Source: Baaleninema simplex PCC 7105
GTDB taxonomy: Bacteria; Cyanobacteriota; Cyanobacteriia; Cyanobacteriales; Geitlerinemataceae
DNA: 64,000 nt
Direction: 5' to 3'
NCBI RefSeq assembly: GCF_000332355.1
Contig: NZ_KB235958.1
Coordinates: 425,466-489,465 of the forward strand
The notes under the pieces are model-generated. The model made no database searches and was not told the origin of the DNA. It saw only the letters and a list, made by a program, of their open reading frames with translations. Shown here in pieces: positions 1 to 64,000 of this stretch; within the stretch, counting starts at the first letter, position 1, and each line of letters starts with the position of its first letter. A program made the position numbers and the translations under genes.

Positions 1-55
1 GGGGATGGTTGGGGGGATAGAGGGACTTGTCGGGTTGGGCAAAACCAGTGTTTGA

Positions 56-99
56 GTCCTCGACTCCGCTCGGACTCAACGCTGAGCGAAGTCGAAGCG
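56..99 (+). repeat. 44-bp dispersed palindromic repeat, copy 1
   Basis: An exact inverted copy of this 44-bp segment lies at 51974-52017. The unit is itself an imperfect palindrome: TCGACTCCGCTC on one side pairs with GAGCGAAGTCGA on the other, with two mismatches. It would form a hairpin in RNA. It overlaps the start of the tandem array at 86-160. No coding role is visible. Confidence 0.85.
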
Positions 100-160
100 A
101 GCGAAGTCGAAGCGAGCGAAGTCGAAGCGAGCGAAGTCGAAGCGAGCGAAGTCGAAGCGT
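86..160 (+). repeat. 15-bp tandem repeat, five copies
   Basis: Five head-to-tail copies of GCGAAGTCGAAGCGA, the last with one mismatch. The unit derives from the right half of the palindromic repeat at 56-99, so it looks like a local expansion of that repeat. Reading frames across it give low-complexity peptides (SEVEA or RSERS repeats) that I do not regard as genes. The rest of 1-301 holds a 13-bp TTGAGATGCACCC element end at 239-251 and no gene. Confidence 0.9.
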
Positions 161-301
161 TGAAATTCCGATTCCGTATAAGACGCAGTCTTCGCAGCTC
201 TCGGAGCATTCAAAGATTCGGATTCCGTATTACATCCATTGAGATGCACCCCGAACCCCGATATCCCTCAGATACCGGGGTTTTGGGACACTCAACTCTG
301 T

Positions 302-1816
302 TCAACTGGGTTCGGGAATCGTCACGTCGATCGCCGTTACTTCGGTATTGGGACTCAAACTCGATAGCGGCGGCTCGATCGCCTCGGAAGTCCCCACCAC
401 TAACGTTACCAATTTGTCGGGTTCGAGATAGTCTCGCGCCACCCGTTGCACGTCTTCAACCGTTGTCTTGCGAACGCCGTCTTGATACTGATAGAGGAAA
501 TCCAACGGATAGTCGTAATAGTCGTATCGCACCAGTCGCGACAGGGTTTGAGAGGGATCGGCGAAGTTAAAGACGAAGGAGTTCAACGTCGAATCTTTCG
601 CAATCTGTAACTCTTCTTCTTCGATCGGTTCGGTACGAACGCGATCGATCTCGGCGCGAACGGCTTGAATAAACGGAACGGTTGCATCCGATCGCGTTTG
701 TCCCCCCGCCACGAACACGCCGGGATAGTCGTATTGAGCGCCCCAATACGCATAGACAGAATAGGCTAACCCTTGGCGCGATCGCACTTCGTTAAACAAG
801 CGTCCGCCAAACCCGCTCAACACGTTGTTCATCACCCCCAAAATCGGGTAGTCGGGACTACTACGCACGCCGCCGAGATGTCCGATTTCAATGTAACTTT
901 GGGTCAACTGGGGGCGATCGACGAAAAACACGCCGCTCTCGCGAGCTTGCGACACGTTGGGTAATTCGGGAAGCGGTGCGGACGCGGGTTTCCAATCCTC
1001 CAATTTCTGCGAAATCAACGTTTTTACCGCTTCGCTGTCGAAATCTCCGACGATTCCGAGAATCGTGCGATCGGGGACGAAAAACTGCTCGTAAAACGAC
1101 TGGATATCCTCGCGAGCGATGTTCTCGAGAGTCTCGTATTCGGCGGTTCTGGCGTAGGGACTGGTTTCGCCGTAAATCAGTTTCTGAAATTCGCGATCGG
1201 CGATACTTCCCGGCTCGTCGTTGCGCCGCGCGATATTCCCCCGCATCTGATTCTTCGCCACTTCGATCTTGTCTTCAGCAAAGGCGGGTTGGCGCAATAC
1301 CTCCACAAATAAATCGAATACGTCCCCGAAGTCTTCGCTGAGGGCGCTAAAACTCACGCTTCCCGCAGTCGAACCAATGGACGATTCTACTGACGCGGCG
1401 TTCTGTTCCAGAATGCGGTTCAACTCGTCGGCGGGGTGGTTCTGGGTTCCTCCGGCGCGGATGACGTTTCCCGTCAAATTCGCCAACCCCACTTTATCGG
1501 ACGGCTCGAACCGACTTCCCGTCTGAATCAGGGCGTTTCCCGAAATTAAGGGAAGTTCGCGATCTTCAATCAGATACACCGTCAAACCGTTGTCGAGTTG
1601 GAAACGGGTGTAGTCGGGAAGTTGTAATTCCCGAAGCGGCGGAAATTCCAGTTCGGTGTAATGTCTCGGCGTCGCGGCGACGGAGGCGGCGGGATGAAAC
1701 AGGGTGCTGACGACGAACCCTACGGCGAACAACATCGTCCAGTAGGGACGTAGGTGTTTTGTCCAGAGAGTGCGCCATAAATTGCGTCCTCTCCCCATTG
1801 TTTTTCGTTTGCTCAT
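302..1816 (-). CDS. M16 family peptidase-like protein, inactive (non-catalytic partner)
   Basis: 504 residues with an N-terminal hydrophobic signal or anchor segment (about residues 25-48), so probably exported. The fold is that of the pitrilysin/mitochondrial processing peptidase family (two M16 domains). The zinc motif HXXEH expected near residue 113 is replaced by NLTGN. The C-terminal half keeps the R/Y substrate-binding segment (GGRLFNEVRSRQGLAYSVYA). This matches the non-catalytic subunit of two-subunit M16 proteases. It lies 63 bp downstream of the catalytic M16 gene on the same strand, so the two probably form an operon and a heterodimer. Function assignment to the family is firm; the substrate is unknown. 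Confidence 0.9.
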   Translation of the reverse strand: MSKRKTMGRGRNLWRTLWTKHLRPYWTMLFAVGFVVSTLFHPAASVAATPRHYTELEFPPLRELQLPDYTRFQLDNGLTVYLIEDRELPLISGNALIQTGSRFEPSDKVGLANLTGNVIRAGGTQNHPADELNRILEQNAASVESSIGSTAGSVSFSALSEDFGDVFDLFVEVLRQPAFAEDKIEVAKNQMRGNIARRNDEPGSIADREFQKLIYGETSPYARTAEYETLENIAREDIQSFYEQFFVPDRTILGIVGDFDSEAVKTLISQKLEDWKPASAPLPELPNVSQARESGVFFVDRPQLTQSYIEIGHLGGVRSSPDYPILGVMNNVLSGFGGRLFNEVRSRQGLAYSVYAYWGAQYDYPGVFVAGGQTRSDATVPFIQAVRAEIDRVRTEPIEEEELQIAKDSTLNSFVFNFADPSQTLSRLVRYDYYDYPLDFLYQYQDGVRKTTVEDVQRVARDYLEPDKLVTLVVGTSEAIEPPLSSLSPNTEVTAIDVTIPEPS

Positions 1817-1879
1817 GTCGATCTCGTGTGTATCTTGACTCGGACTGCTTGCGGAGCGAGTCTCAATTCTTGGGAAACC

Positions 1880-3445
1880 TTAACCGTCGATGGGTAACAG
1901 TTTTCCGATGGTGCGGTTTTCGGGAACGAAGGTTTCTCGCGCGACGCGCAAAATATCCTCCGCCGTCACCGCTTCGATTTGTTCGATTTGACGGAACAGG
2001 TTGCGCCAGTCTCCGGTTTTCACTTGGTACTCGACGAGCAAACTCGCCATACCGGAGTTGGAATCGAGCGATCGCAGCAGTCCCGCTTTGGCTTGGGTTT
2101 TGACGCGATCGAGATCGGCGTCGGAAACGGGTTCGCGCGTCAGTTTTTGAATTTCAGCTTGCAACGCCGCTTGCACTTCTTCGACACCGTGTCCCGGTGC
2201 TGTCAAGGCGTAAAACAGCATCAAATTGGGAAATTTATCCCCCGGAAAGCCGTTAAAGCCTTGAGCGGCGAGGGCGATTTGCTGGTCTTCGACGAGGGAT
2301 TGATACAGCCGCGAGGTGCGTCCGTTGCTGAGGATGGCGCTTATCATCTCGTAGGTGGCGTTGTCGGGATGGTTCACCGAAGGACGGTGGTAGCCTTCGA
2401 GATACCAGGGTTCGCTCTGGAAGCGGACTTCTACGGAGCGCAGTTCGGTTTGCGGCGGCTCGACGACGGTGACTTGCGGCGGTGCGGGTTTGGGTTCGTA
2501 TCGCCCGAAATAGGCTCGGGCGAGTTCTTTGACGCGATCGGGATCGACATCTCCGACGACGGCGGCGGTGAGGTTACTCGGGACGTAGTAGGTTTGGAAA
2601 AATTCGTCTACGTCTTGGCGCGTCAGGTTTTCTAAGTCTTCGACGGAGCCGATGACGGGTTGTTGGTAGGGGTGAACCTGAAACGCCGTGTCGAGGAATT
2701 CTTCAATCAGTTTTCCGATCGGGGAATTGTCGGTTCGCAGACGCCGTTCTTCGAGAATCACTTGCTGTTCTTTGTAAAATTCTCGAAATACGGGTTCGAG
2801 GAACCGCTCGGACTCGAGAGACATCCACAGTTCGAGTTTGTTGGAGGGGAAACTGTAGAAATATCGCGTGGCGTCGGCGGAGGTGGTGGCGTTGAGGCCG
2901 ACTCCTCCCGATCGCTCGACGATCTGTCCGAATTCGTTTTGAATCACGTATTCGGAGGCTTCTGTTTGGACGCGATCGAATTGGGCTTGCAGTTCTTCGA
3001 CTTTCGTAAGATTGTTTTCAGATTTGGCCGCTTCGATTTGTTGGTGTAAATCGTCGAGGCGATCGAGCAGCGGACGCTCTTTCTGATAGTTCGTCGTTCC
3101 GATTTTTTGGGTGCCTTTAAAGGCTAAATGTTCTAAGAAGTGCGCGATGCCCGTTTGCCCCGGAACTTCGTTGACACCGCCGACATCGGCGTAGGTGATA
3201 AACGAGACGATGGGAGCTTCGTGGCGCTCGAGAACGATAAATTTCATCCCGTTATCGAGGGTGAATTCGGTCGCGCGTTCGAGCGTGCGATCGAGATAGG
3301 GTTGAATCGACGCCGCCCGAGCTGTAGTCGGCGCAACGCTTAAGGTTCCGAAAAGTAGCGCCAGACACGCGAATGCGACGAGCGATCGCCCGATTTGACG
3401 ACCGCAGATTTTCAGGTTTTGAAGATAGGATGGGATCGAATACAT
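1880..3445 (-). CDS. M16 family zinc metallopeptidase (catalytic subunit)
   Basis: 521 residues with an N-terminal hydrophobic segment (about 20-45) typical of export. The zinc-binding/catalytic motif HFLEH is at residues 102-106, followed by AFKGT as in active family members. A charged, coiled-coil-like insert (roughly residues 120-165) separates the motif from the segment carrying the third zinc ligand, a variant seen in some bacterial M16 enzymes. It is upstream of the inactive M16 partner on the same strand. Likely a periplasmic or membrane-bound oligopeptide or transit-peptide-degrading enzyme; the substrate cannot be inferred. A TetR regulator is divergently transcribed upstream. Confidence 0.93.
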   Translation of the reverse strand: MYSIPSYLQNLKICGRQIGRSLVAFACLALLFGTLSVAPTTARAASIQPYLDRTLERATEFTLDNGMKFIVLERHEAPIVSFITYADVGGVNEVPGQTGIAHFLEHLAFKGTQKIGTTNYQKERPLLDRLDDLHQQIEAAKSENNLTKVEELQAQFDRVQTEASEYVIQNEFGQIVERSGGVGLNATTSADATRYFYSFPSNKLELWMSLESERFLEPVFREFYKEQQVILEERRLRTDNSPIGKLIEEFLDTAFQVHPYQQPVIGSVEDLENLTRQDVDEFFQTYYVPSNLTAAVVGDVDPDRVKELARAYFGRYEPKPAPPQVTVVEPPQTELRSVEVRFQSEPWYLEGYHRPSVNHPDNATYEMISAILSNGRTSRLYQSLVEDQQIALAAQGFNGFPGDKFPNLMLFYALTAPGHGVEEVQAALQAEIQKLTREPVSDADLDRVKTQAKAGLLRSLDSNSGMASLLVEYQVKTGDWRNLFRQIEQIEAVTAEDILRVARETFVPENRTIGKLLPIDG

Positions 3446-3601
3446 AACATGATGATTCCGAACGCGATCGAAGTTGGATCTCTGATTTTGGAGATCTATA
3501 ACTTCCTATGACAATCTGTGAATCTTTTGCCGAGGAACCGACAATTTAATTCACAATACTGTTAAAAGGCACACTGACAATTGCATAGTTTTGTGAAGAT
3601 A

Positions 3602-4225
3602 ATGAAGACGATACACGCGACGCGAACCCCCGAATCCGAAACCCGCACGCGCATTCTCGCCTCTGCACGACGATTGTTCGCCCGCCAAGGATTTGAAGGG
3701 ACGACAACCCGCGCCCTCGCCCGTGCGGCCGGTGTAGCGGAAGGCACGCTCTTTAGACATTTTGACAATAAAAAGGCAATTTTGGTGGAAGTGGCGACTC
3801 AAGGCTGGATCGAACTGTTAACGGATTTGTTGACGGAACTGAGCGAAATGGGCAGTTACAAGGCGGTTTCGCAAGTTATCCAGCGCCGCCTCCTTCACCT
3901 GCGTAAGAACGCCGATCTGATGCGCGTATGCTTCCTCGAAGCTCAGTTTCACCCGGAACTGCGCGAACGTATTCAAAAGGACTCGATCGAAAAAATGACG
4001 GACGTAGCGGAAGCCTTCATACAAACGGCGATCGATCGCGGCATTTATCGTCCGATGAACCCGAGATTAGTAGCAAAAGTCTTCCTCGGAATGTTTGCGA
4101 TTTCTGGCTTTAGCTACGAAACCCTGATGGGCGAAAATCCTTCACCGCAAGCGATGAAGGACATGGCTGAAGGACTGGCCGATATTTTCCTCAACGGCGT
4201 TCTCACCAGAGATATCGAGGACTAG
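3602..4225 (+). CDS. TetR/AcrR family transcriptional regulator
   Basis: About 207 residues from the ATG at 3602; in-frame TTG (3581) and GTG (3593) codons upstream are possible but less likely starts. The N-terminal helix-turn-helix is clear: ILASARRLFARQGFEGTTTR, then ALARAAGVAEGTLFRHFDNK, the TetR signature. The C-terminal ligand domain is not diagnostic. It is divergent from the M16 operon with 156 bp between the starts, so it may control itself or that operon. The inducer is unknown. Confidence 0.92.
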   Translation: MKTIHATRTPESETRTRILASARRLFARQGFEGTTTRALARAAGVAEGTLFRHFDNKKAILVEVATQGWIELLTDLLTELSEMGSYKAVSQVIQRRLLHLRKNADLMRVCFLEAQFHPELRERIQKDSIEKMTDVAEAFIQTAIDRGIYRPMNPRLVAKVFLGMFAISGFSYETLMGENPSPQAMKDMAEGLADIFLNGVLTRDIED

Positions 4226-4277
4226 GGCGAGACAACTGTGGTTTGCAAACAGACTTTTCAGGCCGAGCGTTCGAGGC

Positions 4278-4301
4278 GGGGCAAACTTAGAAGCTTGCCC
4301 C
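4278..4301. terminator. hairpin between convergent genes
   Basis: GGGGCAA and TTGCCCC form a 7-bp GC-rich stem with a 10-nt loop, between the ends of the TetR gene (+) and the oxidoreductase gene (-). There is no long T tract, so it is a likely but not certain bidirectional terminator. Confidence 0.5.
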
Positions 4302-4350
4302 GACTGGATTTTCCGCCTTCACGTCAATTTCCTTGTCCCCTTGTCTGCAA

Positions 4351-5517
4351 TCACATCAAACGCGGCACTTTGTTCTCTTTGTTGAGTTTGTAATACTTCT
4401 CCCAAGCCAGTTTCGCCCATCTAGCCCAAGCCCCTCGAGGCGCGATCGCTTTCTCGTCGTCGCGATAGACGAACACGGCTTCGTCGCCTAAATCCATTAC
4501 GCACAAAATATGCATCTCTTCTCGAAACGACGCTCGGGGAAACTGTTCGCGGGTCTGTCTCGCGATGTTTTCCGCCGCCGTCCGCGCCATCAGTTCCGCC
4601 AAGTGTCCCTGACGCGCCCGCCAAGCGGGCCCCTCGAAAAAGGAACTGTCACCGATAGCATAGCAATTCTCGAGATCTTTGACTTGGGCGGTATCGCTGA
4701 CGGGAACGAAACCCGCTTCGGTCAGGGGTAAATCGGAATTTTTCAAGACTGGATTTCCCGTCATTCCCGGTGTAAACACGGTTAAATCGCTCTGGATTTC
4801 AGTGCCGTCTTCAAACACCACCCCCTCGGCGGTGAATTCGGTAATTTTGCGACCGGTTATCGTGCGGATGTTGCGTTTTTCAAACAGTTTGGCAATTTGA
4901 GCTAACCCTTTTTCGCCGAGACGTTTTCCAGGTTTGGGAGAGGGAGTGAAAAAGATTAACTCGAAGCGATCGCGCAAGCCTTTTTGACGTAAATAGGTGT
5001 CGAAGTTGAAGGTCACTTCAAACATCGGACCGCCGCGCACCGCCGTCGAATCTTTGGGATTGCCGCTAAAGCCACAGGCGATCGTTCCGTAACCGCGATC
5101 GACTAATTTCAAAAACTTCTCTTGAATGTCGATGCCGTCTTGGGGAGAACGACACACCGTCCGCGTGTGTTCGATGCCTTTGGGTTTGAGTTTGGAACCG
5201 CCCAAGGCAATGACGAGATAGTCGTACTCGCGTTTTTGGTCGGTGATTACATATTGTTGCGCGGTATTGACTTCTCTGATTTCTTCGTGTATAAAATTGA
5301 ATCCGTGAATCTCTGCCAGTTGGGGAAGCGGCAAGCTGAGGTCTTCCACGGTTCGATGTCCCACCGTTAGCCAAATTGAAGCGGGATAGACGTAGAGAAA
5401 GTCTCGGTTGGAAATCAAGTCGATTTGCGCTTGACCCTTGAGACGTTGACTGAGGTTGATGGCGGCTTCGACGCCACCCATGCCTCCGCCGAGAACGAGG
5501 ATTTTGGGCTGAGTCAT
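4351..5517 (-). CDS. FAD/NAD(P)-binding oxidoreductase, sulfide:quinone reductase-like
   Basis: 388 residues. The N-terminus KILVLGGGMGGVEAAINLSQ is the FAD-binding dinucleotide fold, and ENCYAIGD near residue 290 is the second FAD motif. The overall layout is that of the NDH-2/sulfide:quinone oxidoreductase group. Cysteines near TVC, IAC and ENC could serve as redox cysteines but I cannot align them with certainty. It lies 73 bp downstream of a rhodanese gene on the same strand, a context that supports sulfide or sulfane-sulfur oxidation with electrons passed to quinone. A general NDH-2-like dehydrogenase remains the alternative. Confidence 0.85.
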   Translation of the reverse strand: MTQPKILVLGGGMGGVEAAINLSQRLKGQAQIDLISNRDFLYVYPASIWLTVGHRTVEDLSLPLPQLAEIHGFNFIHEEIREVNTAQQYVITDQKREYDYLVIALGGSKLKPKGIEHTRTVCRSPQDGIDIQEKFLKLVDRGYGTIACGFSGNPKDSTAVRGGPMFEVTFNFDTYLRQKGLRDRFELIFFTPSPKPGKRLGEKGLAQIAKLFEKRNIRTITGRKITEFTAEGVVFEDGTEIQSDLTVFTPGMTGNPVLKNSDLPLTEAGFVPVSDTAQVKDLENCYAIGDSSFFEGPAWRARQGHLAELMARTAAENIARQTREQFPRASFREEMHILCVMDLGDEAVFVYRDDEKAIAPRGAWARWAKLAWEKYYKLNKENKVPRLM

Positions 5518-5590
5518 TATACTTATTGAGAATTTACGTCAAGAAAAAAGTAAAAAAATATAGGGGTCTGTGGAGACGCCTGTTTGATGC

Positions 5591-5947
5591 CTATTTGATG
5601 GTTTTCCACCACTCCACCATTCCGCCAGAGAGGTTGTAAACCTGGCTGAAGCCCTGTTTCTCCAGGTGTTGCGCTGCAATGGGACTGCGGTGTGCCGTCA
5701 GACAAACGATGGCGATGGGTTCGTCTTTGGGGAGCGATCGAAACCACTCGGGCCACATCCACTTCCGCAAGAGGGGAATCGACCCCAACAACACTCTCGG
5801 AAGGCTGAGATTTCGGGCATTAGGGGCGTGTCCGGCAGCGTATTCGAGCTGCGATCGCACGTCGATGAGTGTGGGAGGATGGGGGAGGCTGACAAACGCC
5901 TGTGGGGTGATGTCCGTTACCGTTTCTGCACGAGTAGCGGTGGTCAT
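5591..5947 (-). CDS. rhodanese-like domain protein (sulfurtransferase)
   Basis: 118 residues, one rhodanese domain. The early LIDVRSQLEYAAGHAPNARNL block is typical and the active-site loop CLTAHRS supplies the catalytic cysteine with the CX4R form, so it should be active as a persulfide carrier. It precedes the sulfide:quinone-reductase-like gene, and the two are probably one transcript for sulfane sulfur handling. The upstream leader has a 13-bp perfect inverted repeat (5993-6053). A segment rich in Trp and Pro (residues about 60-72) lies between the two halves of the domain. Confidence 0.92.
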   Translation of the reverse strand: MTTATRAETVTDITPQAFVSLPHPPTLIDVRSQLEYAAGHAPNARNLSLPRVLLGSIPLLRKWMWPEWFRSLPKDEPIAIVCLTAHRSPIAAQHLEKQGFSQVYNLSGGMVEWWKTIK

Positions 5948-5992
5948 CGCTAGAACCTCCTGTTATTCAAGTTGTTGGCAAAATTGGGAAAA

Positions 5993-6053
5993 GTCAGAGC
6001 AGACAAACTGGGTTGGGAAACACGCGATCGTTATCGAATCTGTCTGCTCTGAC
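5993..6053. promoter_or_regulatory. 13-bp perfect inverted repeat upstream of rhodanese operon
   Basis: GTCAGAGCAGACA (5993-6005) and TGTCTGCTCTGAC (6041-6053) are exact reverse complements separated by 35 nt, 46 bp before the rhodanese start codon. It could be a leader RNA stem or a paired operator. The remaining part of the 295-bp gap is AT-rich around 6110-6150 and holds no gene that I can see. Confidence 0.55.
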
Positions 6054-6242
6054 AAGACTGTACGGGTAGTAACGCTCTACGTGCGATCGGCACGATGGCT
6101 CCCTCACAAAATTCACTATATAACTTTTTAGTCAAATATGCAAGTATTTTTGAGCAACTAGCGATCGAGGTTTTCAGGATTAGCGATCGCCAATCCCGAG
6201 AAACCCAGCCTCGAAATGTAAGACTGAGTTTCCCAAACTGAT

Positions 6243-6848
6243 TTAATCGTCACCAATGCCCATCGCCCCACGAAATCCGGTAATAATTCGGGTTCCGTCT
6301 TTGAGGACGTGAATTTCCATCTGGTCGCTCGCCCAATCGAGGCGATTCTGAAACTCAGGATTGAGAACCCGAACCCGTTGATTTCGGGACGACACCAACG
6401 ATGTGGGGTCGTTAATGGCCTGAGATTCTACATAAGGACCGTCAATGAGAATATCGAGCTGTTCGAGTAACGCGATCGCTCCCGGTGGTGCCTTATCCCC
6501 GGACAACTCGTCCAAAGTAAAGCCGCTAAAGGACATCACATTCAATCCTTTCGCTTTCACTCGTCTAGCCAACTCCGCCAATGCGGGAGCTTGCCAAAAG
6601 GGTTCGCCGCCGGAAAAGGTGACGCCTTCGTTATTGGAGTTACTCGTAATTCTCTCGGCCAGTTCTTCGATAGACACCACCTGATTGGGTTCAAAAGACC
6701 AAGAGCTGGGATTAAAGCAACCGGGACATTCCCGCAAACAGCCCTGAGCCCAAACCACTGCCCGTTTTCCCGGGCCGTTAACTTCGGACTCGTCTACGTA
6801 GCCCATAATATTCAGATGTCCGGCCGGAATTTTTATTTCCTGAACCAT
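6243..6848 (-). CDS. radical SAM 4Fe-4S protein, NrdG (anaerobic activase)-like
   Basis: 201 residues. The cluster motif CLRECPGC is CX3CX2C, which binds the radical-SAM 4Fe-4S cluster, and GVTFSGGEPFWQ is the glycine-rich SAM-binding segment. Length and order match the short activating enzymes of anaerobic ribonucleotide reductase (NrdG) and related proteins. No class III reductase (nrdD) is in the window, so the target is unknown. The start is supported by a strong AAGGAGGGG ribosome binding site 7 nt upstream. The enzyme type is oxygen-sensitive, and the gene lies next to two low-oxygen-type psbA genes on the same strand. Confidence 0.88.
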   Translation of the reverse strand: MVQEIKIPAGHLNIMGYVDESEVNGPGKRAVVWAQGCLRECPGCFNPSSWSFEPNQVVSIEELAERITSNSNNEGVTFSGGEPFWQAPALAELARRVKAKGLNVMSFSGFTLDELSGDKAPPGAIALLEQLDILIDGPYVESQAINDPTSLVSSRNQRVRVLNPEFQNRLDWASDQMEIHVLKDGTRIITGFRGAMGIGDD

Positions 6849-6888
6849 TTTTTCCCCTCCTTCTCAATAGTGGGTGGTGTACATTGGC

Positions 6889-6947
6889 GGTGCGTGACCG
6901 ATCGATCGGTCTCACGATCGACACCCTATTTTTTCAAGTCACGCACC
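6889..6947. repeat. GGTGCGTGAC palindromic element, copy A
   Basis: 59 bp bounded by GGTGCGTGAC and GTCACGCACC, exact 10-bp inverted repeats. Inside is the 16-bp palindrome GACCGATCGATCGGTC. The same element recurs at 7148, 11154 and 11238, with a degenerate copy at 11069. The whole gap 6849-7289 is repeat-derived: a partial copy of the leading GTGGTGTACGTTGGCGGTGCG segment also sits near 7000-7022, and short TCTGCACTC repeats lie around 7080-7110. Confidence 0.85.
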
Positions 6948-7147
6948 CTACGAAACTGCCCTCTGCACTCTAGACCGATCGACACGCACCCTTGTCTGTG
7001 GGTGGTGTACGTTGGCGGTGCGCCTCTTTCAGGGAAGAGTTAAGAGTGTAAAGTGAACAGTTAAAGAGGAATTCACACTCTACACTCTGCACTCTGCACT
7101 CTACACTGATAAACTCGCACCCTTGTATGTTGGCGGTGTACGTTGGC

Positions 7148-7205
7148 GGTGCGTGACCGATCGATCGGTCTCACGATCGACACCCCATTTTTCAAGTCAC
7201 GCACC
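7148..7205. repeat. GGTGCGTGAC palindromic element, copy B
   Basis: 58 bp with the same 10-bp terminal inverted repeats, internal palindrome and following CTACGAAACT as copy A. It ends 85 bp beyond the stop codon of the divergent psbA gene and could shape the 3' end of its transcript. Confidence 0.85.
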
Positions 7206-7289
7206 CTACGAAACTCTTCACTGAAAAAAGGGGGGAATTCAATCCCCCCTCCAAAAAACCAGATCGAACAATTGCAGTGGTTGCAGCGA

Positions 7290-8387
7290 TTAGCCGCCGA
7301 TATTCGGTGCGTGAGACATCGAAATCGGTTGGGCGTCACCGGAAGCCAACGTCCACGGGAAGTTGTGAGCGTTGGGGGCGTGCATCACTTGGATGCCCAG
7401 GTTTGCCCGGTTGATCAGGTCGGCATCGGTGCGGATGACGCGACCTTGAGCGTCTAATACGGACTGGTTGAAGTTAAAGCCGTTGAGGTTGAACGCCATG
7501 GTTCCAACTGCTAGAGCTGCGAACCAAATGCCGATGACGGGGAACGCACCGAGGATAAAGTGGACGGAACGGCTGTTCCGCATGGCCAAGCTCGGCAGAG
7601 TCAAGCGTCCCCAGAAGCCAGCGTGTCCGACAATCAGGTTATAGGTGGCTTCTTGTTGTCCGAATTTGTAGCCTTCGTTTGTCGATTCGAGTTCGGTGGT
7701 TTCCCGAACCAGGGAAGAGGTCACGAGAGAGCCGTGCAGGGCGCTCAGTAACGCGCCGCCAAACACGCCGATGACACCGAGCATATGCAGCGGGTGCATC
7801 ATGATGTTGTGTTCGGCTTGGAAGGACATCATGAAGTGGAACGTGCCGGAAATGCCCAAGGGTAAGGCTTCGGAGAAGCTACCTTGACCGACGGGATACA
7901 CGAGTAGGACGGCAGTTGCTGCCGCAGCCGGAGCGGAGAAGGCAACGGCAATCCACGGACGCATTCCCAAGCGATAGCTCAGTTCCCACAGCCGTCCGAG
8001 GTACGCCCAAATTGCGATGAGGGCGTGGAAGACGATGAGCTGGTACGGTCCGCCGTTGTAAAGCCATTCTTCGATGGAACCGGCGTCCCAAATGGGATAG
8101 AAGTGCAGGCCGATGGCGGCGGAGGTGGGAACGACGGCGGCGGAAATGAAGTTGTTACCGCCGAGAATGGAGCCGATGACGGGTTCGCGGATACCTTCCA
8201 TGTCCACTGGAGGGGCGGCGAGGAAGGCTAAGACGAATGCTGTGGCAGCAGCGAGGGCTGTCGGGATTAGTAAGACGCCGAACCAACCGATATAGATCCG
8301 GTTTTCGGTGCTGGTAATCCACGCGCAGAGTCGATCCCATACTGCCCAGAGATCGCCCTCTCGATGTTGGCGAATATTAGTAGCCAT
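7290..8387 (-). CDS. psbA: photosystem II D1 paralogue, rogue/sentinel type (Mn ligands lost)
   Basis: 365 residues from the ATG at 8387 (MATNIRQ); an upstream in-frame start would add 19 unrelated residues. It is plainly a D1 protein with five membrane helices. In standard D1 numbering it keeps Tyr161 (YZ), His190, His198, His215 and His272, so cofactor binding should persist. It has Glu at 170 in place of Asp, Ala at 333 in place of Glu and Thr at 342 in place of Asp, and the C-terminal region is [14 protein letters not shown]. Position 130 is Leu. Loss of the Mn4CaO5 ligands is the hallmark of rogue (sentinel) D1, thought to give a PSII without oxygen evolution, used at night or under low oxygen. 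The chlorophyll f synthase ChlF also lacks ligands but is less likely: Glu189 is retained and no far-red genes are nearby. Confidence 0.93.
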
Positions 8388-8709
8388 GATTCCAAATACC
8401 TCATGGAAAAAATACACAGGTATCGGATCGAATTTGGAAAACAATAAACAACGATCGCCCTTTCAGATGTGTGGGAAGGGGACGGTCGAGCGCCTAGGCT
8501 CGGACAAACGATCGCTTACAGAGAGAGAATAAGGTCGAAAAAAGATTGAAGCAATTGTAAACTGTCGCTTGTGGCGCTCTGAGTTCGATTCGATACCCGT
8601 TTCGATCGAGATGTTGCGAAGCGCCTAGATTTGCCTGGAATTGCTCGATTTTAAAGCGCGATCGCAAACTCGTAAGAAAATAAATTCAACGATCTCGATA
8701 CTGTAATTT

Positions 8710-8738
8710 ATTCTATGAAGTTCTTTTGAAAATGTCAA
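8710..8738 (-). promoter_or_regulatory. sigma-70 type promoter for the rogue psbA
   Basis: On the minus strand TTGACA (8738-8733) and TAGAAT (8715-8710) are separated by exactly 17 bp, a near-consensus housekeeping promoter in an AT-rich stretch. Transcription would begin near 8703, giving a leader of about 315 nt before the start codon at 8387. The leader region (8388-8700) holds no gene that I recognise. Confidence 0.7.
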
Positions 8739-8840
8739 TTCGTTTGACTTGGATTTTATATCAAAAACAATAGATTTTCGTAAACTATGTTTAAGAAATA
8801 ATTCTGTATTTTACGCAGTAGTCAGTATTATCGATGTTCG

Positions 8841-8889
8841 TAAAAAAAACATAAAGAAAACTCCATCCCGACCGAAGAGGGATGGAGTT
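8841..8889 (-). terminator. rho-independent terminator of upstream psbA
   Basis: AACTCCATCCC (8859-8869) and GGGATGGAGTT (8879-8889) form a perfect 11-bp stem with a 9-nt loop. On the minus strand it is followed by a T-rich tract including a run of eight T. It lies 84 bp past the stop of the D1' gene and separates the two psbA transcripts. Confidence 0.85.
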
Positions 8890-8972
8890 GAATCGAACCG
8901 ATTTCAGACCGATCTTAGGAACGATCGAGCTTGTCAGAGACGCAAGTTTGCGTCGATCGACAAGATTTAACT

Positions 8973-10052
8973 TTAGGCGTTGACTTCAGGAGCGCTCAGC
9001 GCAATGGGTGCAGCGTCAGTAGAAGCCAAATCCATAGGAAATTGGTGAGCGTTGCGTTCGTGCATCACTTCGATACCCAGGTTTGCACGGTTGATGACGT
9101 CAGCCCAGGTGTTAATGACGCGACCTTGACTGTCGAGAACGGACTGGTTGAAGTTGAAGCCGTTCAAGTTGAACGCCATAGTACTCAGACCCAGCGATGT
9201 AAACCAAATACCGACCACCGGCCAAGCAGCCAGGAAGAAGTGCAGCGAGCGGCTGTTGTTGAAAGAAGCGTATTGGAAAATCAGACGACCGAAGTAACCG
9301 TGAGCGGCAACCAGGTTGTAGGTTTCTTCCTCTTGACCGAATTTATAGCCTTGGTTTTGAGACTCGTATTCAGTGGTTTCGCGCACCAGAGAGCTGGTGA
9401 CGAGAGAACCGTGCATGGCGGAGAACAGCGCACCGCCGAAGACACCAGCCACACCGAGCATATGGAACGGGTGCATCAGGATGTTGTGTTCGGCTTGGAA
9501 CACGATCATGAAGTTGAAGGTTCCCGAGATGCCCAGCATCAGACCGTCAGAAAACGATCCTTGACCGATGGGGTAAATCAGCAGAACGGCAGTGGCAGCA
9601 GCCACGGGAGCAGAAAACGCTACGGGAATCCAAGGACGCATCCCCAGGCGGTAGGACAGTTCCCACTCGCGACCCATGTAGGCGTAAATTGCAATTAGGA
9701 AGTGCAGGACGATGAGTTGGTACGGCCCGCCGTTATAGAGCCATTCGTCCAAGCTGGCAGCTTCCCAAAGGGGGTATAAGTGCAAGCCGATTGCGGCGGA
9801 GGTCGGAATGACCGTTGCGGAGATAATGTTGTTGCCGTACAGCAGCGAGCCAGAAATGGGTTCGCGAATGCCGTCGAGATCGACAGGAGGTGCGGCAACG
9901 AAAGCCAAGATAAAGACAATTGCGGCTGTTAGAGCGGTGGGGATGAGAAGAACGCCAAACCAGCCCACGTACAGGCGGTTTTCGGTACTCGTTACCCAAC
10001 TGCAGAAACGCTCCCACAGATTGTATTGATGTTGCGTTGTTGTGGTGGTCAT
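8973..10052 (-). CDS. psbA: photosystem II D1 protein, microaerobic D1' (PsbA2-like) form
   Basis: 359 residues. All Mn-cluster ligands are present in standard numbering: Asp170, Glu189, His332, Glu333, His337, Asp342 and Ala344, followed by a 16-residue tail removed by CtpA. It therefore supports water oxidation. It differs from the usual D1 at telling sites: Ala80, Pro144, Leu158 and Met173 with Glu130. C144P and P173M are the changes known for Thermosynechococcus PsbA2, and G80A and F158L belong to the D1' group induced at low oxygen. The third D1' marker, T286A, is absent (Thr286 kept). An AGG ribosome site lies 8 nt before the start. Together with the rogue gene downstream, this is a non-standard psbA pair. 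Confidence 0.96.
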
Positions 10053-10133
10053 AAAAAAACCTCGTTAGGGTTCTGACAACAGACTCACGATTAAAGTTCG
10101 ATGGTGTTGACATTGAACTCGAGGAACAATCTT

Positions 10134-10162
10134 ATTGAACCGTATTCCTATGTAGTTGTCAA
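10134..10162 (-). promoter_or_regulatory. probable promoter of the D1' psbA gene
   Basis: TTGACA at 10162-10157 on the minus strand with TTCAAT at 10139-10134 after a 17-bp spacer. The -35 is consensus and the -10 weak. The start of transcription would be about 75 nt before the start codon, a leader length usual for psbA. Confidence 0.5.
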
Positions 10163-10241
10163 CTAAATAACTATAAGGTTATTGAATAGGACGAAGCGTC
10201 TGACTTTCTCGAGAGCGATGGTTGGAGGGAGGCGGTGACTG

Positions 10242-10970
10242 TTAACTGTTCTCGGTGTATTCCCAGATTTCCCAGACGATCTCGCGCGATCGCACCTCTC
10301 GTCCGATGTCTTCGGCTACTTGCGAGAATTCCCAAAGTAGCCATTCTTCTGGCGTCGTACAAGGTTCGGGGATTTGTACGCGCAACTGTTCGCTGAGGCG
10401 CAATAAGGCTTTTCCAGTGGTTTGGTCGGGTTCTTTTTCCGCTAACAGGGTTTCTCCGTACCCTCGTAACCAATTCGTCCACTGTGGTATGGAGACGCGC
10501 GGCGACAAATCTGCTAAAAATGCCGAGACTTCAGGCGCGCCCTGGGTTGTGGCTTGGAGTAAGCGATCGAACATCGGTTCGTATTCGTCTGGTGAGAGCG
10601 GCGGTAAGGGGCGATCGCACAGTTGTCGTCCGTATTCTCCGGCGATTTCGCTGAGTCGGCCGCCGTGGAGTTCTGACAAACAGACGAGACGCCGTCCTAA
10701 CTCGCGATTGGGAACTGGAGACGCCAGTAACCGTTTTCCGAAGCGATGCAGCCACGAGTGAAAAAAGCGATCGCACTGGCGATCGCCGATTTCTGCTAAC
10801 AGGCGATCGCGCGTCCATCCCGAGGCTACACCCTCGAGAACCTGCATTAAGAGCTGTTCGTATCCCGCATCGCTCATTGGCGAGACTTCCGGTGTCGGTT
10901 TTGGCGTCGTCGGCGTTGAGAACAGACGATGCAGGAAGTTTTTAAGCCATTGCCAAAATCGTTTCCACAT
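10242..10970 (-). CDS. conserved hypothetical protein with an internal duplication
   Basis: 242 residues. Residues 1-20 are rich in Trp, Arg and Phe and may associate with membrane. The remainder is two similar helical halves: about 38-110 (YEQLLMQVLEGVASG ... FGKRLLASPVPNRELGRRLV) and about 128-195 (YEPMFDRLLQATTQG ... YGETLLAEKEPDQTTGKALL). Each has a glycine-linked helix followed by an L-L-A motif. I do not recognise a function; it resembles proteins conserved among cyanobacteria. It stands alone upstream of the psbA pair on the same strand. Confidence 0.8.
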   Translation of the reverse strand: MWKRFWQWLKNFLHRLFSTPTTPKPTPEVSPMSDAGYEQLLMQVLEGVASGWTRDRLLAEIGDRQCDRFFHSWLHRFGKRLLASPVPNRELGRRLVCLSELHGGRLSEIAGEYGRQLCDRPLPPLSPDEYEPMFDRLLQATTQGAPEVSAFLADLSPRVSIPQWTNWLRGYGETLLAEKEPDQTTGKALLRLSEQLRVQIPEPCTTPEEWLLWEFSQVAEDIGREVRSREIVWEIWEYTENS

Positions 10971-11068
10971 GGCGATCGAGCCTGATGAGAGTAGCTTTTG
11001 ATAATTGATAATTTCTCATCATCTCATCATCTCTTCACCTCATCATCTCCCCCTCTGACCCTTGGGGC

Positions 11069-11127
11069 GGTGCGTGACGATTTTATGGGGCTAACGATTT
11101 ACAACCCTATTTTTTAAGTCACGCCCC
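11069..11127. repeat. GGTGCGTGAC palindromic element, degenerate copy E
   Basis: Left end GGTGCGTGAC is exact; the right end is GTCACGCCCC with one mismatch to the family end. The interior differs from the other copies except for the CCCTATTTTTTAAGTC segment. It abuts copies C and D, so 10971-11306 is almost entirely repeat and contains no gene. Confidence 0.65.
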
Positions 11128-11153
11128 TTTGTATGTTGGCGGTGTACATTGGC

Positions 11154-11295
11154 GGTGCGTGACAGATCGATCGGTCTCACGATGGATACCCTATTTTTCA
11201 AGTCACGCACCTTTGTATGTTGGCGGTGTACATTGGCGGTGCGTGACAGATCGATCGGTCTCACGATGGATACCCTATTTTTCAAGTCACGCACC
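11154..11295. repeat. GGTGCGTGAC palindromic elements, copies C and D in tandem
   Basis: Copy C is 11154-11211 and copy D 11238-11295; each is 58 bp with exact 10-bp inverted ends. The period is 84 bp, because each copy is preceded by the same TTTGTATGTTGGCGGTGTAC-type leader. C and D are nearly identical and differ from A and B by shared changes (GACAGATCGATC, GATGGATACC), so they arose by a recent local duplication. Confidence 0.85.
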
Positions 11296-11306
11296 CTACG
11301 ACGGTT

Positions 11307-12254
11307 TCACTGCTTTACGACGCCACGAACGTTGGCGAGATACTGACCGAAAAAGGGAAGTCCGCCGACGGCGGGGAGAAAATACCGCGAGGTACAAAGT
11401 AAGCCGAGAGCGGCTCCCGTTTGGGCGTTGAAGAAGGGTTGATAGAACAAAATCAAGGCGGCGTCGCGAGTTCCGACTCCCGCAAAGGTTAAGGGCAACA
11501 ATCCCGCGAGAATGGCTAGAGGCGATAAAGCTAGGTTGGCCACAAAGGGAACGCTGGCGTTGAGGGCGAAGATAAAAAACCAGATTTGGAGTAGGTGGAG
11601 AAACCAAATAAAAATAGAGGTCAGGGCGATTTTTGTAAGTTGTTTTTTATCGCGCCAAAAGTAATCGTGCATTTCGCCCCAAGAAATATGAAGCTTTTCG
11701 AGTTTCTTTTTTAGTTTTTTGGGCGCAATTTTCTTTCCTGTCTTAAAGAAGAAATCTGCAAATTTTTTGGAGCCGAGCAATAGTAAGCCCAAGATCAATC
11801 CAATAAAAACGCCAACTGCCATGACCCAAAATAAAATATCTTGCTTGGAATAAATCGCCAATCCAAAAACGCACCAAAGCAAGAGCGATAGCATATCACA
11901 GGATTTTTCAAAAACCACCAAAGATAGAGAAAGCGATCCGCTCAAATAGCCGCGATCGCGAATAAAATACGCCTTAGCAATATCTCCCATCTTAGAAGGC
12001 AAGACCATATTTAAAACACTCGCGGCAAGGGTAAGTTTGTTGGCTTCCCAAAAACTCAATAACCCCGATCGCGGCATTAACTGTTGAAGTCGCCAACTGG
12101 TAATCGCTGTCAGCGGGACGACCATACCCAAACTAATTGCCATCCAAACGCGATCGCAGTTTTTAAAAACACCGATCAGACCTTGAAAATCGATTTTAGA
12201 ATAGATAATCGCCAGAATTCCCAAACTAACGATTATTGAAATCAACCGTTTCAT
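11307..12254 (-). CDS. lysylphosphatidylglycerol synthase TM region/UPF0104-family membrane protein (flippase-like)
   Basis: 315 residues with about eight hydrophobic segments spread over the whole length, and basic loops (KKIAPKKLKKKLEK near 175-190). The pattern SWRLQQLMP...NMVLPSKMGDIAKAYFIRDR and the later LAGLLPLTFAGVGTRDAAL are typical of the family PF03706, whose members include AglD and the flippase part of MprF. Likely moves or modifies a lipid-linked precursor; the substrate is unknown. Base composition is more AT-rich than its neighbours, which may indicate transfer. Its 3' end lies 11 bp from repeat copy D. Confidence 0.85.
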   Translation of the reverse strand: MKRLISIIVSLGILAIIYSKIDFQGLIGVFKNCDRVWMAISLGMVVPLTAITSWRLQQLMPRSGLLSFWEANKLTLAASVLNMVLPSKMGDIAKAYFIRDRGYLSGSLSLSLVVFEKSCDMLSLLLWCVFGLAIYSKQDILFWVMAVGVFIGLILGLLLLGSKKFADFFFKTGKKIAPKKLKKKLEKLHISWGEMHDYFWRDKKQLTKIALTSIFIWFLHLLQIWFFIFALNASVPFVANLALSPLAILAGLLPLTFAGVGTRDAALILFYQPFFNAQTGAALGLLCTSRYFLPAVGGLPFFGQYLANVRGVVKQ

Positions 12255-12362
12255 AGAACTTGTCCTAGAACCGAAGACAGAAACCCAACGGGTGCAGACG
12301 AACGAAACACAAGACTATTCCACAGCACTTCTCAAAAGTGCTTCCCAAAAGCTTAACCGAAG

Positions 12363-12860
12363 TTAGGAGTCCGCACGGACGAGCTGCAACGTGCCGCCTC
12401 CTTCATCTTTCGTGACGACGGACAGCTCCGTCTCCGACACGGTAAACTCGAATTCCGTGACGTTTCCCGATTCCGGGTTCGTCGCGTAAATCGTATTGCC
12501 TTCAACCCGATAGGTTCCTTCGAGATTGCCGATGCGAATTTCTCCGTCTTCTGTCAGTTCCCAAGACAAATCCGCACGTTGTTCGGGAGGCAGATCGGTC
12601 AAATCGATTTCTTCTCCATCCGGCGTTACGAACCGGTGGACTTCCCAGCGGCCGTACAGCTGGTCTGGAGTCGCGTTATCCGTAGCTTGCGATCGCTCGT
12701 TGCCGTCTTCTGCGGAGGTTGCGTTCTCCATCGACTGCGACGTTATCGTGGCAGAATCAGAGCGGTTCTCAGAATTCGAGTTTCCAGATGTCTGACATCC
12801 CGTCAACGCACCCGAGGCGAAGACGAGGGCGAGAACGCCTAAGCGGAGACTCAACCTCAT
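12363..12860 (-). CDS. hypothetical lipoprotein
   Basis: 165 residues from the ATG at 12860 (an upstream in-frame ATG at 12893 would put 11 residues before a normal signal peptide). MRLSLRLGVLALVFASGALTGC is a lipoprotein signal with lipobox LTGC. A Ser/Asn-rich linker follows, then a domain of about 95 residues beginning LYGRWEVHRF and rich in alternating beta-type sequence. This looks like a small lipocalin-like or META-like beta domain. Function is not recognised. It would be anchored in the plasma or outer membrane facing the periplasm. Confidence 0.8.
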   Translation of the reverse strand: MRLSLRLGVLALVFASGALTGCQTSGNSNSENRSDSATITSQSMENATSAEDGNERSQATDNATPDQLYGRWEVHRFVTPDGEEIDLTDLPPEQRADLSWELTEDGEIRIGNLEGTYRVEGNTIYATNPESGNVTEFEFTVSETELSVVTKDEGGGTLQLVRADS

Positions 12861-12920
12861 AATTGCGGTGATAATAGTAGTATCGATAGCCAATTCGCTG
12901 CCTGCGATTCTAACACTCGA

Positions 12921-13622
12921 TTACAGATAGCCGTGTTCGGATAAAAATTCGGGGGAAATTGCCTCCAACTGGCGATCTCGTCCGTTCGGTGTAGGTTTCC
13001 CGTGGTGCAGAAACTTCTCGACGTACTTGCCGAGAACGTCGCCTTCGAGGTTGACCCAACTGCCCGGTTGTAATTCCCGTAAGTTGGTTTCGGCGTAAGT
13101 GTGGGGAATCACGGCGACAGTAAACCAATTGCTGTCGTCGTCACAATCAGCCACCGTCAAACTGATGCCGTTCACGGCGATGCTACCCTTGGGGACGATG
13201 TAGCGAGCGATGCGATCGCGCCACTGGCGTTCTAACGACGGTGGAGCTGTAAACGTCATCTCCCAAGAATTATCCATCAGCACCGACGACTGCAAACACC
13301 CGATCCCGTCCACGTGGCCGGTCACGAAATGTCCGCCGAGTTTGCTGCCGACGCGTAACGAGCCTTCGAGGTTGACCGAGGCGGGAGTGGGACTCGGGCG
13401 TCCGAGAGTACTGCGGGTCAGGGTTTCCGGCGACACCGACGCCACGAACCCCTGCGCTAAGATCGTCTCGACCGTCAAACAAATGCCATCGACGGCAACG
13501 CTATCCCCCACGGCTAAATCCCGCGCGATCGCCTCGTAATTAGCGCAGCGATAGCGAATGCGTGCGTAACCGTCAGAGAGAGATTCGAGCGTTCCGAGAG
13601 CTTGGACGAGTCCGGTAAACAC
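12921..13622 (-). CDS. ribE: riboflavin synthase, alpha subunit
   Basis: 233 residues. It begins MFTGLVQALG, the invariant riboflavin synthase start, and has two repeated lumazine-binding halves (about 1-97 and 98-200). Each half carries the family motifs: VGDSVAVDGICLTV in the first and KGSIAVNGISLTV in the second. It catalyses dismutation of two 6,7-dimethyl-8-ribityllumazine molecules to riboflavin, working as a trimer in the cytosol. No FMN riboswitch is apparent upstream. The final 15-20 residues after the second half extend slightly beyond the usual length. Confidence 0.97.
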   Translation of the reverse strand: MFTGLVQALGTLESLSDGYARIRYRCANYEAIARDLAVGDSVAVDGICLTVETILAQGFVASVSPETLTRSTLGRPSPTPASVNLEGSLRVGSKLGGHFVTGHVDGIGCLQSSVLMDNSWEMTFTAPPSLERQWRDRIARYIVPKGSIAVNGISLTVADCDDDSNWFTVAVIPHTYAETNLRELQPGSWVNLEGDVLGKYVEKFLHHGKPTPNGRDRQLEAISPEFLSEHGYL

Positions 13623-13856
13623 GGCGACTTCCTAAATCAAAAGGTGAACGAAACCCGAAGACGAGATGGAGTTAATGCCCGCCTCCGAAGCAATTTTAGC
13701 GTCCGAACGCAATGGCGGGACTCGTCAACTTTCTTAACCCGAAAGAGCCAGCGATCGAGGTGAATCCCATCGAAGATCGAGGCATACTAAATCTCAGGGA
13801 TGGCATTCGCGCTCTCCCTGTTCCCCCCCAACCGTATCGAACGAGAGGCTGAATCG

Positions 13857-14366
13857 ATGATTGAGATGAATGTTGCTGGAATAGCCTTAGATGCAGCAAC
13901 GCGAAGCCCGATCGTGTTGTTGCGAGACGCCGACGAGCGCCGCGCCATCCCGATCTATATCTCCCAAGATCAGGCTAGGTCGATTATCAGTGCTATGGAG
14001 AACCATACTCCGCCCCGTCCCATGACGCACGATCTCCTGGTGAACCTGTTGGGAGAATGGAATCTAAAACTCGATCGCGTTATCGTTCACGCCTTAGAAG
14101 ACAATACCTTTTACGCCGTTTTACAAATGTCCCAGGGGCAGAAGAAAAAAGAAATCGATGCCCGTCCTAGCGACGCGATCGCCATTGCTTTGAGAACGGG
14201 GACGCCCATTTGGGTGATGGAGGAAGTGGTGGCCGATGCGTCGATTCCGGTCGATCGCGAAGCCGACGAAGCCGAACGTCAAGCGTTCCGAGAATTTTTG
14301 AACGATCTCAGTCCCCAAGAACTGATCGAGCGATCGGGGAAAGGGGGAGAGGCTCAGTACGATTGA
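13857..14366 (+). CDS. bifunctional nuclease family protein (BFN domain, DUF151)
   Basis: 169 residues from the ATG at 13857 with GAGAGG ten nucleotides upstream; a longer frame from 13800 adds 19 unlikely residues. The domain starts MIEMNVAGIALDAATRSPIVLLRD and contains the PIYISQDQARSI and RPSDAIAIALRTGTPIWV motifs of the BFN/DUF151 family, which is almost universal in cyanobacteria and plants. Plant members are reported to have DNase and RNase activity; the bacterial role is not settled. The charged C-terminal 35 residues are outside the core. Confidence 0.92.
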   Translation: MIEMNVAGIALDAATRSPIVLLRDADERRAIPIYISQDQARSIISAMENHTPPRPMTHDLLVNLLGEWNLKLDRVIVHALEDNTFYAVLQMSQGQKKKEIDARPSDAIAIALRTGTPIWVMEEVVADASIPVDREADEAERQAFREFLNDLSPQELIERSGKGGEAQYD

Positions 14367-14471
14367 GCGGGACACGGATGTCGAATTGAGATCGCACTCT
14401 CTCGAGGCGCGAGATCCCGTGAAGAATTGTCGAGTTTGGCGGGGCGAGTCCCTTAGCATAGTTTCGATCGC

Positions 14472-15602
14472 ATGAAATATCGTCGATTCGGTCGCACGAA
14501 CTTAAAATTGTCAGTGTTTTCCCTCGGGACGATGCGTTACCTCGCCTCGGAGGACAACGCCGTGCAAACGGTTCGCGAGGCAGTCCGTCAGGGCATCAAC
14601 CACATCGAAACTGCGCGGAGTTACGGAAAAAGCGAGCAGTATCTCGGGGCTGCCCTGAAAGCTGGAGTCGGCGTTCCCCGCCATCAGCTCTATCTCACGA
14701 CGAAAGTTTTACCCAATGCCGATCGAACCGCGACGGCTCGCGAAATCGACGAATCCTTGAGGCGAGCGGACATCGACTACATCGACAACCTGGCGATTCA
14801 CGGGATTAACACCTGGCAACATCTCGAATGGGTTAAAGCCGCAGACGGGTGTATGGCGGCGGTACGAGAGGCGATCGACGCCGGAAAAGTCCGTCACGTG
14901 GGATTTTCAACTCACGGTTCTCTCGAGCTGATTCTGGCGACGATGGAAACGGGGGCGTTCGACTTCGTCAATCTTCACTATTACCTATTGTTTCAACGTC
15001 ACGCCCCGGCGATCGAACGGGCCAGTCAGCTCGATATGGGCGTGTTTATTATTTCTCCGGTGGATAAAGGCGGGCGACTGTACGCCCCTTCGGAACGACT
15101 GCGACGGTTATGTCAGCCGTTTTCACCTTTGGCGTTGAACTATCGTTTTCTACTGAGCGATCGCCGGGTGACGACGTTGAGTTTGGGAGCGGCCAATCCC
15201 AGCGAACTCGAGGACGCTTTAGAGATGTGCGATCGAACCGATCCCCTCACCGACGAAGAACGCACCGTTCTCGAGCGTCTCGACACTCAACAGACAGAGG
15301 TTTTAGGGAGCGATCGCTGTCGTCAGTGTTACCAATGTCTCCCCTGTCCTGAAGAGATTCAAATTCCTGAAGTTCTACGGTTGCGAAATCTCGCCGTGGC
15401 TTACGAGATGACCGAGTTCGGAAAATATCGCTATCGTATGTTTGAAAACGCCGGTCACTGGTTCCCCGGACGTAAAGCGAATCGCTGTACGGACTGCGGC
15501 GATTGTCTCCCCCGCTGTCCCGAACATCTCGAGATTCCCCGACTGCTTCGCGATACTCACGATCGACTTTATACCCGTGAAGGACGACGGCTTTGGGATT
15601 GA
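14472..15602 (+). CDS. aldo/keto reductase with C-terminal 4Fe-4S ferredoxin-like domain
   Basis: 376 residues. Residues 1-270 are an aldo/keto reductase barrel: start MKYRRFGRTNLKLSVFSLGT, Tyr in ETARSYG, Lys in TTKV and His in LAIHG. The usual Asp of the DxAxxY motif is Glu. The C-terminal 100 residues have two cysteine clusters, CRQCYQCLPCP and CTDCGDCLPRCP, so the protein probably binds iron-sulfur clusters and couples NAD(P)H chemistry to a redox partner. The stop codon TGA (15600-15602) is part of an 8-bp target duplication made by the element that follows. Confidence 0.93.
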   Translation: MKYRRFGRTNLKLSVFSLGTMRYLASEDNAVQTVREAVRQGINHIETARSYGKSEQYLGAALKAGVGVPRHQLYLTTKVLPNADRTATAREIDESLRRADIDYIDNLAIHGINTWQHLEWVKAADGCMAAVREAIDAGKVRHVGFSTHGSLELILATMETGAFDFVNLHYYLLFQRHAPAIERASQLDMGVFIISPVDKGGRLYAPSERLRRLCQPFSPLALNYRFLLSDRRVTTLSLGAANPSELEDALEMCDRTDPLTDEERTVLERLDTQQTEVLGSDRCRQCYQCLPCPEEIQIPEVLRLRNLAVAYEMTEFGKYRYRMFENAGHWFPGRKANRCTDCGDCLPRCPEHLEIPRLLRDTHDRLYTREGRRLWD

Positions 15603-15607
15603 AGAGG

Positions 15608-15760
15608 GGGTGCATCTCAAAAATGTAAATTCATCGAATTGGGCGCACTCAATTTCCAGATCCCCGGCATCTTGGAGATGCCGGGGATCTTATACCGGAA
15701 GTGCTAATCGGGAATTTTGCCACCCCAAACTGATGTTTTTGCACTCATTGAGATGCACCC
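15608..15760. mobile_element. 153-bp MITE-like element with 13-bp inverted ends and 8-bp target duplication
   Basis: Ends GGGTGCATCTCAA (15608-15620) and TTGAGATGCACCC (15748-15760) are exact inverted repeats. The flanks are an exact 8-bp direct repeat, TGAAGAGG, at 15600-15607 and 15761-15768, which is a target-site duplication. The interior contains a perfect 15-bp stem (15658-15672 with 15676-15690, 3-nt loop). It encodes no protein, so it is a non-autonomous element moved in trans. Single ends of the same family are at 239-251 and 27133-27145. Confidence 0.88.
15658..15690. terminator. 15-bp perfect hairpin inside the MITE-like element
   Basis: AGATCCCCGGCATCT and AGATGCCGGGGATCT pair perfectly around TGG. 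Lying between two convergent genes, it could end transcription from both sides, though no T run follows. It is carried by the mobile element at 15608-15760. Confidence 0.6.
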
Positions 15761-15786
15761 TGAAGAGGGAACAGGGAACGGGTTTT

Positions 15787-17889
15787 TCAGGTGGTTTTGT
15801 TGGGTTGGGCAAATCGATCTCGTAACAGGGGATGGAGAAAGCGATAGCGATCGCCGATTTTCTGGAGAAAACCCCGTTCGCTACAGTAACGGAGAAATTT
15901 ACGGGAGTTTTTGGGACTGCGGCGGAAAAGCCAAAGGGTGACGCCCGTTGAAAACTGTTCGATCTCACTCGATAAGCCACCGGCAAAGGTCGCGACAAAA
16001 ATGCCAAATATAACAAGCGGCGAGATGTGCGTAAATCTTTGTGAGACTTCGGCGATTTCGTTAAAACGATCGATCGCCACTAAAATAATCAGGCTAATGG
16101 GGACAAAGATTAAAGCTGAGAGAAAAGCTTTAAAGATCGATCGATAAATCTTTCGTTTTTCTATTTTTGACTCTAAAAAAGGACTCATTGTATCTGAAAA
16201 TATTCCGCCAAATATTCCGCCAAATATTACAAATGGAACTCCGGATATGATGAGTAGAGGAAATCCGGCAAGCCATAATATTCCCATGCCGATACCACCA
16301 AATGTCAGCCGGTAAGTGACTCCGAAGGTAAATCCTCCAATCGCCCCTCCGATTATTCTTTTAAATAAATGACTGTAATCGTAAGTTTTAGAAAGTTGTC
16401 TTGTTGTCATAATTCTTGAAATTTGTGAAACGATAATTCCAAAAACTGCACCCAACATCAGAGCGGTGTTTGAGGAGATGATTATCACAAAAATTGAAGC
16501 AAACAGAATCACGTAAAAGACTGTAAAACTCATGGCTTCGAGCCATCGATCGAAGAGTGCAAAAAGCGATCCTGTTATGAAACCTGTCACGAAACCAACG
16601 AGCAAACCAATTGTGAGTCCGACGAGCGTTCCCACGAGCGTTCCCACGAGCGTTCCCACGATAACACTCCAAAATTGGGAGAACGGTAATTGTCCAATTA
16701 GCCCGACAAATCCCCCTACGCTCGATCCTCCAAGGATACCGCCAAAAAGTCCGAATAGGACTCCATAATACAGACTAAAAATCATTCTGTTTGTGAATTT
16801 TTGGCAGCCGCCTCCGAGTAAATGGGGTTGTAGGTTTTCAAGGGAAAATTGAGCTTGATGGTGTTGGATCGATTTCTGAGCCAACCATCTCAACCACCGT
16901 TTTATCCGTCGATCGCTGTGATAGGGTTTTCGTTTGGGTTTCGTTCTGGATGAGGGGTTTTCTCCTCGATAGAGACGGTTTAATTGGGTCTCGATATAGA
17001 GGTCGAGTAACAGGGTGGCTCGAGCATCGGTGTCTTCGAGGTTCTGCCAGAATTGTGAGGGTAAATTATCGCGGTTTAAGATGAGGAGGTTTAGCCAGAG
17101 CGGCTGTCGAATTAATTCGACGGCGGTGTCGAGTCGATCGCCCTCGAGTCGAACGATTTCCCAGAGCCATTCACAGTCAAATTGGCGTAAATAGCTTTGG
17201 ATTTGTTCGTCGGTTAAAGGGTTTAGAATGACCGCGACGTTGATGTACTTGTCAGTTTGGAAAAGTGGGAAGTCTTCAGGATGGGAACAGAGAACGAACG
17301 GCGTTTCGTTGGATTGAGTTGAAAACTCCTCGATCGAGGATTGAAAGGCTTCGCGATTGGATGCTTTGAGTTCGTCTAATCCGTCGAAAAGTGGGAGGAG
17401 TCGCCGGTTTGCAAGCCATTTTTTCGTGATATCCGATCGAACGCCGTACTTTTGTTTTAAATTGGCGACGAGCCAGTCTGAGATATTTTGAAATTCGGGA
17501 GTCCACTCGGAGACATCGAGCAAGACGGGAACGGGAGCGGTGGCGTTTTCTTCTCCTCGCTGAAGCAGGGATCGGGCGAGTTGGAGTAAGAGGGTGGTTT
17601 TTCCTGCACCTGGAGGCCCTAGGATTGATAAATGTCCGTCAATTGAAGATCGATCGAAAATTTCAACGATGTCGGTTTCTTCTGAAACCGGTTGACTCGA
17701 GTGGTTGGGACGTTGAATTTCGAGATTCCAAGGAAGTTGTCGAGAATCGGAGGTTTCGCGTTCGAGGGTAAGACGCGGGTGGAGCGACTGCGCCAATCGT
17801 TGTGTGACTTCGTTTTTGACGCTGTTGAGGAGTCTTGTTTCAGTTCGATCGCGCGAGTGGGGACGCGGATTTAAAGGACTGTTTGACAT
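15787..17889 (-). CDS. NACHT-type NTPase with polytopic membrane C-terminus
   Basis: 700 residues. The N-terminal soluble part has a P-loop GPPGAGKTTLLLQLA near residue 92, a Walker B-like LLPLFDGLDEL near 168, and following helical segments, the order of the NACHT domain of STAND NTPases. Residues about 370-650 are 8-10 hydrophobic, glycine-rich segments, including a VGTLVGTLVGTLVG repeat encoded by 15-bp tandem repeats at 16620-16665. The end, RYRFLHPLLRDRFAQ, is a short soluble tail common in cyanobacterial NACHT proteins. Bacterial NACHT proteins include anti-phage sensors, and membrane effectors can disrupt the cell membrane, so a defence role is plausible but inferred. The membrane part is AT-rich. 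Confidence 0.88.
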   Translation of the reverse strand: MSNSPLNPRPHSRDRTETRLLNSVKNEVTQRLAQSLHPRLTLERETSDSRQLPWNLEIQRPNHSSQPVSEETDIVEIFDRSSIDGHLSILGPPGAGKTTLLLQLARSLLQRGEENATAPVPVLLDVSEWTPEFQNISDWLVANLKQKYGVRSDITKKWLANRRLLPLFDGLDELKASNREAFQSSIEEFSTQSNETPFVLCSHPEDFPLFQTDKYINVAVILNPLTDEQIQSYLRQFDCEWLWEIVRLEGDRLDTAVELIRQPLWLNLLILNRDNLPSQFWQNLEDTDARATLLLDLYIETQLNRLYRGENPSSRTKPKRKPYHSDRRIKRWLRWLAQKSIQHHQAQFSLENLQPHLLGGGCQKFTNRMIFSLYYGVLFGLFGGILGGSSVGGFVGLIGQLPFSQFWSVIVGTLVGTLVGTLVGLTIGLLVGFVTGFITGSLFALFDRWLEAMSFTVFYVILFASIFVIIISSNTALMLGAVFGIIVSQISRIMTTRQLSKTYDYSHLFKRIIGGAIGGFTFGVTYRLTFGGIGMGILWLAGFPLLIISGVPFVIFGGIFGGIFSDTMSPFLESKIEKRKIYRSIFKAFLSALIFVPISLIILVAIDRFNEIAEVSQRFTHISPLVIFGIFVATFAGGLSSEIEQFSTGVTLWLFRRSPKNSRKFLRYCSERGFLQKIGDRYRFLHPLLRDRFAQPNKTT
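16620..16665. repeat. 15-bp tandem repeat coding VGTLVGTLVG
   Basis: Three head-to-tail copies of a 15-bp unit (CGAGCGTTCCCACGA phase) within the NACHT membrane domain. They code a repeated V-G-T-L-V-G stretch of a membrane helix. Copy number could change by slippage without altering frame, because the unit is a multiple of three. Confidence 0.8.
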
Positions 17890-18090
17890 GGAATTCAGCG
17901 ACTTTCCCCCCGTTTGACAAGTGGTTCGATCGTTCGGTTGGGTTAGGTTGTAATTTAAATTAAAATTATAGCAACTTCATGTAAAAGGTTGCCCTTTAGA
18001 GTTAGAAAATGTTATTTTAGAGTGTAATATTTGTTGTATAAGTCAAAGAGTCTTGCCACACGAATCGACTCGGTCTTCCCCGTTCCCGCT

Positions 18091-18981
18091 TTACTGTTTG
18101 ACGCCAGTGGTAGCGATACCGCGCACGAATTGGCGTTGTCCGAGGAGAAAGAGGATTAGAACGGGAATCGTGGCGATCGCCACGGCGGCCATGAGCAGCG
18201 GCCAGTCGTTGGTAAATTGTTCTTGAAACTCCGCCAGGGCTAACTGTACCGTTCTCAATTCCGGGCGAGTCGTGAAAACGAGCGGCTTGAACAAATCGTT
18301 CCATTCCCCGATAAAGGCAAACAGTCCCAACGCCACTAACGCCGGACGAGACAGGGGAAGCATAACGTGCCAAAGAATCTGCCAGCGATTTGCCCCATCG
18401 AGGGCGGCGGCTTCTTCCAATTCCACCGGAACGGTTACGAAATACTGTCGCATCAAGAAAATCCCGAAGCCGTTCACGGCGGTCGGTAAAATCAACGCCC
18501 CGTAAGTATTGAGGAGATGTCCCCATTTCAGCACGAGGAAGACGGGAACCACCAGGAGTTGAAACGGAATCGCCAGAGTCGCCACCACCACCGTTAGCAA
18601 GCCGCGACGCCCCCAAAAGCGCAAGCGAGCCAGGGCGTAGCCAGCTAAGGCAGAGGTTATCGCTTGGAAGGCGGTAACGACCAGAGCCACCAAGGTCGAG
18701 TTGGCAAACGCTCGCAGAAAGCGACCCCGTTGCCAAGCCTGGCGGTAGTTGTCTAGAGACCACAATCCGTTGAGATCGAGACTCAACACCGAACCCGACG
18801 GGGCAAAGGAGGCACGCAAGACAATTAGGAGAGGAAACAGGACGATCGCCGCGCCAACGATTAGAAAAAGCAAGGATAAGCCTCGCGATCGATTAAGGAA
18901 GTCAATCTTCGAGGTGGTCGGTGATTTTGGCGAAGGCGCGATCGAGGCGGTTGCAGGAGGCTTCGGAGATCGATCGGGCAT
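18091..18981 (-). CDS. carbohydrate ABC transporter permease (MalG/LacG type)
   Basis: 296 residues with six hydrophobic segments. The cytoplasmic EAA loop, EEAAALDGANRWQILWHVMLPLSRPAL, matches the binding-protein-dependent permease signature that contacts the ATPase. The N-terminal 30 residues are Pro/Ser/Lys rich and cytoplasmic. The sequence resembles the MalG/UgpE subfamily for sugars or glycerol-phosphate. No partner permease, binding protein or ATPase gene lies in the window, so it must work with subunits coded elsewhere. Confidence 0.93.
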   Translation of the reverse strand: MPDRSPKPPATASIAPSPKSPTTSKIDFLNRSRGLSLLFLIVGAAIVLFPLLIVLRASFAPSGSVLSLDLNGLWSLDNYRQAWQRGRFLRAFANSTLVALVVTAFQAITSALAGYALARLRFWGRRGLLTVVVATLAIPFQLLVVPVFLVLKWGHLLNTYGALILPTAVNGFGIFLMRQYFVTVPVELEEAAALDGANRWQILWHVMLPLSRPALVALGLFAFIGEWNDLFKPLVFTTRPELRTVQLALAEFQEQFTNDWPLLMAAVAIATIPVLILFLLGQRQFVRGIATTGVKQ

Positions 18982-19357
18982 CGTATTCTCTTAGGAGACT
19001 TACAATATCGGTGCGATCGGGCAATTTCGGATCTGGTCAAGTTCCGGTTAAACCCTGTAAAGTAAACATAAGTTGTTTTAACAAAAATGTTACAGGAACG
19101 CTTCTCCTGGGTCGAACAAAACTCAGATGGAGTGTCGAGCGGGGTTTTCACCCCCTGACCTGAAACATCCCAGTCCGAGACGGCATTCCGGAATTGACGC
19201 GCGATCGGTAATGCAAACTCCCAAACCGTCGGGCAACAGATAAAATTTTAAACGGACGCCCTATAGCGATTCGGGAATGCCACCAGCCCAACTTCGAGCT
19301 ATACCTTTTTGTATAGTTCTGCCCCCCACCATCTAAGGATGAGGAGATAGGAAACAT
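18982..19357. other. 376-bp intergenic region upstream of ado
   Basis: No gene is seen. TATACC and TATAGT near 19300-19316 are possible -10 elements for ado but no matching -35 stands out. A good ribosome site, GAGGAG, lies about 15 nt before the ado start. Confidence 0.5.
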
Positions 19358-20056
19358 ATGCCGCAGTTAGAAGCTACCCCTACCATCGATTACCAAAGCG
19401 ACACCTACAAAGACGCTTACAGCCGGATTAACGCCATCGTGATCGAAGGGGAGAACGAAGCCTACGATAACTTTGTTAAGTTAGCTGAAATGCTGCCGGA
19501 GAACAAGGACGAACTGATCTCTCTGGCAAAAATGGAACGCCGTCACGCTAAAGGATTCCAAGCCTGTGGGCGCAACCTGGAAGTGACACCGGATATGGAC
19601 TTCGCTCGCGAGTTCTTCTCCAAACTGCACGGTAATTTTGAAAAAGCGGCTGAAGAGGACGATATTGTCACCTGTTTGGTCATTCAAGCGCTCATCATTG
19701 AATGCTTTGCGATCTCGGCTTACAACATTTACATTCCCGTTGCCGACGACTTCGCCCGTAAAATTACCGAAGGTGTGGTGAAGGACGAATACACCCACTT
19801 GAATTACGGCGAAGAGTGGCTCAAGGCAAATTTCGATGACGTTAAAGAACGCATCGAAACAGCCAACCGCGAAAACTTGCCTTTGGTTTGGAAGATGCTC
19901 AACCAAGTCGAGAACGACGCTCGCGTCCTCAACATGGAGAAAGAAGAACTCATCGAAGATTTCACGATCGCCTACGGTGAAGCCCTCGCTAACGTCGGCT
20001 TCAACACTCGCGAGACGGTACGGATGCTCACTCACGGTTTGCGGAGTGCGGCTTAA
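19358..20056 (+). CDS. ado: aldehyde deformylating oxygenase (alkane synthesis)
   Basis: 232 residues, the normal length. Ferritin-like di-iron protein with all ligands visible: Glu in [10 protein letters not shown], Glu and His in MERRHAKGF, Glu in IIECFAIS, and Glu with His in [13 protein letters not shown]. It converts fatty aldehydes to alkanes one carbon shorter plus formate, using O2 and four electrons from ferredoxin. It is followed by the acyl-ACP reductase that supplies its substrate and then accA, an arrangement conserved across alkane-producing cyanobacteria. A 13-bp hairpin in the gap to aar suggests partly separate transcripts. Confidence 0.98.
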
Positions 20057-20104
20057 GTCGTTGCGCCTAACTGTTCTCAAGCGAACTTAGCGAGAACGTT
20101 TCCA

Positions 20105-20133
20105 TCGCCCGTTTTCGAGCCGAAAGCGGGCGA
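20105..20133 (+). terminator. hairpin between ado and aar
   Basis: TCGCCCGTTTTCG and CGAAAGCGGGCGA pair over 13 bp with one G-T wobble around the loop AGC, 49 nt after the ado stop. The following sequence is only mildly T-rich, so it may attenuate rather than end the transcript or stabilise the ado mRNA 3' end. Confidence 0.6.
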
Positions 20134-20252
20134 TATCTTGCGAAAAAGATTGAGAAGCATTCTCTCGTATAATAATGTAAAGGTTTATGAACCTGTACTT
20201 GTTACCGCATACCGTCTTGCAACCTGAAAGACAGGTTGCCTAAAATCTGCCC

Positions 20253-21284
20253 ATGTTTGGTTTAATCGGTCACCTTACCAATCTAGAACAAGCTCAAACC
20301 GTCGCGCGGGATTTGGGATACTCCGGACTCGCCGACCAGGATTTAGAGTTTTGGTGTTCTGCTCCACCGCAAACCGTCGATAACATTACCGTGACGAGCG
20401 TGACGGGTCAAACGATCGAAGGTCGCTATGTCGAATCCTGCTTTTTGCCGGAAATGCTGGCGAACCGTCGTATCAAAGCCGCGACGCGAAAAATCGTCAA
20501 CGCGATGGCTCACGCGCAAAAAATCGGACTCGATATCACGGCGCTCGGCGGATTTTCCTCGATTGTGTTCGAGAATTTCAATTTGAATCAAATTCAGCGG
20601 ATTCGCAACATCACGCTTGATTTCAAGCGTTTTACGACGGGAAACACGCATACGGCTTACATTATCTGCCGTCAAGTCGAACAAGCTGCCCCGAAACTCG
20701 GCATCGAACTGTCGAAAGCGACGGTGGCGGTGGTCGGTGCGACGGGAGACATCGGAAGTGCGGTCTGTCGGTGGCTCAACACGAAAACAGATGTCGCCGA
20801 CATGATTTTAGTGGCTCGCGATCGCGCTCGGCTGCAAGCGTTGCAAGAAGAACTCGGTCGCGGTAAGGTCATGGGATTGGAGGAGGCTCTACCCCATGCT
20901 GACATCGTGGTTTGGGTGGCCAGTTTGCCCAAAGGCATCGAGATCGACTTCGACAGCCTCAAAAAACCCTGTCTGACGATCGACGGGGGCTATCCCAAAA
21001 ACCTCGACTCGAAACTCAAGCATCCCGGTGTCTACGTCCTCAAAGGCGGCATTGTCGAACATTCTCTCGACATTGACTGGCGGATTATGAAGCTGGTTAA
21101 CATGGACGTACCGACCCGGCAAATGTTTGCTTGTTTTGCCGAGTCGATGCTGCTGGAATTCGAGAAGTGGTACACCAACTTCTCTTGGGGACGAAACCAG
21201 ATCTCGGTCGAAAAAATGCAGGCGATCGGTGACGTTTCGATCAAACACGGGTTTAAACCGCTTCTGTCTATTGTAGAGAGCTAG
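20253..21284 (+). CDS. aar: long-chain acyl-[acyl-carrier-protein] reductase
   Basis: 343 residues. It starts [15 protein letters not shown] as in all family members. The NADPH-binding segment [14 protein letters not shown] lies near residue 160. Cys294 in FACFAES is the acyl-enzyme cysteine identified in the Synechococcus enzyme, whose position it matches exactly. It reduces acyl-ACP to the fatty aldehyde used by ADO. It lies 196 bp after ado and 57 bp before accA. Confidence 0.98.
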
Positions 21285-21341
21285 AAGCAATATCGGACAA
21301 CCCAGCCACTTCCGTTTACTTTTCATTTGCTTGTCCAACCT

Positions 21342-22301
21342 ATGCTGTTAGACTTCGAGAAACCCCTCGTCGAGCTGGAAAAACGAATTCAACAAATCCG
21401 AGACATCGCCGACGAAACTCACGTGGATGTCTCGGAGGAAATTCGCCAACTCGAAGAGCGGGCGACGCAACTGCGCCAAGAGATTTTTAGTAGTTTGTCT
21501 CCGGCGCAACGGTTGCAACTGGCACGTCATCCCCGACGGCCGAGTACCCTCGATTACATTCAAGCGATCGGCGACGAGTGGATCGAGTTACACGGCGATC
21601 GCGGCGGGTCTGACGATCCGGCTCTCGTAGGCGGCATCGCGCGGTTGGACGGAATACCGGTGGTGATGCTGGGACACCAGAAAGGACGCGATACGAAAGA
21701 TAACGTCGCACGAAATTTCGGCATGGCATCTCCGGGCGGTTACCGCAAAGCAATGCGGTTGATGGAACACGCGAACCGTTTTGGGATGCCAATCCTCACG
21801 TTTATCGACACGCCGGGGGCTTGGGCGGGTATTGAAGCCGAACACCTCGGCCAAGGCGAGGCCATTGCTTACAATTTACGGGAAATGTTCGGCCTCGACG
21901 TACCGATCGTTTGTACGGTGATCGGTGAAGGGGGTTCGGGTGGTGCGTTGGGCATCGGTGTCGGCGATCGCCTGCTGATGTTCGAACACGCGGTATATAC
22001 GGTGGCGACACCGGAAGCTTGCGCGGCGATTTTGTGGAAAGATGCCTCGAAAAGCTCTCAAGCTGCCGAAGCCCTCAAAATTACCGCTCGGGATCTCAAG
22101 GAGTTAGGCATTCTCGATCGCCTGCTTAGCGAACCCGTTGGCGGCGTTCACAATCAACCCGTCGAAGCGACGGAAATTTTGAAAACGGCGTTGATCGAGG
22201 AACTTCGCCATCTCTGTGGCTTGACGCCGGAACAACGACGGACACTTCGATACGAGAAATTTCGCCGTATCGGTGTTTTTTTAGAGGGCGAACCGGATTG
22301 A
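21342..22301 (+). CDS. accA: acetyl-CoA carboxylase carboxyltransferase subunit alpha
   Basis: 319 residues from the ATG at 21342 (a TTG five codons earlier is less likely). The start [18 protein letters not shown] and the later [29 protein letters not shown] and [11 protein letters not shown] motifs are those of AccA. With AccD it transfers carboxyl from biotin to acetyl-CoA, giving malonyl-CoA, the first step of fatty acid synthesis. Its place after aar links precursor supply to alkane production. Confidence 0.97.
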
Positions 22302-22438
22302 GCGGTTGAACTCGGGGAACTTGTGATTTCGATCGCTCGAAATCTCGATCGCGATCGCCCGACCGTCGCGAGATCGATCGCTCGGTGAGGGGTCAAAATC
22401 GGTCATACTGGAAATACCGAATTTTGCGCCTAAAACTG

Positions 22439-22657
22439 ATGGTTCCGGAAATACAACTCATTCCAGGGGCGATTTCGCAAATTCTCGTCTCAGTTCGGGA
22501 TACGGGGGTTCTCACTCGCACGGACTGTTACGGGCTGATGGCTGCTGCTTTAGACGATTCCTTAAACGAAGACGATCGCCGTTCGGTCAATCGGCTCATG
22601 CGATCGGTTCGTCAGGGTAAAGTGAAAGTCGTCGACGATTTGTCTCCGAAGCCGTAA
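22439..22657 (+). CDS. small conserved hypothetical protein
   Basis: 72 residues from the ATG at 22439; the longer frame from 22385 adds 18 residues with no support. Mostly helical, with the conserved-looking TRTDCYGLMAAALDDSLNEDDRRSVNRLMRSVRQGKVKVVDD. No membrane segment and no motif that I recognise. It follows accA on the same strand by 137 bp. The region 22658-22904 after it is AT-rich, ends in a run of A and T, and holds no gene. Confidence 0.75.
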   Translation: MVPEIQLIPGAISQILVSVRDTGVLTRTDCYGLMAAALDDSLNEDDRRSVNRLMRSVRQGKVKVVDDLSPKP

Positions 22658-22904
22658 ATGCGGTGAATCGTTAAATTCCCGCGACGTGATTCTGCGATCG
22701 ATATTTGAAAGTGAATTTTTAGCTAACGGGCAACTCGTCGAGTTGTTAGAGCTTCGATCGATCTTATTCGATTCGATCGACCCGATAAATCTTCGATGTT
22801 TTCCCGAGTAAGCTAATTCGTTTTAAAATATTAAAATATAATAAAAATACAATATAAAATATATTTTTTGTGATATAGAAATTCTGTATCGTTATTCAAA
22901 TCTA

Positions 22905-23420
22905 ATGACAGTTGCAACTTGGATTACCCTGTCTCGAATGCTGGGAATCCCGTTTTTATTGTATTTCTTATCCAATCCAAGCCAGTCCTATCGTTGGATC
23001 GGGTTGACGATATTCCTAATTGCAGCCCTCACCGATTGGCTAGATGGCTACGTGGCGCGACGCTTCAACCAAGTCAGCGATTTAGGAAAGTTCCTCGATC
23101 CCCTCGTCGATAAACTGTTAGTTTTCGCACCGTTTTTAATCTTAATTGAATGGGGAACCGTTCCCGCTTGGGGTGTATTTTTAATCTTAGCCCGCGAACT
23201 GACGATCGCCGGTTGGCGTGTCAGCCAAACTAGCATTTCCGGGGCAAACTGGTGGGGAAAGGCGAAAACCGTCAGTCAAATCTCGGCGATCGCCCTTCTC
23301 CTCGCCCCATTATCAGAACCCTGGACAACAGCCGGACTCGTCACCTTTTGGCTGTCCGTTGTTTTAACCTTAATATCCGGCGCAATTTACCTAATTCCCT
23401 CGAAACCCGCAGAAAACTAA
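22905..23420 (+). CDS. pgsA: CDP-diacylglycerol-glycerol-3-phosphate 3-phosphatidyltransferase
   Basis: 171 residues with four hydrophobic segments. The CDP-alcohol phosphotransferase signature DGX2ARX8GX3DX3D is complete: DGYVAR, then GKFLDPLVDK. The early NLSR-like element is ITLSRMLGIPF. The enzyme makes phosphatidylglycerophosphate, the precursor of phosphatidylglycerol, an essential lipid of photosystem II and thylakoids. It ends 6 bp before the convergent coaT stop. Confidence 0.94.
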   Translation: MTVATWITLSRMLGIPFLLYFLSNPSQSYRWIGLTIFLIAALTDWLDGYVARRFNQVSDLGKFLDPLVDKLLVFAPFLILIEWGTVPAWGVFLILARELTIAGWRVSQTSISGANWWGKAKTVSQISAIALLLAPLSEPWTTAGLVTFWLSVVLTLISGAIYLIPSKPAEN

Positions 23421-23426
23421 ACATCT

Positions 23427-25370
23427 TTAACCGTTATCCCGTCTGAGGAGTCGCAAACCGTTGAGCGTGACCAATAACGTCGAGCCTTCGTGACCGAGAA
23501 CCCCCACCGGAAGCGTGATTTCGCCGAAAAAGTTCGCCACCATCAACACGGCGATCGACGTCAAAGCCAACGTAATATTTTGTCGGATAATCCGTTGCGA
23601 TTTCTGCCCAATGTAAATCGCTTGCTCTAACTTCTCCAAGCGATCGGCCATCAACACAATATCCGCCGTCTCCAAGGCGATATCGCTTCCTGCACCTCCC
23701 ATCGCCACGCCAGCCGAGGCTTGCGCCAACGCCGGAGCGTCGTTGACACCATCTCCCACCATCACCACCGTTCGATACTGTCGCTGTAGCTTTCGGACCA
23801 CATCGACCTTATCCTCGGGAAGTAAATCCGCATAAATCGCGTTAACGCCGACTGCTTGCGCCACCGTTTGCGCCGTGGCCGCGTTATCTCCCGTGAGCAT
23901 GGCGGTAAACGCAACACCCCGCCGCTGGAGAACCTTCAACAAGTCGGCGGCGTGGGGACGAACGCGATCGACCACAGCCATTAAGCCTAGGATTTGCCGA
24001 TCGCGCACCACCCAAATTACCGTTTTCCCCTGAGTTTCGAGATGCTGGCTTTGGGTGGTTAAAGACGGCTCGATGTCGCTGAACTCCGCCAGCGCAAAGC
24101 TTCCTTTCCCCAACTTCACCGGTTTTCCTTCGAGAGAACCGACGATTCCTTGTCCCACTTCCGCTCGTACCTCGATCGCCGATAATAACGGAATTTCTTC
24201 AGCGCGTGCCGCTTGCAAGATCGCTTGACTGAGGGGATGCTCGGAATAGGCTTCGAGAGAGGCTGCAATTTGCAACACTTCCGCTTTTTCGACGTTGGCG
24301 GCGGGAACGATATCGCTGACCTGTAACTGACCCGTGGTGAGGGTTCCGGTTTTATCAAAGGCGATCGCGCGGACTTTTCCAATGGTTTCTAACTGCGCTC
24401 CGTCTTTAAACAAAATCCCCTGTCGCGCACCGCGAGCGATTCCCGAGAGTAACGTTGGCATCACAGACGCCATCAACGCGCAGGGAGAGGCCACCACCAG
24501 AAAAATCAACATTCGGTAAATCGTGGTTTCCCAATCCCACCCCAACACGAGCGGCGGTAACGTTCCGAGGGCGATCGCGCTGAAGACGATAACGCGAGCG
24601 TAACCCCGCTCGAACCGCTCTAAAAACTGTTGAGACGGCGGTTGAGTGGTTTTCGCCTGCTCGACTAATTGAATCACGCGCTGAATCAAACTGCTTTCGG
24701 GGGACTTGTGCAGTTCCACCGTTAACGCACCGCGACCGTTAATCGTTCCGGCGAACACCTCGTCTCCGAGGGTTTTTTCCACAGGCATCGACTCCCCCGT
24801 AATGGGAGTTTGATTGATGGTACTGCTGCCTTCTCGAACGATGCCGTCCGTGGGGAACAGTTCGCCGGGTTTGACACGAATGCGATCGCCGATTTGTAGG
24901 GTTTGGGTGGGAACGGTTCGTTCTTCGTGACCTTGTAAAAGTCTCGCCGTATCTGGCGTCAGTTCCATGAGACTGCGAATATTGCGCTCGGTTCGGTGCA
25001 TGGCGATACTTTCGAGAGCGCCGCTGACCGCGAAAATTAGAATTAAGACCGCACCATCGACGAGTAAGTAATAGTCTTGCTGCCAAAAGCCTAAAATGGC
25101 GGCGCCCAACGCTGCCACGATCATCAGTAAGTCTACGTCCAACTCGCGCTCTTCCCACAGGGTTTCGAGTCCCTCGCGCGCCGAGTCGTACCCGCCGATG
25201 GTGTAAGCTGCCAGCAACGTCCACACGCCAAACCCCAGCCAACTTCCGTTGAGTGCGAGCCAACCGACGAGGGTGAGTAGCGCACAAATCGCAGCGGCGA
25301 TCGCCTCGGGATAGGTTTTCATCCAATGCTGGAGTTTACTGGGCAACACAGACCGACGAATCATCGACAC
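23427..25370 (-). CDS. coaT: P1B-type cation-transporting ATPase, cobalt efflux (CoaT type)
   Basis: 647 residues. P-type ATPase motifs are all present: TGES in PITGESMPVEK, the phosphorylation site DKTGTLTTG, SEHPLSQAI and GDGVNDAPALAQ. The transmembrane metal site is SPC (VVASPCALMAS) rather than CPC, and the last helix has HEGST; both define the P1B-4 group that exports cobalt. There is no N-terminal heavy-metal-binding domain. The divergent neighbour is a CoaR-type regulator, which settles the assignment. Export is from cytosol to periplasm. Confidence 0.93.
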   Translation of the reverse strand: MSMIRRSVLPSKLQHWMKTYPEAIAAAICALLTLVGWLALNGSWLGFGVWTLLAAYTIGGYDSAREGLETLWEERELDVDLLMIVAALGAAILGFWQQDYYLLVDGAVLILIFAVSGALESIAMHRTERNIRSLMELTPDTARLLQGHEERTVPTQTLQIGDRIRVKPGELFPTDGIVREGSSTINQTPITGESMPVEKTLGDEVFAGTINGRGALTVELHKSPESSLIQRVIQLVEQAKTTQPPSQQFLERFERGYARVIVFSAIALGTLPPLVLGWDWETTIYRMLIFLVVASPCALMASVMPTLLSGIARGARQGILFKDGAQLETIGKVRAIAFDKTGTLTTGQLQVSDIVPAANVEKAEVLQIAASLEAYSEHPLSQAILQAARAEEIPLLSAIEVRAEVGQGIVGSLEGKPVKLGKGSFALAEFSDIEPSLTTQSQHLETQGKTVIWVVRDRQILGLMAVVDRVRPHAADLLKVLQRRGVAFTAMLTGDNAATAQTVAQAVGVNAIYADLLPEDKVDVVRKLQRQYRTVVMVGDGVNDAPALAQASAGVAMGGAGSDIALETADIVLMADRLEKLEQAIYIGQKSQRIIRQNITLALTSIAVLMVANFFGEITLPVGVLGHEGSTLLVTLNGLRLLRRDNG

Positions 25371-25403
25371 AACCTTTATGTTTCAGTCTGCGTATGGTAA
25401 ACC

Positions 25404-25419
25404 TTGACATTAATGTCAA
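25404..25419. promoter_or_regulatory. 16-bp perfect palindrome, probable CoaR operator
   Basis: TTGACATTAATGTCAA lies 34 bp before the coaT start and 66 bp before coaR. Its right half read on the minus strand is a consensus -35 TTGACA, and TACGCA follows after 19 bp, the over-long spacing typical of MerR-controlled promoters. Confidence 0.75.
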
Positions 25420-25484
25420 AGTCAAGAGAAGTTTGGGAAAACCATCGAGAGAAAACGAGGCGTCAACTCCCTTGTTTGTCGAAA

Positions 25485-26600
25485 ATGCTGACGATTAAAG
25501 AACTCACTCAAGCGGTCGGATGTGGTACGACGCCGCGTATGGTGCGCCACTATCATCAAATCGGTTTGTTACCTCAACCGATGCGGTCTGCGAGTAATTA
25601 TCGCTTGTACGATGAGGCGGACGTGCGACGTTTGCAGCGTATTGTGGCACTGAAGCAACAGGGGTTTCAACTGACGCACATCAAGCAAATTTTGGAAACT
25701 CAGCCTGAATCGACTCAAACCGATTCGTTGATGCAGCAGTTACAGAAGCAGTATCAAACGGTTTTGCAGCAATTGGTGAAGTGGCGACAAACGGCGATCG
25801 CGCTTGAGGGGTTACTCGGACGAGATAGTTCTTGTCAATCGACGCAAGCGGAAGCGTTGGCTCAACTTCAGTTGTTGGAAGTCGAAGCGCAAACGGCGCA
25901 ATCTTTAAGTGAGGAACTTTGGCAATATTTGGATGTTGGGGTTTCGAGTCATCCTGAGAATTTTCAGGAGGCGTTACAGCGGTTGTTACCGGATTTGTCG
26001 GAGCGATCGCCGATTGAAGTCGATGTCTTGTCTCACCTGGTTTTAGCTTGTGGAGACGTGAGTTTGGCGGCGTTTATGCGTTTGAGTCCCGATGCGATCG
26101 CGGCGGCGAGAAACGCGCTGTCAACGGGGTGTACGGTAATGGCGGACGTTCCGGCGGTGGTTGCGACCCTCGATCGCACTCGTTTGACGCATTTAGGCTG
26201 TCAGTGGCGATCGCTGGTGGAGAATCCCCATATTGACAGTGCGGAAGACGCCGAACAACAGTTTTGGTGCGATCGCCAGTTGAAGCAAAGACTTCGGGAG
26301 TCGATCGACGGTACGATTTGGGTGGTGGGTTATGCACCGTCGGTGTTGTTGGAAATTTGCGATGCGATCGAGGCGCAAGTGGGACGACCCGCTCTCGTTA
26401 TTGGATTACCGATTGGTTTCAGTCACGCGCCTGCGGCGAAACGGCGGTTGATGCAGTTATCGGTACCGTTTGTGACCAGTGAAAGTACGTTTGGCGGGGG
26501 ATTGCTGGCGGCGATCGCGCTCAATAGATTGGCGGCGTCTTTGATTGAAAAACCAGATTGTCATTGCTATCTTCAGAAAACAAAATCTGACGTTCCGTAG
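25485..26600 (+). CDS. coaR: CoaR-type cobalt-responsive MerR regulator with precorrin isomerase-like domain
   Basis: 371 residues from the ATG at 25485 (MLTIKELTQAVGCG); the longer frame would start inside the operator. Residues 1-75 are a MerR DNA-binding domain, followed by a coiled dimerisation helix. From about 160 on it resembles precorrin-8X methylmutase (CbiC/CobH), including RSPIEVDVLSHLV, GCTVMADVPAV and GFSHAPAAKRRL. The C-terminus has Cys-His-Cys (DCHCYL), the cobalt-sensing motif found in Synechocystis CoaR. It should activate coaT when cobalt is high and may also sense the tetrapyrrole pathway. Confidence 0.93.
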   Translation: MLTIKELTQAVGCGTTPRMVRHYHQIGLLPQPMRSASNYRLYDEADVRRLQRIVALKQQGFQLTHIKQILETQPESTQTDSLMQQLQKQYQTVLQQLVKWRQTAIALEGLLGRDSSCQSTQAEALAQLQLLEVEAQTAQSLSEELWQYLDVGVSSHPENFQEALQRLLPDLSERSPIEVDVLSHLVLACGDVSLAAFMRLSPDAIAAARNALSTGCTVMADVPAVVATLDRTRLTHLGCQWRSLVENPHIDSAEDAEQQFWCDRQLKQRLRESIDGTIWVVGYAPSVLLEICDAIEAQVGRPALVIGLPIGFSHAPAAKRRLMQLSVPFVTSESTFGGGLLAAIALNRLAASLIEKPDCHCYLQKTKSDVP

Positions 26601-26646
26601 AAACCTTATTTGCAAACGGTTGTCGCGCGATCGCCTAGATGTAGGT

Positions 26647-26928
26647 TTAGAAAGGAAAATTCGCCGATTCAAAAATCTGACTGAGCCATGCAATCGCACG
26701 GTCTTTAAAAAAGACTGCGAGCAAGCCACACGCAATCGGAACAGCAATGGCTACCGCGAGTCTCCAGGTTTCGACTGCTGCTAAACTGCCATAGGTCATG
26801 TCTACAGATAGCGAGAGGTAAGCAAAGATAAGAATACCGCTCAAACTAGCGCCCAGCAAGAAGTTCTTCACTGGATTAGAATTTTGTTTTTGGGTCACTT
26901 CAGGGTCTGATGATTTTTGAGAAGGCAT
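26647..26928 (-). CDS. small membrane protein of unknown function
   Basis: 93 residues with a polar N-terminus of 20 residues and two hydrophobic segments (about 22-43 and 54-75), the second ending FFKDRAIAW. It looks like a two-helix inner or thylakoid membrane protein. No family is recognised. It ends 46 bp from the convergent coaR stop. The upstream gap 26929-27157 contains a solo end, TTGAGATGCACCC, of the MITE family (27133-27145). Confidence 0.75.
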   Translation of the reverse strand: MPSQKSSDPEVTQKQNSNPVKNFLLGASLSGILIFAYLSLSVDMTYGSLAAVETWRLAVAIAVPIACGLLAVFFKDRAIAWLSQIFESANFPF

Positions 26929-27157
26929 TGACTGAACTCCTAGGTTATTTTTTTCTTAAGTTTAGGTCGATCTTACCAAGGTGTTGCCTGAAAAAAACTC
27001 AATAGATGTTTTTTAAGTTGACGAAATGCTTTCGCTTAATTCAAGGTCGAACTATCAAAAAGCAAAGGGTAGCTTAGATGGAGCAAACGCGAAACCCAAC
27101 AGAAGCTAAATTACCTCGATCGATTTACGATTTTGAGATGCACCCCTAAATTTGAAT

Positions 27158-29575
27158 TTATACAACATGAAAATCTGCTTCAGAAAGCGTCAAACCCGGT
27201 TGTAGGGTGGCGAACTGTCCGCCGAAATCGAAGCCGATGTCCGGACCGTCAGGATTGTAGAATAACGCGCCGGTAGTGCGATCGAACACGATCGCAGCCT
27301 CTGAACTATCTGCATTTTCTTCGACCGTTTCGACTGAAATCGTTCCGTCCGAATAGGGTAAAACAAAACTTTTCGCTGAAAGCGCGATCGCATCTTCACC
27401 GCTGACAAAATCCGTAATTTCGTCGATTCCCAATTCCGAAAATCTCACCCCATCCCGTCCGAATTCAAACGTATCCGATCCCGCACCGCCGATGAGCGTA
27501 TCGCTGTCGCAATCGCCGTTGAGACGGTCGTTTCCCTCACCTCCCGACAGGCGATCGAAGGCTTTTCCTCCCATCAAAATGTCGTTTCCTAACTCGCCTT
27601 CGAGAACGTCGTTTCCTTCATTTCCGGCGATCGCATCGTCACCCGCCGCAGCGTACATCTCGTCATCGCCAGCCATTCCTAACATCGAATCCGCTCCCAC
27701 ACCACCGTTCATGGCTTCGGGGTCGCTTTTTCCCACCTTCATTAAGAAAAATGGATTGTCTTGAACGTCGTCAATGTCGGTGTTTCGTTGGAGAATATCG
27801 GAAAACGACGTATCGCGAATCGCGGCGATTTCTTCTGCTGTAAAAAATCCGCCTTCCTCCAAAGTGCGATCGAACCAAAAGCGATCGGCGTTGCGAATCC
27901 GCTCGAACTGCTCCCGAAAAATCGCGCCTTGCGTCGGACCGAAACTCGACCCCGGAACCGGATCTTCAATCAACAACCCAATCCAAGGATCGATATCCTC
28001 AACCGTTCCGTAAACCGATTCTAAGGCTGCTTGTAATTCCGGGTCGGAGGTAATTTCCGCGAAACTCGTTACCGGACGAATTCCCAATTCCGGGTACTGT
28101 TCTGACAAGGTTCTCCGAAGCTGATTGTAATCCGCCACGCCGCGATCGCGTCCCCGTTGCAGATTCGCAGACACCAAATCGAACCCCACCGCACCCAAGG
28201 GAATCGGAATCGCTCCAATAAAATTCGGGAGCGCGTTTCGCAAATCGTCAGCCACCCTCGTATCCACATCTTGCGAGAACTTCGAGGCTAAGCCGCGAAA
28301 AATCACATCTAAATCGCTTCCTTCCGTCACGTCGGGAGCGTCGAAATTGCGGAAAAAGCTGATATGTCCGCGAGGATCGACTTCGCCGTTTTCGTCGAGA
28401 CGCCAAATCGTCGGACTGACGAGGGTATGACCGATACGGAACGACGCCGTAACGAAAGCATTGCTCGTTTGAGGATTGAGGCTGTCGTCGTATCCAGTAT
28501 AAGGACGAAGCGAATTCGGGTTATTTTCCCCCAGCAACGTCGGAAGCCACTGATTGAGAACGACATTTTGATATTGAGCGATATTGAGTTGTCTGGCTCG
28601 TTGAAACAGTTGTTCGTCCGTCCAGTTCGGGTGAAGTTCTCCCAGTTCATCCGCGAGGCGGTTGTGATTTCTCAGCCACAGAGTATGTTGCGAGGCGAGG
28701 CTGTTATTTTCGCTGACTCGTTCGTCCCCCGCTGCGAATCCCACTCCTTGAAACGCTCCCGGTTGGGAAATCGGTTTTCCCTCTCGGGTGGGACTGGGAC
28801 TGTTGACAGGAAGCAAATCGCCGGTTTCCGTGGGAGTCACCCGCAGTTGTCCGCCAGAGAGCGATCGCAATTCCCGCGCAATTTCCACGTTCGACCCGTA
28901 CACTGTCGAAAGGTCGAGCCATCCGGTAATCCGGTTGACTCCCGTTCCGGGGATCTCGTTAACGCCAGTTCCGGGAGCCAAGGCGTCTCGCTCGAAGGAA
29001 AACTGGTTGTTGGGACGCGCACCGGGAGTATTTTCGCCGAAATCGGGATCGTCGAGGGGAATATCGATGGGGAAGGAGAGGTCGCGGTTGGAGTCGGTTT
29101 CCTCAAAGCCTTCGAGAGCTAAATCCAAATCGTGGTTGACGAACTGTCCGAAACTCCAGGTTAAATCGGTGGTGTAGCGACGGTTAGGAAGGCTTTGTCC
29201 GTCTTGGTCGGCCAGTACGTTACTAATAATACGGGGACTGGGGCGATCGGGGGGATCGAGTTCCAGAAACGGCGCGTTAATGGCAGGATCGGTATTGGGG
29301 ACAACTGTACGACCGAGCGCAGTCAGGCGATCGACCTCTTCTTGAGTGTAAATGGGAATCGGTCGGCGGTTCCCCACCCCCGCAGGCGCAGCTTCGCCGT
29401 CTTCGTATTCTGGCGGAAACTGACGTAAAAACGGCTCTCCCGAAGCTCCGTAAGCCGTCCGTTCTGGCGTCAGGTTGTTGCGCGTTCCGTCGTAAGTGCG
29501 AATTTCGAGGAGTGGGTCGTCGGTGGTTCCGTCTGCGAAGGGGTCTCGTTGAAGTAAGGTCGTCTCGCCGCTCAT
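27158..29575 (-). CDS. animal-type heme peroxidase with C-terminal RTX calcium-binding repeats
   Basis: 805 residues. The peroxidase domain covers about 15-600: distal His148 in GQFVNHD, proximal His383 in SFRIGHTLVSP, and an Arg286/Glu289 pair in DERVSEN like that of myeloperoxidase. Residues about 630-720 are glycine- and Asp-rich nonapeptides of the hemolysin type (GGAGSDTFEFG, GNEGNDVLEG), which bind calcium and mark proteins exported by type I secretion. The final 80 residues are the usual secretion tail. There is no N-terminal signal. A strong AGGAGG site lies in the 8-nt gap after the upstream gene, so the two are co-translated. Confidence 0.93.
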   Translation of the reverse strand: MSGETTLLQRDPFADGTTDDPLLEIRTYDGTRNNLTPERTAYGASGEPFLRQFPPEYEDGEAAPAGVGNRRPIPIYTQEEVDRLTALGRTVVPNTDPAINAPFLELDPPDRPSPRIISNVLADQDGQSLPNRRYTTDLTWSFGQFVNHDLDLALEGFEETDSNRDLSFPIDIPLDDPDFGENTPGARPNNQFSFERDALAPGTGVNEIPGTGVNRITGWLDLSTVYGSNVEIARELRSLSGGQLRVTPTETGDLLPVNSPSPTREGKPISQPGAFQGVGFAAGDERVSENNSLASQHTLWLRNHNRLADELGELHPNWTDEQLFQRARQLNIAQYQNVVLNQWLPTLLGENNPNSLRPYTGYDDSLNPQTSNAFVTASFRIGHTLVSPTIWRLDENGEVDPRGHISFFRNFDAPDVTEGSDLDVIFRGLASKFSQDVDTRVADDLRNALPNFIGAIPIPLGAVGFDLVSANLQRGRDRGVADYNQLRRTLSEQYPELGIRPVTSFAEITSDPELQAALESVYGTVEDIDPWIGLLIEDPVPGSSFGPTQGAIFREQFERIRNADRFWFDRTLEEGGFFTAEEIAAIRDTSFSDILQRNTDIDDVQDNPFFLMKVGKSDPEAMNGGVGADSMLGMAGDDEMYAAAGDDAIAGNEGNDVLEGELGNDILMGGKAFDRLSGGEGNDRLNGDCDSDTLIGGAGSDTFEFGRDGVRFSELGIDEITDFVSGEDAIALSAKSFVLPYSDGTISVETVEENADSSEAAIVFDRTTGALFYNPDGPDIGFDFGGQFATLQPGLTLSEADFHVV

Positions 29576-29583
29576 GCGTCCTC

Positions 29584-30948
29584 CTAGGTGCGATGTTGGT
29601 TAAACAGACGACGCAACCGTTCGAGTGTTTCGGCGGGAGTTTCTCCGGTATTTTGGCGGTGGCGTTCCCAGAATTTTTTCCACCAGTCTTCCGGTTCTTC
29701 ATGAGACCCCGGATAATCCGTCAGACGCTGGCTTCTGTCGTCTACGACGAGACTTCCCACGTAATCCGCATCAACGTAAATGCGGGTAATTTGTTCGTGA
29801 ATGTCGGCGATGTCTTCTTCGGAGACGACACCGTTGTCGGTGGCTTTGTAAAACTGGACGGTGACGCGAATTGGGAAATCTGGGTCGCGTTCGATCGCCA
29901 GTCCGTCGATTTCCGTGAACGGCCCTTCAATTTCTCCATGGCCGATGACCGCATCTTCGACGTTACTGGTTGAAAGGTCCTCGAAGTCAACGGACATGTC
30001 TATACCGAACCCCCCTCGCATCGGTTGTTTCTGTTTGAGGGGAACTTGAATCACCATCACCATGTTTAACCCCGACTCTCCGGCGGCTTCGGTGGTGGGT
30101 ATCTCGGCGTCGGAGTCGTCCGGTTCGGGAGATTCGGCTTGAAAGTCGCTCGATCGCTGGCCGGTAAGACTGGCGCGATCGCCGTTTTGGTTGAAAAACA
30201 GCCGTTGTCCCCAAGTTTGACCGGCTTCAAACGCATCGCGGGTATTGTCGATAATGGTGACGCTGGTTCCTTCGCGGGTGGCGAGAATCGTGAGGACGGC
30301 GGGGTCGCCTTCGTAAGATTGGTAATTGAAGAGGACGGGGTTGAATTGCGCTTTGTCCCCTTGAGGAATGGGGAGAAAACAGGCTTGTGCGCTGACGAGA
30401 ACGTGGGTGTCCCGTTTGACGAGAAGGGAAGTGTTATCGCCGTCCCAGGAATTGGGGTCGTGGAGATAGTCTCGCAGGTTGTCGAGAACGTCAGCGAGGG
30501 GAACCCGGCGCAAGTCTTCGCCGTTTTCGTTTCCCACGAGAAGGGAGAAGCGATCGATGGGGATGTCGGCGGTAAAGTCGCTAAAGTTAGGGTAGCGGAT
30601 GACGGGCATCAGGTGCAGTTCGTACTCGTCGCTGCGGGGGTTGTGCTGTTGCACCTGAATCGTCAAATCGCTGATGTTGGGGCCGACAGCGGAGTTGTCG
30701 TAGCGTCCGGTGTCTTCCCACATGACGTTGACGATGTCTAAGCCGTATTCGCTGGCGATCGCTCGTGCGTCGCGGTCGCGTACCATCGAGGTGGTGCGAT
30801 CGAGGACTTGGCGATAGCGATCGTAAGTGTTAAGAACTTCGTCGGTGGCGTCGTTCATGGTGGAAGTGTCCGGGGATTCCGCCGCCAGAATCGGCGAGGC
30901 TAGGGTGAGGGAGGCTGCAAACAGCAGCGCAATGGAGAGGTTGCCCAT
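29584..30948 (-). CDS. exported protein of unknown function, partner of the peroxidase gene
   Basis: 454 residues. MGNLSIALLFAASLTLASPILAAE is a signal peptide with a normal AXA cleavage site, so the protein is secreted to the periplasm. The body has no membrane segment and no motif that I recognise. It is rich in beta-type sequence, with an acidic linker near 270-290 (SPEPDDSDAEIPTTEA) and an aromatic C-terminal stretch EEPEDWWKKFWERHRQ. The end overlaps nothing but lies 8 nt before the peroxidase start, and the peroxidase ribosome site is made in that gap. A role with the peroxidase is inferred only from this coupling. Confidence 0.82.
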   Translation of the reverse strand: MGNLSIALLFAASLTLASPILAAESPDTSTMNDATDEVLNTYDRYRQVLDRTTSMVRDRDARAIASEYGLDIVNVMWEDTGRYDNSAVGPNISDLTIQVQQHNPRSDEYELHLMPVIRYPNFSDFTADIPIDRFSLLVGNENGEDLRRVPLADVLDNLRDYLHDPNSWDGDNTSLLVKRDTHVLVSAQACFLPIPQGDKAQFNPVLFNYQSYEGDPAVLTILATREGTSVTIIDNTRDAFEAGQTWGQRLFFNQNGDRASLTGQRSSDFQAESPEPDDSDAEIPTTEAAGESGLNMVMVIQVPLKQKQPMRGGFGIDMSVDFEDLSTSNVEDAVIGHGEIEGPFTEIDGLAIERDPDFPIRVTVQFYKATDNGVVSEEDIADIHEQITRIYVDADYVGSLVVDDRSQRLTDYPGSHEEPEDWWKKFWERHRQNTGETPAETLERLRRLFNQHRT

Positions 30949-31097
30949 AATTGGAGTCGAAAATAGGGGGAATATATCCTCTTTTTGCTCCTAATTTAGC
31001 CTCGCTCCGGACGGGAGTATTCAATTTTTTATAATTTTTAATAGTTGTTTGAATTTCGAGTGAAATCTCGTGAAACTCAATCCTTCCCCTTTGAGCT

Positions 31098-31301
31098 TTA
31101 TCGATCGATATTTTTTGCCCAATCTGAAGGCCCTTCTAAATTGAGAGATTCTACAACATCGAAAAAAGATATTTCGTCGTTAGATTGAATCGGCTTTTCT
31201 GTTTCTAGTTCTAGTTCTAGTTCGACGGTTGTATTCGGTTCGAGTTCGATGGGTTCTACAGGACGTAACACTTCTCCATCAAAAATTGCTTTGATTTTCA
31301 T
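31098..31301 (-). CDS. AF2212/DUF104-type antitoxin-like protein, no toxin beside it
   Basis: 67 residues. MKIKAIFDGEVLRPVEPIELEPNTTVELELE is the beta-strand opening of the DUF104 family, members of which are antitoxins usually coded just before a VapC (PIN) toxin. The C-terminal 30 residues carry the toxin-contacting helix type (SFFDVVESLNLEGPSDWAKNID). No PIN gene follows: the 149 bp before the next gene hold no frame of suitable length. It is an orphan or a remnant. Confidence 0.78.
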   Translation of the reverse strand: MKIKAIFDGEVLRPVEPIELEPNTTVELELELETEKPIQSNDEISFFDVVESLNLEGPSDWAKNIDR

Positions 31302-31502
31302 CGTGATTTTAGGCTTATTGTTTTTTTGGGTCTTCGGGACTTGTGGTGTAATTTGTTATTTTGAATGCGAAATTGGGCGCATTGCCATGACGCCCCTACA
31401 GTAAGGGTCTTACTTATCATAAAATTAGCTTATCACCTTAAACCCAGAAGACCCTTTTTTTTGGAAAATCATTTGCTGAATTGTTGTATTCCCCGTTAAT
31501 TC

Positions 31503-31566
31503 GGTGCGTTACGGCGGAGCTTTCATGGACTTGTTTTTTTAAACTTTTTAGCCGCCGTAACGCACC
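31503..31566. repeat. 64-bp palindromic repeat GGTGCGTTACGGCGG
   Basis: Exact 15-bp arms GGTGCGTTACGGCGG (31503-31517) and CCGCCGTAACGCACC (31552-31566) with a 34-nt spacer. It shares the end ACGCACCCTAC with the GGTGCGTGAC family near 7 and 11 kb, so the two are related. It could form a strong hairpin 60 bp past the GT-C operon end. The rest of the 31302-31628 gap holds no gene. Confidence 0.85.
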
Positions 31567-31628
31567 CTACTCCTCTCTGTATTCTCTGTGTCTCTGTGGT
31601 GATGTTACTCCCTACAAGTTTTATATTT

Positions 31629-33173
31629 TCAGCGAAGTACCTGCCATAATTTTAGCTCGTCTTTTCGATTTTCGACAAGCTCGAGTTGCGTGTTCGGTAA
31701 GGCTTGTACTTGCTGCTGTAAAACAGGAGAGGGATTGAATAAAAAGACAGAACGATTGTCGGGAAAATCAGGAAGTCTCTCTTCTCGGAAAAGCTGAAAT
31801 TGGGTTTCGGGTTTGACGCGATAACTGAAGGTGAGAACTTTTACGGGATCTTCTGTGGTAATTAACAGCGGATTGGGAGCTAAATTAATATTGTCAGCGG
31901 CGGGAATGTAAAATCTGGCTTTGTCGTCGCTTTTATTCCAGGTGACTTCTTTTTGAAGGTCGATCGCTCCCATAATTGTTCCGACTGTCAGAAACAAAAC
32001 AAAGACAACGCGCCAGGTTTTCTGTTGCCACAGCTTGACGGAATTAAACTTAGTTGAAAATAAATAGGCAACCGCAATCTGGATTCCCGTATAAGAGGCG
32101 AATAAGTAACGCAATCCCGCCGAACGTCGAGAACCCCATAGAATATCAGGTATCACTAAAAATATAGCATTAGTTGCCACAATTGTCAAGACCAACAACC
32201 AAGTTTTTCGCGGCATTTCTTGGATTAAAATATAAAGGGCGTAGAGAACGAACAGGACTAAAATAAAGTTGATATCGCCGAGGTTAGCGTTGAAGAAGAC
32301 GCGGTTGAGGTTGCGAAACCAACGGTAGACTAAAAAGGAGAATTCAACGCTCGATTCGCCTTCTTCAATGGCTTCGCTGGTTCGGGCGGTTTTGGTAACG
32401 ATAATCCAAATCCAAGGAGAAAATAGCAACCAGCCGAAAATGCTGGAAACGAGATAGGAAATTACAGTTTTGCTGCGTTGAATTCCTTCGGTGGCAAAAA
32501 CGTAAATTCCGTGAGCGATCGCCACTAATGCAAAGAGTAAGTGAGAATATAAACCGAGGGCGATGCTGAAAGCGTAAATTCCCCAGTTTTTGACAGTAAA
32601 ACTGCGGAGCGATCGCACTAACATTCCACTCGAAAACAGTGTCGCCAACACCCACAAACTATACTGTCTCGCTTCGTGGGCGTATAAAATGTGTAACGGA
32701 GAAATGGCGACTAACGCTGTTGCAACCCAAGCCACGCGGGAATCGGCGAAGAGTTCTCGACACAGCCAGAAGGCGCAGGGAATCGCCAACAAACTAAACA
32801 CCGCCGAGAGACTCCGCGTCACCGCCACGGAATCGGGAAACCACTGCATCCAAAACTGTACCCAAAACCGCGCTGAGAGGTAATATAACGGTGGATGTTC
32901 GGGATGGTGGGCGAGGGCGGAAAGGGTATCGGAAACCGTTCTGTTTTGCGGATAGTGATAATGTTGAAGTTGGCTGAATTCGAGGATTTCTCCGGTGTAG
33001 CTGGTTTCGATAACTTCTTCTTCGGTATATCCCGAAATTCGCATGGAAGTCCGAACTTCGTCACCCCAGTAAAATTTCAAGCCTAAGTTGGTGACGCGAT
33101 AGAAAATTCCGAGAACGATGACGGCGATGCAGAGTAGTTTTAAACTGAAGTTGAGAGATTTAGGGAGTTTCAT
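31629..33173 (-). CDS. GT-C (family 39-like) membrane glycosyltransferase
   Basis: 514 residues from MKLPKSLNF at 33173; it overlaps the upstream gene by 14 bp. About ten hydrophobic segments. The first loop has WGDEVRTS, giving the acidic DE catalytic pair of GT-C enzymes that use polyprenyl-phosphate sugars, and HPEHPPLYYLSARFW is the conserved following segment. It is a close relative of the gene at 34777 and the last gene of the operon. Acceptor and sugar are unknown. Confidence 0.85.
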   Translation of the reverse strand: MKLPKSLNFSLKLLCIAVIVLGIFYRVTNLGLKFYWGDEVRTSMRISGYTEEEVIETSYTGEILEFSQLQHYHYPQNRTVSDTLSALAHHPEHPPLYYLSARFWVQFWMQWFPDSVAVTRSLSAVFSLLAIPCAFWLCRELFADSRVAWVATALVAISPLHILYAHEARQYSLWVLATLFSSGMLVRSLRSFTVKNWGIYAFSIALGLYSHLLFALVAIAHGIYVFATEGIQRSKTVISYLVSSIFGWLLFSPWIWIIVTKTARTSEAIEEGESSVEFSFLVYRWFRNLNRVFFNANLGDINFILVLFVLYALYILIQEMPRKTWLLVLTIVATNAIFLVIPDILWGSRRSAGLRYLFASYTGIQIAVAYLFSTKFNSVKLWQQKTWRVVFVLFLTVGTIMGAIDLQKEVTWNKSDDKARFYIPAADNINLAPNPLLITTEDPVKVLTFSYRVKPETQFQLFREERLPDFPDNRSVFLFNPSPVLQQQVQALPNTQLELVENRKDELKLWQVLR

Positions 33174-34716
33174 CGTTAGCGGTAAAGTCGTACAACAGAA
33201 CAAAGGCACCGGGGGCGTCGTATCGATCGCGCTTTTGTCCTAAACTGTCAATGTAGCCTAAGACGCGATCGCGTTCTTCTTCTACATCGTCGATATGGGA
33301 AAAAATCAGCCAGACGCGAGAATTTCCCCGCAACGCATTTAAATCCTGAGTATAGCGTTCCCACTCTGGCGGCGAGACTTCTTTTCCATCTTCTAAGTCG
33401 TCAACGCCGACGATATAATCTCCCTCCTCATAGCCGAATTTTTCGGCGTAATATTGAAATTGATATTCTCCTCGCTGGAAGATATAAAGAACGTCTCCCG
33501 GTTGCTGGCGTTCCTTCACGTAGGCGATGACGGGGCGAATTTCTTCTCGGGTAATGGGATTGGCGAATAAGGCGGTGGTTTGGAAAAGGGGAATCCAAAA
33601 CAAAACGCCAAACAGGAGAATTCCCGGTATCGCCTTCAGTTTATGGCGGGTTTTCCTCCCGACGTAGTGGATTCCCTCGGCGATGAGGAGAACGATAAAC
33701 GGCGTCAGAAACAGGAGTAGGCGGTTACGAAAGGGGTATTGACGCAGATACGCCGCGAGAATCGTCGCCAGGAGAGGGGAAGCGAGGAAGGCGAGAGTTT
33801 GGCGGTTGCGGCGAAAGAGGGAAAACACGCCGATGAAAAACACCACCATCGCTATCCAAATGTAATCTTCTCGAATTCCCAGGGGATTCTCGAAGAGTTT
33901 CCACCATTTTTCGGCTAACCAGTTAATATCGGTAAGTTCTGAAGGAAATGCACTCCGCCAGGATTCTTTGAGAGTTTCGTTGTTGCTCAACGATTGGATA
34001 GAGAGGAAGTAAAAGCCGAGAAAGCTAATCCCCCAAGTTGTAAAAACGGTTAGGAGTTTCGGGAGTTTCTCAAAATTGCGGTTTCGCCAGACTTTGATGA
34101 GGGAAAATAGGGCGAATCCTCCCGCGACGAGAACCGCCGGATGGGAAAACCAAATCATAACCGCCCCAATAAGGCTGTAGGTTAAAATATTTTTGAAGTT
34201 TAAGTCGCGTTTGAGTAAATCCTGTGTCAGTAACGCCAGAATTAAGGTGACGGCGACATCGCTGGAATATTGTTTTAACTCGGTGATGTAGTACACCAAA
34301 TATTCTAAAGTGGCGAAAAACGCCAACGCTATCGGAACGCCGTAATTTTTTAAACAGCGTTTGGCTAAGTCGTAAAATAGGAAAATTGACGCGATTCCGC
34401 AGAGAAAGGGAAACAGCCTCAAGGCGTATTCGTGATTTCCCAATAGCTGTATCGATAGTTTTTCTATCCAGAGAAATCCAATGGGTGCGCCTTGGTTGTA
34501 ATCGAGAGGTTCGAGAAGTTCGAGATAGCTGCGATCGACGATATTTAACGCTAATACCGATTCATCCGCCCAGAGCGATCGCTTCGCCATATACTGAATA
34601 CAGTGTAAAGCGATCGCATATATAATTACGATCCACGATAGCGTTTTCGGCGATGTTATTTTATGTTTATTCACAAACAGCATTTCCTTCAACTCCCCGA
34701 TTTGAGATCGAGTCAA
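33160..34716 (-). CDS. GT-C (family 39-like) membrane glycosyltransferase
   Basis: 518 residues. The first periplasmic loop begins WADESVLALNIVDRSYLELLEPLDYNQGAP, with Asp-Glu at the GT-C catalytic position; about ten membrane segments follow. The C-terminal 130 residues form a soluble domain (RPVIAYVKERQQPGDVLYIFQRG). It differs clearly from its two neighbours, so it probably has another acceptor. It overlaps the next gene by 14 bp, which suggests coupled translation. AT-richer than the flanking core genes. Confidence 0.83.
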   Translation of the reverse strand: MTRSQIGELKEMLFVNKHKITSPKTLSWIVIIYAIALHCIQYMAKRSLWADESVLALNIVDRSYLELLEPLDYNQGAPIGFLWIEKLSIQLLGNHEYALRLFPFLCGIASIFLFYDLAKRCLKNYGVPIALAFFATLEYLVYYITELKQYSSDVAVTLILALLTQDLLKRDLNFKNILTYSLIGAVMIWFSHPAVLVAGGFALFSLIKVWRNRNFEKLPKLLTVFTTWGISFLGFYFLSIQSLSNNETLKESWRSAFPSELTDINWLAEKWWKLFENPLGIREDYIWIAMVVFFIGVFSLFRRNRQTLAFLASPLLATILAAYLRQYPFRNRLLLFLTPFIVLLIAEGIHYVGRKTRHKLKAIPGILLFGVLFWIPLFQTTALFANPITREEIRPVIAYVKERQQPGDVLYIFQRGEYQFQYYAEKFGYEEGDYIVGVDDLEDGKEVSPPEWERYTQDLNALRGNSRVWLIFSHIDDVEEERDRVLGYIDSLGQKRDRYDAPGAFVLLYDFTANDETP

Positions 34717-34776
34717 CTTTAGAATTTAAAACCGATGGGTTGTGGGGTTTCACCAACCCAACTCAAATCACAGCTA

Positions 34777-36348
34777 TTAACTATCAACTCTAAACAGCCA
34801 TCCTTGATAAGCTCGTTCGATCGTGGCGTTATATCGCTGTGCGATCGCCCCTTGTAAGGCGTCTGACGGGCGATATAAAAACACCGGAGAATAGCCCTCG
34901 GGAATTTCGGGAACTTGAGAAGGTTTCAAAATCTGAATATCGACATCTGGCGGAAGTAAGTGACTCAACGATAACAATTGTCCGGGGTTGTCGTCGCTAA
35001 TTACCAACGGGCGATCGCTTTGGGCTATAATTTCAGCGATCGCGGGGTTGTAGCGGCTTTTGGCGTAACTTTTGTTCCACCAAACGGGAACCTGAGAACT
35101 CACCGCACAGGATACAAATCCACAGAAAAATAGGAACAAAATGGCGTATTTCCAGCGGCGGTGTTGTCGCACTCCCCGCCACAGCGTCGAAAGTTTGGTT
35201 CCGAAGAGATACGTCACCGCTAACTGAATTCCGATGACGCAAGGAACCACATAGCGAAGATTGTTCGATCGCCTTCCTCCAAACAGGATATCGGGAACCA
35301 ATAACGCCGTTCCCGTAACTCCCATTAAAAGGACAACAAACAGCCAGGTTTTCGGCGGTGTCGATCGCACCAAAACCACAATAGAATACAAAACCAGAAA
35401 GATCGCCAAATACAGCAACGGATTGAGGGGGCTGGTTCCCTGGTTCACGTCTATAAAAATTCGACTGAGGTTCAATCCCCAAATTAAATGCAGGTTATCC
35501 CGAGGCGACATCGTACTTTGAGTGTTTTTCACAAAATACGATATATTTTGAACGACGACGTACAGCCAAGGCGAAAATAAAATAATTCCTAAAAGCGACG
35601 CCAATCCGTAAGCAATTAAATTTTTGAAATTTTTAAATCCCTGCGTCAACGCCACGTACAACCCGTGAGAAACAGAGACGAACGCCGCAAAGGGATGAGC
35701 GTACAAATTCAAAGCCACGGTAACGCCGTACAGCAACCACATCGGCGTTGCTAATCGATATTTCGACTCTCGAACCGCCCGTAATAAAATAACACTCGAT
35801 AGTAAAATCGCGACCGTCCACAAACTATATTCTCGGGCTTCCTGAGAATACAGCACGTGAAATGGAGAAATTGCGAAAATCGCAACTCCCAACCCGGACA
35901 TCAGCGGCTGAGAAAACAACTCGCAGCATAGCCAGTACATTAACGGAATCGCCAAAATTCCCAAAATTACCGAAAGGCTGCGAATTGCAATTACAGAATT
36001 TCCGAAAACTTGCAGCCAAAACCGAGCGAGGATATAATATAAAGGAGAATGTTCGGGATGCCGAGCTAAGGCGTCGATCGAATCCGATAAATCTCGCGTC
36101 TCGTTCGGATACTGATAGGTATCTCTAAGACGTTCGATACTCGTAATTTCCCCGTTCGCCGCTTCACGAACGAACTCCGCCTGTGTATATCCAGCGACGC
36201 GAAGAGAAGTCATGGTTTCGTCGTACCAGTAGACTTTTCCATCGAGGTTGTAGAGTCGGAAAAACACCCCGCAAATTACCACAAACGCGATCGCCCGCTG
36301 TAGCCAAACCAAGGAAAACTTTCGATACGCCATACCGACGAAACTCAC
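34777..36348 (-). CDS. GT-C (family 39-like) membrane glycosyltransferase
   Basis: 523 residues; a second possible start is MAYRKF at 36333. VYWYDETMTSLRVAGYTQAEFV matches the first loop of the gene at 31629 (FYWGDEVRTSMRISGYTEEEVI), and ALARHPEHSPLYYILARFW is likewise shared, so the two are paralogues. About ten membrane segments. Its start overlaps the upstream stop as ATGA, which points to coupled translation. Confidence 0.85.
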   Translation of the reverse strand: MSFVGMAYRKFSLVWLQRAIAFVVICGVFFRLYNLDGKVYWYDETMTSLRVAGYTQAEFVREAANGEITSIERLRDTYQYPNETRDLSDSIDALARHPEHSPLYYILARFWLQVFGNSVIAIRSLSVILGILAIPLMYWLCCELFSQPLMSGLGVAIFAISPFHVLYSQEAREYSLWTVAILLSSVILLRAVRESKYRLATPMWLLYGVTVALNLYAHPFAAFVSVSHGLYVALTQGFKNFKNLIAYGLASLLGIILFSPWLYVVVQNISYFVKNTQSTMSPRDNLHLIWGLNLSRIFIDVNQGTSPLNPLLYLAIFLVLYSIVVLVRSTPPKTWLFVVLLMGVTGTALLVPDILFGGRRSNNLRYVVPCVIGIQLAVTYLFGTKLSTLWRGVRQHRRWKYAILFLFFCGFVSCAVSSQVPVWWNKSYAKSRYNPAIAEIIAQSDRPLVISDDNPGQLLSLSHLLPPDVDIQILKPSQVPEIPEGYSPVFLYRPSDALQGAIAQRYNATIERAYQGWLFRVDS

Positions 36349-38135
36349 TTCAGTTCAGCTTTCACGATACAGGATTTCGCGACCACCGCTAAATTTTCGG
36401 TTCGATCTTCATTGTAAAAACGTCCGCAAGTTTCGAGGAATCCTTGTAAAGCGGGGGTTTCTCCAGCGAGAAGCCGTCGGCGAACCTCGTCGGTTTCCTG
36501 GGGATACGATCGCCGCCATCGCGACTCGAGGAGATATTCCGGGGAAAAGGCGTCGGCGTCAATGAGGAAAAAATCGATGTCGTGGGCTTCCACAAACTGC
36601 CTCAACTCTGTTTCATCTGGAGTATAGTGAGCTTCTAGCAGAGCGATCGCCCGTTGTCGCAGTAAATTGTAATAGCCTCGGTGGAACGGAATCGCGTATT
36701 CGTAACCCACGAAGATCGATCGCTGGGCGAAGCTGGGGAGATTGTTGGCTTCCGGCGACAGAGACGCGATGAGAGTATCCTTCGGTTGCTGCTGGAAAAA
36801 CTCGTAAAGTTGAGGATGGGAACCGACGATATAGTTGGTTTTCGGGTAATTTCCCAGAGAAAACGGATACGCCGCCAGATATCCGAAAATCGCCATAGTC
36901 ACCGCCACGGCGACACCTCCTCTGAATCTCTGAGATGACGGTTTCGCCCAACCCCACAGACTTTCAAGAATCCAGACGATCGCAATTCCGGCGGCGATCG
37001 AGAGGGCGATTCGCAAACTATGCTGCGTGTAGCGACTGGGGAGATGCAGCCGAAACGCCAGCAGGTGGGCGAGGAAGAACCACATCAAACTCGAAATCAC
37101 CAACGCCGACACTATATATATATGGTGTAAATGGGATTTGAGGGGCGATCGCCCTCGCAGCCACAGCGGTAGCAGCAACCCCAAACAGAGTAACGGCGGA
37201 TCGAGGGCGGGTTGTAATCCGGTTCGGCTTCCACTCAGCCAAAACCGCCCCCAGTCTTTCGCGAAATAGGCGGTTCTCCCTCCCGGCTGGAATTCGGGGA
37301 GATGGCGGGCTTCAACCAGGGAAAACGCCGAACCGAAATCGGAACTTTTCAAGGCGTAGGGAAGCAGAATCGCCCCGCAGAGGGCGAGGGCGAGGAGATT
37401 TTCCACTGGGGGGAGGTGTTTGAAAAGGTTTCCCCCGAAAAATACCGAATCCTCTCCGCCAGCGTTTCCCCTCTGAGACGGAGAACCCGGAAACGATAGA
37501 TTTTGCAGAGGGTTTCGCGGAAACAGTAGCAACACCCCCGCCGCCACGAGAAGGTATTGCGGGTAAAAATAGCCTACTCCCAACAGCGACAGCAGCATCG
37601 AGGGGGTTTTTCGCCGCATCAGAAAATAGAGAAACGCCAAAAACAGGGGGTTGAGAAACGCCCTCGCCGACGCCGAGGCGAGATCGTCTCGCATCCAGAG
37701 ATTTTGAATCAACAAAACGCTGCTGAAAAACGCCGCCGAAGGAATCGGGAAAATTTCCAACATCAGCCCAAAGGCGAACCCCGTCGCCAACACCGCCAGG
37801 GGAAAGGGAATTATTTTCGCCACGTCGAGGGGATCGATTCCCAGTTGGGCGAAGATCCAGTAAAACCCCTGATAGCCCAGGGGGGCGACGGATTGAAAAT
37901 AATCGGCGATCGCATCCTTGGGAAACAGCCCGGAATCGAGAAACCGTCGCATCCAAAACAGATGTTGTCGCCCGTCGTCGGAAACCAGATACTCGTGAGA
38001 CAGGGCTTGCGAGACTACCGGAAGGCTGTAAAAACTACTCGCCGCCAAACTCAGGGCGAACCAAAACCCAGTAACGAACCGGGGAATTTGGGAAATGGGG
38101 CGGGTGAGGAAGGTTTGGAGATGTGCGATCGCCAT
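36345..38135 (-). CDS. polytopic membrane protein, GT-C-like, unknown function
   Basis: 596 residues with about twelve hydrophobic segments. An early acidic loop reads SDDGRQHLFWMRRFLDSGLFPKDAIADYF, where Asp-Asp could play the catalytic part known in GT-C glycosyltransferases. The C-terminal 170 residues are soluble (QQQPKDTLIASLSPEANNLPSFAQRSIFVGYE). It is a clear paralogue of the gene 3 bp upstream. I assign a glycosyltransferase-like role by context and topology only. Confidence 0.75.
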   Translation of the reverse strand: MAIAHLQTFLTRPISQIPRFVTGFWFALSLAASSFYSLPVVSQALSHEYLVSDDGRQHLFWMRRFLDSGLFPKDAIADYFQSVAPLGYQGFYWIFAQLGIDPLDVAKIIPFPLAVLATGFAFGLMLEIFPIPSAAFFSSVLLIQNLWMRDDLASASARAFLNPLFLAFLYFLMRRKTPSMLLSLLGVGYFYPQYLLVAAGVLLLFPRNPLQNLSFPGSPSQRGNAGGEDSVFFGGNLFKHLPPVENLLALALCGAILLPYALKSSDFGSAFSLVEARHLPEFQPGGRTAYFAKDWGRFWLSGSRTGLQPALDPPLLCLGLLLPLWLRGRSPLKSHLHHIYIVSALVISSLMWFFLAHLLAFRLHLPSRYTQHSLRIALSIAAGIAIVWILESLWGWAKPSSQRFRGGVAVAVTMAIFGYLAAYPFSLGNYPKTNYIVGSHPQLYEFFQQQPKDTLIASLSPEANNLPSFAQRSIFVGYEYAIPFHRGYYNLLRQRAIALLEAHYTPDETELRQFVEAHDIDFFLIDADAFSPEYLLESRWRRSYPQETDEVRRRLLAGETPALQGFLETCGRFYNEDRTENLAVVAKSCIVKAELK

Positions 38136-38138
38136 TCT

Positions 38139-40037
38139 CTATTGGGCTGATAGGAGACAAGACGCCGATAATACCTGATGTTCGGGCGTCTCGAACACTT
38201 TACAAGCTGGAACCCAGGCGGCGAGGGCGGGGGGAATGCCACTTTCGAGACGGGCGATAAGTTGGGGATCTCGGATAAACTGGCGTCGCCAGCGACTCCC
38301 CCATTGGCGATCGCTGAGATAGTCGGGGGAAAAGGCGTTTCTGTCTAACAGCCAAAAGTCAAGGTTGTAGTCGCTAATGGCTTGTTTGACGGGTTCGAGG
38401 GTGGGGCTGTATTGTGCCTCGAAGACGGCAACGGCTCGATCGCGAAACTGTTGGTAATAGCCGTAATGGTAGGGAATGGCGTACTCATGTCCGACGAGGA
38501 TCGATCGCTGGGCGAAAGTGGGAAGGTTATCGGCTTCTTTGGCGGTGGACGCGATGAGAATATCTTTCGGTTGTTGCTGGAAGAATTCGTAAAGTTGCGG
38601 GGCTTCGCCTTCGACGAGACTGTAAGTTTTGGGGAAGCGATCGAGGAATACTGGAAAAATGACGATCGCCAGAATTAAAAGCAACGCCAACCCCGCTTTC
38701 AACCGCCGTCGCCGACGACAACGCCAAGCCGCATCGAGGAGTGTCGTCGCCGAAATTCCCGCCGCAAAAGACAGTAACATAATCAGCGTATGTTCGCTGT
38801 AACGGCTGGGAAGGTGAAGTTTGAAAAGTAGGGCGTGGGCGATAAAAAATAGGGCGATCGAGGGTATCGAAATTTGAAAAAATAGCTTGGCGTTAGCGGT
38901 GAGTTGTTGCAGTAAGGGAAAGCGATCGCGTCGATACCACAAAATCGGTAACAGCATTCCAACCCACAGCGTCAACGCCGTTCTTTGCGGCAAAAAACCG
39001 CTGCGATTTCTCAACAGCCAAAATTCAAAAGGATCGGAGTGAAAGAAATAAATCCGTCCGCCTTTTAGAAATTCAGGGAGTTGTTTAGCAAGTTCGGCAT
39101 TGACGACAGGGGCGTATTCGTTGGTTTTTAAGGCATAACTTGCCAGCATCGCCACGATGACAGCAATATTCACTAAATGAAATCTCGAAGTCCAATTCAA
39201 ACGCCAACGGTTACCTTGATTTTCAGAATCTAAAATACTGGCGTTTTGGGGCTGCTTGCCATTGTTGTTATTTTCGTGATTTTCTAGGTGACTTTCTAAA
39301 TTACTTTCTAAGTCAATCGAACCCGATTTTTTTGAAAAAACTTCTTTTATAGAATTTATAGAATCCGAAATATCTCGAAAGCGAACCCATCCCAACCCAT
39401 CTAAAATTAAAATTCCGAGTTCGACGAGTAAAAATTGTGGGTAAAACAACCCCGTTAAAATCACAAAAACGATAGAAAGTATCGTATTTTTCTTATTGTA
39501 ATAGAATAAAAAACCCAAAAAAATCGGATATAAAAAGGCTCGGGGCGTCCCCGAAATCAAATCGTCCTTACACCATAACGTCTGATTGAGAACGAGCGTC
39601 GATAAAAACCCCCCAAAAGGAATCGGGAAAATTTGTAGAAATACCCCATAGCCGTAAGCCGTCAAAATACCACCGAGGAACACCGGAAGTACCTTATTAA
39701 ACACAAACGGATCGAGTCCGAAACTCGCCGCCAAACGGTATAGCGAAGCGTATCCTACCGGAGAAACCGACTGAAAATAATCCGCGATCGCATCGTTGGG
39801 AAACAAATCCCCATCGAGAAACCGGCGCATCCAAAACACATGTTGACGGGCATCGTCTTGAACGATATAGTCTCCATCGAACGACGCCGGAAGCACGGCG
39901 ATCGCGTACACTATCGCACAGACGACACTAGCAATTCCCCAAAACCGCTCGTTCGCGAAACTGCGCGAAATGAGGCTCGATTGCGAGCGTTTATCTTGCG
40001 TTGTAAAAAGAGATTGACGCACAGAGCTGCCCCACAT
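38139..40037 (-). CDS. polytopic membrane protein, GT-C-like, unknown function
   Basis: 632 residues, first gene of the operon. It shares with its downstream neighbour the loop VQDDARQHVFWMRRFLDGDLFPNDAIADYFQSV and the C-terminal QQQPKDILIAS, NLPTFAQRSILVGHEYAIPYH segments; the pair arose by tandem duplication. It has a distinct Ser/Asn-rich insert of about 60 residues near 225-285 that includes SNLESHLENHENNNNGKQ. The insert and the neighbouring membrane part are AT-rich. Confidence 0.76.
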   Translation of the reverse strand: MWGSSVRQSLFTTQDKRSQSSLISRSFANERFWGIASVVCAIVYAIAVLPASFDGDYIVQDDARQHVFWMRRFLDGDLFPNDAIADYFQSVSPVGYASLYRLAASFGLDPFVFNKVLPVFLGGILTAYGYGVFLQIFPIPFGGFLSTLVLNQTLWCKDDLISGTPRAFLYPIFLGFLFYYNKKNTILSIVFVILTGLFYPQFLLVELGILILDGLGWVRFRDISDSINSIKEVFSKKSGSIDLESNLESHLENHENNNNGKQPQNASILDSENQGNRWRLNWTSRFHLVNIAVIVAMLASYALKTNEYAPVVNAELAKQLPEFLKGGRIYFFHSDPFEFWLLRNRSGFLPQRTALTLWVGMLLPILWYRRDRFPLLQQLTANAKLFFQISIPSIALFFIAHALLFKLHLPSRYSEHTLIMLLSFAAGISATTLLDAAWRCRRRRRLKAGLALLLILAIVIFPVFLDRFPKTYSLVEGEAPQLYEFFQQQPKDILIASTAKEADNLPTFAQRSILVGHEYAIPYHYGYYQQFRDRAVAVFEAQYSPTLEPVKQAISDYNLDFWLLDRNAFSPDYLSDRQWGSRWRRQFIRDPQLIARLESGIPPALAAWVPACKVFETPEHQVLSASCLLSAQ

Positions 40038-40267
40038 GGTACAACAGAAATTTGGTGTTCTCGTCCTTCACGATTCCCCAGAGAAGAGCGAAAAGATAAC
40101 CGCAAAGCGCGATCGCAAACAATTCTACATATCGAATAGCAAAGCCAGGTCTTTGTCAAGAGACGTTTTCCATCCTTTTGACTCCCCTCAACCGTAGAAT
40201 TGTCGTGGCATTCCCCCAATTCAAACGTCTTTTTATCGGTGTACGATTCTCAGGAAAAAAATAATCG

Positions 40268-42337
40268 ATGTTGCCCGAAACTCGCCGCCCGAACTCCACT
40301 AACGCCGATCGATCGCCTCTCTATCTCCTGTTCGCCATCTTTCTCATCGCCGTTGTGCTGCGAGTTTGGGCGATTACCGTTCCCCTCAACGTCGATGAAA
40401 TCTCCTGGCTGCGACGGGGGGCGACGTTCGTTCGGGAACTCCTCGCCGCCGATCTCGATAGTACCTACGAACGCCACCATCCCGGCGTAACGAATATGTG
40501 GCTGACGGGGTGGGCGATGGCACTCAACTGTACTTTACAACAGGCATTTCCCCAGTGGTTCGGCTTACCAGAACCCTTCACCGACTTCGAGAAATGCCTT
40601 CGCTACGAATATTACAGCATCAGTTGGTTCGTGCTGCCCCGTCTAGTGCAAGCCCTCGTCACCGCCGCGACAATGGTGGGAATAACCGTCTTGCTGCGGC
40701 GACTGTTTGGAAACGCGATCGCCCTTCTCTCCATCGGCTTACTGCTATTCGAGCCGTTTTTTCTGGGGTATCAACGGTTTTTGTCAACCGATGCCCTAAT
40801 GATAAATTTCGCCGCCCTCAGCGTCTTCTGGGGGCTGCTATATTTACGTTTGCCCCCCGATACCACCCCCATCGGATTGCCCCGATCGCCGCAAAAACTC
40901 ACCTGGCTGCTGGCCTCGGGAATGTCGATGGGACTCGCCACCGCCGGAAAAATCACAATTCTCTTCGTCCTTCCCGGCTTCGTCGCCGCCCTCATCGCCA
41001 TCGAAATGGGATGGGCGAAAGCCTCCTTTGCCCCTCGAGGATGGCAACAGCGATCGCTTGAAATCGCCCTTTGGACCGTCGCCCTCGTCGCCACAGTGGT
41101 TTTACTCTGGCCGATGTTGTGGGTCGAACCCTGGGAAACCCTCCAGCGGCTTTACGAAGATTTAGTCGACGAATCCGCCCGCGGCCACTTTTTCTTCCTG
41201 GGCGAAACCACCGACGAAGTGGGATTGCTGTTTTATCCCCTGGCGATGCTGTATCGCCTCTCTCCCCTATTTCAAGTGGGACTCGTCGCCGGAATCCTCC
41301 GCCTCGCCGTTCCCAAATGGCGGAAACAGACCCCCTACGTCCCCGAACTGACGATATTACTGGGGTTGTCGGCGTCGATGTTGGCGGTGTTTTCCGTCTT
41401 TTCCAACAAACTCGATCGCTACCCCCTCCCCACCTATCCCTGGTTAGTCGTGGTGGCCGCCGTCGGATGGTGGGCGATCGCCCAAAGCCTCAAACCCCTA
41501 AAATCCGCAAAAGTCTTCATCCCAGGACTTCTCGCCGTCCAAGCGGCGATGTTACTTCCCTACGCCCCCGATTACGTCACCTACTATAACCCCCTCTTCG
41601 GCGGACTCTCAGCGGCCGAAGACATCTTCACCATCGGACAAGGAGAAGGCTTAGAACGGGCGGCGTGGTGGCTCAACCAACAACCCCAAGCCGAACGAAC
41701 GCGCGTCGCCAGTTGGTATCGGACAGTATTTCGGGCGTATTTCCGAGGCGAAGTGGTGAAAATCGATCGCTCCCGCGATACCGACACCGCCCCCGAATGG
41801 ACGCAAACCAACCGCGTCGTATTGTACGTCAACCAAGTCCAGCGAGAGGTTCCCAGTCCAGACATGGTGAATTATTTTCGCCGCCAAACCCCACTTCACA
41901 CCGTCAACTTACAGGGAATCGAGTACGCCTGGATCTATCCCGGGCCGGTTCCCACCCCTACCGACTTAGAACGATCGATTTTCCTCAATCGTCCCCTCGG
42001 AAACAACACCGTCTTGTTAGGAACCGAAGCGTTACCCGAGGCGATCGCCCCCGGTCAGACCCTCGAAATTTCAGTATTTTGGCAATTTCCCGCCCAACCG
42101 CCGCCAAATCCCACCATCCAACTAACCTTCGGCGACGTTCGAGAGACAAAACCCCTCCTCGGCGGATTTTGGTTTCCTCGCCAAATCGCCCCCAACAGCA
42201 TCTTACGGGACGTGCGCGTTCTCCAGATTCCCGAAACCCTCTCTCCGGGCCGCCATCCCCTCACCCTCACCCTCATTGAAAACGGGCGACCTGTGGGATC
42301 GCCCGTGATTTTGGGGGAAATTGAGGTAACGAGATAA
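40268..42337 (+). CDS. GT-C (family 39-like) membrane glycosyltransferase with C-terminal beta domain
   Basis: 689 residues, divergent from the five-gene operon. NVDEISWLRRGATFVRELL gives the acidic GT-C pair, and YERHHPGVTNMWLTGWAMALN the family segment. About eleven membrane segments lie within 20-430. The last 200 residues are soluble and strand-rich, ending PVILGEIEV, resembling an appended carbohydrate-binding or jelly-roll domain. The 230-bp gap to 40037 must contain both promoters; no gene is there. Confidence 0.83.
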   Translation: MLPETRRPNSTNADRSPLYLLFAIFLIAVVLRVWAITVPLNVDEISWLRRGATFVRELLAADLDSTYERHHPGVTNMWLTGWAMALNCTLQQAFPQWFGLPEPFTDFEKCLRYEYYSISWFVLPRLVQALVTAATMVGITVLLRRLFGNAIALLSIGLLLFEPFFLGYQRFLSTDALMINFAALSVFWGLLYLRLPPDTTPIGLPRSPQKLTWLLASGMSMGLATAGKITILFVLPGFVAALIAIEMGWAKASFAPRGWQQRSLEIALWTVALVATVVLLWPMLWVEPWETLQRLYEDLVDESARGHFFFLGETTDEVGLLFYPLAMLYRLSPLFQVGLVAGILRLAVPKWRKQTPYVPELTILLGLSASMLAVFSVFSNKLDRYPLPTYPWLVVVAAVGWWAIAQSLKPLKSAKVFIPGLLAVQAAMLLPYAPDYVTYYNPLFGGLSAAEDIFTIGQGEGLERAAWWLNQQPQAERTRVASWYRTVFRAYFRGEVVKIDRSRDTDTAPEWTQTNRVVLYVNQVQREVPSPDMVNYFRRQTPLHTVNLQGIEYAWIYPGPVPTPTDLERSIFLNRPLGNNTVLLGTEALPEAIAPGQTLEISVFWQFPAQPPPNPTIQLTFGDVRETKPLLGGFWFPRQIAPNSILRDVRVLQIPETLSPGRHPLTLTLIENGRPVGSPVILGEIEVTR

Positions 42338-42413
42338 TTAGAGGGGGAGAGAGGGAGAGGGGGAGAGGGGGAGAGGGGAAGACAATTCCCCGTTATCGAT
42401 TGTCAATTGTCCC

Positions 42414-43370
42414 CTAGCTGGCCAAATACTCGCCCATATCCGCCTTGCGTTTGCGGAGTTTCGTGAGGGATTCCCGTTCGATTTGACGAACTCGTTCCCG
42501 GCTGATCTTAAGGCGATCGCCAATTTTCGCCAGCGTCATGGCTTTACCGTCCCGCAAACCGAAGCGTAACGCCAAGACTTCCCGCTGTTGGGGCGTTAAA
42601 TCCGCCATCAGGGTTTCGAGGTCGCTGCGAAGAGAAGATTGAACCGCAAAATCTTCCGGCGAGGGGCCGTCATCTTGCAGCAAATCCGCCAGTTCCGTAT
42701 CTTGATTGTCGCCCACCCGCAAATCGAGAGAGAGCGGTTGACGGGCCCGTTCGAGGTATTCTCGAATTTGTTTGGGGGTCAGGCTCATTTCGTCGGCGAT
42801 TTCAGCGACCGTCGCCGCCCGTCCTAACTGTTGCGTCAGTTGGCGTTGAACCTTTTTGATTTTGTTGAGTTTTTCCGTAATGTGAATCGGCAGACGAATC
42901 GTGCGGCCTTTCTCAGCGATCGCTCGGGTAATCGCTTGACGAATCCACCAGTAGGCATAGGTGGAAAAGCGATAGCCTTTCGTGGGATCGAATTTTTCGA
43001 CCCCACGCTGCATCCCGATCGTGCCTTCTTGAATTAAATCGAGCAAATCGACGTTTCGTTTGATATATTTTTTAGCGACAGACACCACGAGCCGCAGGTT
43101 GGCTTCGACCATCTTGCGCTTGGCGAGTTCGCCAGAGGCGATCGCTTTTTGCAGAGCCGCTTCAGACAGGTCGGCCGCTTCAGCCCACTCCGGCAATGTC
43201 GGCTCTCGATCGAGTCGTTCTGCAAGTTGGTCTTTCGTTACCTGTAGTGCCGTCAGTCGCTGAACCTGCTTCCCGTAGAGAATTTCTTCCTCATGGGTCA
43301 GTAGAGGAACCCGACCGATTTCGCGCAGGTAGGTGCGAACCAAGTCTGTAGAGGTCTGAGCAGTCTTCAT
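42414..43370 (-). CDS. group 2 RNA polymerase sigma factor (SigB/SigD type)
   Basis: 318 residues. Region 1.2 is [23 protein letters not shown], region 2 contains [26 protein letters not shown] and [13 protein letters not shown], and region 4 ends in the helix-turn-helix [20 protein letters not shown]. It lacks the long N-terminus of the primary sigma factor, as non-essential group 2 sigma factors do. Length equals that of Synechocystis SigD, but sequence alone does not decide between SigB and SigD. Such factors serve stress, light and carbon responses. Confidence 0.94.
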
Positions 43371-43889
43371 AACGCAGGTTTCGAGGGATGAATGACGACG
43401 GACTTCTTGTTGGGCGCGATTCGATGACGACGTAGACTGTCTTAACCGACACTCTCCATCAACAGCTATAGAAGCCGATGTGGAAGTCGCCCTTCGCTCC
43501 GAGAGCTAGATAAGGCGATCTCGGTCGCCATACTGTCGCGCGATAGGTGCAACAGATGCGCCTGTACTGTGGACAACTCACCGCGTGTTAACAATTGTAA
43601 CATTCTTTAAAATTTAGCAACCTCGTGGGGTCGGCTCGGGAACGGTGGGTCTAGACGCTGAAGTCGCCCTAGAGACCGAACGGACAGTTCGCCGAGGACG
43701 CGCCATCGTTCGGCTTTCGATGGCACGTCCTCAACCTGTCGCTTTAAGTCCCTTACTCTCAGGTTAGCGAGAATTTCCCGAGCTGATTGCAACCTGGACG
43801 ACAAAAAATCCCTAAAACTGCCAGAAATTTACCATCACCCCATCACTGGCGACTGGCGACTGGCGACTGTAAAAGCTCCCGTTCCTGCG
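43371..43889. other. 519-bp intergenic region with a long hairpin and heptamer repeats
   Basis: No gene is seen. GAGGACGCGCCATCG (43694-43708) and CGATGGCACGTCCTC (43718-43732) form a 15-bp stem with one mismatch and a 9-nt loop. Near 43844-43869 CTGGCGA is repeated three times, followed by CTGTAAAAGCT; the same motif recurs at about 58447-58492. The region is the leader of the sigma factor gene and the 3' flank of the EAL gene. Confidence 0.7.
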
Positions 43890-44972
43890 TTAACGTATCG
43901 TCCGTTGGGGGCGTCCCAATACGAAACCTTGTCCGAAGTCGATGCCTAACTGACGGCAATCGTCGAGATCTACAGCGGTTTCTAAGTGTTTGGCGATCGT
44001 GGCGATTCCCAACTCGTCGGCGGTGTCGATGCTACGAGCGAGGCGATCGAAAACCTCACGATCGCGGCGTCCTTGTCGAATGCGCTCTCCTTCAAATTTT
44101 ATGGCGTTAGGATAGATCTCTCGCAAGGGACAATTGAGGGACAAATCCCCGCGAAAATCGTCGATTGAAATCCCAAAGCCCCACTCTCGTAACTGCGAGA
44201 TAGCGTTGCGAACTCGCTCGGGCTGGTGTAACAACTCCGCCTCAGAAAACTCGAAAAAGAGGTTCGTCGTCGGTAAGTTCAATTCCTGGGTGAGTGTATA
44301 AGTATCGGCGAGAAACTGCGGTTGACGTACCAACGTTACCGGAGAAACATTAATAAAAAAGGTTTGGTGTGGGGGAAACTTCGCGATCGTCGGGAGACAC
44401 AGCGTTCGAACTAAATCGTCGAATTGTGGAGTCAATCCCGTCACCATTGCCGCGTCGAGGAGTTGACGACCGTTCAAACAGGTTCCCGTTATCGATGTAG
44501 CTCGGGCGAAACATTCGTGTCCGACGATCTCGCCGACTTCTAAATCGAAAATCGGTTGATAGTTAAAGAATAGCGATTTTTGCTCGAGAAGAGATGGAAA
44601 CCAATCGTAAGGATTGTCAGCCCGAAACATACTTAGCGGTTGAGCGTTGAGAAATTCAAACAGTAGATTGCTTGCTTGAAACGAACGATCGGTCACGATA
44701 TATTGCGAAGATTCTCGATTGGGGAGAGGAATTCGTTCGAGCTTCTCGGCGATCGTCGCAGTGGTCGCGCGATCGAGTTCCCGGTAAAGAAACTGTGGGG
44801 CGATGGGAACCGGACGGAAATTATGCTGAACCAGCAAGCTTCGCGTCAACACACTATCGGGGAGAACAATGAGTTTGTACGCAATGGAGGAGGTCATAGG
44901 AATTCCTTTGGCCGAGAGCTGGATGTCGATCTCGGTGGGCGAGCGAGTGGGAACTTGAAACTGAAACATCAT
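43890..44972 (-). CDS. degenerate EAL domain protein (probable non-catalytic c-di-GMP effector)
   Basis: About 360 residues from the ATG at 44972, which overlaps the upstream stop as ATGATG. Residues about 130-355 follow the EAL fold: GHECFAR in place of the EAL-containing motif, FINVSP, FEFSEAE, SIDDFRGDLS, AIKFEGE and GQGFVLGRP. The KID motif is KFE and the AEGVE motif is AKHLE, so catalytic metal and base residues are altered and phosphodiesterase activity is unlikely. The N-terminal 120 residues are not recognised. Coupling to a PATAN response regulator points to a signalling output. Confidence 0.85.
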   Translation of the reverse strand: MMFQFQVPTRSPTEIDIQLSAKGIPMTSSIAYKLIVLPDSVLTRSLLVQHNFRPVPIAPQFLYRELDRATTATIAEKLERIPLPNRESSQYIVTDRSFQASNLLFEFLNAQPLSMFRADNPYDWFPSLLEQKSLFFNYQPIFDLEVGEIVGHECFARATSITGTCLNGRQLLDAAMVTGLTPQFDDLVRTLCLPTIAKFPPHQTFFINVSPVTLVRQPQFLADTYTLTQELNLPTTNLFFEFSEAELLHQPERVRNAISQLREWGFGISIDDFRGDLSLNCPLREIYPNAIKFEGERIRQGRRDREVFDRLARSIDTADELGIATIAKHLETAVDLDDCRQLGIDFGQGFVLGRPQRTIR

Positions 44973-46171
44973 GCAAACTCGAATTGAGAATTGAGGGGAG
45001 ACGTAAACTGGGACGAAATCGGATTCAATGCGACATCGTTCGATTCGGAAAGGTACTCGAAGAGTATTTTGAGAACGGTAGTTTTGCAGACGGGTTTGGT
45101 GAGGAAGTCCGAAGCCCCAACCCAACGAGCGCGTAGGCGATCGACCACTCCGTCTTTGCTCGTTAAAATCACGATGGGCATCGACTCGAGTGCCGACACG
45201 CGACGCAATTGGGTGCAGACTTCGTACCCGTTGGCGACGGGCATCACCAGATCGAGAAAGAGCAAGTCCGGTGGTTGTTCGATGATGGCCGGAACGGCTT
45301 CGACGGCGTCTTGAAAGCCCTGAAAGCGATATCCGGCTTTAGAGACGATGCTCTCGAGACTGTTGCGAACGGTGAGGCTATCGTCCAAACAGGCGATCTT
45401 CGGCACTCGGACGGGCGATTTTTCCCGGAGGGGAACGTCTTTAAGGGTTTTCCAGCTTAGAATGTTCTGTTCGAGGAAGTGGTGCAGCAGGCGAGTGACG
45501 ACGGACATTGACGAATCGAGGCGAACCAGTAGATCCCAAACCGTATGGCGTCCGTCGAACGCTTCGAGGAGGTTGAGGAAGGCCGAACCAGAAGCATGAC
45601 CGTCACGAGCGAGACGCGGAGCGCGATTGGCATCTGGCGGGCGCAGTCCCAAGCTGTACCACTGTTGAGATAACGCCCGCACGTCTCGCAACAGTTGTTT
45701 GAGTTCTAACGCCGACAGCGACAGGGGAACGAAGAGGGTGGGGCGATCGAGGGTTCGATCTTGCCAGCGATACGTCGTATCGGTGACGCCCTGGAGCGAA
45801 AACAAAACTTCTCGGGCGTTCGCGTACAGAATACTTTTGGCTTGCGATATGGTGATGCGATCGCCGACGATCGCCTCTTGCAAGCATTGATATTCCCATA
45901 CCTCCTCGCGATCGGACGGTGCGAATAACGTCTCGGGAGCGTCGGGACAATACCGTTCGAGGGCGCGATACCAGCGTCGGACGCGATGAACCGGATCGAT
46001 CGCATAAGCAAGACGACCGCTCTCGAAATATAAATCCCAACAACGACGGCCGCGAGAAACCGACAATTTCCCTGTTTTTTGCGCTTGATAAATTCTCGCG
46101 ATCGCTTCGACTAAGCGTTGCTTTTTAAATGGTCGAACTGGAGACATCACCATACCTCGAACTTGCTCCAA
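44969..46171 (-). CDS. PatA-like response regulator (PATAN domain plus receiver)
   Basis: 400 residues. The N-terminal 240 residues are a PATAN/DUF4388 region (GKLSVSRGRRCWDLYFESGRLAYA). Residues about 255-385 are a receiver with acidic pair Asp263-Asp264, phospho-acceptor Asp307 in LLFLDLVMP and Lys in ILTSKDG. Cyanobacterial proteins of this type (PatA, PixG, TaxP1) act in heterocyst patterning, phototaxis and pilus motility. The short tail after the receiver is Ser/Asn rich. It is translationally linked to the EAL gene. Confidence 0.9.
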   Translation of the reverse strand: MEQVRGMVMSPVRPFKKQRLVEAIARIYQAQKTGKLSVSRGRRCWDLYFESGRLAYAIDPVHRVRRWYRALERYCPDAPETLFAPSDREEVWEYQCLQEAIVGDRITISQAKSILYANAREVLFSLQGVTDTTYRWQDRTLDRPTLFVPLSLSALELKQLLRDVRALSQQWYSLGLRPPDANRAPRLARDGHASGSAFLNLLEAFDGRHTVWDLLVRLDSSMSVVTRLLHHFLEQNILSWKTLKDVPLREKSPVRVPKIACLDDSLTVRNSLESIVSKAGYRFQGFQDAVEAVPAIIEQPPDLLFLDLVMPVANGYEVCTQLRRVSALESMPIVILTSKDGVVDRLRARWVGASDFLTKPVCKTTVLKILFEYLSESNDVALNPISSQFTSPLNSQFEFA

Positions 46172-46477
46172 ACTCCGGTACGCCCCTCAAATTTGGGGGA
46201 TCTCAACGTGAAATACCGATCTCGTTTGAAGAAAATCAATTTTTTTGAAGAAACATCTTGACTTTTTGAAAACTATGTTAGAGTTTAAAAAAAGCTTTTA
46301 TGTTTCTCCCGTATATCTATCAGTCTATTCCCAAAAAAATAGTTTGAAAATTGTCGAGATCGCGGATTTTTTTATCAGTAATTCCTAGGTTGCCGGCCTA
46401 CGTGAAACTACGCAAACCCAAAATCGTCTCGACCTTCGCCCCGTCTCGAACCGTCCTCCTCCGATAAGCGACTTATT
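46172..46477. other. 306-bp AT-rich divergent promoter region
   Basis: No gene. It separates the divergent starts of the PATAN regulator (-) and the large histidine kinase (+). TTGACT near 46258 and A/T runs suggest promoters, but no spacing is convincing. Confidence 0.5.
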
Positions 46478-49400
46478 ATGTTCGATCGCGCGATTCGCCA
46501 AGCCATCGATCGCCATCCCCAAACCTTGACCCCGGAAACTCCGGTGTCAGACGCGATCGCCCGACTCTCCCAAAACTGCAAAACCACGGTCTTTATCTGC
46601 GATCGCCGCCGTCTCGTCGGAGCCTTCGGCGAAACCCAACTGCTGCATCTAGTTAAAAACCCCGACTTCGATCGAACCCAACCCGTCGGCGAGGTCATGG
46701 TGCAGACGTTTCCCCGCATCCGAGAGTCCCAACCTCCCGAATGGGACACCCTCAGCCGCTGGTTCGAGAACACGCCCTTACAAGCCCTACCCGTTCTCGA
46801 CAACCGCGATCGCCTCGTCGGAAGCCTCCCCCAACGCGCCCTACTGCGAGAAGCCGCCGACTTCCGACACCACGTCGCCAAACTGCAAAAGCGGATCGAT
46901 CGAGAAACCGCCGAACAAGAACTCCTCCAAGAAAAACTCGCCACCAGTTACTCCCAACTGCGAACGATTCTGTCGGCGATGCAGGACATCGTCCTCGAAA
47001 TCGACCTCGACGGAGATCGCCTCGAAGTGGGACTTCCCAGCCCCGATCCCGTCGATCCCGACGTCAGCCTGTGGATCGATCGCACCATTTCCTGCTTCTT
47101 TGAAGACGGCTACGCCGACGACTTCCTCCAACAAATCCGGCAAGCCCTTCAAACCCGGCAAACCGTCCGCTTCGAGTACAGCCTTCCCGACGGCGAATCT
47201 CCCCTATGGTTTGAAGCCCGCATCTCCCCCATTGCCCAAACCTCCGTCGTCTGGGTCGCCCGCAACGCCAACCCCAACCCCCGCAACGATCGCGCCGTTC
47301 TCTGGGTCGCCCGAGACATCACCGCCCGCAAACAAGCCGAAGACGCCATCAAAACCCTAGCCAGCGAACTCGAGCGTCGCGTCGAAGCCCGTACCGCCCA
47401 ACTCCGCAGCACCAACGAAATCCTCCGGGCTGAAATTCGCAAACGCCAACAAACCCAACAAGACCTCCAACACACCAACGATCGCATGAGAGCCGTCCTC
47501 GACGCCATTCCTGGCTTCGTATCTTGGATCGGCTCCGACGGACGCTACCAAGGCGTCAACCGCCACCTCGCCACCGCCTACGGCCTCGACCCCGAAGACT
47601 TTGTCAGCCGAGACGTGGGATTCCAAGGCAGCAACGCCCAATTTTCCGAATTCGTGCGGCAGTTCCTCGACAGCGACGGCCGAACCGCCGGCCGCGTCAT
47701 CGACACCCCCATCGGCGAGACCCTGCGTCAGTACCTCGTCGTCGCCCAAAAATACGATCGCGGCCGCGCCGCCGTCACCGTCGGCATCGACATCACCGAG
47801 CGCAAACAGTTTGAAATCGCCCTACAAAAACAACAGCGTCTCGTCCAGCAAATCGCCGACGCCACCCCAGACGTTCTCTACGTCTACGACCTCCTCGCCG
47901 AGCGCAACGTCTACGTCAACCGACAAGTCACCCAACTGCTCGGCTATACCCCCGAACGCATTCAAGCCATGTCCTCGCAATTCCTCTCGCTCGTCGTTCA
48001 TCCCGACGACATCTACAGTCTGAGCGAACAGCGAGAACGCTTTGCCGAACTGGCCGAAGACGACGTCTCAGAGCGCGAGTTTCGCGTGCGGGGAGCCGAC
48101 GGCGACTGGCGTTGGATTCACAGTCGCGAAACCATCCTCACGCGCACCGCCGATGGGACTCCCGAGCAAATTGTCGGCATCGCCCAAGACGTGACCGTTC
48201 GCAAACAGGCCGAAGAAGCCTTACGCCAGCTCAACCAAGAACTCGAAGCCAAAGTGGCCGAACGGACGGTCGCCCTGCAACGGAGCGAAGCCAAATTTCG
48301 ATCGCTGTTCGAGCAGATGGCCGTCGGCGTCGCCCAAGTAGACTTACAGGGACACTGGCAGTTCGTCAACCAAAAGCTCTGCGACATTCTCGGCTACAGT
48401 GCCGAAGAACTCGGACGAACGGGGTGTTTGGAGATGACGCACCCAGAAGACCTCGAGATAACGCGACAGTGTCTCCACAACCTGCTGAGCGATCGCGTCA
48501 ATACCTGCGCCCTCGAAAAACGTTACCAAAAGTCCGACGGGTCTCTCGTATGGACGAACGTGACGATCTCCGTCGTACGGGATACCTCCGAGACAGAATA
48601 CGGCTCGCTACCCAGCGTCGATCCTTACTTCGTCGCCGTCGTGCAAGATATCAGCGATCGCAAACAAGCCGAAGCCGCTCTCAAACAGCAAACCGAAATC
48701 TTGCAAACCATCGTCGATCGCATTCCCGTCGCCATTTGCTTCCTAGGCTCCGACGAAACCCCCCAACTCGTCAATCGCTGCTTTGAAGAAACCCTCGGCT
48801 GGTCTTTACAGGAAGTTCGAACCATCAACCTGTTTGCCGCCTGTTATCCCAACCCCGACGATCGACAACAAGTTCTCGACTACGTCCGTGCTGCCGCTCC
48901 CGGATGGCAGGATTTCACCGTTTGCCGTCGCGACGGCCACCCACTCGAAATGTCCTGGGCTAACGTCCGCCTATCTGACGGAACCACCATCGGCTTCGGT
49001 CAAGACGTCACCGAACGCAAACGCGCCGAAACCGAAGTCATCAAAGCCATCGAAAAAGAACGAGAACTCATCGATCTCAAATCTCGCTTCGTCTCCATGA
49101 CCTCTCACGAATTCCGAACCCCTTTAGCGGTGATTCAGTCCTCGGCGCAACTGCTGCACCGGTACGAGTGGAGTCGCGAAGAACAACTCGAACAACTCGA
49201 TCAAATTCAGTCGGCCGTCCGTCACATGACCGAACTGCTCGACGACGTTCTCACCTTTGCCAAGAGCGAAGCCGGAACCCTCAACTTCAACCCCTCAGAA
49301 GTCGAACTCACAGAATTCTGTCAGCGTCTGACAACGCAACTGAGTAACAGCATCGGTCGCGATCGCGCCTTCGCCAAAGAACTTCCCCATCAACCCCTAT

Positions 49401-49792
49401 GGATTCGCGCCGACGAAAAGCTCCTGCGACAAATTTTGTCTAACTTACTCTCCAACGCCCTCAAATACTCACCGCCAGAAGCTCCCGTGCGCTTTGCCCT
49501 GTGGGAGTGCGACGGTCAGATCGTCTTCGAGATCGAAGATCGCGGTATCGGAATTCCGCCAGAAGACTTACCCCGTCTGTTCGAGTCGTTCCACCGCGCC
49601 AAAAACGTCGGGACGATTCCCGGTACGGGGTTGGGATTGGCGATCGTCAAGCGATGTGTCGATTTGCACGGCGGGACGATCGAAGTCGATAGCGAATCGG
49701 GACGGGGAACTCAGGTGACGGTCGTGCTTCCCACCACGACGGACGAAGAGACCCTTGCGAATCGATCGCGAACCGCAAGCGGCGAGCCGTGA
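46478..49792 (+). CDS. CBS / multi-PAS sensor histidine kinase
   Basis: 1104 residues, no membrane segment, so cytosolic. Order: CBS pair (about 1-125), coiled coil, PAS (about 165-285), coiled coil, PAS (335-445), PAS (450-575), coil, PAS (605-735), PAS (740-850), HisKA with phospho-acceptor His877 in SHEFRTPL, and HATPase with SNLLSNALKYS, DRGIGIP and GTGLGLAIVK. It should respond to a nucleotide through the CBS pair and to small ligands, redox or light through PAS domains. No receiver is attached, so the PATAN regulator (divergent) and the regulator at 52156 are candidate partners. Confidence 0.93.
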   Translation: MFDRAIRQAIDRHPQTLTPETPVSDAIARLSQNCKTTVFICDRRRLVGAFGETQLLHLVKNPDFDRTQPVGEVMVQTFPRIRESQPPEWDTLSRWFENTPLQALPVLDNRDRLVGSLPQRALLREAADFRHHVAKLQKRIDRETAEQELLQEKLATSYSQLRTILSAMQDIVLEIDLDGDRLEVGLPSPDPVDPDVSLWIDRTISCFFEDGYADDFLQQIRQALQTRQTVRFEYSLPDGESPLWFEARISPIAQTSVVWVARNANPNPRNDRAVLWVARDITARKQAEDAIKTLASELERRVEARTAQLRSTNEILRAEIRKRQQTQQDLQHTNDRMRAVLDAIPGFVSWIGSDGRYQGVNRHLATAYGLDPEDFVSRDVGFQGSNAQFSEFVRQFLDSDGRTAGRVIDTPIGETLRQYLVVAQKYDRGRAAVTVGIDITERKQFEIALQKQQRLVQQIADATPDVLYVYDLLAERNVYVNRQVTQLLGYTPERIQAMSSQFLSLVVHPDDIYSLSEQRERFAELAEDDVSEREFRVRGADGDWRWIHSRETILTRTADGTPEQIVGIAQDVTVRKQAEEALRQLNQELEAKVAERTVALQRSEAKFRSLFEQMAVGVAQVDLQGHWQFVNQKLCDILGYSAEELGRTGCLEMTHPEDLEITRQCLHNLLSDRVNTCALEKRYQKSDGSLVWTNVTISVVRDTSETEYGSLPSVDPYFVAVVQDISDRKQAEAALKQQTEILQTIVDRIPVAICFLGSDETPQLVNRCFEETLGWSLQEVRTINLFAACYPNPDDRQQVLDYVRAAAPGWQDFTVCRRDGHPLEMSWANVRLSDGTTIGFGQDVTERKRAETEVIKAIEKERELIDLKSRFVSMTSHEFRTPLAVIQSSAQLLHRYEWSREEQLEQLDQIQSAVRHMTELLDDVLTFAKSEAGTLNFNPSEVELTEFCQRLTTQLSNSIGRDRAFAKELPHQPLWIRADEKLLRQILSNLLSNALKYSPPEAPVRFALWECDGQIVFEIEDRGIGIPPEDLPRLFESFHRAKNVGTIPGTGLGLAIVKRCVDLHGGTIEVDSESGRGTQVTVVLPTTTDEETLANRSRTASGEP

Positions 49793-49954
49793 AGACCGTT
49801 GGCAGGTCACAGGTTTTTCCTCGTCCCCTCGTTTCCCGGTCGTCTCCTCACTGCCCGATTTCAGCGATCGCCCTGACTTTAAGTTTCTTAAACTTACAGG
49901 AACTCGACGTCAAAGACTGAAAAGTTTCACGCAGACCTCTCGGGAGCGTGGAAG

Positions 49955-50007
49955 CCCCGTGTCTTTAGACCGGGGAGGAAACGCGACACGGGGACTTTAG
50001 TCCCCGT
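49955..50007. repeat. two right-end hairpins of the IscB element
   Basis: CCCCGTGTCTTTAGACCGGGG (49955-49975) and ACGGGGACT/AGTCCCCGT (49988-50007, perfect 9-bp stem, 2-nt loop) lie just after the IscB stop. Subterminal hairpins of this sort are the transposase binding sites of IS200/IS605-type elements. They mark the right end of the element near 49945. Confidence 0.7.
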
Positions 50008-50014
50008 AAGTCTT

Positions 50015-51286
50015 TCAGGCATAGGCGTAACCATCCTTTCTGTGAATTGGTTTGCAGTATTTGTGGCTGATGCCTGCCACTCTTCCAGACGCGGTGGTAA
50101 TATCAAAACTGCCAGAAGCACGGCAGAGAACCCGTCCTACATAGGAGCCGATTTTCTTCCCGGTCATGACTGTGGCAGTGACGATATCGCCTGTCTGAAA
50201 GCCTTTATGAATTTGAACTCGGGAGCGGTGGCGAGTAGGAAACCCATATTTATCCGTCCCGCACATCTGTCGAGTACCATGTCCTTTGGCTGCAATTAGT
50301 AACGGCTTTGATGTGAGGATTTCGAGTGATTCGATTTTCCCGACACACGCTGCATCAAGCCAGTGAGCCTTGGGCAATTCCCATCGAGTCCGATTAAACT
50401 TGGTTTGTCCCCCCGTGCCTGTCGCCACAGGCAAGCCTGTCTGTTTCAGAGCAGTCAACAATGCCCATCGGGTTGAATTAACCGCTGCTGCATCTTTAAG
50501 CGGTGATTTTGCCTGCCTGAGAATACGACTCAGTAAATCAGGCTTGCCCGATAAAAAGTCTCGAATGTCCTGATTGCCTTTGGATTGATTGCATGAGTGG
50601 CAAGCTAGGGTCAGGTTGGAAACCCGGTCGGTTCCCCCTTTAGACTTGGGGTGAATATGCTCGACTTCAAGCGCTACATTTTTAGCTCCACAGTAAGCAC
50701 ATTTCTGATTCCATTTCTCTAATAAATATTCCCTGACTTCATAGCCTGGCAATTCCCCTTGCTGGTACTCAATGCCCGATATCTCAGGGTTCTGCATGAG
50801 TTGCAGGTCGAACCTTACTAGCTCTTGGGAAATGTGGGCAATTGGGGCAAGCCGGCGAAAGCGGTTAACCCATGTCATTGTGGTATCTATCCGATGCTGC
50901 AAGCTGGGAGCTAACCAACCATTGGGACGAGTTCGATTTAAGAACCGAGCCTGCCGATAGCGAGTCTTGCGGTTTCGTCTAGAACGTCGGAGTTGACGAC
51001 GAGACAGCAATGCATCCTTAATTTGTTGGCTCCGGTGCTGCAACTCGGCGCCAAAGATGATTCGATCCCCTTGCTTCAGGGCAATTCCAGTGACTTGAGA
51101 ACCTGGATCTAATTTGATTTCGATAGGTTCAGGATTAGCATCAACCTCCTTTTTTAAGATGAGGGTGAATGGGTAGCGTCGAAATACAGATGCTTTCCCC
51201 GCTTTGAGCAGTGACCGTGCTACCCCTGGCTTGCAGGGTGTAAGCGGCTTGCGGTTGGCATCTAAAACGAAAACATGGTTAGACAT
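50015..51286 (-). CDS. iscB: IscB RNA-guided endonuclease (OMEGA system)
   Basis: 423 residues from the ATG at 51286 (MSNHVFVLDANRKPLTPC). The order is that of IscB: PLMP domain at 1-50, RuvC-I with catalytic Asp in KLDPGSQVTGIAL, an Arg-rich bridge helix (SRRQLRRSRRNRKTRYRQA), RuvC-II Glu in HISQELVRFD, an HNH domain CAYCGAKNVALEVEHIHPKSKGGT ending CHSCN, and RuvC-III Asp in HWLDAACV. All catalytic residues are present, so it should be active. IscB is the ancestor-type relative of Cas9 carried by IS200/IS605-like elements and uses an omega RNA coded upstream. No TnpA transposase accompanies it, so movement depends on a transposase supplied in trans. Confidence 0.96.
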   Translation of the reverse strand: MSNHVFVLDANRKPLTPCKPGVARSLLKAGKASVFRRYPFTLILKKEVDANPEPIEIKLDPGSQVTGIALKQGDRIIFGAELQHRSQQIKDALLSRRQLRRSRRNRKTRYRQARFLNRTRPNGWLAPSLQHRIDTTMTWVNRFRRLAPIAHISQELVRFDLQLMQNPEISGIEYQQGELPGYEVREYLLEKWNQKCAYCGAKNVALEVEHIHPKSKGGTDRVSNLTLACHSCNQSKGNQDIRDFLSGKPDLLSRILRQAKSPLKDAAAVNSTRWALLTALKQTGLPVATGTGGQTKFNRTRWELPKAHWLDAACVGKIESLEILTSKPLLIAAKGHGTRQMCGTDKYGFPTRHRSRVQIHKGFQTGDIVTATVMTGKKIGSYVGRVLCRASGSFDITTASGRVAGISHKYCKPIHRKDGYAYA

Positions 51287-51540
51287 TGTTGCGTCTCTTC
51301 TGATTGCTCGTAACGTTGGCTTCGCCAATGTTCAGAGTCGGTACTCTCCAAATCGCACTGTCTTAACCCCTTAAAACTGTTTAACGATTCGGTTCTAGAG
51401 CCTAGAACTAGCACGCATTCCAGGGTAGGAACTTTAACTCTTGCTCGCTCACGTAGCCAGTTAAGGCGATAGCTGGTCAGCTACCTGAAGGGGAGGCACG
51501 AAGCCCCCGTGCTTCAGCCGGGGGTGCTGACAATGCTACA
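51287..51540 (-). ncRNA. predicted omega RNA of IscB
   Basis: IscB guide RNAs are coded just upstream on the same strand, and this gap has no gene but many stems: TTGGC/GCCAA (51316-51328), GTTCTAG/CTAGAAC (51392-51408, 3-nt loop), TAGCTGGTCAGCTA (51470-51483) and CCCCCG/CGGGGG (51504-51524). The last lies near the left end of the element. The guide would be read from the sequence outside the left end, about 51537-51560. Exact ends are not known. Confidence 0.65.
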
Positions 51541-52155
51541 ATACAACTGCTTTAGCGCGATGGCAGTGTTAAAGTTATGTGGGTGAAGTACCCGACGCTG
51601 ATGCTTCGCATACAGCACGGGCTTCCAGTTTCACAGGCCAGCGCCGCCACGCCCGCGAACCCAGTTTTGGTCTTCGTTCTCTCGGATGCAAGCTCCGAGA
51701 GCTGCGAAGACTGCGTCTTACCCAGCCTCCGAAGGTTTGGCTTGCCGCAAGCGACAGCCCTGACTCCCGTAACGCATCGCGTTACCCTGGCAGCAACCCG
51801 TCTTCCACAGGTCGATATTTGTTGCTTGTCTCAAGCACGGACTTACGGATACCGTGAACGTTGAAGGAAACAGCTTCCCCGAGCTGCCGATCTATCTGCG
51901 GCAAGAGTCCAAGCTCTACTTTGAAGTTAGCCTGTCTGTTCGATACGGTCGGGCGGTTCGTTGACCATCTCGACGCTTCGACTTCGCTCAGCGTTGAGTC
52001 CGAGCGGAGTCGAGGACTCGATTATACCTTGCCGCTCGGCTATCCCGGCCGCCGCCGACCGTTCGGCTGGGCTCACGGCCGAAGCCTTCATCTGCAGCGC
52101 GGGGCTTCCCGCCGAGGGAGCTAAAATAGCTACGATCGACGTTTTGAAACGAGCG
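51541..52155. other. unexplained GC-rich region between the IscB element and the response regulator
   Basis: A 288-bp open frame at 51577-51864 overlaps a second frame and has unusual, Pro/Ser/Arg-rich composition, so I do not call it a gene. Near 51873-51950 a frame reads EGNSFPELPIYLRQESKLYFEV, which looks more protein-like and could be the relic of a coding region. The stretch probably contains debris of an earlier insertion. The palindromic repeat copy at 51974-52017 lies in it. Confidence 0.4.
51974..52017 (-). repeat. 44-bp dispersed palindromic repeat, copy 2
   Basis: Exact reverse complement of 56-99. It lies 139 bp upstream of the response regulator start. Confidence 0.85.
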
Positions 52156-52836
52156 ATGAAAAAAGTTCTAGTTATCGAAGACGAACAAATTTTACGAAAA
52201 AATATCCTCAAAATCCTTAAAGCAGAGGGTTTTGAGTCGCTCGGTGCCGCAGATGGCTACGAAGGAATCGATTTGGCTCGCTCTGAGAATCCCGACTTAA
52301 TCGTTTGCGATATCATGATGCCCGAACTCGACGGCTACGGTGTTTTAAAAACCCTCCAAGCCGACCGCGAAACGGCAATGATTCCGTTTATTTTTCTCAC
52401 CGCGAAAACCGATCGCGCCGATATGCGACAAGGGATCGAACTCGGAGCAGACGATTACCTCGTCAAACCCTTCGATGCCGACGAACTGCTGCGGGCGATC
52501 GAAACGCGGTTTAAAAAGCAAGACTTGCTCCTCGATCGCATGGCGTCTCTCTCCGACGAACTGACGCGACTGCAACAGTTTCTCAACGCGAAAGACGGAT
52601 TGATGGAAAACCTCGATCGCGAACTGCGTCGTCCCATGTCCAATATCAAAGTGGCGTTGACGATGTTGCAGAACAAAAATACCCCCGAAGCCCGCGATCG
52701 CTACCTACAAATTCTCGAAGAGGAATTTTCCCGCGAAATTTCCCTACTCAACCAAGTTTCGGAAATGCAAAAACTCCTCACGCCCGAAAACGTGAATTTA
52801 CTCTGTCAGTTCAACCTGTTACAAGGGCGGTCTTAA
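52156..52836 (+). CDS. response regulator with a degenerate kinase dimerisation domain
   Basis: 226 residues from the ATG at 52156. Residues 1-120 are a receiver: acidic Glu8-Asp9, phospho-acceptor Asp52 in VCDIMMPELDG, Thr in FLTAK and Lys104 in LVKPF. Residues 125-215 are helical and resemble HisKA: DRELRRPMSNIKVALTML at 154-171 aligns with SHELRTPL, but the phospho-accepting His is Arg155. It has no ATPase domain. It may bind and titrate or scaffold a kinase. The end overlaps menD by 4 bp on the opposite strand. Confidence 0.9.
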   Translation: MKKVLVIEDEQILRKNILKILKAEGFESLGAADGYEGIDLARSENPDLIVCDIMMPELDGYGVLKTLQADRETAMIPFIFLTAKTDRADMRQGIELGADDYLVKPFDADELLRAIETRFKKQDLLLDRMASLSDELTRLQQFLNAKDGLMENLDRELRRPMSNIKVALTMLQNKNTPEARDRYLQILEEEFSREISLLNQVSEMQKLLTPENVNLLCQFNLLQGRS

Positions 52837-54584
52837 CCCTTAACGATGTTTTGGGAAACGTTCTCGAACAGCCGCTGTCGCCAGGCAGCATCGACTTTGC
52901 GATCGGTTTTCAGTTCTAACAGGCGAACTCCCGTCTTGGGGAGTTGTTTTAGGCTGCGCTTCAAGTGTTGCCACGACGCGATCGCCTCATATTCGACCCC
53001 GTACGCGCGACACAGCGACGGGACGTCCACAGACTGCGGCGTGGCGAAAAACGCCTCGAACGGTGGCTCGAACTGAGAAATCGGCAACATCTCGAAAATA
53101 CCACCACCGTGATTGTTCGCTAACACCACTGTCAAACTGCTCCGAAACTGCTGCCGCAACAAAAAGCCGTTAGCATCGTGGAACAGCGCCAGATCTCCAG
53201 TTAACAATACAGTAGGAGCCTCCCACGCGACCCCGAACGCTGTCGAGAGCGTCCCGTCGATGCCGTTCGCCCCGCGATTGCACCACACCCGCACGCGACG
53301 GTCGCTCGGTTGCCAAAACCACTCCAAATCTCGCACGGGCATACTGTTAGCCACGAACAGCCCCGTCGCCGGAGGCAAGATCTCAGAGAGCGTCCAAACT
53401 AACTTCGGTTCCACGAGATCGTCGGTATGGCCGAAAGTGTCATCGATCTGCTGGCGTACCTGACGATCGGCCTCGCACCACTGTCGGCAAAACTCCGACG
53501 CCCCCGGCGGCACCACGGGATCGGGAATCGGCAACCGTTCGATCGCCACCCGTAAAACCCTCGTGTTTCCGTGGAGCGGATCGGGATTGCGATCGCTCGG
53601 GTCTAACACCCACACCTGCGGCCGAACCGCCGCCAACCACTCCCGCAATACCTTACTCGTGGGCAAATCTCCCACTTGTACCACCACCTCGGGAACCAAC
53701 CGTTTCGCCATCGATTCGTCTCGTAGCATCAGGTCGTAGGTCGAAACGAGATGGGGATTGAGAGAGGCATAGTTTCGCAGCGGCGAGAGTCCCTCGGCCA
53801 ACACCGGAAATCCCAACGTTTTTGCCAAATGCGCCACCGCTTGACAGTAGGCTTTATCCTCGACGGGTTGGGCGACCCCCGCCACGATCAGCCCGCGATC
53901 GCACTTGAACCAAGCCGAAAACGCGCGATCGAGATCCGCAGCCGACGCCAGAGAAAACGTCGCCTCCGAAGGAATCGACCCTTCAAAAAAGCTGTCGGGA
54001 AACTGCCGGGCGAACGCCTGGGCGTCCGGTTCGCGAATCGGAGGTAACGGCTCGCGAAACGGACAGTTGAGGTGAACCGCACCCGCCACGGGAAACCGCG
54101 TGCGTTCGAGAGCGTAAGCGATCGTCTGGCGCAGATAGTACAACTGCGATAAATCGAGTTCCGGCAGTGCCAACTCCGTCTGCCAAGTGGGATAGTTGCC
54201 GTACAGTTTGAGTTGGTCGATCGCTTGTCCGGCATGACAGTGGCGCAGTTCCGGCGGGCGATCGGCTGTCAACACCAACAACGGTACGCGGCTTTCTCGC
54301 GCCTCGATGACGGCCGGGTAGAAATTCGCTCCCGCCGTTCCCGAGGTACACACCAACGCCGTCGCCCGTCCCGTGCGCTTGGCCAGTCCGAGGGCGAAAA
54401 ACGCCGCCGATCGCTCGTCGAGAACGGGAACGGCTTCGATGTCGGGATGGATGGCAAACGCCATCGTGAGGGGCGTCGAACGAGACCCAGGGCAGACTAC
54501 CGCCGTCGTCAGTCCCAGTTTGGCAAGGGTTTCGACGGCGACGGACGCCCAAATCGTGTTGCGGTTGCGAAAATCAACGGTCAT
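52833..54584 (-). CDS. menD: 2-succinyl-5-enolpyruvyl-6-hydroxy-3-cyclohexene-1-carboxylate synthase
   Basis: 583 residues from MTVDFRNRNT at 54584 (six further residues are possible). ThDP-dependent fold: N-terminal VCPGSRSTPLTMAFA and ERSAAFFALGLAKRTG, C-terminal ThDP motif GDLALFHDANGFLL and NNHGGGIFEMLP. It joins isochorismate with 2-oxoglutarate on the way to phylloquinone (or menaquinone), the electron carrier of photosystem I. It is a lone men gene here. Confidence 0.96.
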   Translation of the reverse strand: MTVDFRNRNTIWASVAVETLAKLGLTTAVVCPGSRSTPLTMAFAIHPDIEAVPVLDERSAAFFALGLAKRTGRATALVCTSGTAGANFYPAVIEARESRVPLLVLTADRPPELRHCHAGQAIDQLKLYGNYPTWQTELALPELDLSQLYYLRQTIAYALERTRFPVAGAVHLNCPFREPLPPIREPDAQAFARQFPDSFFEGSIPSEATFSLASAADLDRAFSAWFKCDRGLIVAGVAQPVEDKAYCQAVAHLAKTLGFPVLAEGLSPLRNYASLNPHLVSTYDLMLRDESMAKRLVPEVVVQVGDLPTSKVLREWLAAVRPQVWVLDPSDRNPDPLHGNTRVLRVAIERLPIPDPVVPPGASEFCRQWCEADRQVRQQIDDTFGHTDDLVEPKLVWTLSEILPPATGLFVANSMPVRDLEWFWQPSDRRVRVWCNRGANGIDGTLSTAFGVAWEAPTVLLTGDLALFHDANGFLLRQQFRSSLTVVLANNHGGGIFEMLPISQFEPPFEAFFATPQSVDVPSLCRAYGVEYEAIASWQHLKRSLKQLPKTGVRLLELKTDRKVDAAWRQRLFENVSQNIVKG

Positions 54585-54781
54585 GGATATGGATAGCGAC
54601 AATCAAGAAACGGGCGATCGCAACGTTCCCAACCCTTCGGCAGTGTCGCACGCGGCGATCGCTCGAAGGTTCCGAACGCTCGGTCGGGGTTCTCCTGGCG
54701 ACCGACTCTCGCGATCGGGTGGGGAGGCCCGGCGTTGCCTAACGACTTCGACCTCGAGCGTGGCGAACGTTAAAGGTGCGG

Positions 54782-55651
54782 TTAATAATGAAATGGGACG
54801 ACCGACATCGGCACGAGCGCCAATGCCAACCACTGACACAAACAGGGCTGCCAGTTGGGGATTGGCGGGGCGTCTTCCAACAGGGCTTCGATCCGTTCCT
54901 CTAAGCGACTGCGAGGGGCATCGCAACTCAAGGCAGCCCGCACGTCCGAGCGATCGCCGAAAGGGATAGAGGGCATCGACTGAAACGGCACTTTAGCAAC
55001 GGTCAACAGCGATTCTGCCAGTAACAACCCGTCTACCTGTTGTGCCGCCCAGCGATCGGCTCGAATTTCTCGCAGGAGCAGCAACTCATCCCAAATCGCT
55101 TCTGTTTTTGGCAACCACAGGGTCGATCGCTTCAACCAACCCAGCCAAAAAAACCAGAACGTATCGCGATAGTACAGATGGGCTCGTTCGTGGGCGAGAA
55201 CCGCCTTCAAACGCGGCTCGTCTAAGCGATCGAGCAATCCTCGAGCGACGGCCAGCTCCGGTCGCCAAAAGCCTACCACCGCACTAAAGGGAATATCTTC
55301 CTCGAATACGCGACAGGGGTAGTCTAGAATTTGCCGTTGTGGATAGCGTCGCAGCGATCGTTGCGATCGCCACGCACTGACGCCACACCCAACCAGCCGC
55401 GCCCCTGCCACCGCCAGAAAACTCGCCGAGATTCCGTAACTCAGTTCGGCGGTTCCCGACCACGCCATGTTACCCCCCATTCCCATACAGACTACCGCTA
55501 ACGCCGTGGTCACCAGTAACAGGGGAGGAAACACCAATTGAGCCAGCGCCGCATACCAGCGATCGCGGTATCCCGAGCGTTCGAGGCGATCGTAACAGCA
55601 GCGAAAGGCCAAGCTCCCGAAAAGGGCAGCCAGAACCATCAGCAGGTGCAT
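54782..55651 (-). CDS. petP: M56 family membrane metalloprotease (BlaR1/PetP-like)
   Basis: 289 residues. Four hydrophobic segments (about 1-15, 35-60, 70-90 and near the C-terminus) frame a zinc protease motif HERAH in VLAHERAHLYYRDT, with the later Glu in LREIRADRWAAQQ. It has no penicillin-sensor domain. In Synechocystis the equivalent protein (PetP, slr0241) degrades PetR when copper is present and so switches between plastocyanin and cytochrome c6. The one-nucleotide overlap (TGATG) with the BlaI-type gene upstream matches that pair. Assignment to PetP is by homology of arrangement; petE and petJ are not in the window. Confidence 0.8.
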   Translation of the reverse strand: MHLLMVLAALFGSLAFRCCYDRLERSGYRDRWYAALAQLVFPPLLLVTTALAVVCMGMGGNMAWSGTAELSYGISASFLAVAGARLVGCGVSAWRSQRSLRRYPQRQILDYPCRVFEEDIPFSAVVGFWRPELAVARGLLDRLDEPRLKAVLAHERAHLYYRDTFWFFWLGWLKRSTLWLPKTEAIWDELLLLREIRADRWAAQQVDGLLLAESLLTVAKVPFQSMPSIPFGDRSDVRAALSCDAPRSRLEERIEALLEDAPPIPNWQPCLCQWLALALVPMSVVPFHY

Positions 55652-56073
55652 CAGGCGTCCGCCTCCCGCCCCTGACGCATTACTCGAACGCGTTCGGTGA
55701 TGGCTTCGAGGCGATCGAGACTGTCTCCGTCGAGGCTGTCGGCAAAGGCCGCTACCACGTCGGGATTGCTAATGTCGAGAAAGCGTTGCAGGCGATCGTG
55801 GGATTGCAGCATTTGGGCTTCGTTCCGCGATAGCACTGGCGTCCATCGGAACGCGCGATCGCGTTTGTCGCATTCGAGCCAGCCTTTCTTCGTCAACCGA
55901 CGCAGTACCGTCGTCACCGAAGCGTAAGCCAGTTCGCGATCGGGGTCGGATAAGAGGCGATCGCGCACCTCTTTAACTGTCGCCGAACCTAGGGCGTACA
56001 GCGTTTCTAACACCTCGGCTTCGAGGGGGCCGAGAGACAGTTGTTTCGGACGTCGATCGGGCAGTGGAACCAT
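55651..56073 (-). CDS. petR: BlaI/CopY family repressor (PetR-like)
   Basis: 140 residues. Winged helix: LGPLEAEVLETLYALGSATVKEVRDRLL, then YASVTTVLRRLTKKGWLECDK, with a C-terminal dimerisation helix. It belongs to the BlaI/MecI/CopY family, whose members are inactivated by proteolysis by a partner M56 protease. In cyanobacteria the pair PetR/PetP regulates petE and petJ with copper. Its own promoter is in 56074-56207. Confidence 0.83.
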   Translation of the reverse strand: MVPLPDRRPKQLSLGPLEAEVLETLYALGSATVKEVRDRLLSDPDRELAYASVTTVLRRLTKKGWLECDKRDRAFRWTPVLSRNEAQMLQSHDRLQRFLDISNPDVVAAFADSLDGDSLDRLEAITERVRVMRQGREADA

Positions 56074-56207
56074 GTTCGGTGAAGCGTGCAGAATATCCAG
56101 TATAGAGCGAACTCTCGGGGCGTACCGTTGTCATCGCCTCGAGCGCAATTCTCAGTTCGCCGATCTCATTATCTCACTCTATCGTCATCTCTTCATCTTA
56201 CGAGATC

Positions 56208-56498
56208 TTACGAGCGGCGGCGCGAGGTGCTAGTCAAGTGAGGGAGCGGTCGAGCCGAACGACTCGGGGGAAGATAGTATTCAGCCGCCGTTTCGGGTTG
56301 TCGGTCTCGTCGGCGCTGAATTTGCCACCAGCGCAGGGCGACGGCGACGCCGATGGTTCCCATCCCGAAGGCTAACAGCGACCCGCTTCCGCCCAAACCA
56401 CCGAGAGCTGCGTCTACAGCCCCCACCGTTAGGACGAAGCTAGAAATGGGTTCTTTGCGATAAATCGATTTGACAATTCGATGCCAAGCAGCATTCAT
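56208..56498 (-). CDS. small conserved membrane protein
   Basis: 96 residues. MNAAWHRIVKSIYRKEPISSFVLTVGAVDAALGGLGGSGSLLAFGMGTIGVAVALRWW has one or two glycine-rich hydrophobic segments (about 20-56), followed by an Arg-rich tail of 35 residues. The opening resembles a protein found widely in cyanobacteria, but no function is recognised. Confidence 0.75.
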   Translation of the reverse strand: MNAAWHRIVKSIYRKEPISSFVLTVGAVDAALGGLGGSGSLLAFGMGTIGVAVALRWWQIQRRRDRQPETAAEYYLPPSRSARPLPHLTSTSRRRS

Positions 56499-56691
56499 GA
56501 GGTTGTTCCTACTTAACGGACCGAAGCCGAGCGATCGCGGTTTCGTGCGTTTCTCCGACCGTTCGCTACCACAAAACGAGGAGAAAACGACCCGAAAAAC
56601 GCCCGGCCGAGATGCCGTTTCGGTTACAGTGGGGCGAACGTCGAGGGAAGGCGATCGGGGCAGGCGCGAAACCTTCCCCCCGATCTCGATC

Positions 56692-56865
56692 TTAGATCAA
56701 GCCCAACCAAGCAAGTAAACCTTGACCGGACAGATATTCGATCGCCAGTGCAGCCACGAATCCCACCATGGCCGCGCGACCGTTGAGACGTTCGGCGTAC
56801 TTGTTGAATCCGAATTTCGGTTCGCTGAGGTTGGGCGTGACAGAAGGTTCTGGAGGTTGGCTCAT
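56692..56865 (-). CDS. high-light-inducible protein (Hlip)
   Basis: 57 residues from MSQPPEPS at 56865 (an upstream start would add 16 unrelated residues). A single membrane helix holds the chlorophyll-binding signature, FNKYAERLNGRAAMVGFVAALAIEY, with Glu, Asn and Arg ligand positions. Hlips protect photosystems under strong light and help insert chlorophyll into PSII assembly. It is the small, cyanobacterial-type protein. Paired with the two psbA genes in this window only by distance. Confidence 0.93.
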   Translation of the reverse strand: MSQPPEPSVTPNLSEPKFGFNKYAERLNGRAAMVGFVAALAIEYLSGQGLLAWLGLI

Positions 56866-56976
56866 ACCGGTTAAACGATGACGACAAGCGATTAGAACGC
56901 AATCGACTTCCATCTTAACGGACGGGTGCGATCGCGGCGGTGGTGTGCGCGACGTTTCGAGGCAGGGGCTTGGGTC

Positions 56977-57213
56977 TCAAGTACGGTCGTCACCGCGATC
57001 GAATTCTTTGACCACCATCACTTCAGTCGCTTTAATCAACACGGTCACCTCGTCGCCAAGTTTGAGTTGCAGTCGTTCGGCCGAGCGACGCGTAATCACC
57101 GCATCGACCAAATTGTCTCCGACTCGTACCGTGACATGAGCCAAAATATCTCCGTACTCAATTTCTGTCACCCGCCCCCGCAATTGGTTCCGTCCGCTAA
57201 TTTGTGCTGTCAT
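56977..57213 (-). CDS. molbindin, single TOBE domain (Mop) protein
   Basis: 78 residues. SGRNQLRGRVTEIEYGDILAHVTVRVGDNLVDAVITRRSAERLQLKLGDEVTVLIKATEVMV is one TOBE (molybdenum-pterin-binding) repeat. Such proteins bind molybdate or tungstate for storage or delivery. It starts 70 bp from the divergent ald start. Confidence 0.92.
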   Translation of the reverse strand: MTAQISGRNQLRGRVTEIEYGDILAHVTVRVGDNLVDAVITRRSAERLQLKLGDEVTVLIKATEVMVVKEFDRGDDRT

Positions 57214-57283
57214 CTTTCTGTCATCTCGATTTAGGATTTTCTTTAAAATTAAGGCAACAATCTAGTTTAGTGAATACAAATTG

Positions 57284-58372
57284 ATGGAAATTGGCGTTCC
57301 CAAGGAAATCAAAGACCGAGAATTTCGAGTGGGGTTGAGTCCGCAAAGCGTTCGCGTCTTACACGAACGCGGACACGACGTCTTTGTTGAAACGGGGGCA
57401 GGACTCGGCTCGGGATTTACGGACGAAGACTATCTCAAAGCCGGAGCAGAAATTGTCTCGTCTGCTGTTGCTGCCTGGGATCGCGAGATGGTGGTGAAAG
57501 TCAAAGAGCCGCTTCGGGACGAATACCAATTTTTAGCGAGCGATCGCATCCTGTTTACCTACCTACACCTGGCAGCCGATCGCTCGCTGACAGAAGCCCT
57601 CGTTAAATCGGGAACGTTGGCGATCGCCTATGAAACGGTACGGTTATCCGACGGCAAACTTCCCCTTCTCACCCCCATGAGCGTCATTGCCGGACGGCTT
57701 TCCGTTCAGTTTGGAACCCGCTTCCTCGAACGACAACAAGGCGGACGCGGCGTCCTCCTCGGCGGTGTTCCCGGCGTTCCTTCCGGTAACGTCGTCGTCC
57801 TTGGCGGCGGTGTCGTCGGCACAGAAGCCGCTCGCATGGCCGTCGGCTTGGGGGCGCGCGTGCAAATCTTCGATATCGATATCGATCGCCTCTCCTATCT
57901 CGAAACGCTCTTTGGTTCCCGCGTCGAATTGCTCTATAGCAACTCGGCTCAAATTGAAACGGCCATCGGCCGAGCCGACCTCGTTATCGGTGCCGTTCTC
58001 GTCTTGGGACGCAAACCGCCCGTTCTCGTATCCCGAGAACTCGTTTCAAAAATGCACCCCGGTTCGGTTATCGTCGATGTCGCCATCGATCAAGGCGGTT
58101 GTATCGAAACCATCCGTCCCACGTCCCACACCCAACCCACCTACGAAATCGATGGCATCTTACACTACGCCGTCCCCAATATGCCGGGAGCAGTTCCTTG
58201 GACGGCGACCCAAGCCTTGAACAACAGCACGTTGCCCTACGTCCTCAAACTCGCCGAGTTCGGTGCAGATGCCGTCGCGACCGATTCGGCCTTGGCTGAA
58301 GGCGTCAACGTCAAACACCACCAAATCGTCCATCCCGCCATCCGAGAGGTCTTCGCCAACACCGAATCATGA
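57284..58372 (+). CDS. ald: alanine dehydrogenase
   Basis: 362 residues from the ATG at 57284 (a TTG lies one codon earlier). [18 protein letters not shown] is the family start; KVKEP carries the catalytic Lys and HLAADRSLT the His. [22 protein letters not shown] is the NAD fold. It interconverts alanine and pyruvate with ammonia. Its downstream spacer 58373-58500 has purine-rich and CTGGTGA/CTGGCGA heptamer repeats. Confidence 0.97.
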
Positions 58373-58446
58373 GAGGAGAGCTTCTTCAGTGGAGAGGGAA
58401 GAGGGGAGAGGGAAGAGTGAGGACAGGTAACAGTTTCTCCTCATCT

Positions 58447-58492
58447 CCTCACTGGTGACTGGCGACTGGTGACTGGCGACTGTAAAAGCTTC
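58447..58492. repeat. CTGGTGACTGGCGA heptamer repeat
   Basis: Four tandem heptamers, CTGGTGA/CTGGCGA alternating, followed by CTGTAAAAGCT. The same array with three copies and the same CTGTAAAAGCT end is at 43844-43869. It lies upstream of the TnpB element. Confidence 0.75.
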
Positions 58493-58517
58493 GCCTATCC
58501 AGATTCTTCGCAGTACT

Positions 58518-58543
58518 CCAGCCATAGCTGAAAGCTTGGCTGG
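58518..58543. repeat. hairpin near the left end of the TnpB element
   Basis: CCAGCC (58518-58523) and GGCTGG (58538-58543) with AGCT repeats inside. IS605-type elements carry a subterminal hairpin of this kind near each end, so it may mark the left end. Confidence 0.45.
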
Positions 58544-58602
58544 TGGTGTAGCGAAGCGCGACCGAGGGGAGTAACCTACAAAAGATTTGCTACAGTTTAG
58601 AT

Positions 58603-60043
58603 ATGCTAAACATGACGTGGGAATTTAAGCTAGAGCCAACTGCGAAGCAGGTTTCAGAGATCGAACACATTCTTGATGTGTGCCGCCATGTCTGGAATTT
58701 TGCTCTGCGGGAACGTAAAGACTGGCTAAATTCCCGCAAGTCACCCGTGAATGCGTGCTCGATTCGGCAGGAATCGATCTTGCCAGCAGATGCACCCTTT
58801 CCGAACTACCACGTTCAGGCTAAGCGTTTGACCGCTGCCAAGACTGAATACCCCCGATTAAAGACTGTCAACGCTCAGGTTCTTCAGCAAGTCCTTAGAA
58901 AACTTGAGGCTTCTTGGGAGTCATGGCGGTTAAAACGTTCGGGTCTTCCACGGTTCAAAAAGCCGAATCGAATGCGGTCGTTGGTCTTCCCCCAGATGCT
59001 CAAAAACTGTAGTGTCTGATGAGGGTATAAAGCTGCCGCAACTGGGATGGGTTCGGGTTCGGTGGTCGCGGAAAATTCCTGATTTATTTCAGGTTAAGCA
59101 AGCTCGAATTGTGCGTAAGGCATCCGGGTACTTTGTTATGCTGAGCCTTCAGGCTGACATCGATATCCCTGACACGATACCTCACGGACATCCGGTAGGG
59201 ATTGATGTGGGTCTGGAGTACTTTCTTTCAACGTCTGATGGAGAACAGGTCAAGCGACCTCGCTTCTTCAACAATCTGCACCGCAAGCTGAAATCGCTGC
59301 AACGCCGATTGAAGAAAAAGCAGAAGGGATCAGCTAACTGGCTGAAACTCCAGAAGAAAATTGCCAGAGTCCATCAACGGATTGCTGATACGCGAAAAGA
59401 CTGGCATTTCAAGCTGGCTCATCACCTCTGCGACGGTGCAGGGATGATTTTTGTCGAAGATCTCGACTTCCGCATTATGGCTAAGGGAATGCTGGGCAAG
59501 CACACCCTCGATGCTGGATTGGGTCAATTTGTCAACCAGATTCTTCCCTGGGTGTGTTGGAAGCGTGATGTGTATTACGGCAAGGTGGATGCTCGTGGCA
59601 CTTCTCAGGAATGTCCCGATTGTGGGGCAGAGGTTCGTAAAGACCTCTCAACTCGAATCCATCACTGCCACAACTGCGGTTCGATCGAACCCCGTGATGT
59701 GGCCAGTGGACAAGTCATCTGTAGCCGTGGGCAACGGCAAATCGAAAATGCCTGTGGAGTCGAGGCGACGGGGGATCGGGTCACTGATTCTAGTTGGCTG
59801 GCTGTGAAGCAGGAAATCTTTGGGGCGACCCAAGGAATCTCCCTGCATACCCGGAACGGGTTGCTGGGAGAGGATGTCAACGCCGCAGTCGTAAATAGCT
59901 TAAAACAGGGACTTGGTAGTACTCCAAAATTAACCACGTTACACAGGCTAAATGGCTTACGAAGGTCAGGACAGCCCAAAAAATGGGAAAAATGCCAAAC
60001 GGACTCCCCGGCAGGGGTGGAAAGATGTAAGCCGCTAGACTGA
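58603..60043 (+). pseudogene. tnpB: TnpB (IS200/IS605-type RNA-guided nuclease), single frameshift
   Basis: The first part, 58603-59019 (139 residues), has the TnpB N-terminus LEPTAKQVSEIEHILDVCRHVWNFAL. The second, 59012-60043, continues in the next frame with VGIDVGLEYFLST (RuvC-I Asp), FVEDLDF (RuvC-II Glu), a zinc finger CPDCG...CHNCG and RDVASGQVI (RuvC-III Asp). The frames join at AAAAA near 58999-59003; removing one A gives an uninterrupted FPQMLKTVVSDEGIKLP. All catalytic residues remain. The final 160 nt run into the convergent gene at 59877, so the true end may lie earlier. No tnpA is nearby. Confidence 0.9.
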
Positions 60044-60335
60044 CGATCGCTGTGGGAAACAGAACGAACGCGATCGCCGCCAGCCAAGCTTCCCAACTCA
60101 AACGAACATCGTCGCGATGGGAGACCGTCCAGCGCTGACCGTTCCAACGCCACGTTAATGGCGGCGAGCGATCGACCACCCGAACGGACTGTTTGGAAGC
60201 ATTAACGGCAAAGACATGGTGGCATACGTCGCATCCGAACGCTTCCATCAGTGTGAGTTCCGAAAGCGTCCCGCGCCGACACAGGGGACAGGGGTATGTC
60301 TGTCGAACGTTTAGGGGAGTTGGAGAACCTGACAT
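59877..60335 (-). CDS. zinc-ribbon protein with two C-terminal membrane segments
   Basis: 152 residues. CPLCRRGTL and CDVCHHVF are the two CXXC halves of a zinc ribbon at about 16-40. Two hydrophobic segments follow at about 88-108 and 118-140. A similar layout is common in cyanobacterial proteins of unknown role. The last residues SYLRLRR overlap the extended TnpB frame on the other strand, so the insertion may have altered the C-terminus. Confidence 0.8.
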   Translation of the reverse strand: MSGSPTPLNVRQTYPCPLCRRGTLSELTLMEAFGCDVCHHVFAVNASKQSVRVVDRSPPLTWRWNGQRWTVSHRDDVRLSWEAWLAAIAFVLFPTAIVSLAAYIFPPLPGSPFGIFPIFWAVLTFVSHLACVTWLILEYYQVPVLSYLRLRR

Positions 60336-60633
60336 CGTTAGCCGAGAGTCGGTAAGTGAACCAGAAAGCAGCGATCGCCGTACTGTTCTTTCCCAGAGGC
60401 GAGAAATCCTATGCTTAACGGTAATGCAAAAAATTCAAACTGAGTGGGTTTCCATCACCTCAGTTCTGAGTTTAAAGGTTTTGGCAAGGCGATCGCTCAC
60501 CCCAAACAACGTTCTGGCAGGTTCTTCTCTGCCGTTAAATTCAGTTCGCTCCCTCTCACATCATTACAAATGATCAAAAAAGGGACGAACGGTCGATCGC
60601 CCCCCGAAACATTAAAAACCGTTAGTTGTTACC

Positions 60634-60816
60634 CTAATTCTGAGACGGAACCGTGGGAGATTGTTGCTGCTTTAACTTCTTCAACTCGATTTCGAGGGTG
60701 TCGAGTTGGGCTTGCAGATGCAAGTATTTCACCTGATGGTCGGCTTGGTAAACTGACAGAGGACGTAACATCACCGACGAGTTTCCAGCCTTCTGAGTTC
60801 GAGATAAAGTTGTCAT
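60634..60816 (-). CDS. small hypothetical protein
   Basis: 60 residues. The second half, QVKYLHLQAQLDTLEIELKKLKQQQ, is a coiled-coil helix; the first is Ser/Thr rich. It resembles short proteins conserved in cyanobacteria but I cannot name it. The gap 60336-60633 upstream of it (relative to the zinc-ribbon gene) shows nothing else. Confidence 0.55.
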   Translation of the reverse strand: MTTLSRTQKAGNSSVMLRPLSVYQADHQVKYLHLQAQLDTLEIELKKLKQQQSPTVPSQN

Positions 60817-61017
60817 ATTATAACTGCCTAGTAATTCTTACCTACTCACACCAACGAGATATTGTACTGCGATCGCTCCCAAAGATTGCATCGAATGTTG
60901 CAGTTTCTCAAATTTCCCAACTGGCGATCGCTCCTCCGACAAATCTCGAACCGTTGTGTTTCGAGACTTCCACGGATTTGATACACTGAAGATAAACGCC
61001 ATATCTCGAAAATTACT

Positions 61018-62127
61018 GTGACGCTGAGCTTTCCCACCACCAACGAGCGCCAAGACGACCCTGTCCCCCAAAAACGAGGCTGGCGGGGACTGATCGATGC
61101 ATATCGCCCCTACTTACCCGTCACCGACTCGACCCCCATCGTGACGCTGTACGAAGGCAACACGCCACTGATTCCCGTCCCCTCCATCGCCGCAGAAATC
61201 GGAAAAAAGGTTGAAGTCTTCGTTAAATACGACGGGTTGAACCCCACTGGCAGCTTCAAAGACCGGGGAATGACCATGGCAATTACGAAGGCGAAGGAAG
61301 AAGGCGCCAAAGCCGTGATCTGTGCCAGTACGGGGAACACCTCTGCCGCCGCTGCCGCGTACGCCAAACGGGGCGGTCTGCGAGCGTTCGTCGTCATTCC
61401 CGACGGTTACGTCGCCTTGGGCAAGCTCGCACAAGCGTTAGTCTATGGTGCAGAAGTTTTAGCCATTCGCGGCAATTTCGACAAAGCTCTCGATATCGTG
61501 CGGGAAATGGGCGAACACTATCCGGTAACAGTGGTCAACTCCATCAACCCCTATCGCCTCGAAGGACAGAAAACGGCAGCGTTTGAAGTGGTCGAAGATC
61601 TCGGAAACGCCCCGGATTGGCTGTGTATTCCTGTGGGGAACGCCGGAAACATCACTGCCTACTGGATGGGATTCTGTCAGTACCACCAACTCGGAAAGTG
61701 CGATCGCCTGCCGAAAATGATGGGATTCCAAGCGGCCGGATCTGCCCCCATTATCGCCGGACACCCCATCGAACACCCGGAAACGGTGGCGACGGCAATT
61801 CGCATCGGCAACCCGGCTAACTGGCAAAAAGCCCTCGCAGTCGGCGAAGCCAGTCAAGGAGAGTTCAACCCGGTCACAGATGAGGAAATTCTCCACGCTT
61901 ATCGGCTGTTAGGGCGCGAAGGGGTATTTTGCGAACCGGCGTCGGCGGCGTCGGTGGCGGGATTGTTGAAAGTGAAAGATCGCGTTCCCACGGGGGCGAC
62001 GATCGTGTGCGTCTTGACGGGGAACGGTTTGAAAGACCCCGATTCGGCGATCGAACACAGCGAAACTCAATTGCGCCAGGGTATCGAACCGGATTTGGAA
62101 GCCGTGGCGCAGGTCATGGGGTTTTAA
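61018..62127 (+). CDS. thrC: threonine synthase
   Basis: 369 residues from GTG at 61018. The PLP-binding Lys is in [11 protein letters not shown], with the glycine loops [11 protein letters not shown] and [15 protein letters not shown] following. It converts O-phosphohomoserine to threonine. This is the shorter, plant/archaeal-like subgroup of the enzyme. It is convergent with a DUF39 gene that draws on the same aspartate-semialdehyde branch. Confidence 0.97.
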
Positions 62128-62168
62128 GAATTGAGAATCGATCGCGGCGATCGCACGCCCTCTATCGA

Positions 62169-63377
62169 TCACTCTAGGGAAATTTGAGCGCCCCAAACGT
62201 CTTGGGGAACGAACGTGCGATCGCGGGGAATGGGGGCGACAGCTTCGGTGAGGGTAAATGTCCCCGCTTCGATCCAAGCTTTTAGTTCCTCGGCGACGCG
62301 GCGCGATCGGTACAAACTCGCTAACGGCGCAACTCGTACCGATTTTCCGTCTACAGTAATTTTCCCCGCTTTCAACTGAGCGTAACTTACCAGCCCGAAA
62401 GTGGGACGAACGCGTCGTGGAATGGAAAAATCCACCACCGGGGCGACTAATTCCTCGTCGCGCACCGCACAGCGTTCGACAACTGCCTCGTCGAGAACCG
62501 GAAGCGGAACGCCAACCCCCAACATCAGCGAAGGACCGTAATTGTGGAAGTAACAGCCTCGCACCCAGTCAGCAGACATCTGTTTGGCATCGCCGATCAA
62601 CGCTAACGTCGCCGCCGGACCGATAGGAGTCTGGTTGGGGAGTCGCTTTTGCAGCGGGAAATGTTGGGTTCCCTCCCAAGCGACGTAACCGATTCCCCCA
62701 CCCATAAATACGCGGGTTCCGATACCCACGAGTTGGAGTTCGGGATCGTTAAACAGCGGAGAGAGAGCGCCGGGGTTCGAGTAGACGGCGTTTCCCAAAC
62801 GAGGTTGCAGCGGTCCGAGATAGGTAAACAGGGGGCGATCGCCCCCGTTAATCCCGACGATAAAGTTTTGATAGAGATTGCGGGGATCGAACAGGTAAAA
62901 CTGGTTGATGCTGTCGCGGGTAATCGTCGTTTCAAAGGAGGCGCGGGGGTAGCAGTCGGTTACTTGCCCGATCGCCCGCAGTTGTACGTTTTTTCCGGCA
63001 ATCAGATCTTCGATGACGTGGCCGCCGCCTCGCATTTCTTTTAAGGGAGTTTCCCGCGTCGCCTCCTCGGTTTCGGGAACTTCCGCAATTTGCGCCGCCC
63101 CCAAGTACAAATCCACAGCCCCAAAGCCGGAATAGGCCGGAACTCCATCGAGCCAGCAACGACGGATCTTGATCGGCGGATCCGTATGACCTAAATTGAG
63201 AATCGCGCCGCTCGATTCCATTGGCTCGAAAGTGCCGGTGGTGACGACGTCCACCTGTTTGGCGGTTTGGACTATGCCGATTTCGGCCACTTTGGCTTTG
63301 AGTTCTTCCGCCGTACAGACAACAGCCTTGCGCTTGAGAATTTTTTCGTTGATTTCGGCGATCGAGCGCTGCGACAT
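62169..63377 (-). CDS. DUF39 family homocysteine biosynthesis protein
   Basis: 402 residues. The family blocks are visible: AEINEKILKRKAVVCTAEEL, VDVVTTGTFEPMESSGAILNLGH, and GGGIGYVAWEGTQHFP. In methanogens DUF39 proteins make homocysteine from aspartate semialdehyde and sulfide, with an adjoining ferredoxin-type or NIL domain supplied by a partner. Cysteines at CTA, CWL, CYP and CYF may serve the sulfur chemistry. No CBS or ferredoxin domain is fused here, and no partner gene is adjacent. The 281-bp gap to the next gene is AT-rich without a gene. Confidence 0.88.
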   Translation of the reverse strand: MSQRSIAEINEKILKRKAVVCTAEELKAKVAEIGIVQTAKQVDVVTTGTFEPMESSGAILNLGHTDPPIKIRRCWLDGVPAYSGFGAVDLYLGAAQIAEVPETEEATRETPLKEMRGGGHVIEDLIAGKNVQLRAIGQVTDCYPRASFETTITRDSINQFYLFDPRNLYQNFIVGINGGDRPLFTYLGPLQPRLGNAVYSNPGALSPLFNDPELQLVGIGTRVFMGGGIGYVAWEGTQHFPLQKRLPNQTPIGPAATLALIGDAKQMSADWVRGCYFHNYGPSLMLGVGVPLPVLDEAVVERCAVRDEELVAPVVDFSIPRRVRPTFGLVSYAQLKAGKITVDGKSVRVAPLASLYRSRRVAEELKAWIEAGTFTLTEAVAPIPRDRTFVPQDVWGAQISLE

Positions 63378-63657
63378 AAAAAATTGATAATTGATAATTG
63401 AGAATTGAGAATTGACAATTTACAGTTCTCAATTTATAACAGTTTGATTCGATCTGTAAATAATTTATAGTATTTTTTGTTTTCGATTCCTTAGAAAATC
63501 TGATTTCTTTATTTTTAAAAATTTTGATTTTTATGAATACAACAGTCCCAAATGAGTCGTTAAAAATTAAAATACTCCCAAAAATTAGATTCCCTGTTCC
63601 CTATCTTGTTACACAACTGATTTAGGGTTGCTATATTTTTATGAATGTTTTAATAAC

Positions 63658-64000
63658 TTACGATTTTGAATCTATTTCCGAGTTGCTAGAAGAGGGGCGA
63701 TCGCTCTCTGACTCTTCCTCTATCGATCGCTCGTCTTCTTCGGGGGGTTTGACAGACTGACGACGTCGAATTGGGAGCGATTCGCCCCCTTGCTGCCACT
63801 GATTGAGAATATCTTTAATAAATAATTCTTGCAACACCACTTGCCCGACGACAGTAATGGGCAACGCCATTAACAACCCTAAAAAACCGAAAAACGTAGC
63901 AAAAACGACTTGAGAAACCAAAGTAACGGCAGGCAGTAACGAGACTTGACGAGCCATCACATAGGGAGTTAAAAAGTTACTTTCAATTTGTTGAATAACA
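63658..64000 (-). CDS. AI-2E family transporter-like protein, 3' part only
   Basis: The frame is open through the right edge of the window, so the start is missing. The visible end contains IQQIESNFLTPYVMARQVSLLPAV and FFGFLGLLMALPITVVGQV, the final two conserved segments of the AI-2E/PerM membrane protein family. An acidic, Ser-rich cytoplasmic tail of about 50 residues follows. Family members export small molecules or ions, but the substrate here is unknown. Confidence 0.9.
   Translation of the reverse strand, partial: VIQQIESNFLTPYVMARQVSLLPAVTLVSQVVFATFFGFLGLLMALPITVVGQVVLQELFIKDILNQWQQGGESLPIRRRQSVKPPEEDERSIEEESESDRPSSSNSEIDSKS

What the first reader, a model, noticed from the sequence alone, without database searches (positions are those of the whole stretch)
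49945..51560. Intact IscB element with a strongly structured predicted omega RNA
PLMP, three RuvC segments, bridge helix and HNH are all present with catalytic residues. The 254-bp upstream gap has at least four stems and no gene, as expected for an omega RNA. The element has right-end hairpins and no tnpA. Read on the minus strand, the bases outside the left end (about 51537-51560) should be the guide.
Basis: partly seen in the sequence, partly recalled or inferred. Interest (0 to 1): 0.75.

Follow-up and report, generated by a model that had tools for sequence, protein, structure and literature searches.

The report
Mobile IscB nuclease with guide RNA
This is an apparently intact but ordinary IscB mobile element of a cyanobacterium: a small RNA-guided DNA-cutting enzyme (an ancestor-type relative of Cas9) with its own guide RNA, and comparison with empty sites in related genomes shows where its guide and its target motif lie.

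Summary
The finding is real and its interpretation holds, with corrections. On the minus strand, 51531-49931 is a 1601-bp IscB (ISC/IS200-IS605-type, HEARO) element in a cyanobacterium. It holds a 423-aa IscB (NCBIfam guided_IscB, E 1.3e-143) and a HEARO/omega RNA at 51531-51310 (Rfam RF02033, 140 bits against a cut-off of 83), whose structure is backed by covariation (25 of 43 pairs with two-sided changes). The left end is exact: 23 HEARO copies in the same genome start with the same bases after mostly unrelated flanks. The guide is therefore 51532-51547 (up to about 51555), not 51537-51560. The right end is followed by GTGA (49930-49927). Empty sites in relatives of two close copies read left flank-GTGA-right flank, so GTGA is the pre-existing target and presumed target-adjacent motif (TAM). 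The element itself starts with GTCA, one base different, which would spare the occupied site. The gene is under purifying selection (dN/dS about 0.13). No tnpA lies in the element; four Y1 transposases elsewhere could act in trans. All this fits published IscB/HEARO biology. Expression and cleavage are not shown; the window's own empty site was not found. New member of a known kind, low to moderate interest.

The parts
50015..51286 (-). iscB coding sequence, 423 aa, PLTP domain, RuvC-I/bridge helix/RuvC-II/HNH/RuvC-III, TAM-interacting C-terminus
   Evidence: dN/dS about 0.12-0.14 against nine close copies
51310..51531 (-). HEARO / omega RNA scaffold
   Evidence: Rfam RF02033, 140.3 bits, full model 1-211; covariation
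51532..51547 (-). predicted 16-nt guide GTTGTATTGTAGCATT, outside the left end (may run to about 51555)
   Evidence: left end fixed at 51531 by 23 own-genome copies with mostly unrelated flanks and by relatives; guide length from literature (PMC13180657, PMC9755519)
51528..51531 (-). first four bases of the element, GTCA, which take the place of the TAM beside the guide in the occupied site
   Evidence: 22 of 23 own-genome copies start GTCA; sequence
49931..50000 (-). right end with subterminal hairpins (CCTCCCCGGTCTAAAGACACGGGG...), last element base 49931
   Evidence: alignment of right ends of relatives
49927..49930 (-). GTGA target tetranucleotide / presumed TAM, belongs to the empty site
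   Evidence: empty sites L169, L198, L199 of copies L154 and L156 keep GTGA between the flanks
51581..52126 (-). separate repeat next to the left flank, probably the 3' end of a decayed TnpB element ending ...TACTTCAC
   Evidence: copies at C4:2396290 and C3:152403 and part at C1:241; pieces lie just 3' of TnpB genes L182 and L188

Best explanation
A 1601-bp IscB (ISC/HEARO) insertion sequence. A transcript that starts in the left flank would carry about 16 nt of host sequence (guide) followed by the omega RNA scaffold; IscB binds it and cuts DNA that matches the guide and is followed by GTGA. That sequence is the empty site left when the element excises, or carried by a sister chromosome, so cutting and repair would restore the element (homing/retention). 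The occupied site has GTCA instead of GTGA beside the guide and should be spared. Mobility would be supplied in trans by a Y1 (TnpA) transposase. Shown: protein, RNA, ends, GTGA in empty sites of close copies, purifying selection, copies at many sites. Inferred: transcription, cleavage, TAM strictness, self-sparing, trans mobilisation.
For: NF040563 guided_IscB E 1.3e-143, 478 bits against cut-off 175; RRXRR and HNH Pfam domains; RF02033 140 bits; 97.5% of 1155 cells paired, 201 two-sided changes against 58 in shuffles, covariation score 0.49 against 0.17 shuffled and at most 0.10 for slid structures; left end identical in 23 copies with mostly unrelated flanks; full-length relatives 83-85% identical from base 1 to the right end; empty sites: L169 for L154, L198 and L199 for L156, the latter restoring an open Uma2-like reading frame only if GTGA is kept; dN/dS 0.12-0.14; four Y1 transposase matches over the cut-off elsewhere in the genome. 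Literature: the IsrB nickase recognises an NTGA TAM (PMC9581776).
Against: No transcript or cleavage data. No empty site for this very insertion was found in 38 relatives searched with each flank. For copy L158 the relatives' sites have GTTC, GTTA or other bases in place of GTGA. No promoter-like site was seen upstream of the RNA. The transposases are elsewhere in the genome.
Confidence: 0.93

Rival explanations
1. An immobile, decayed IscB relic whose RNA and protein no longer work.
For: No tnpA in the element; a single full-length copy of this subfamily in the genome, its sibling (L039/L017) matching only in part and interrupted by an assembly gap.
Against: Intact frame and catalytic motifs, dN/dS about 0.13, intact RNA structure, both ends intact. 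Pairwise dN/dS does not exclude recent loss of function.
Confidence: 0.05
2. A domesticated IscB that serves the host, for instance acting on neighbouring kinase/response-regulator expression or on foreign DNA.
For: It sits between a histidine kinase and a response regulator gene that are 287 bp apart in relative G002. Purifying selection.
Against: It has standard mobile-element ends and GTGA, relatives of it lie at many unrelated sites and even in phages, and the guide has no other match in the genome.
Confidence: 0.02

Closest known systems
IscB / HEARO (OMEGA) elements of the ISC group, IS200/IS605-like
   Same: Protein family, domain order, 5' omega RNA of RF02033 type, guide from the left flank, terminal hairpins, 3' tetranucleotide target.
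   Different: Nothing of substance; PLTP in place of PLMP; 423 aa, smaller than the studied OgeuIscB chain of 496 aa.
IscB of Phormidium willei BDU 130791 (L093) and copies in family members G005/G007
   Same: 86% protein identity (L093); same ends and GTGA.
   Different: Other insertion sites; some G007 copies have a duplicated right or left end.
IsrB nickase (DtIsrB, PMC9581776)
   Same: PLMP domain, RuvC, bridge helix, omega RNA, NTGA TAM.
   Different: IsrB lacks the HNH domain that is present here.
Second IscB subfamily of the same genome (L010-L016 and others)
   Same: HEARO RNA, left end GTCA, 62-65% protein identity.
   Different: Right end followed by ATGG/CTGG-like bases, and a different residue pattern (RQRCR or RFRT against RQMCG) before YGFP.

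Membership tests
IscB protein family | Match above curated cut-off of NF040563 | tested here: met
   477.8 bits against 175
IscB protein family | N-terminal PLMP domain, split RuvC with bridge helix, HNH inserted before RuvC-III | tested here: met
   Domain order and residues by alignment; the eponymous tetrapeptide itself is PLTP
HEARO / omega RNA | Rfam RF02033 above gathering score directly upstream of the ORF | tested here: met
   140.3 bits against 83, ends 23 nt before the ATG
HEARO / omega RNA | Conserved structure supported by covariation | tested here: met
IscB element (ISC, IS200/IS605-like) | Defined ends, guide-flank at left end, target tetranucleotide at right end kept in the empty site | tested here: met
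   Ends; empty sites of close copies, not of this copy
IscB element (ISC, IS200/IS605-like) | Y1 transposase in the element or able to act in trans | tested here: inconclusive
   None in the element; four matches over cut-off elsewhere in the genome; trans action not testable
RNA-guided endonuclease (function) | Guide-dependent, TAM-dependent cleavage | not testable with these tools
   Needs biochemistry
Cas9 | Match above the curated Cas9 model cut-offs | tested here: not met
   Only HNH-region matches far below the Cas9 cut-offs; 423 aa
IsrB | No HNH domain | tested here: not met
   HNH present, PF01844 E 1.7e-13

The most novel reading that the evidence does not exclude
IscB elements of this clade tell the empty target from their own occupied locus by one base: GTGA in the target against GTCA at the element's first four bases. 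The genome also carries a second IscB type with a TGG-ending motif, read by an exchanged residue pattern in the TAM-interacting domain (RQMCG against RQRCR/RFRTL), so that two guide systems with different motifs coexist in one cell.
Probability: 0.4. Interest if true: 0.4.

Novelty: new member of a known kind. Interest (0 to 1): 0.27.

Why it matters
The finding itself is ordinary. Its use is that the ends, the guide and the TAM can be read from natural empty sites, giving a compact 423-aa IscB with a predicted GTGA motif that can be tested directly. The link between the residue pattern near YGFP and the TGA or TGG ending offers a sequence rule for predicting IscB motifs; it rests on one or two evolutionary changes only.

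Tried and rejected
Empty site of this very insertion: flank searches in 38 relatives found the kinase and the response regulator but no alignable junction. A search for a second copy of the guide with NTGA in the genome found only the locus itself. A shared left flank of L050, L051 and L059 looked like mobilisation of the guide with the element, but L050 and L051 share 1000 bp, so a segmental duplication or assembly effect is likelier. Promoter scan: nothing above chance. The weak CRISPR-DR4 hit inside the ORF is below its cut-off and was rejected. A C-terminal search for a solved TAM-interacting domain found none. Altae-Tran 2021 is not held in the library.

Full report
What is there. On the minus strand of the window an open frame of 423 codons (51286-50015) encodes an IscB: NCBIfam NF040563 'RNA-guided endonuclease IscB' with 478 bits against a cut-off of 175, Pfam RRXRR and HNH, and alignments with solved IscBs across RuvC-I, bridge helix, RuvC-II, HNH and RuvC-III (motif positions). 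The N-terminal motif is PLTP rather than PLMP. Upstream, Rfam RF02033 (HEARO, the omega RNA family) matches its full model at 51531-51310 with 140 bits against a cut-off of 83, and is the only gathering-level match in the 64-kb window.

The RNA structure is real. The single-sequence fold is only modestly better than shuffles (z -2.5, one of 200 shuffles as good), so that alone would be weak. On 27 related RNAs, 25 of 43 pairs show two-sided changes; 97.5% of cells pair, against 80.8% in shuffles; two-sided changes number 201 against 58; and sliding the partners by 1-3 columns destroys the signal. The structure was derived from the same alignment, which favours it, but the margin is large.

The ends. 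The same genome holds 23 HEARO RNAs over the cut-off. Turned to one orientation, they start with GTCA (22 of 23; the other GTTA) directly after flanks that are unrelated except for one shared flank in L050, L051 and L059. This sets the left end at 51531. Copies in two species of the same family (G005, G007) are 83-85% identical to the window element from base 1 to the right end. Most of their right ends stop at ...GGTTTACGTGA before unrelated sequence.

The target. For copy L154 in G005, the corresponding empty site in G007 (L169) reads left flank, GTGA, right flank without any other change at the junction. For copy L156 in G007, the empty sites in G005 (L198) and G010 (L199) again keep GTGA, and the interrupted Uma2-like frame (name from my own knowledge of the motif) is open only if GTGA is retained. 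For a third copy, L158, relatives have GTTC, GTTA or other bases there, which fits drift but does not add proof. So GTGA belongs to the target, the element ends at 49931, and a guide made of the bases left of 51531 would match the empty site with GTGA directly 3' of it. This agrees with the NTGA motif measured for an IsrB (PMC9581776). The optimal guide of OgeuIscB is 16 nt (PMC13180657) and that of another HEARO nuclease 24 nt (PMC9755519), so the guide is 51532-51547, perhaps to 51555.

Self-sparing. In the occupied site the guide sequence is followed by GTCA. The pattern guide+NTGA with three mismatches allowed finds only this place in the genome, where it differs at exactly that base. In IsrB the third motif base, G, is read by an arginine (PMC9581776). 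That GTCA protects the element is therefore a reasonable inference, not a result.

Function is maintained. dN/dS between the window gene and nine close copies (seven in G005/G007, plus L093 and L094) is 0.12-0.14. Pairwise values average over both lineages, so a very recent loss of function would not show.

Context. The element lies between a kinase gene (ending 49792) and a response-regulator gene (starting 52156). The gap is 2363 bp here and 287 bp in G002. Part of the difference is a second repeat, 51581-52126, probably the 3' end of a decayed TnpB element. No tnpA is in the element. The genome has four Y1 transposase matches over the cut-off, 117 TnpB C-terminal domain matches and 23 HEARO RNAs.

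Comparison with the known. Protein, RNA, ends, guide side and target motif are those of IscB/HEARO elements. [quoted passage not shown]) is new. Statements about homing and retention rest on published work on TnpB/IscB from my own knowledge. I file this as a new member of a known kind.

A lead. Over 34 proteins, the bases at the right end (TGA or TGG) go with a residue pattern before YGFP: RQMCG or RRMCG with TGA in 21 of 21; RQRCR, RQMCR or RFRTL with TGG in 13 of 13. On the tree this needs only one or two changes, labels were assigned by eye, and several loci (L101, L102, L104, L105, L115) had unclear ends. It recalls the Q326R change that let IsrB use TTGG/ATGG (PMC9581776). This is a hypothesis to test.

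Noticed in passing
L014, L015, L016, L020, L023, L024 (own genome); same repeat in window about 51970-52020: Several IscB frames of the same genome carry in-frame insertions of small dispersed repeats coding LNASAPLSVESERSRG, ASTSLSVESERSRG or SLGARSLAPCDGAGSHR, for instance just before LNHRVETT and inside the HNH zinc ribbon after KCA.
   Followed up: partly
whole genome G000: 117 TnpB C-terminal domain matches and 23 HEARO RNAs but only four Y1 transposases over the cut-off: a very large stock of guide-RNA nucleases relying on few transposases.
   Followed up: no
window 51532-51580: The 49 bases between the IscB left end and the TnpB-like 3' end (TACTTCAC) would hold the guide regions of both, both read on the minus strand.
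   Followed up: partly
L145/L158, L146/L159, L156, L147/L160: G007 copies with a tandem duplicated right end (69-bp period), one with a duplicated left end, and a mini-element of about 55 bp in which left-end and right-end hairpins are fused.
   Followed up: partly
L138 and L140: IscB copies 80-81% identical to the window protein on two IMG/VR contigs beside thymidylate kinase, DNA methyltransferase and QueD genes, i.e. probably carried by phages.
   Followed up: partly
own-genome subfamily L010-L013, L023-L027: Right ends finish ...CATTTTAGATGG before variable flanks, pointing to a different target motif from the window element.
   Followed up: partly
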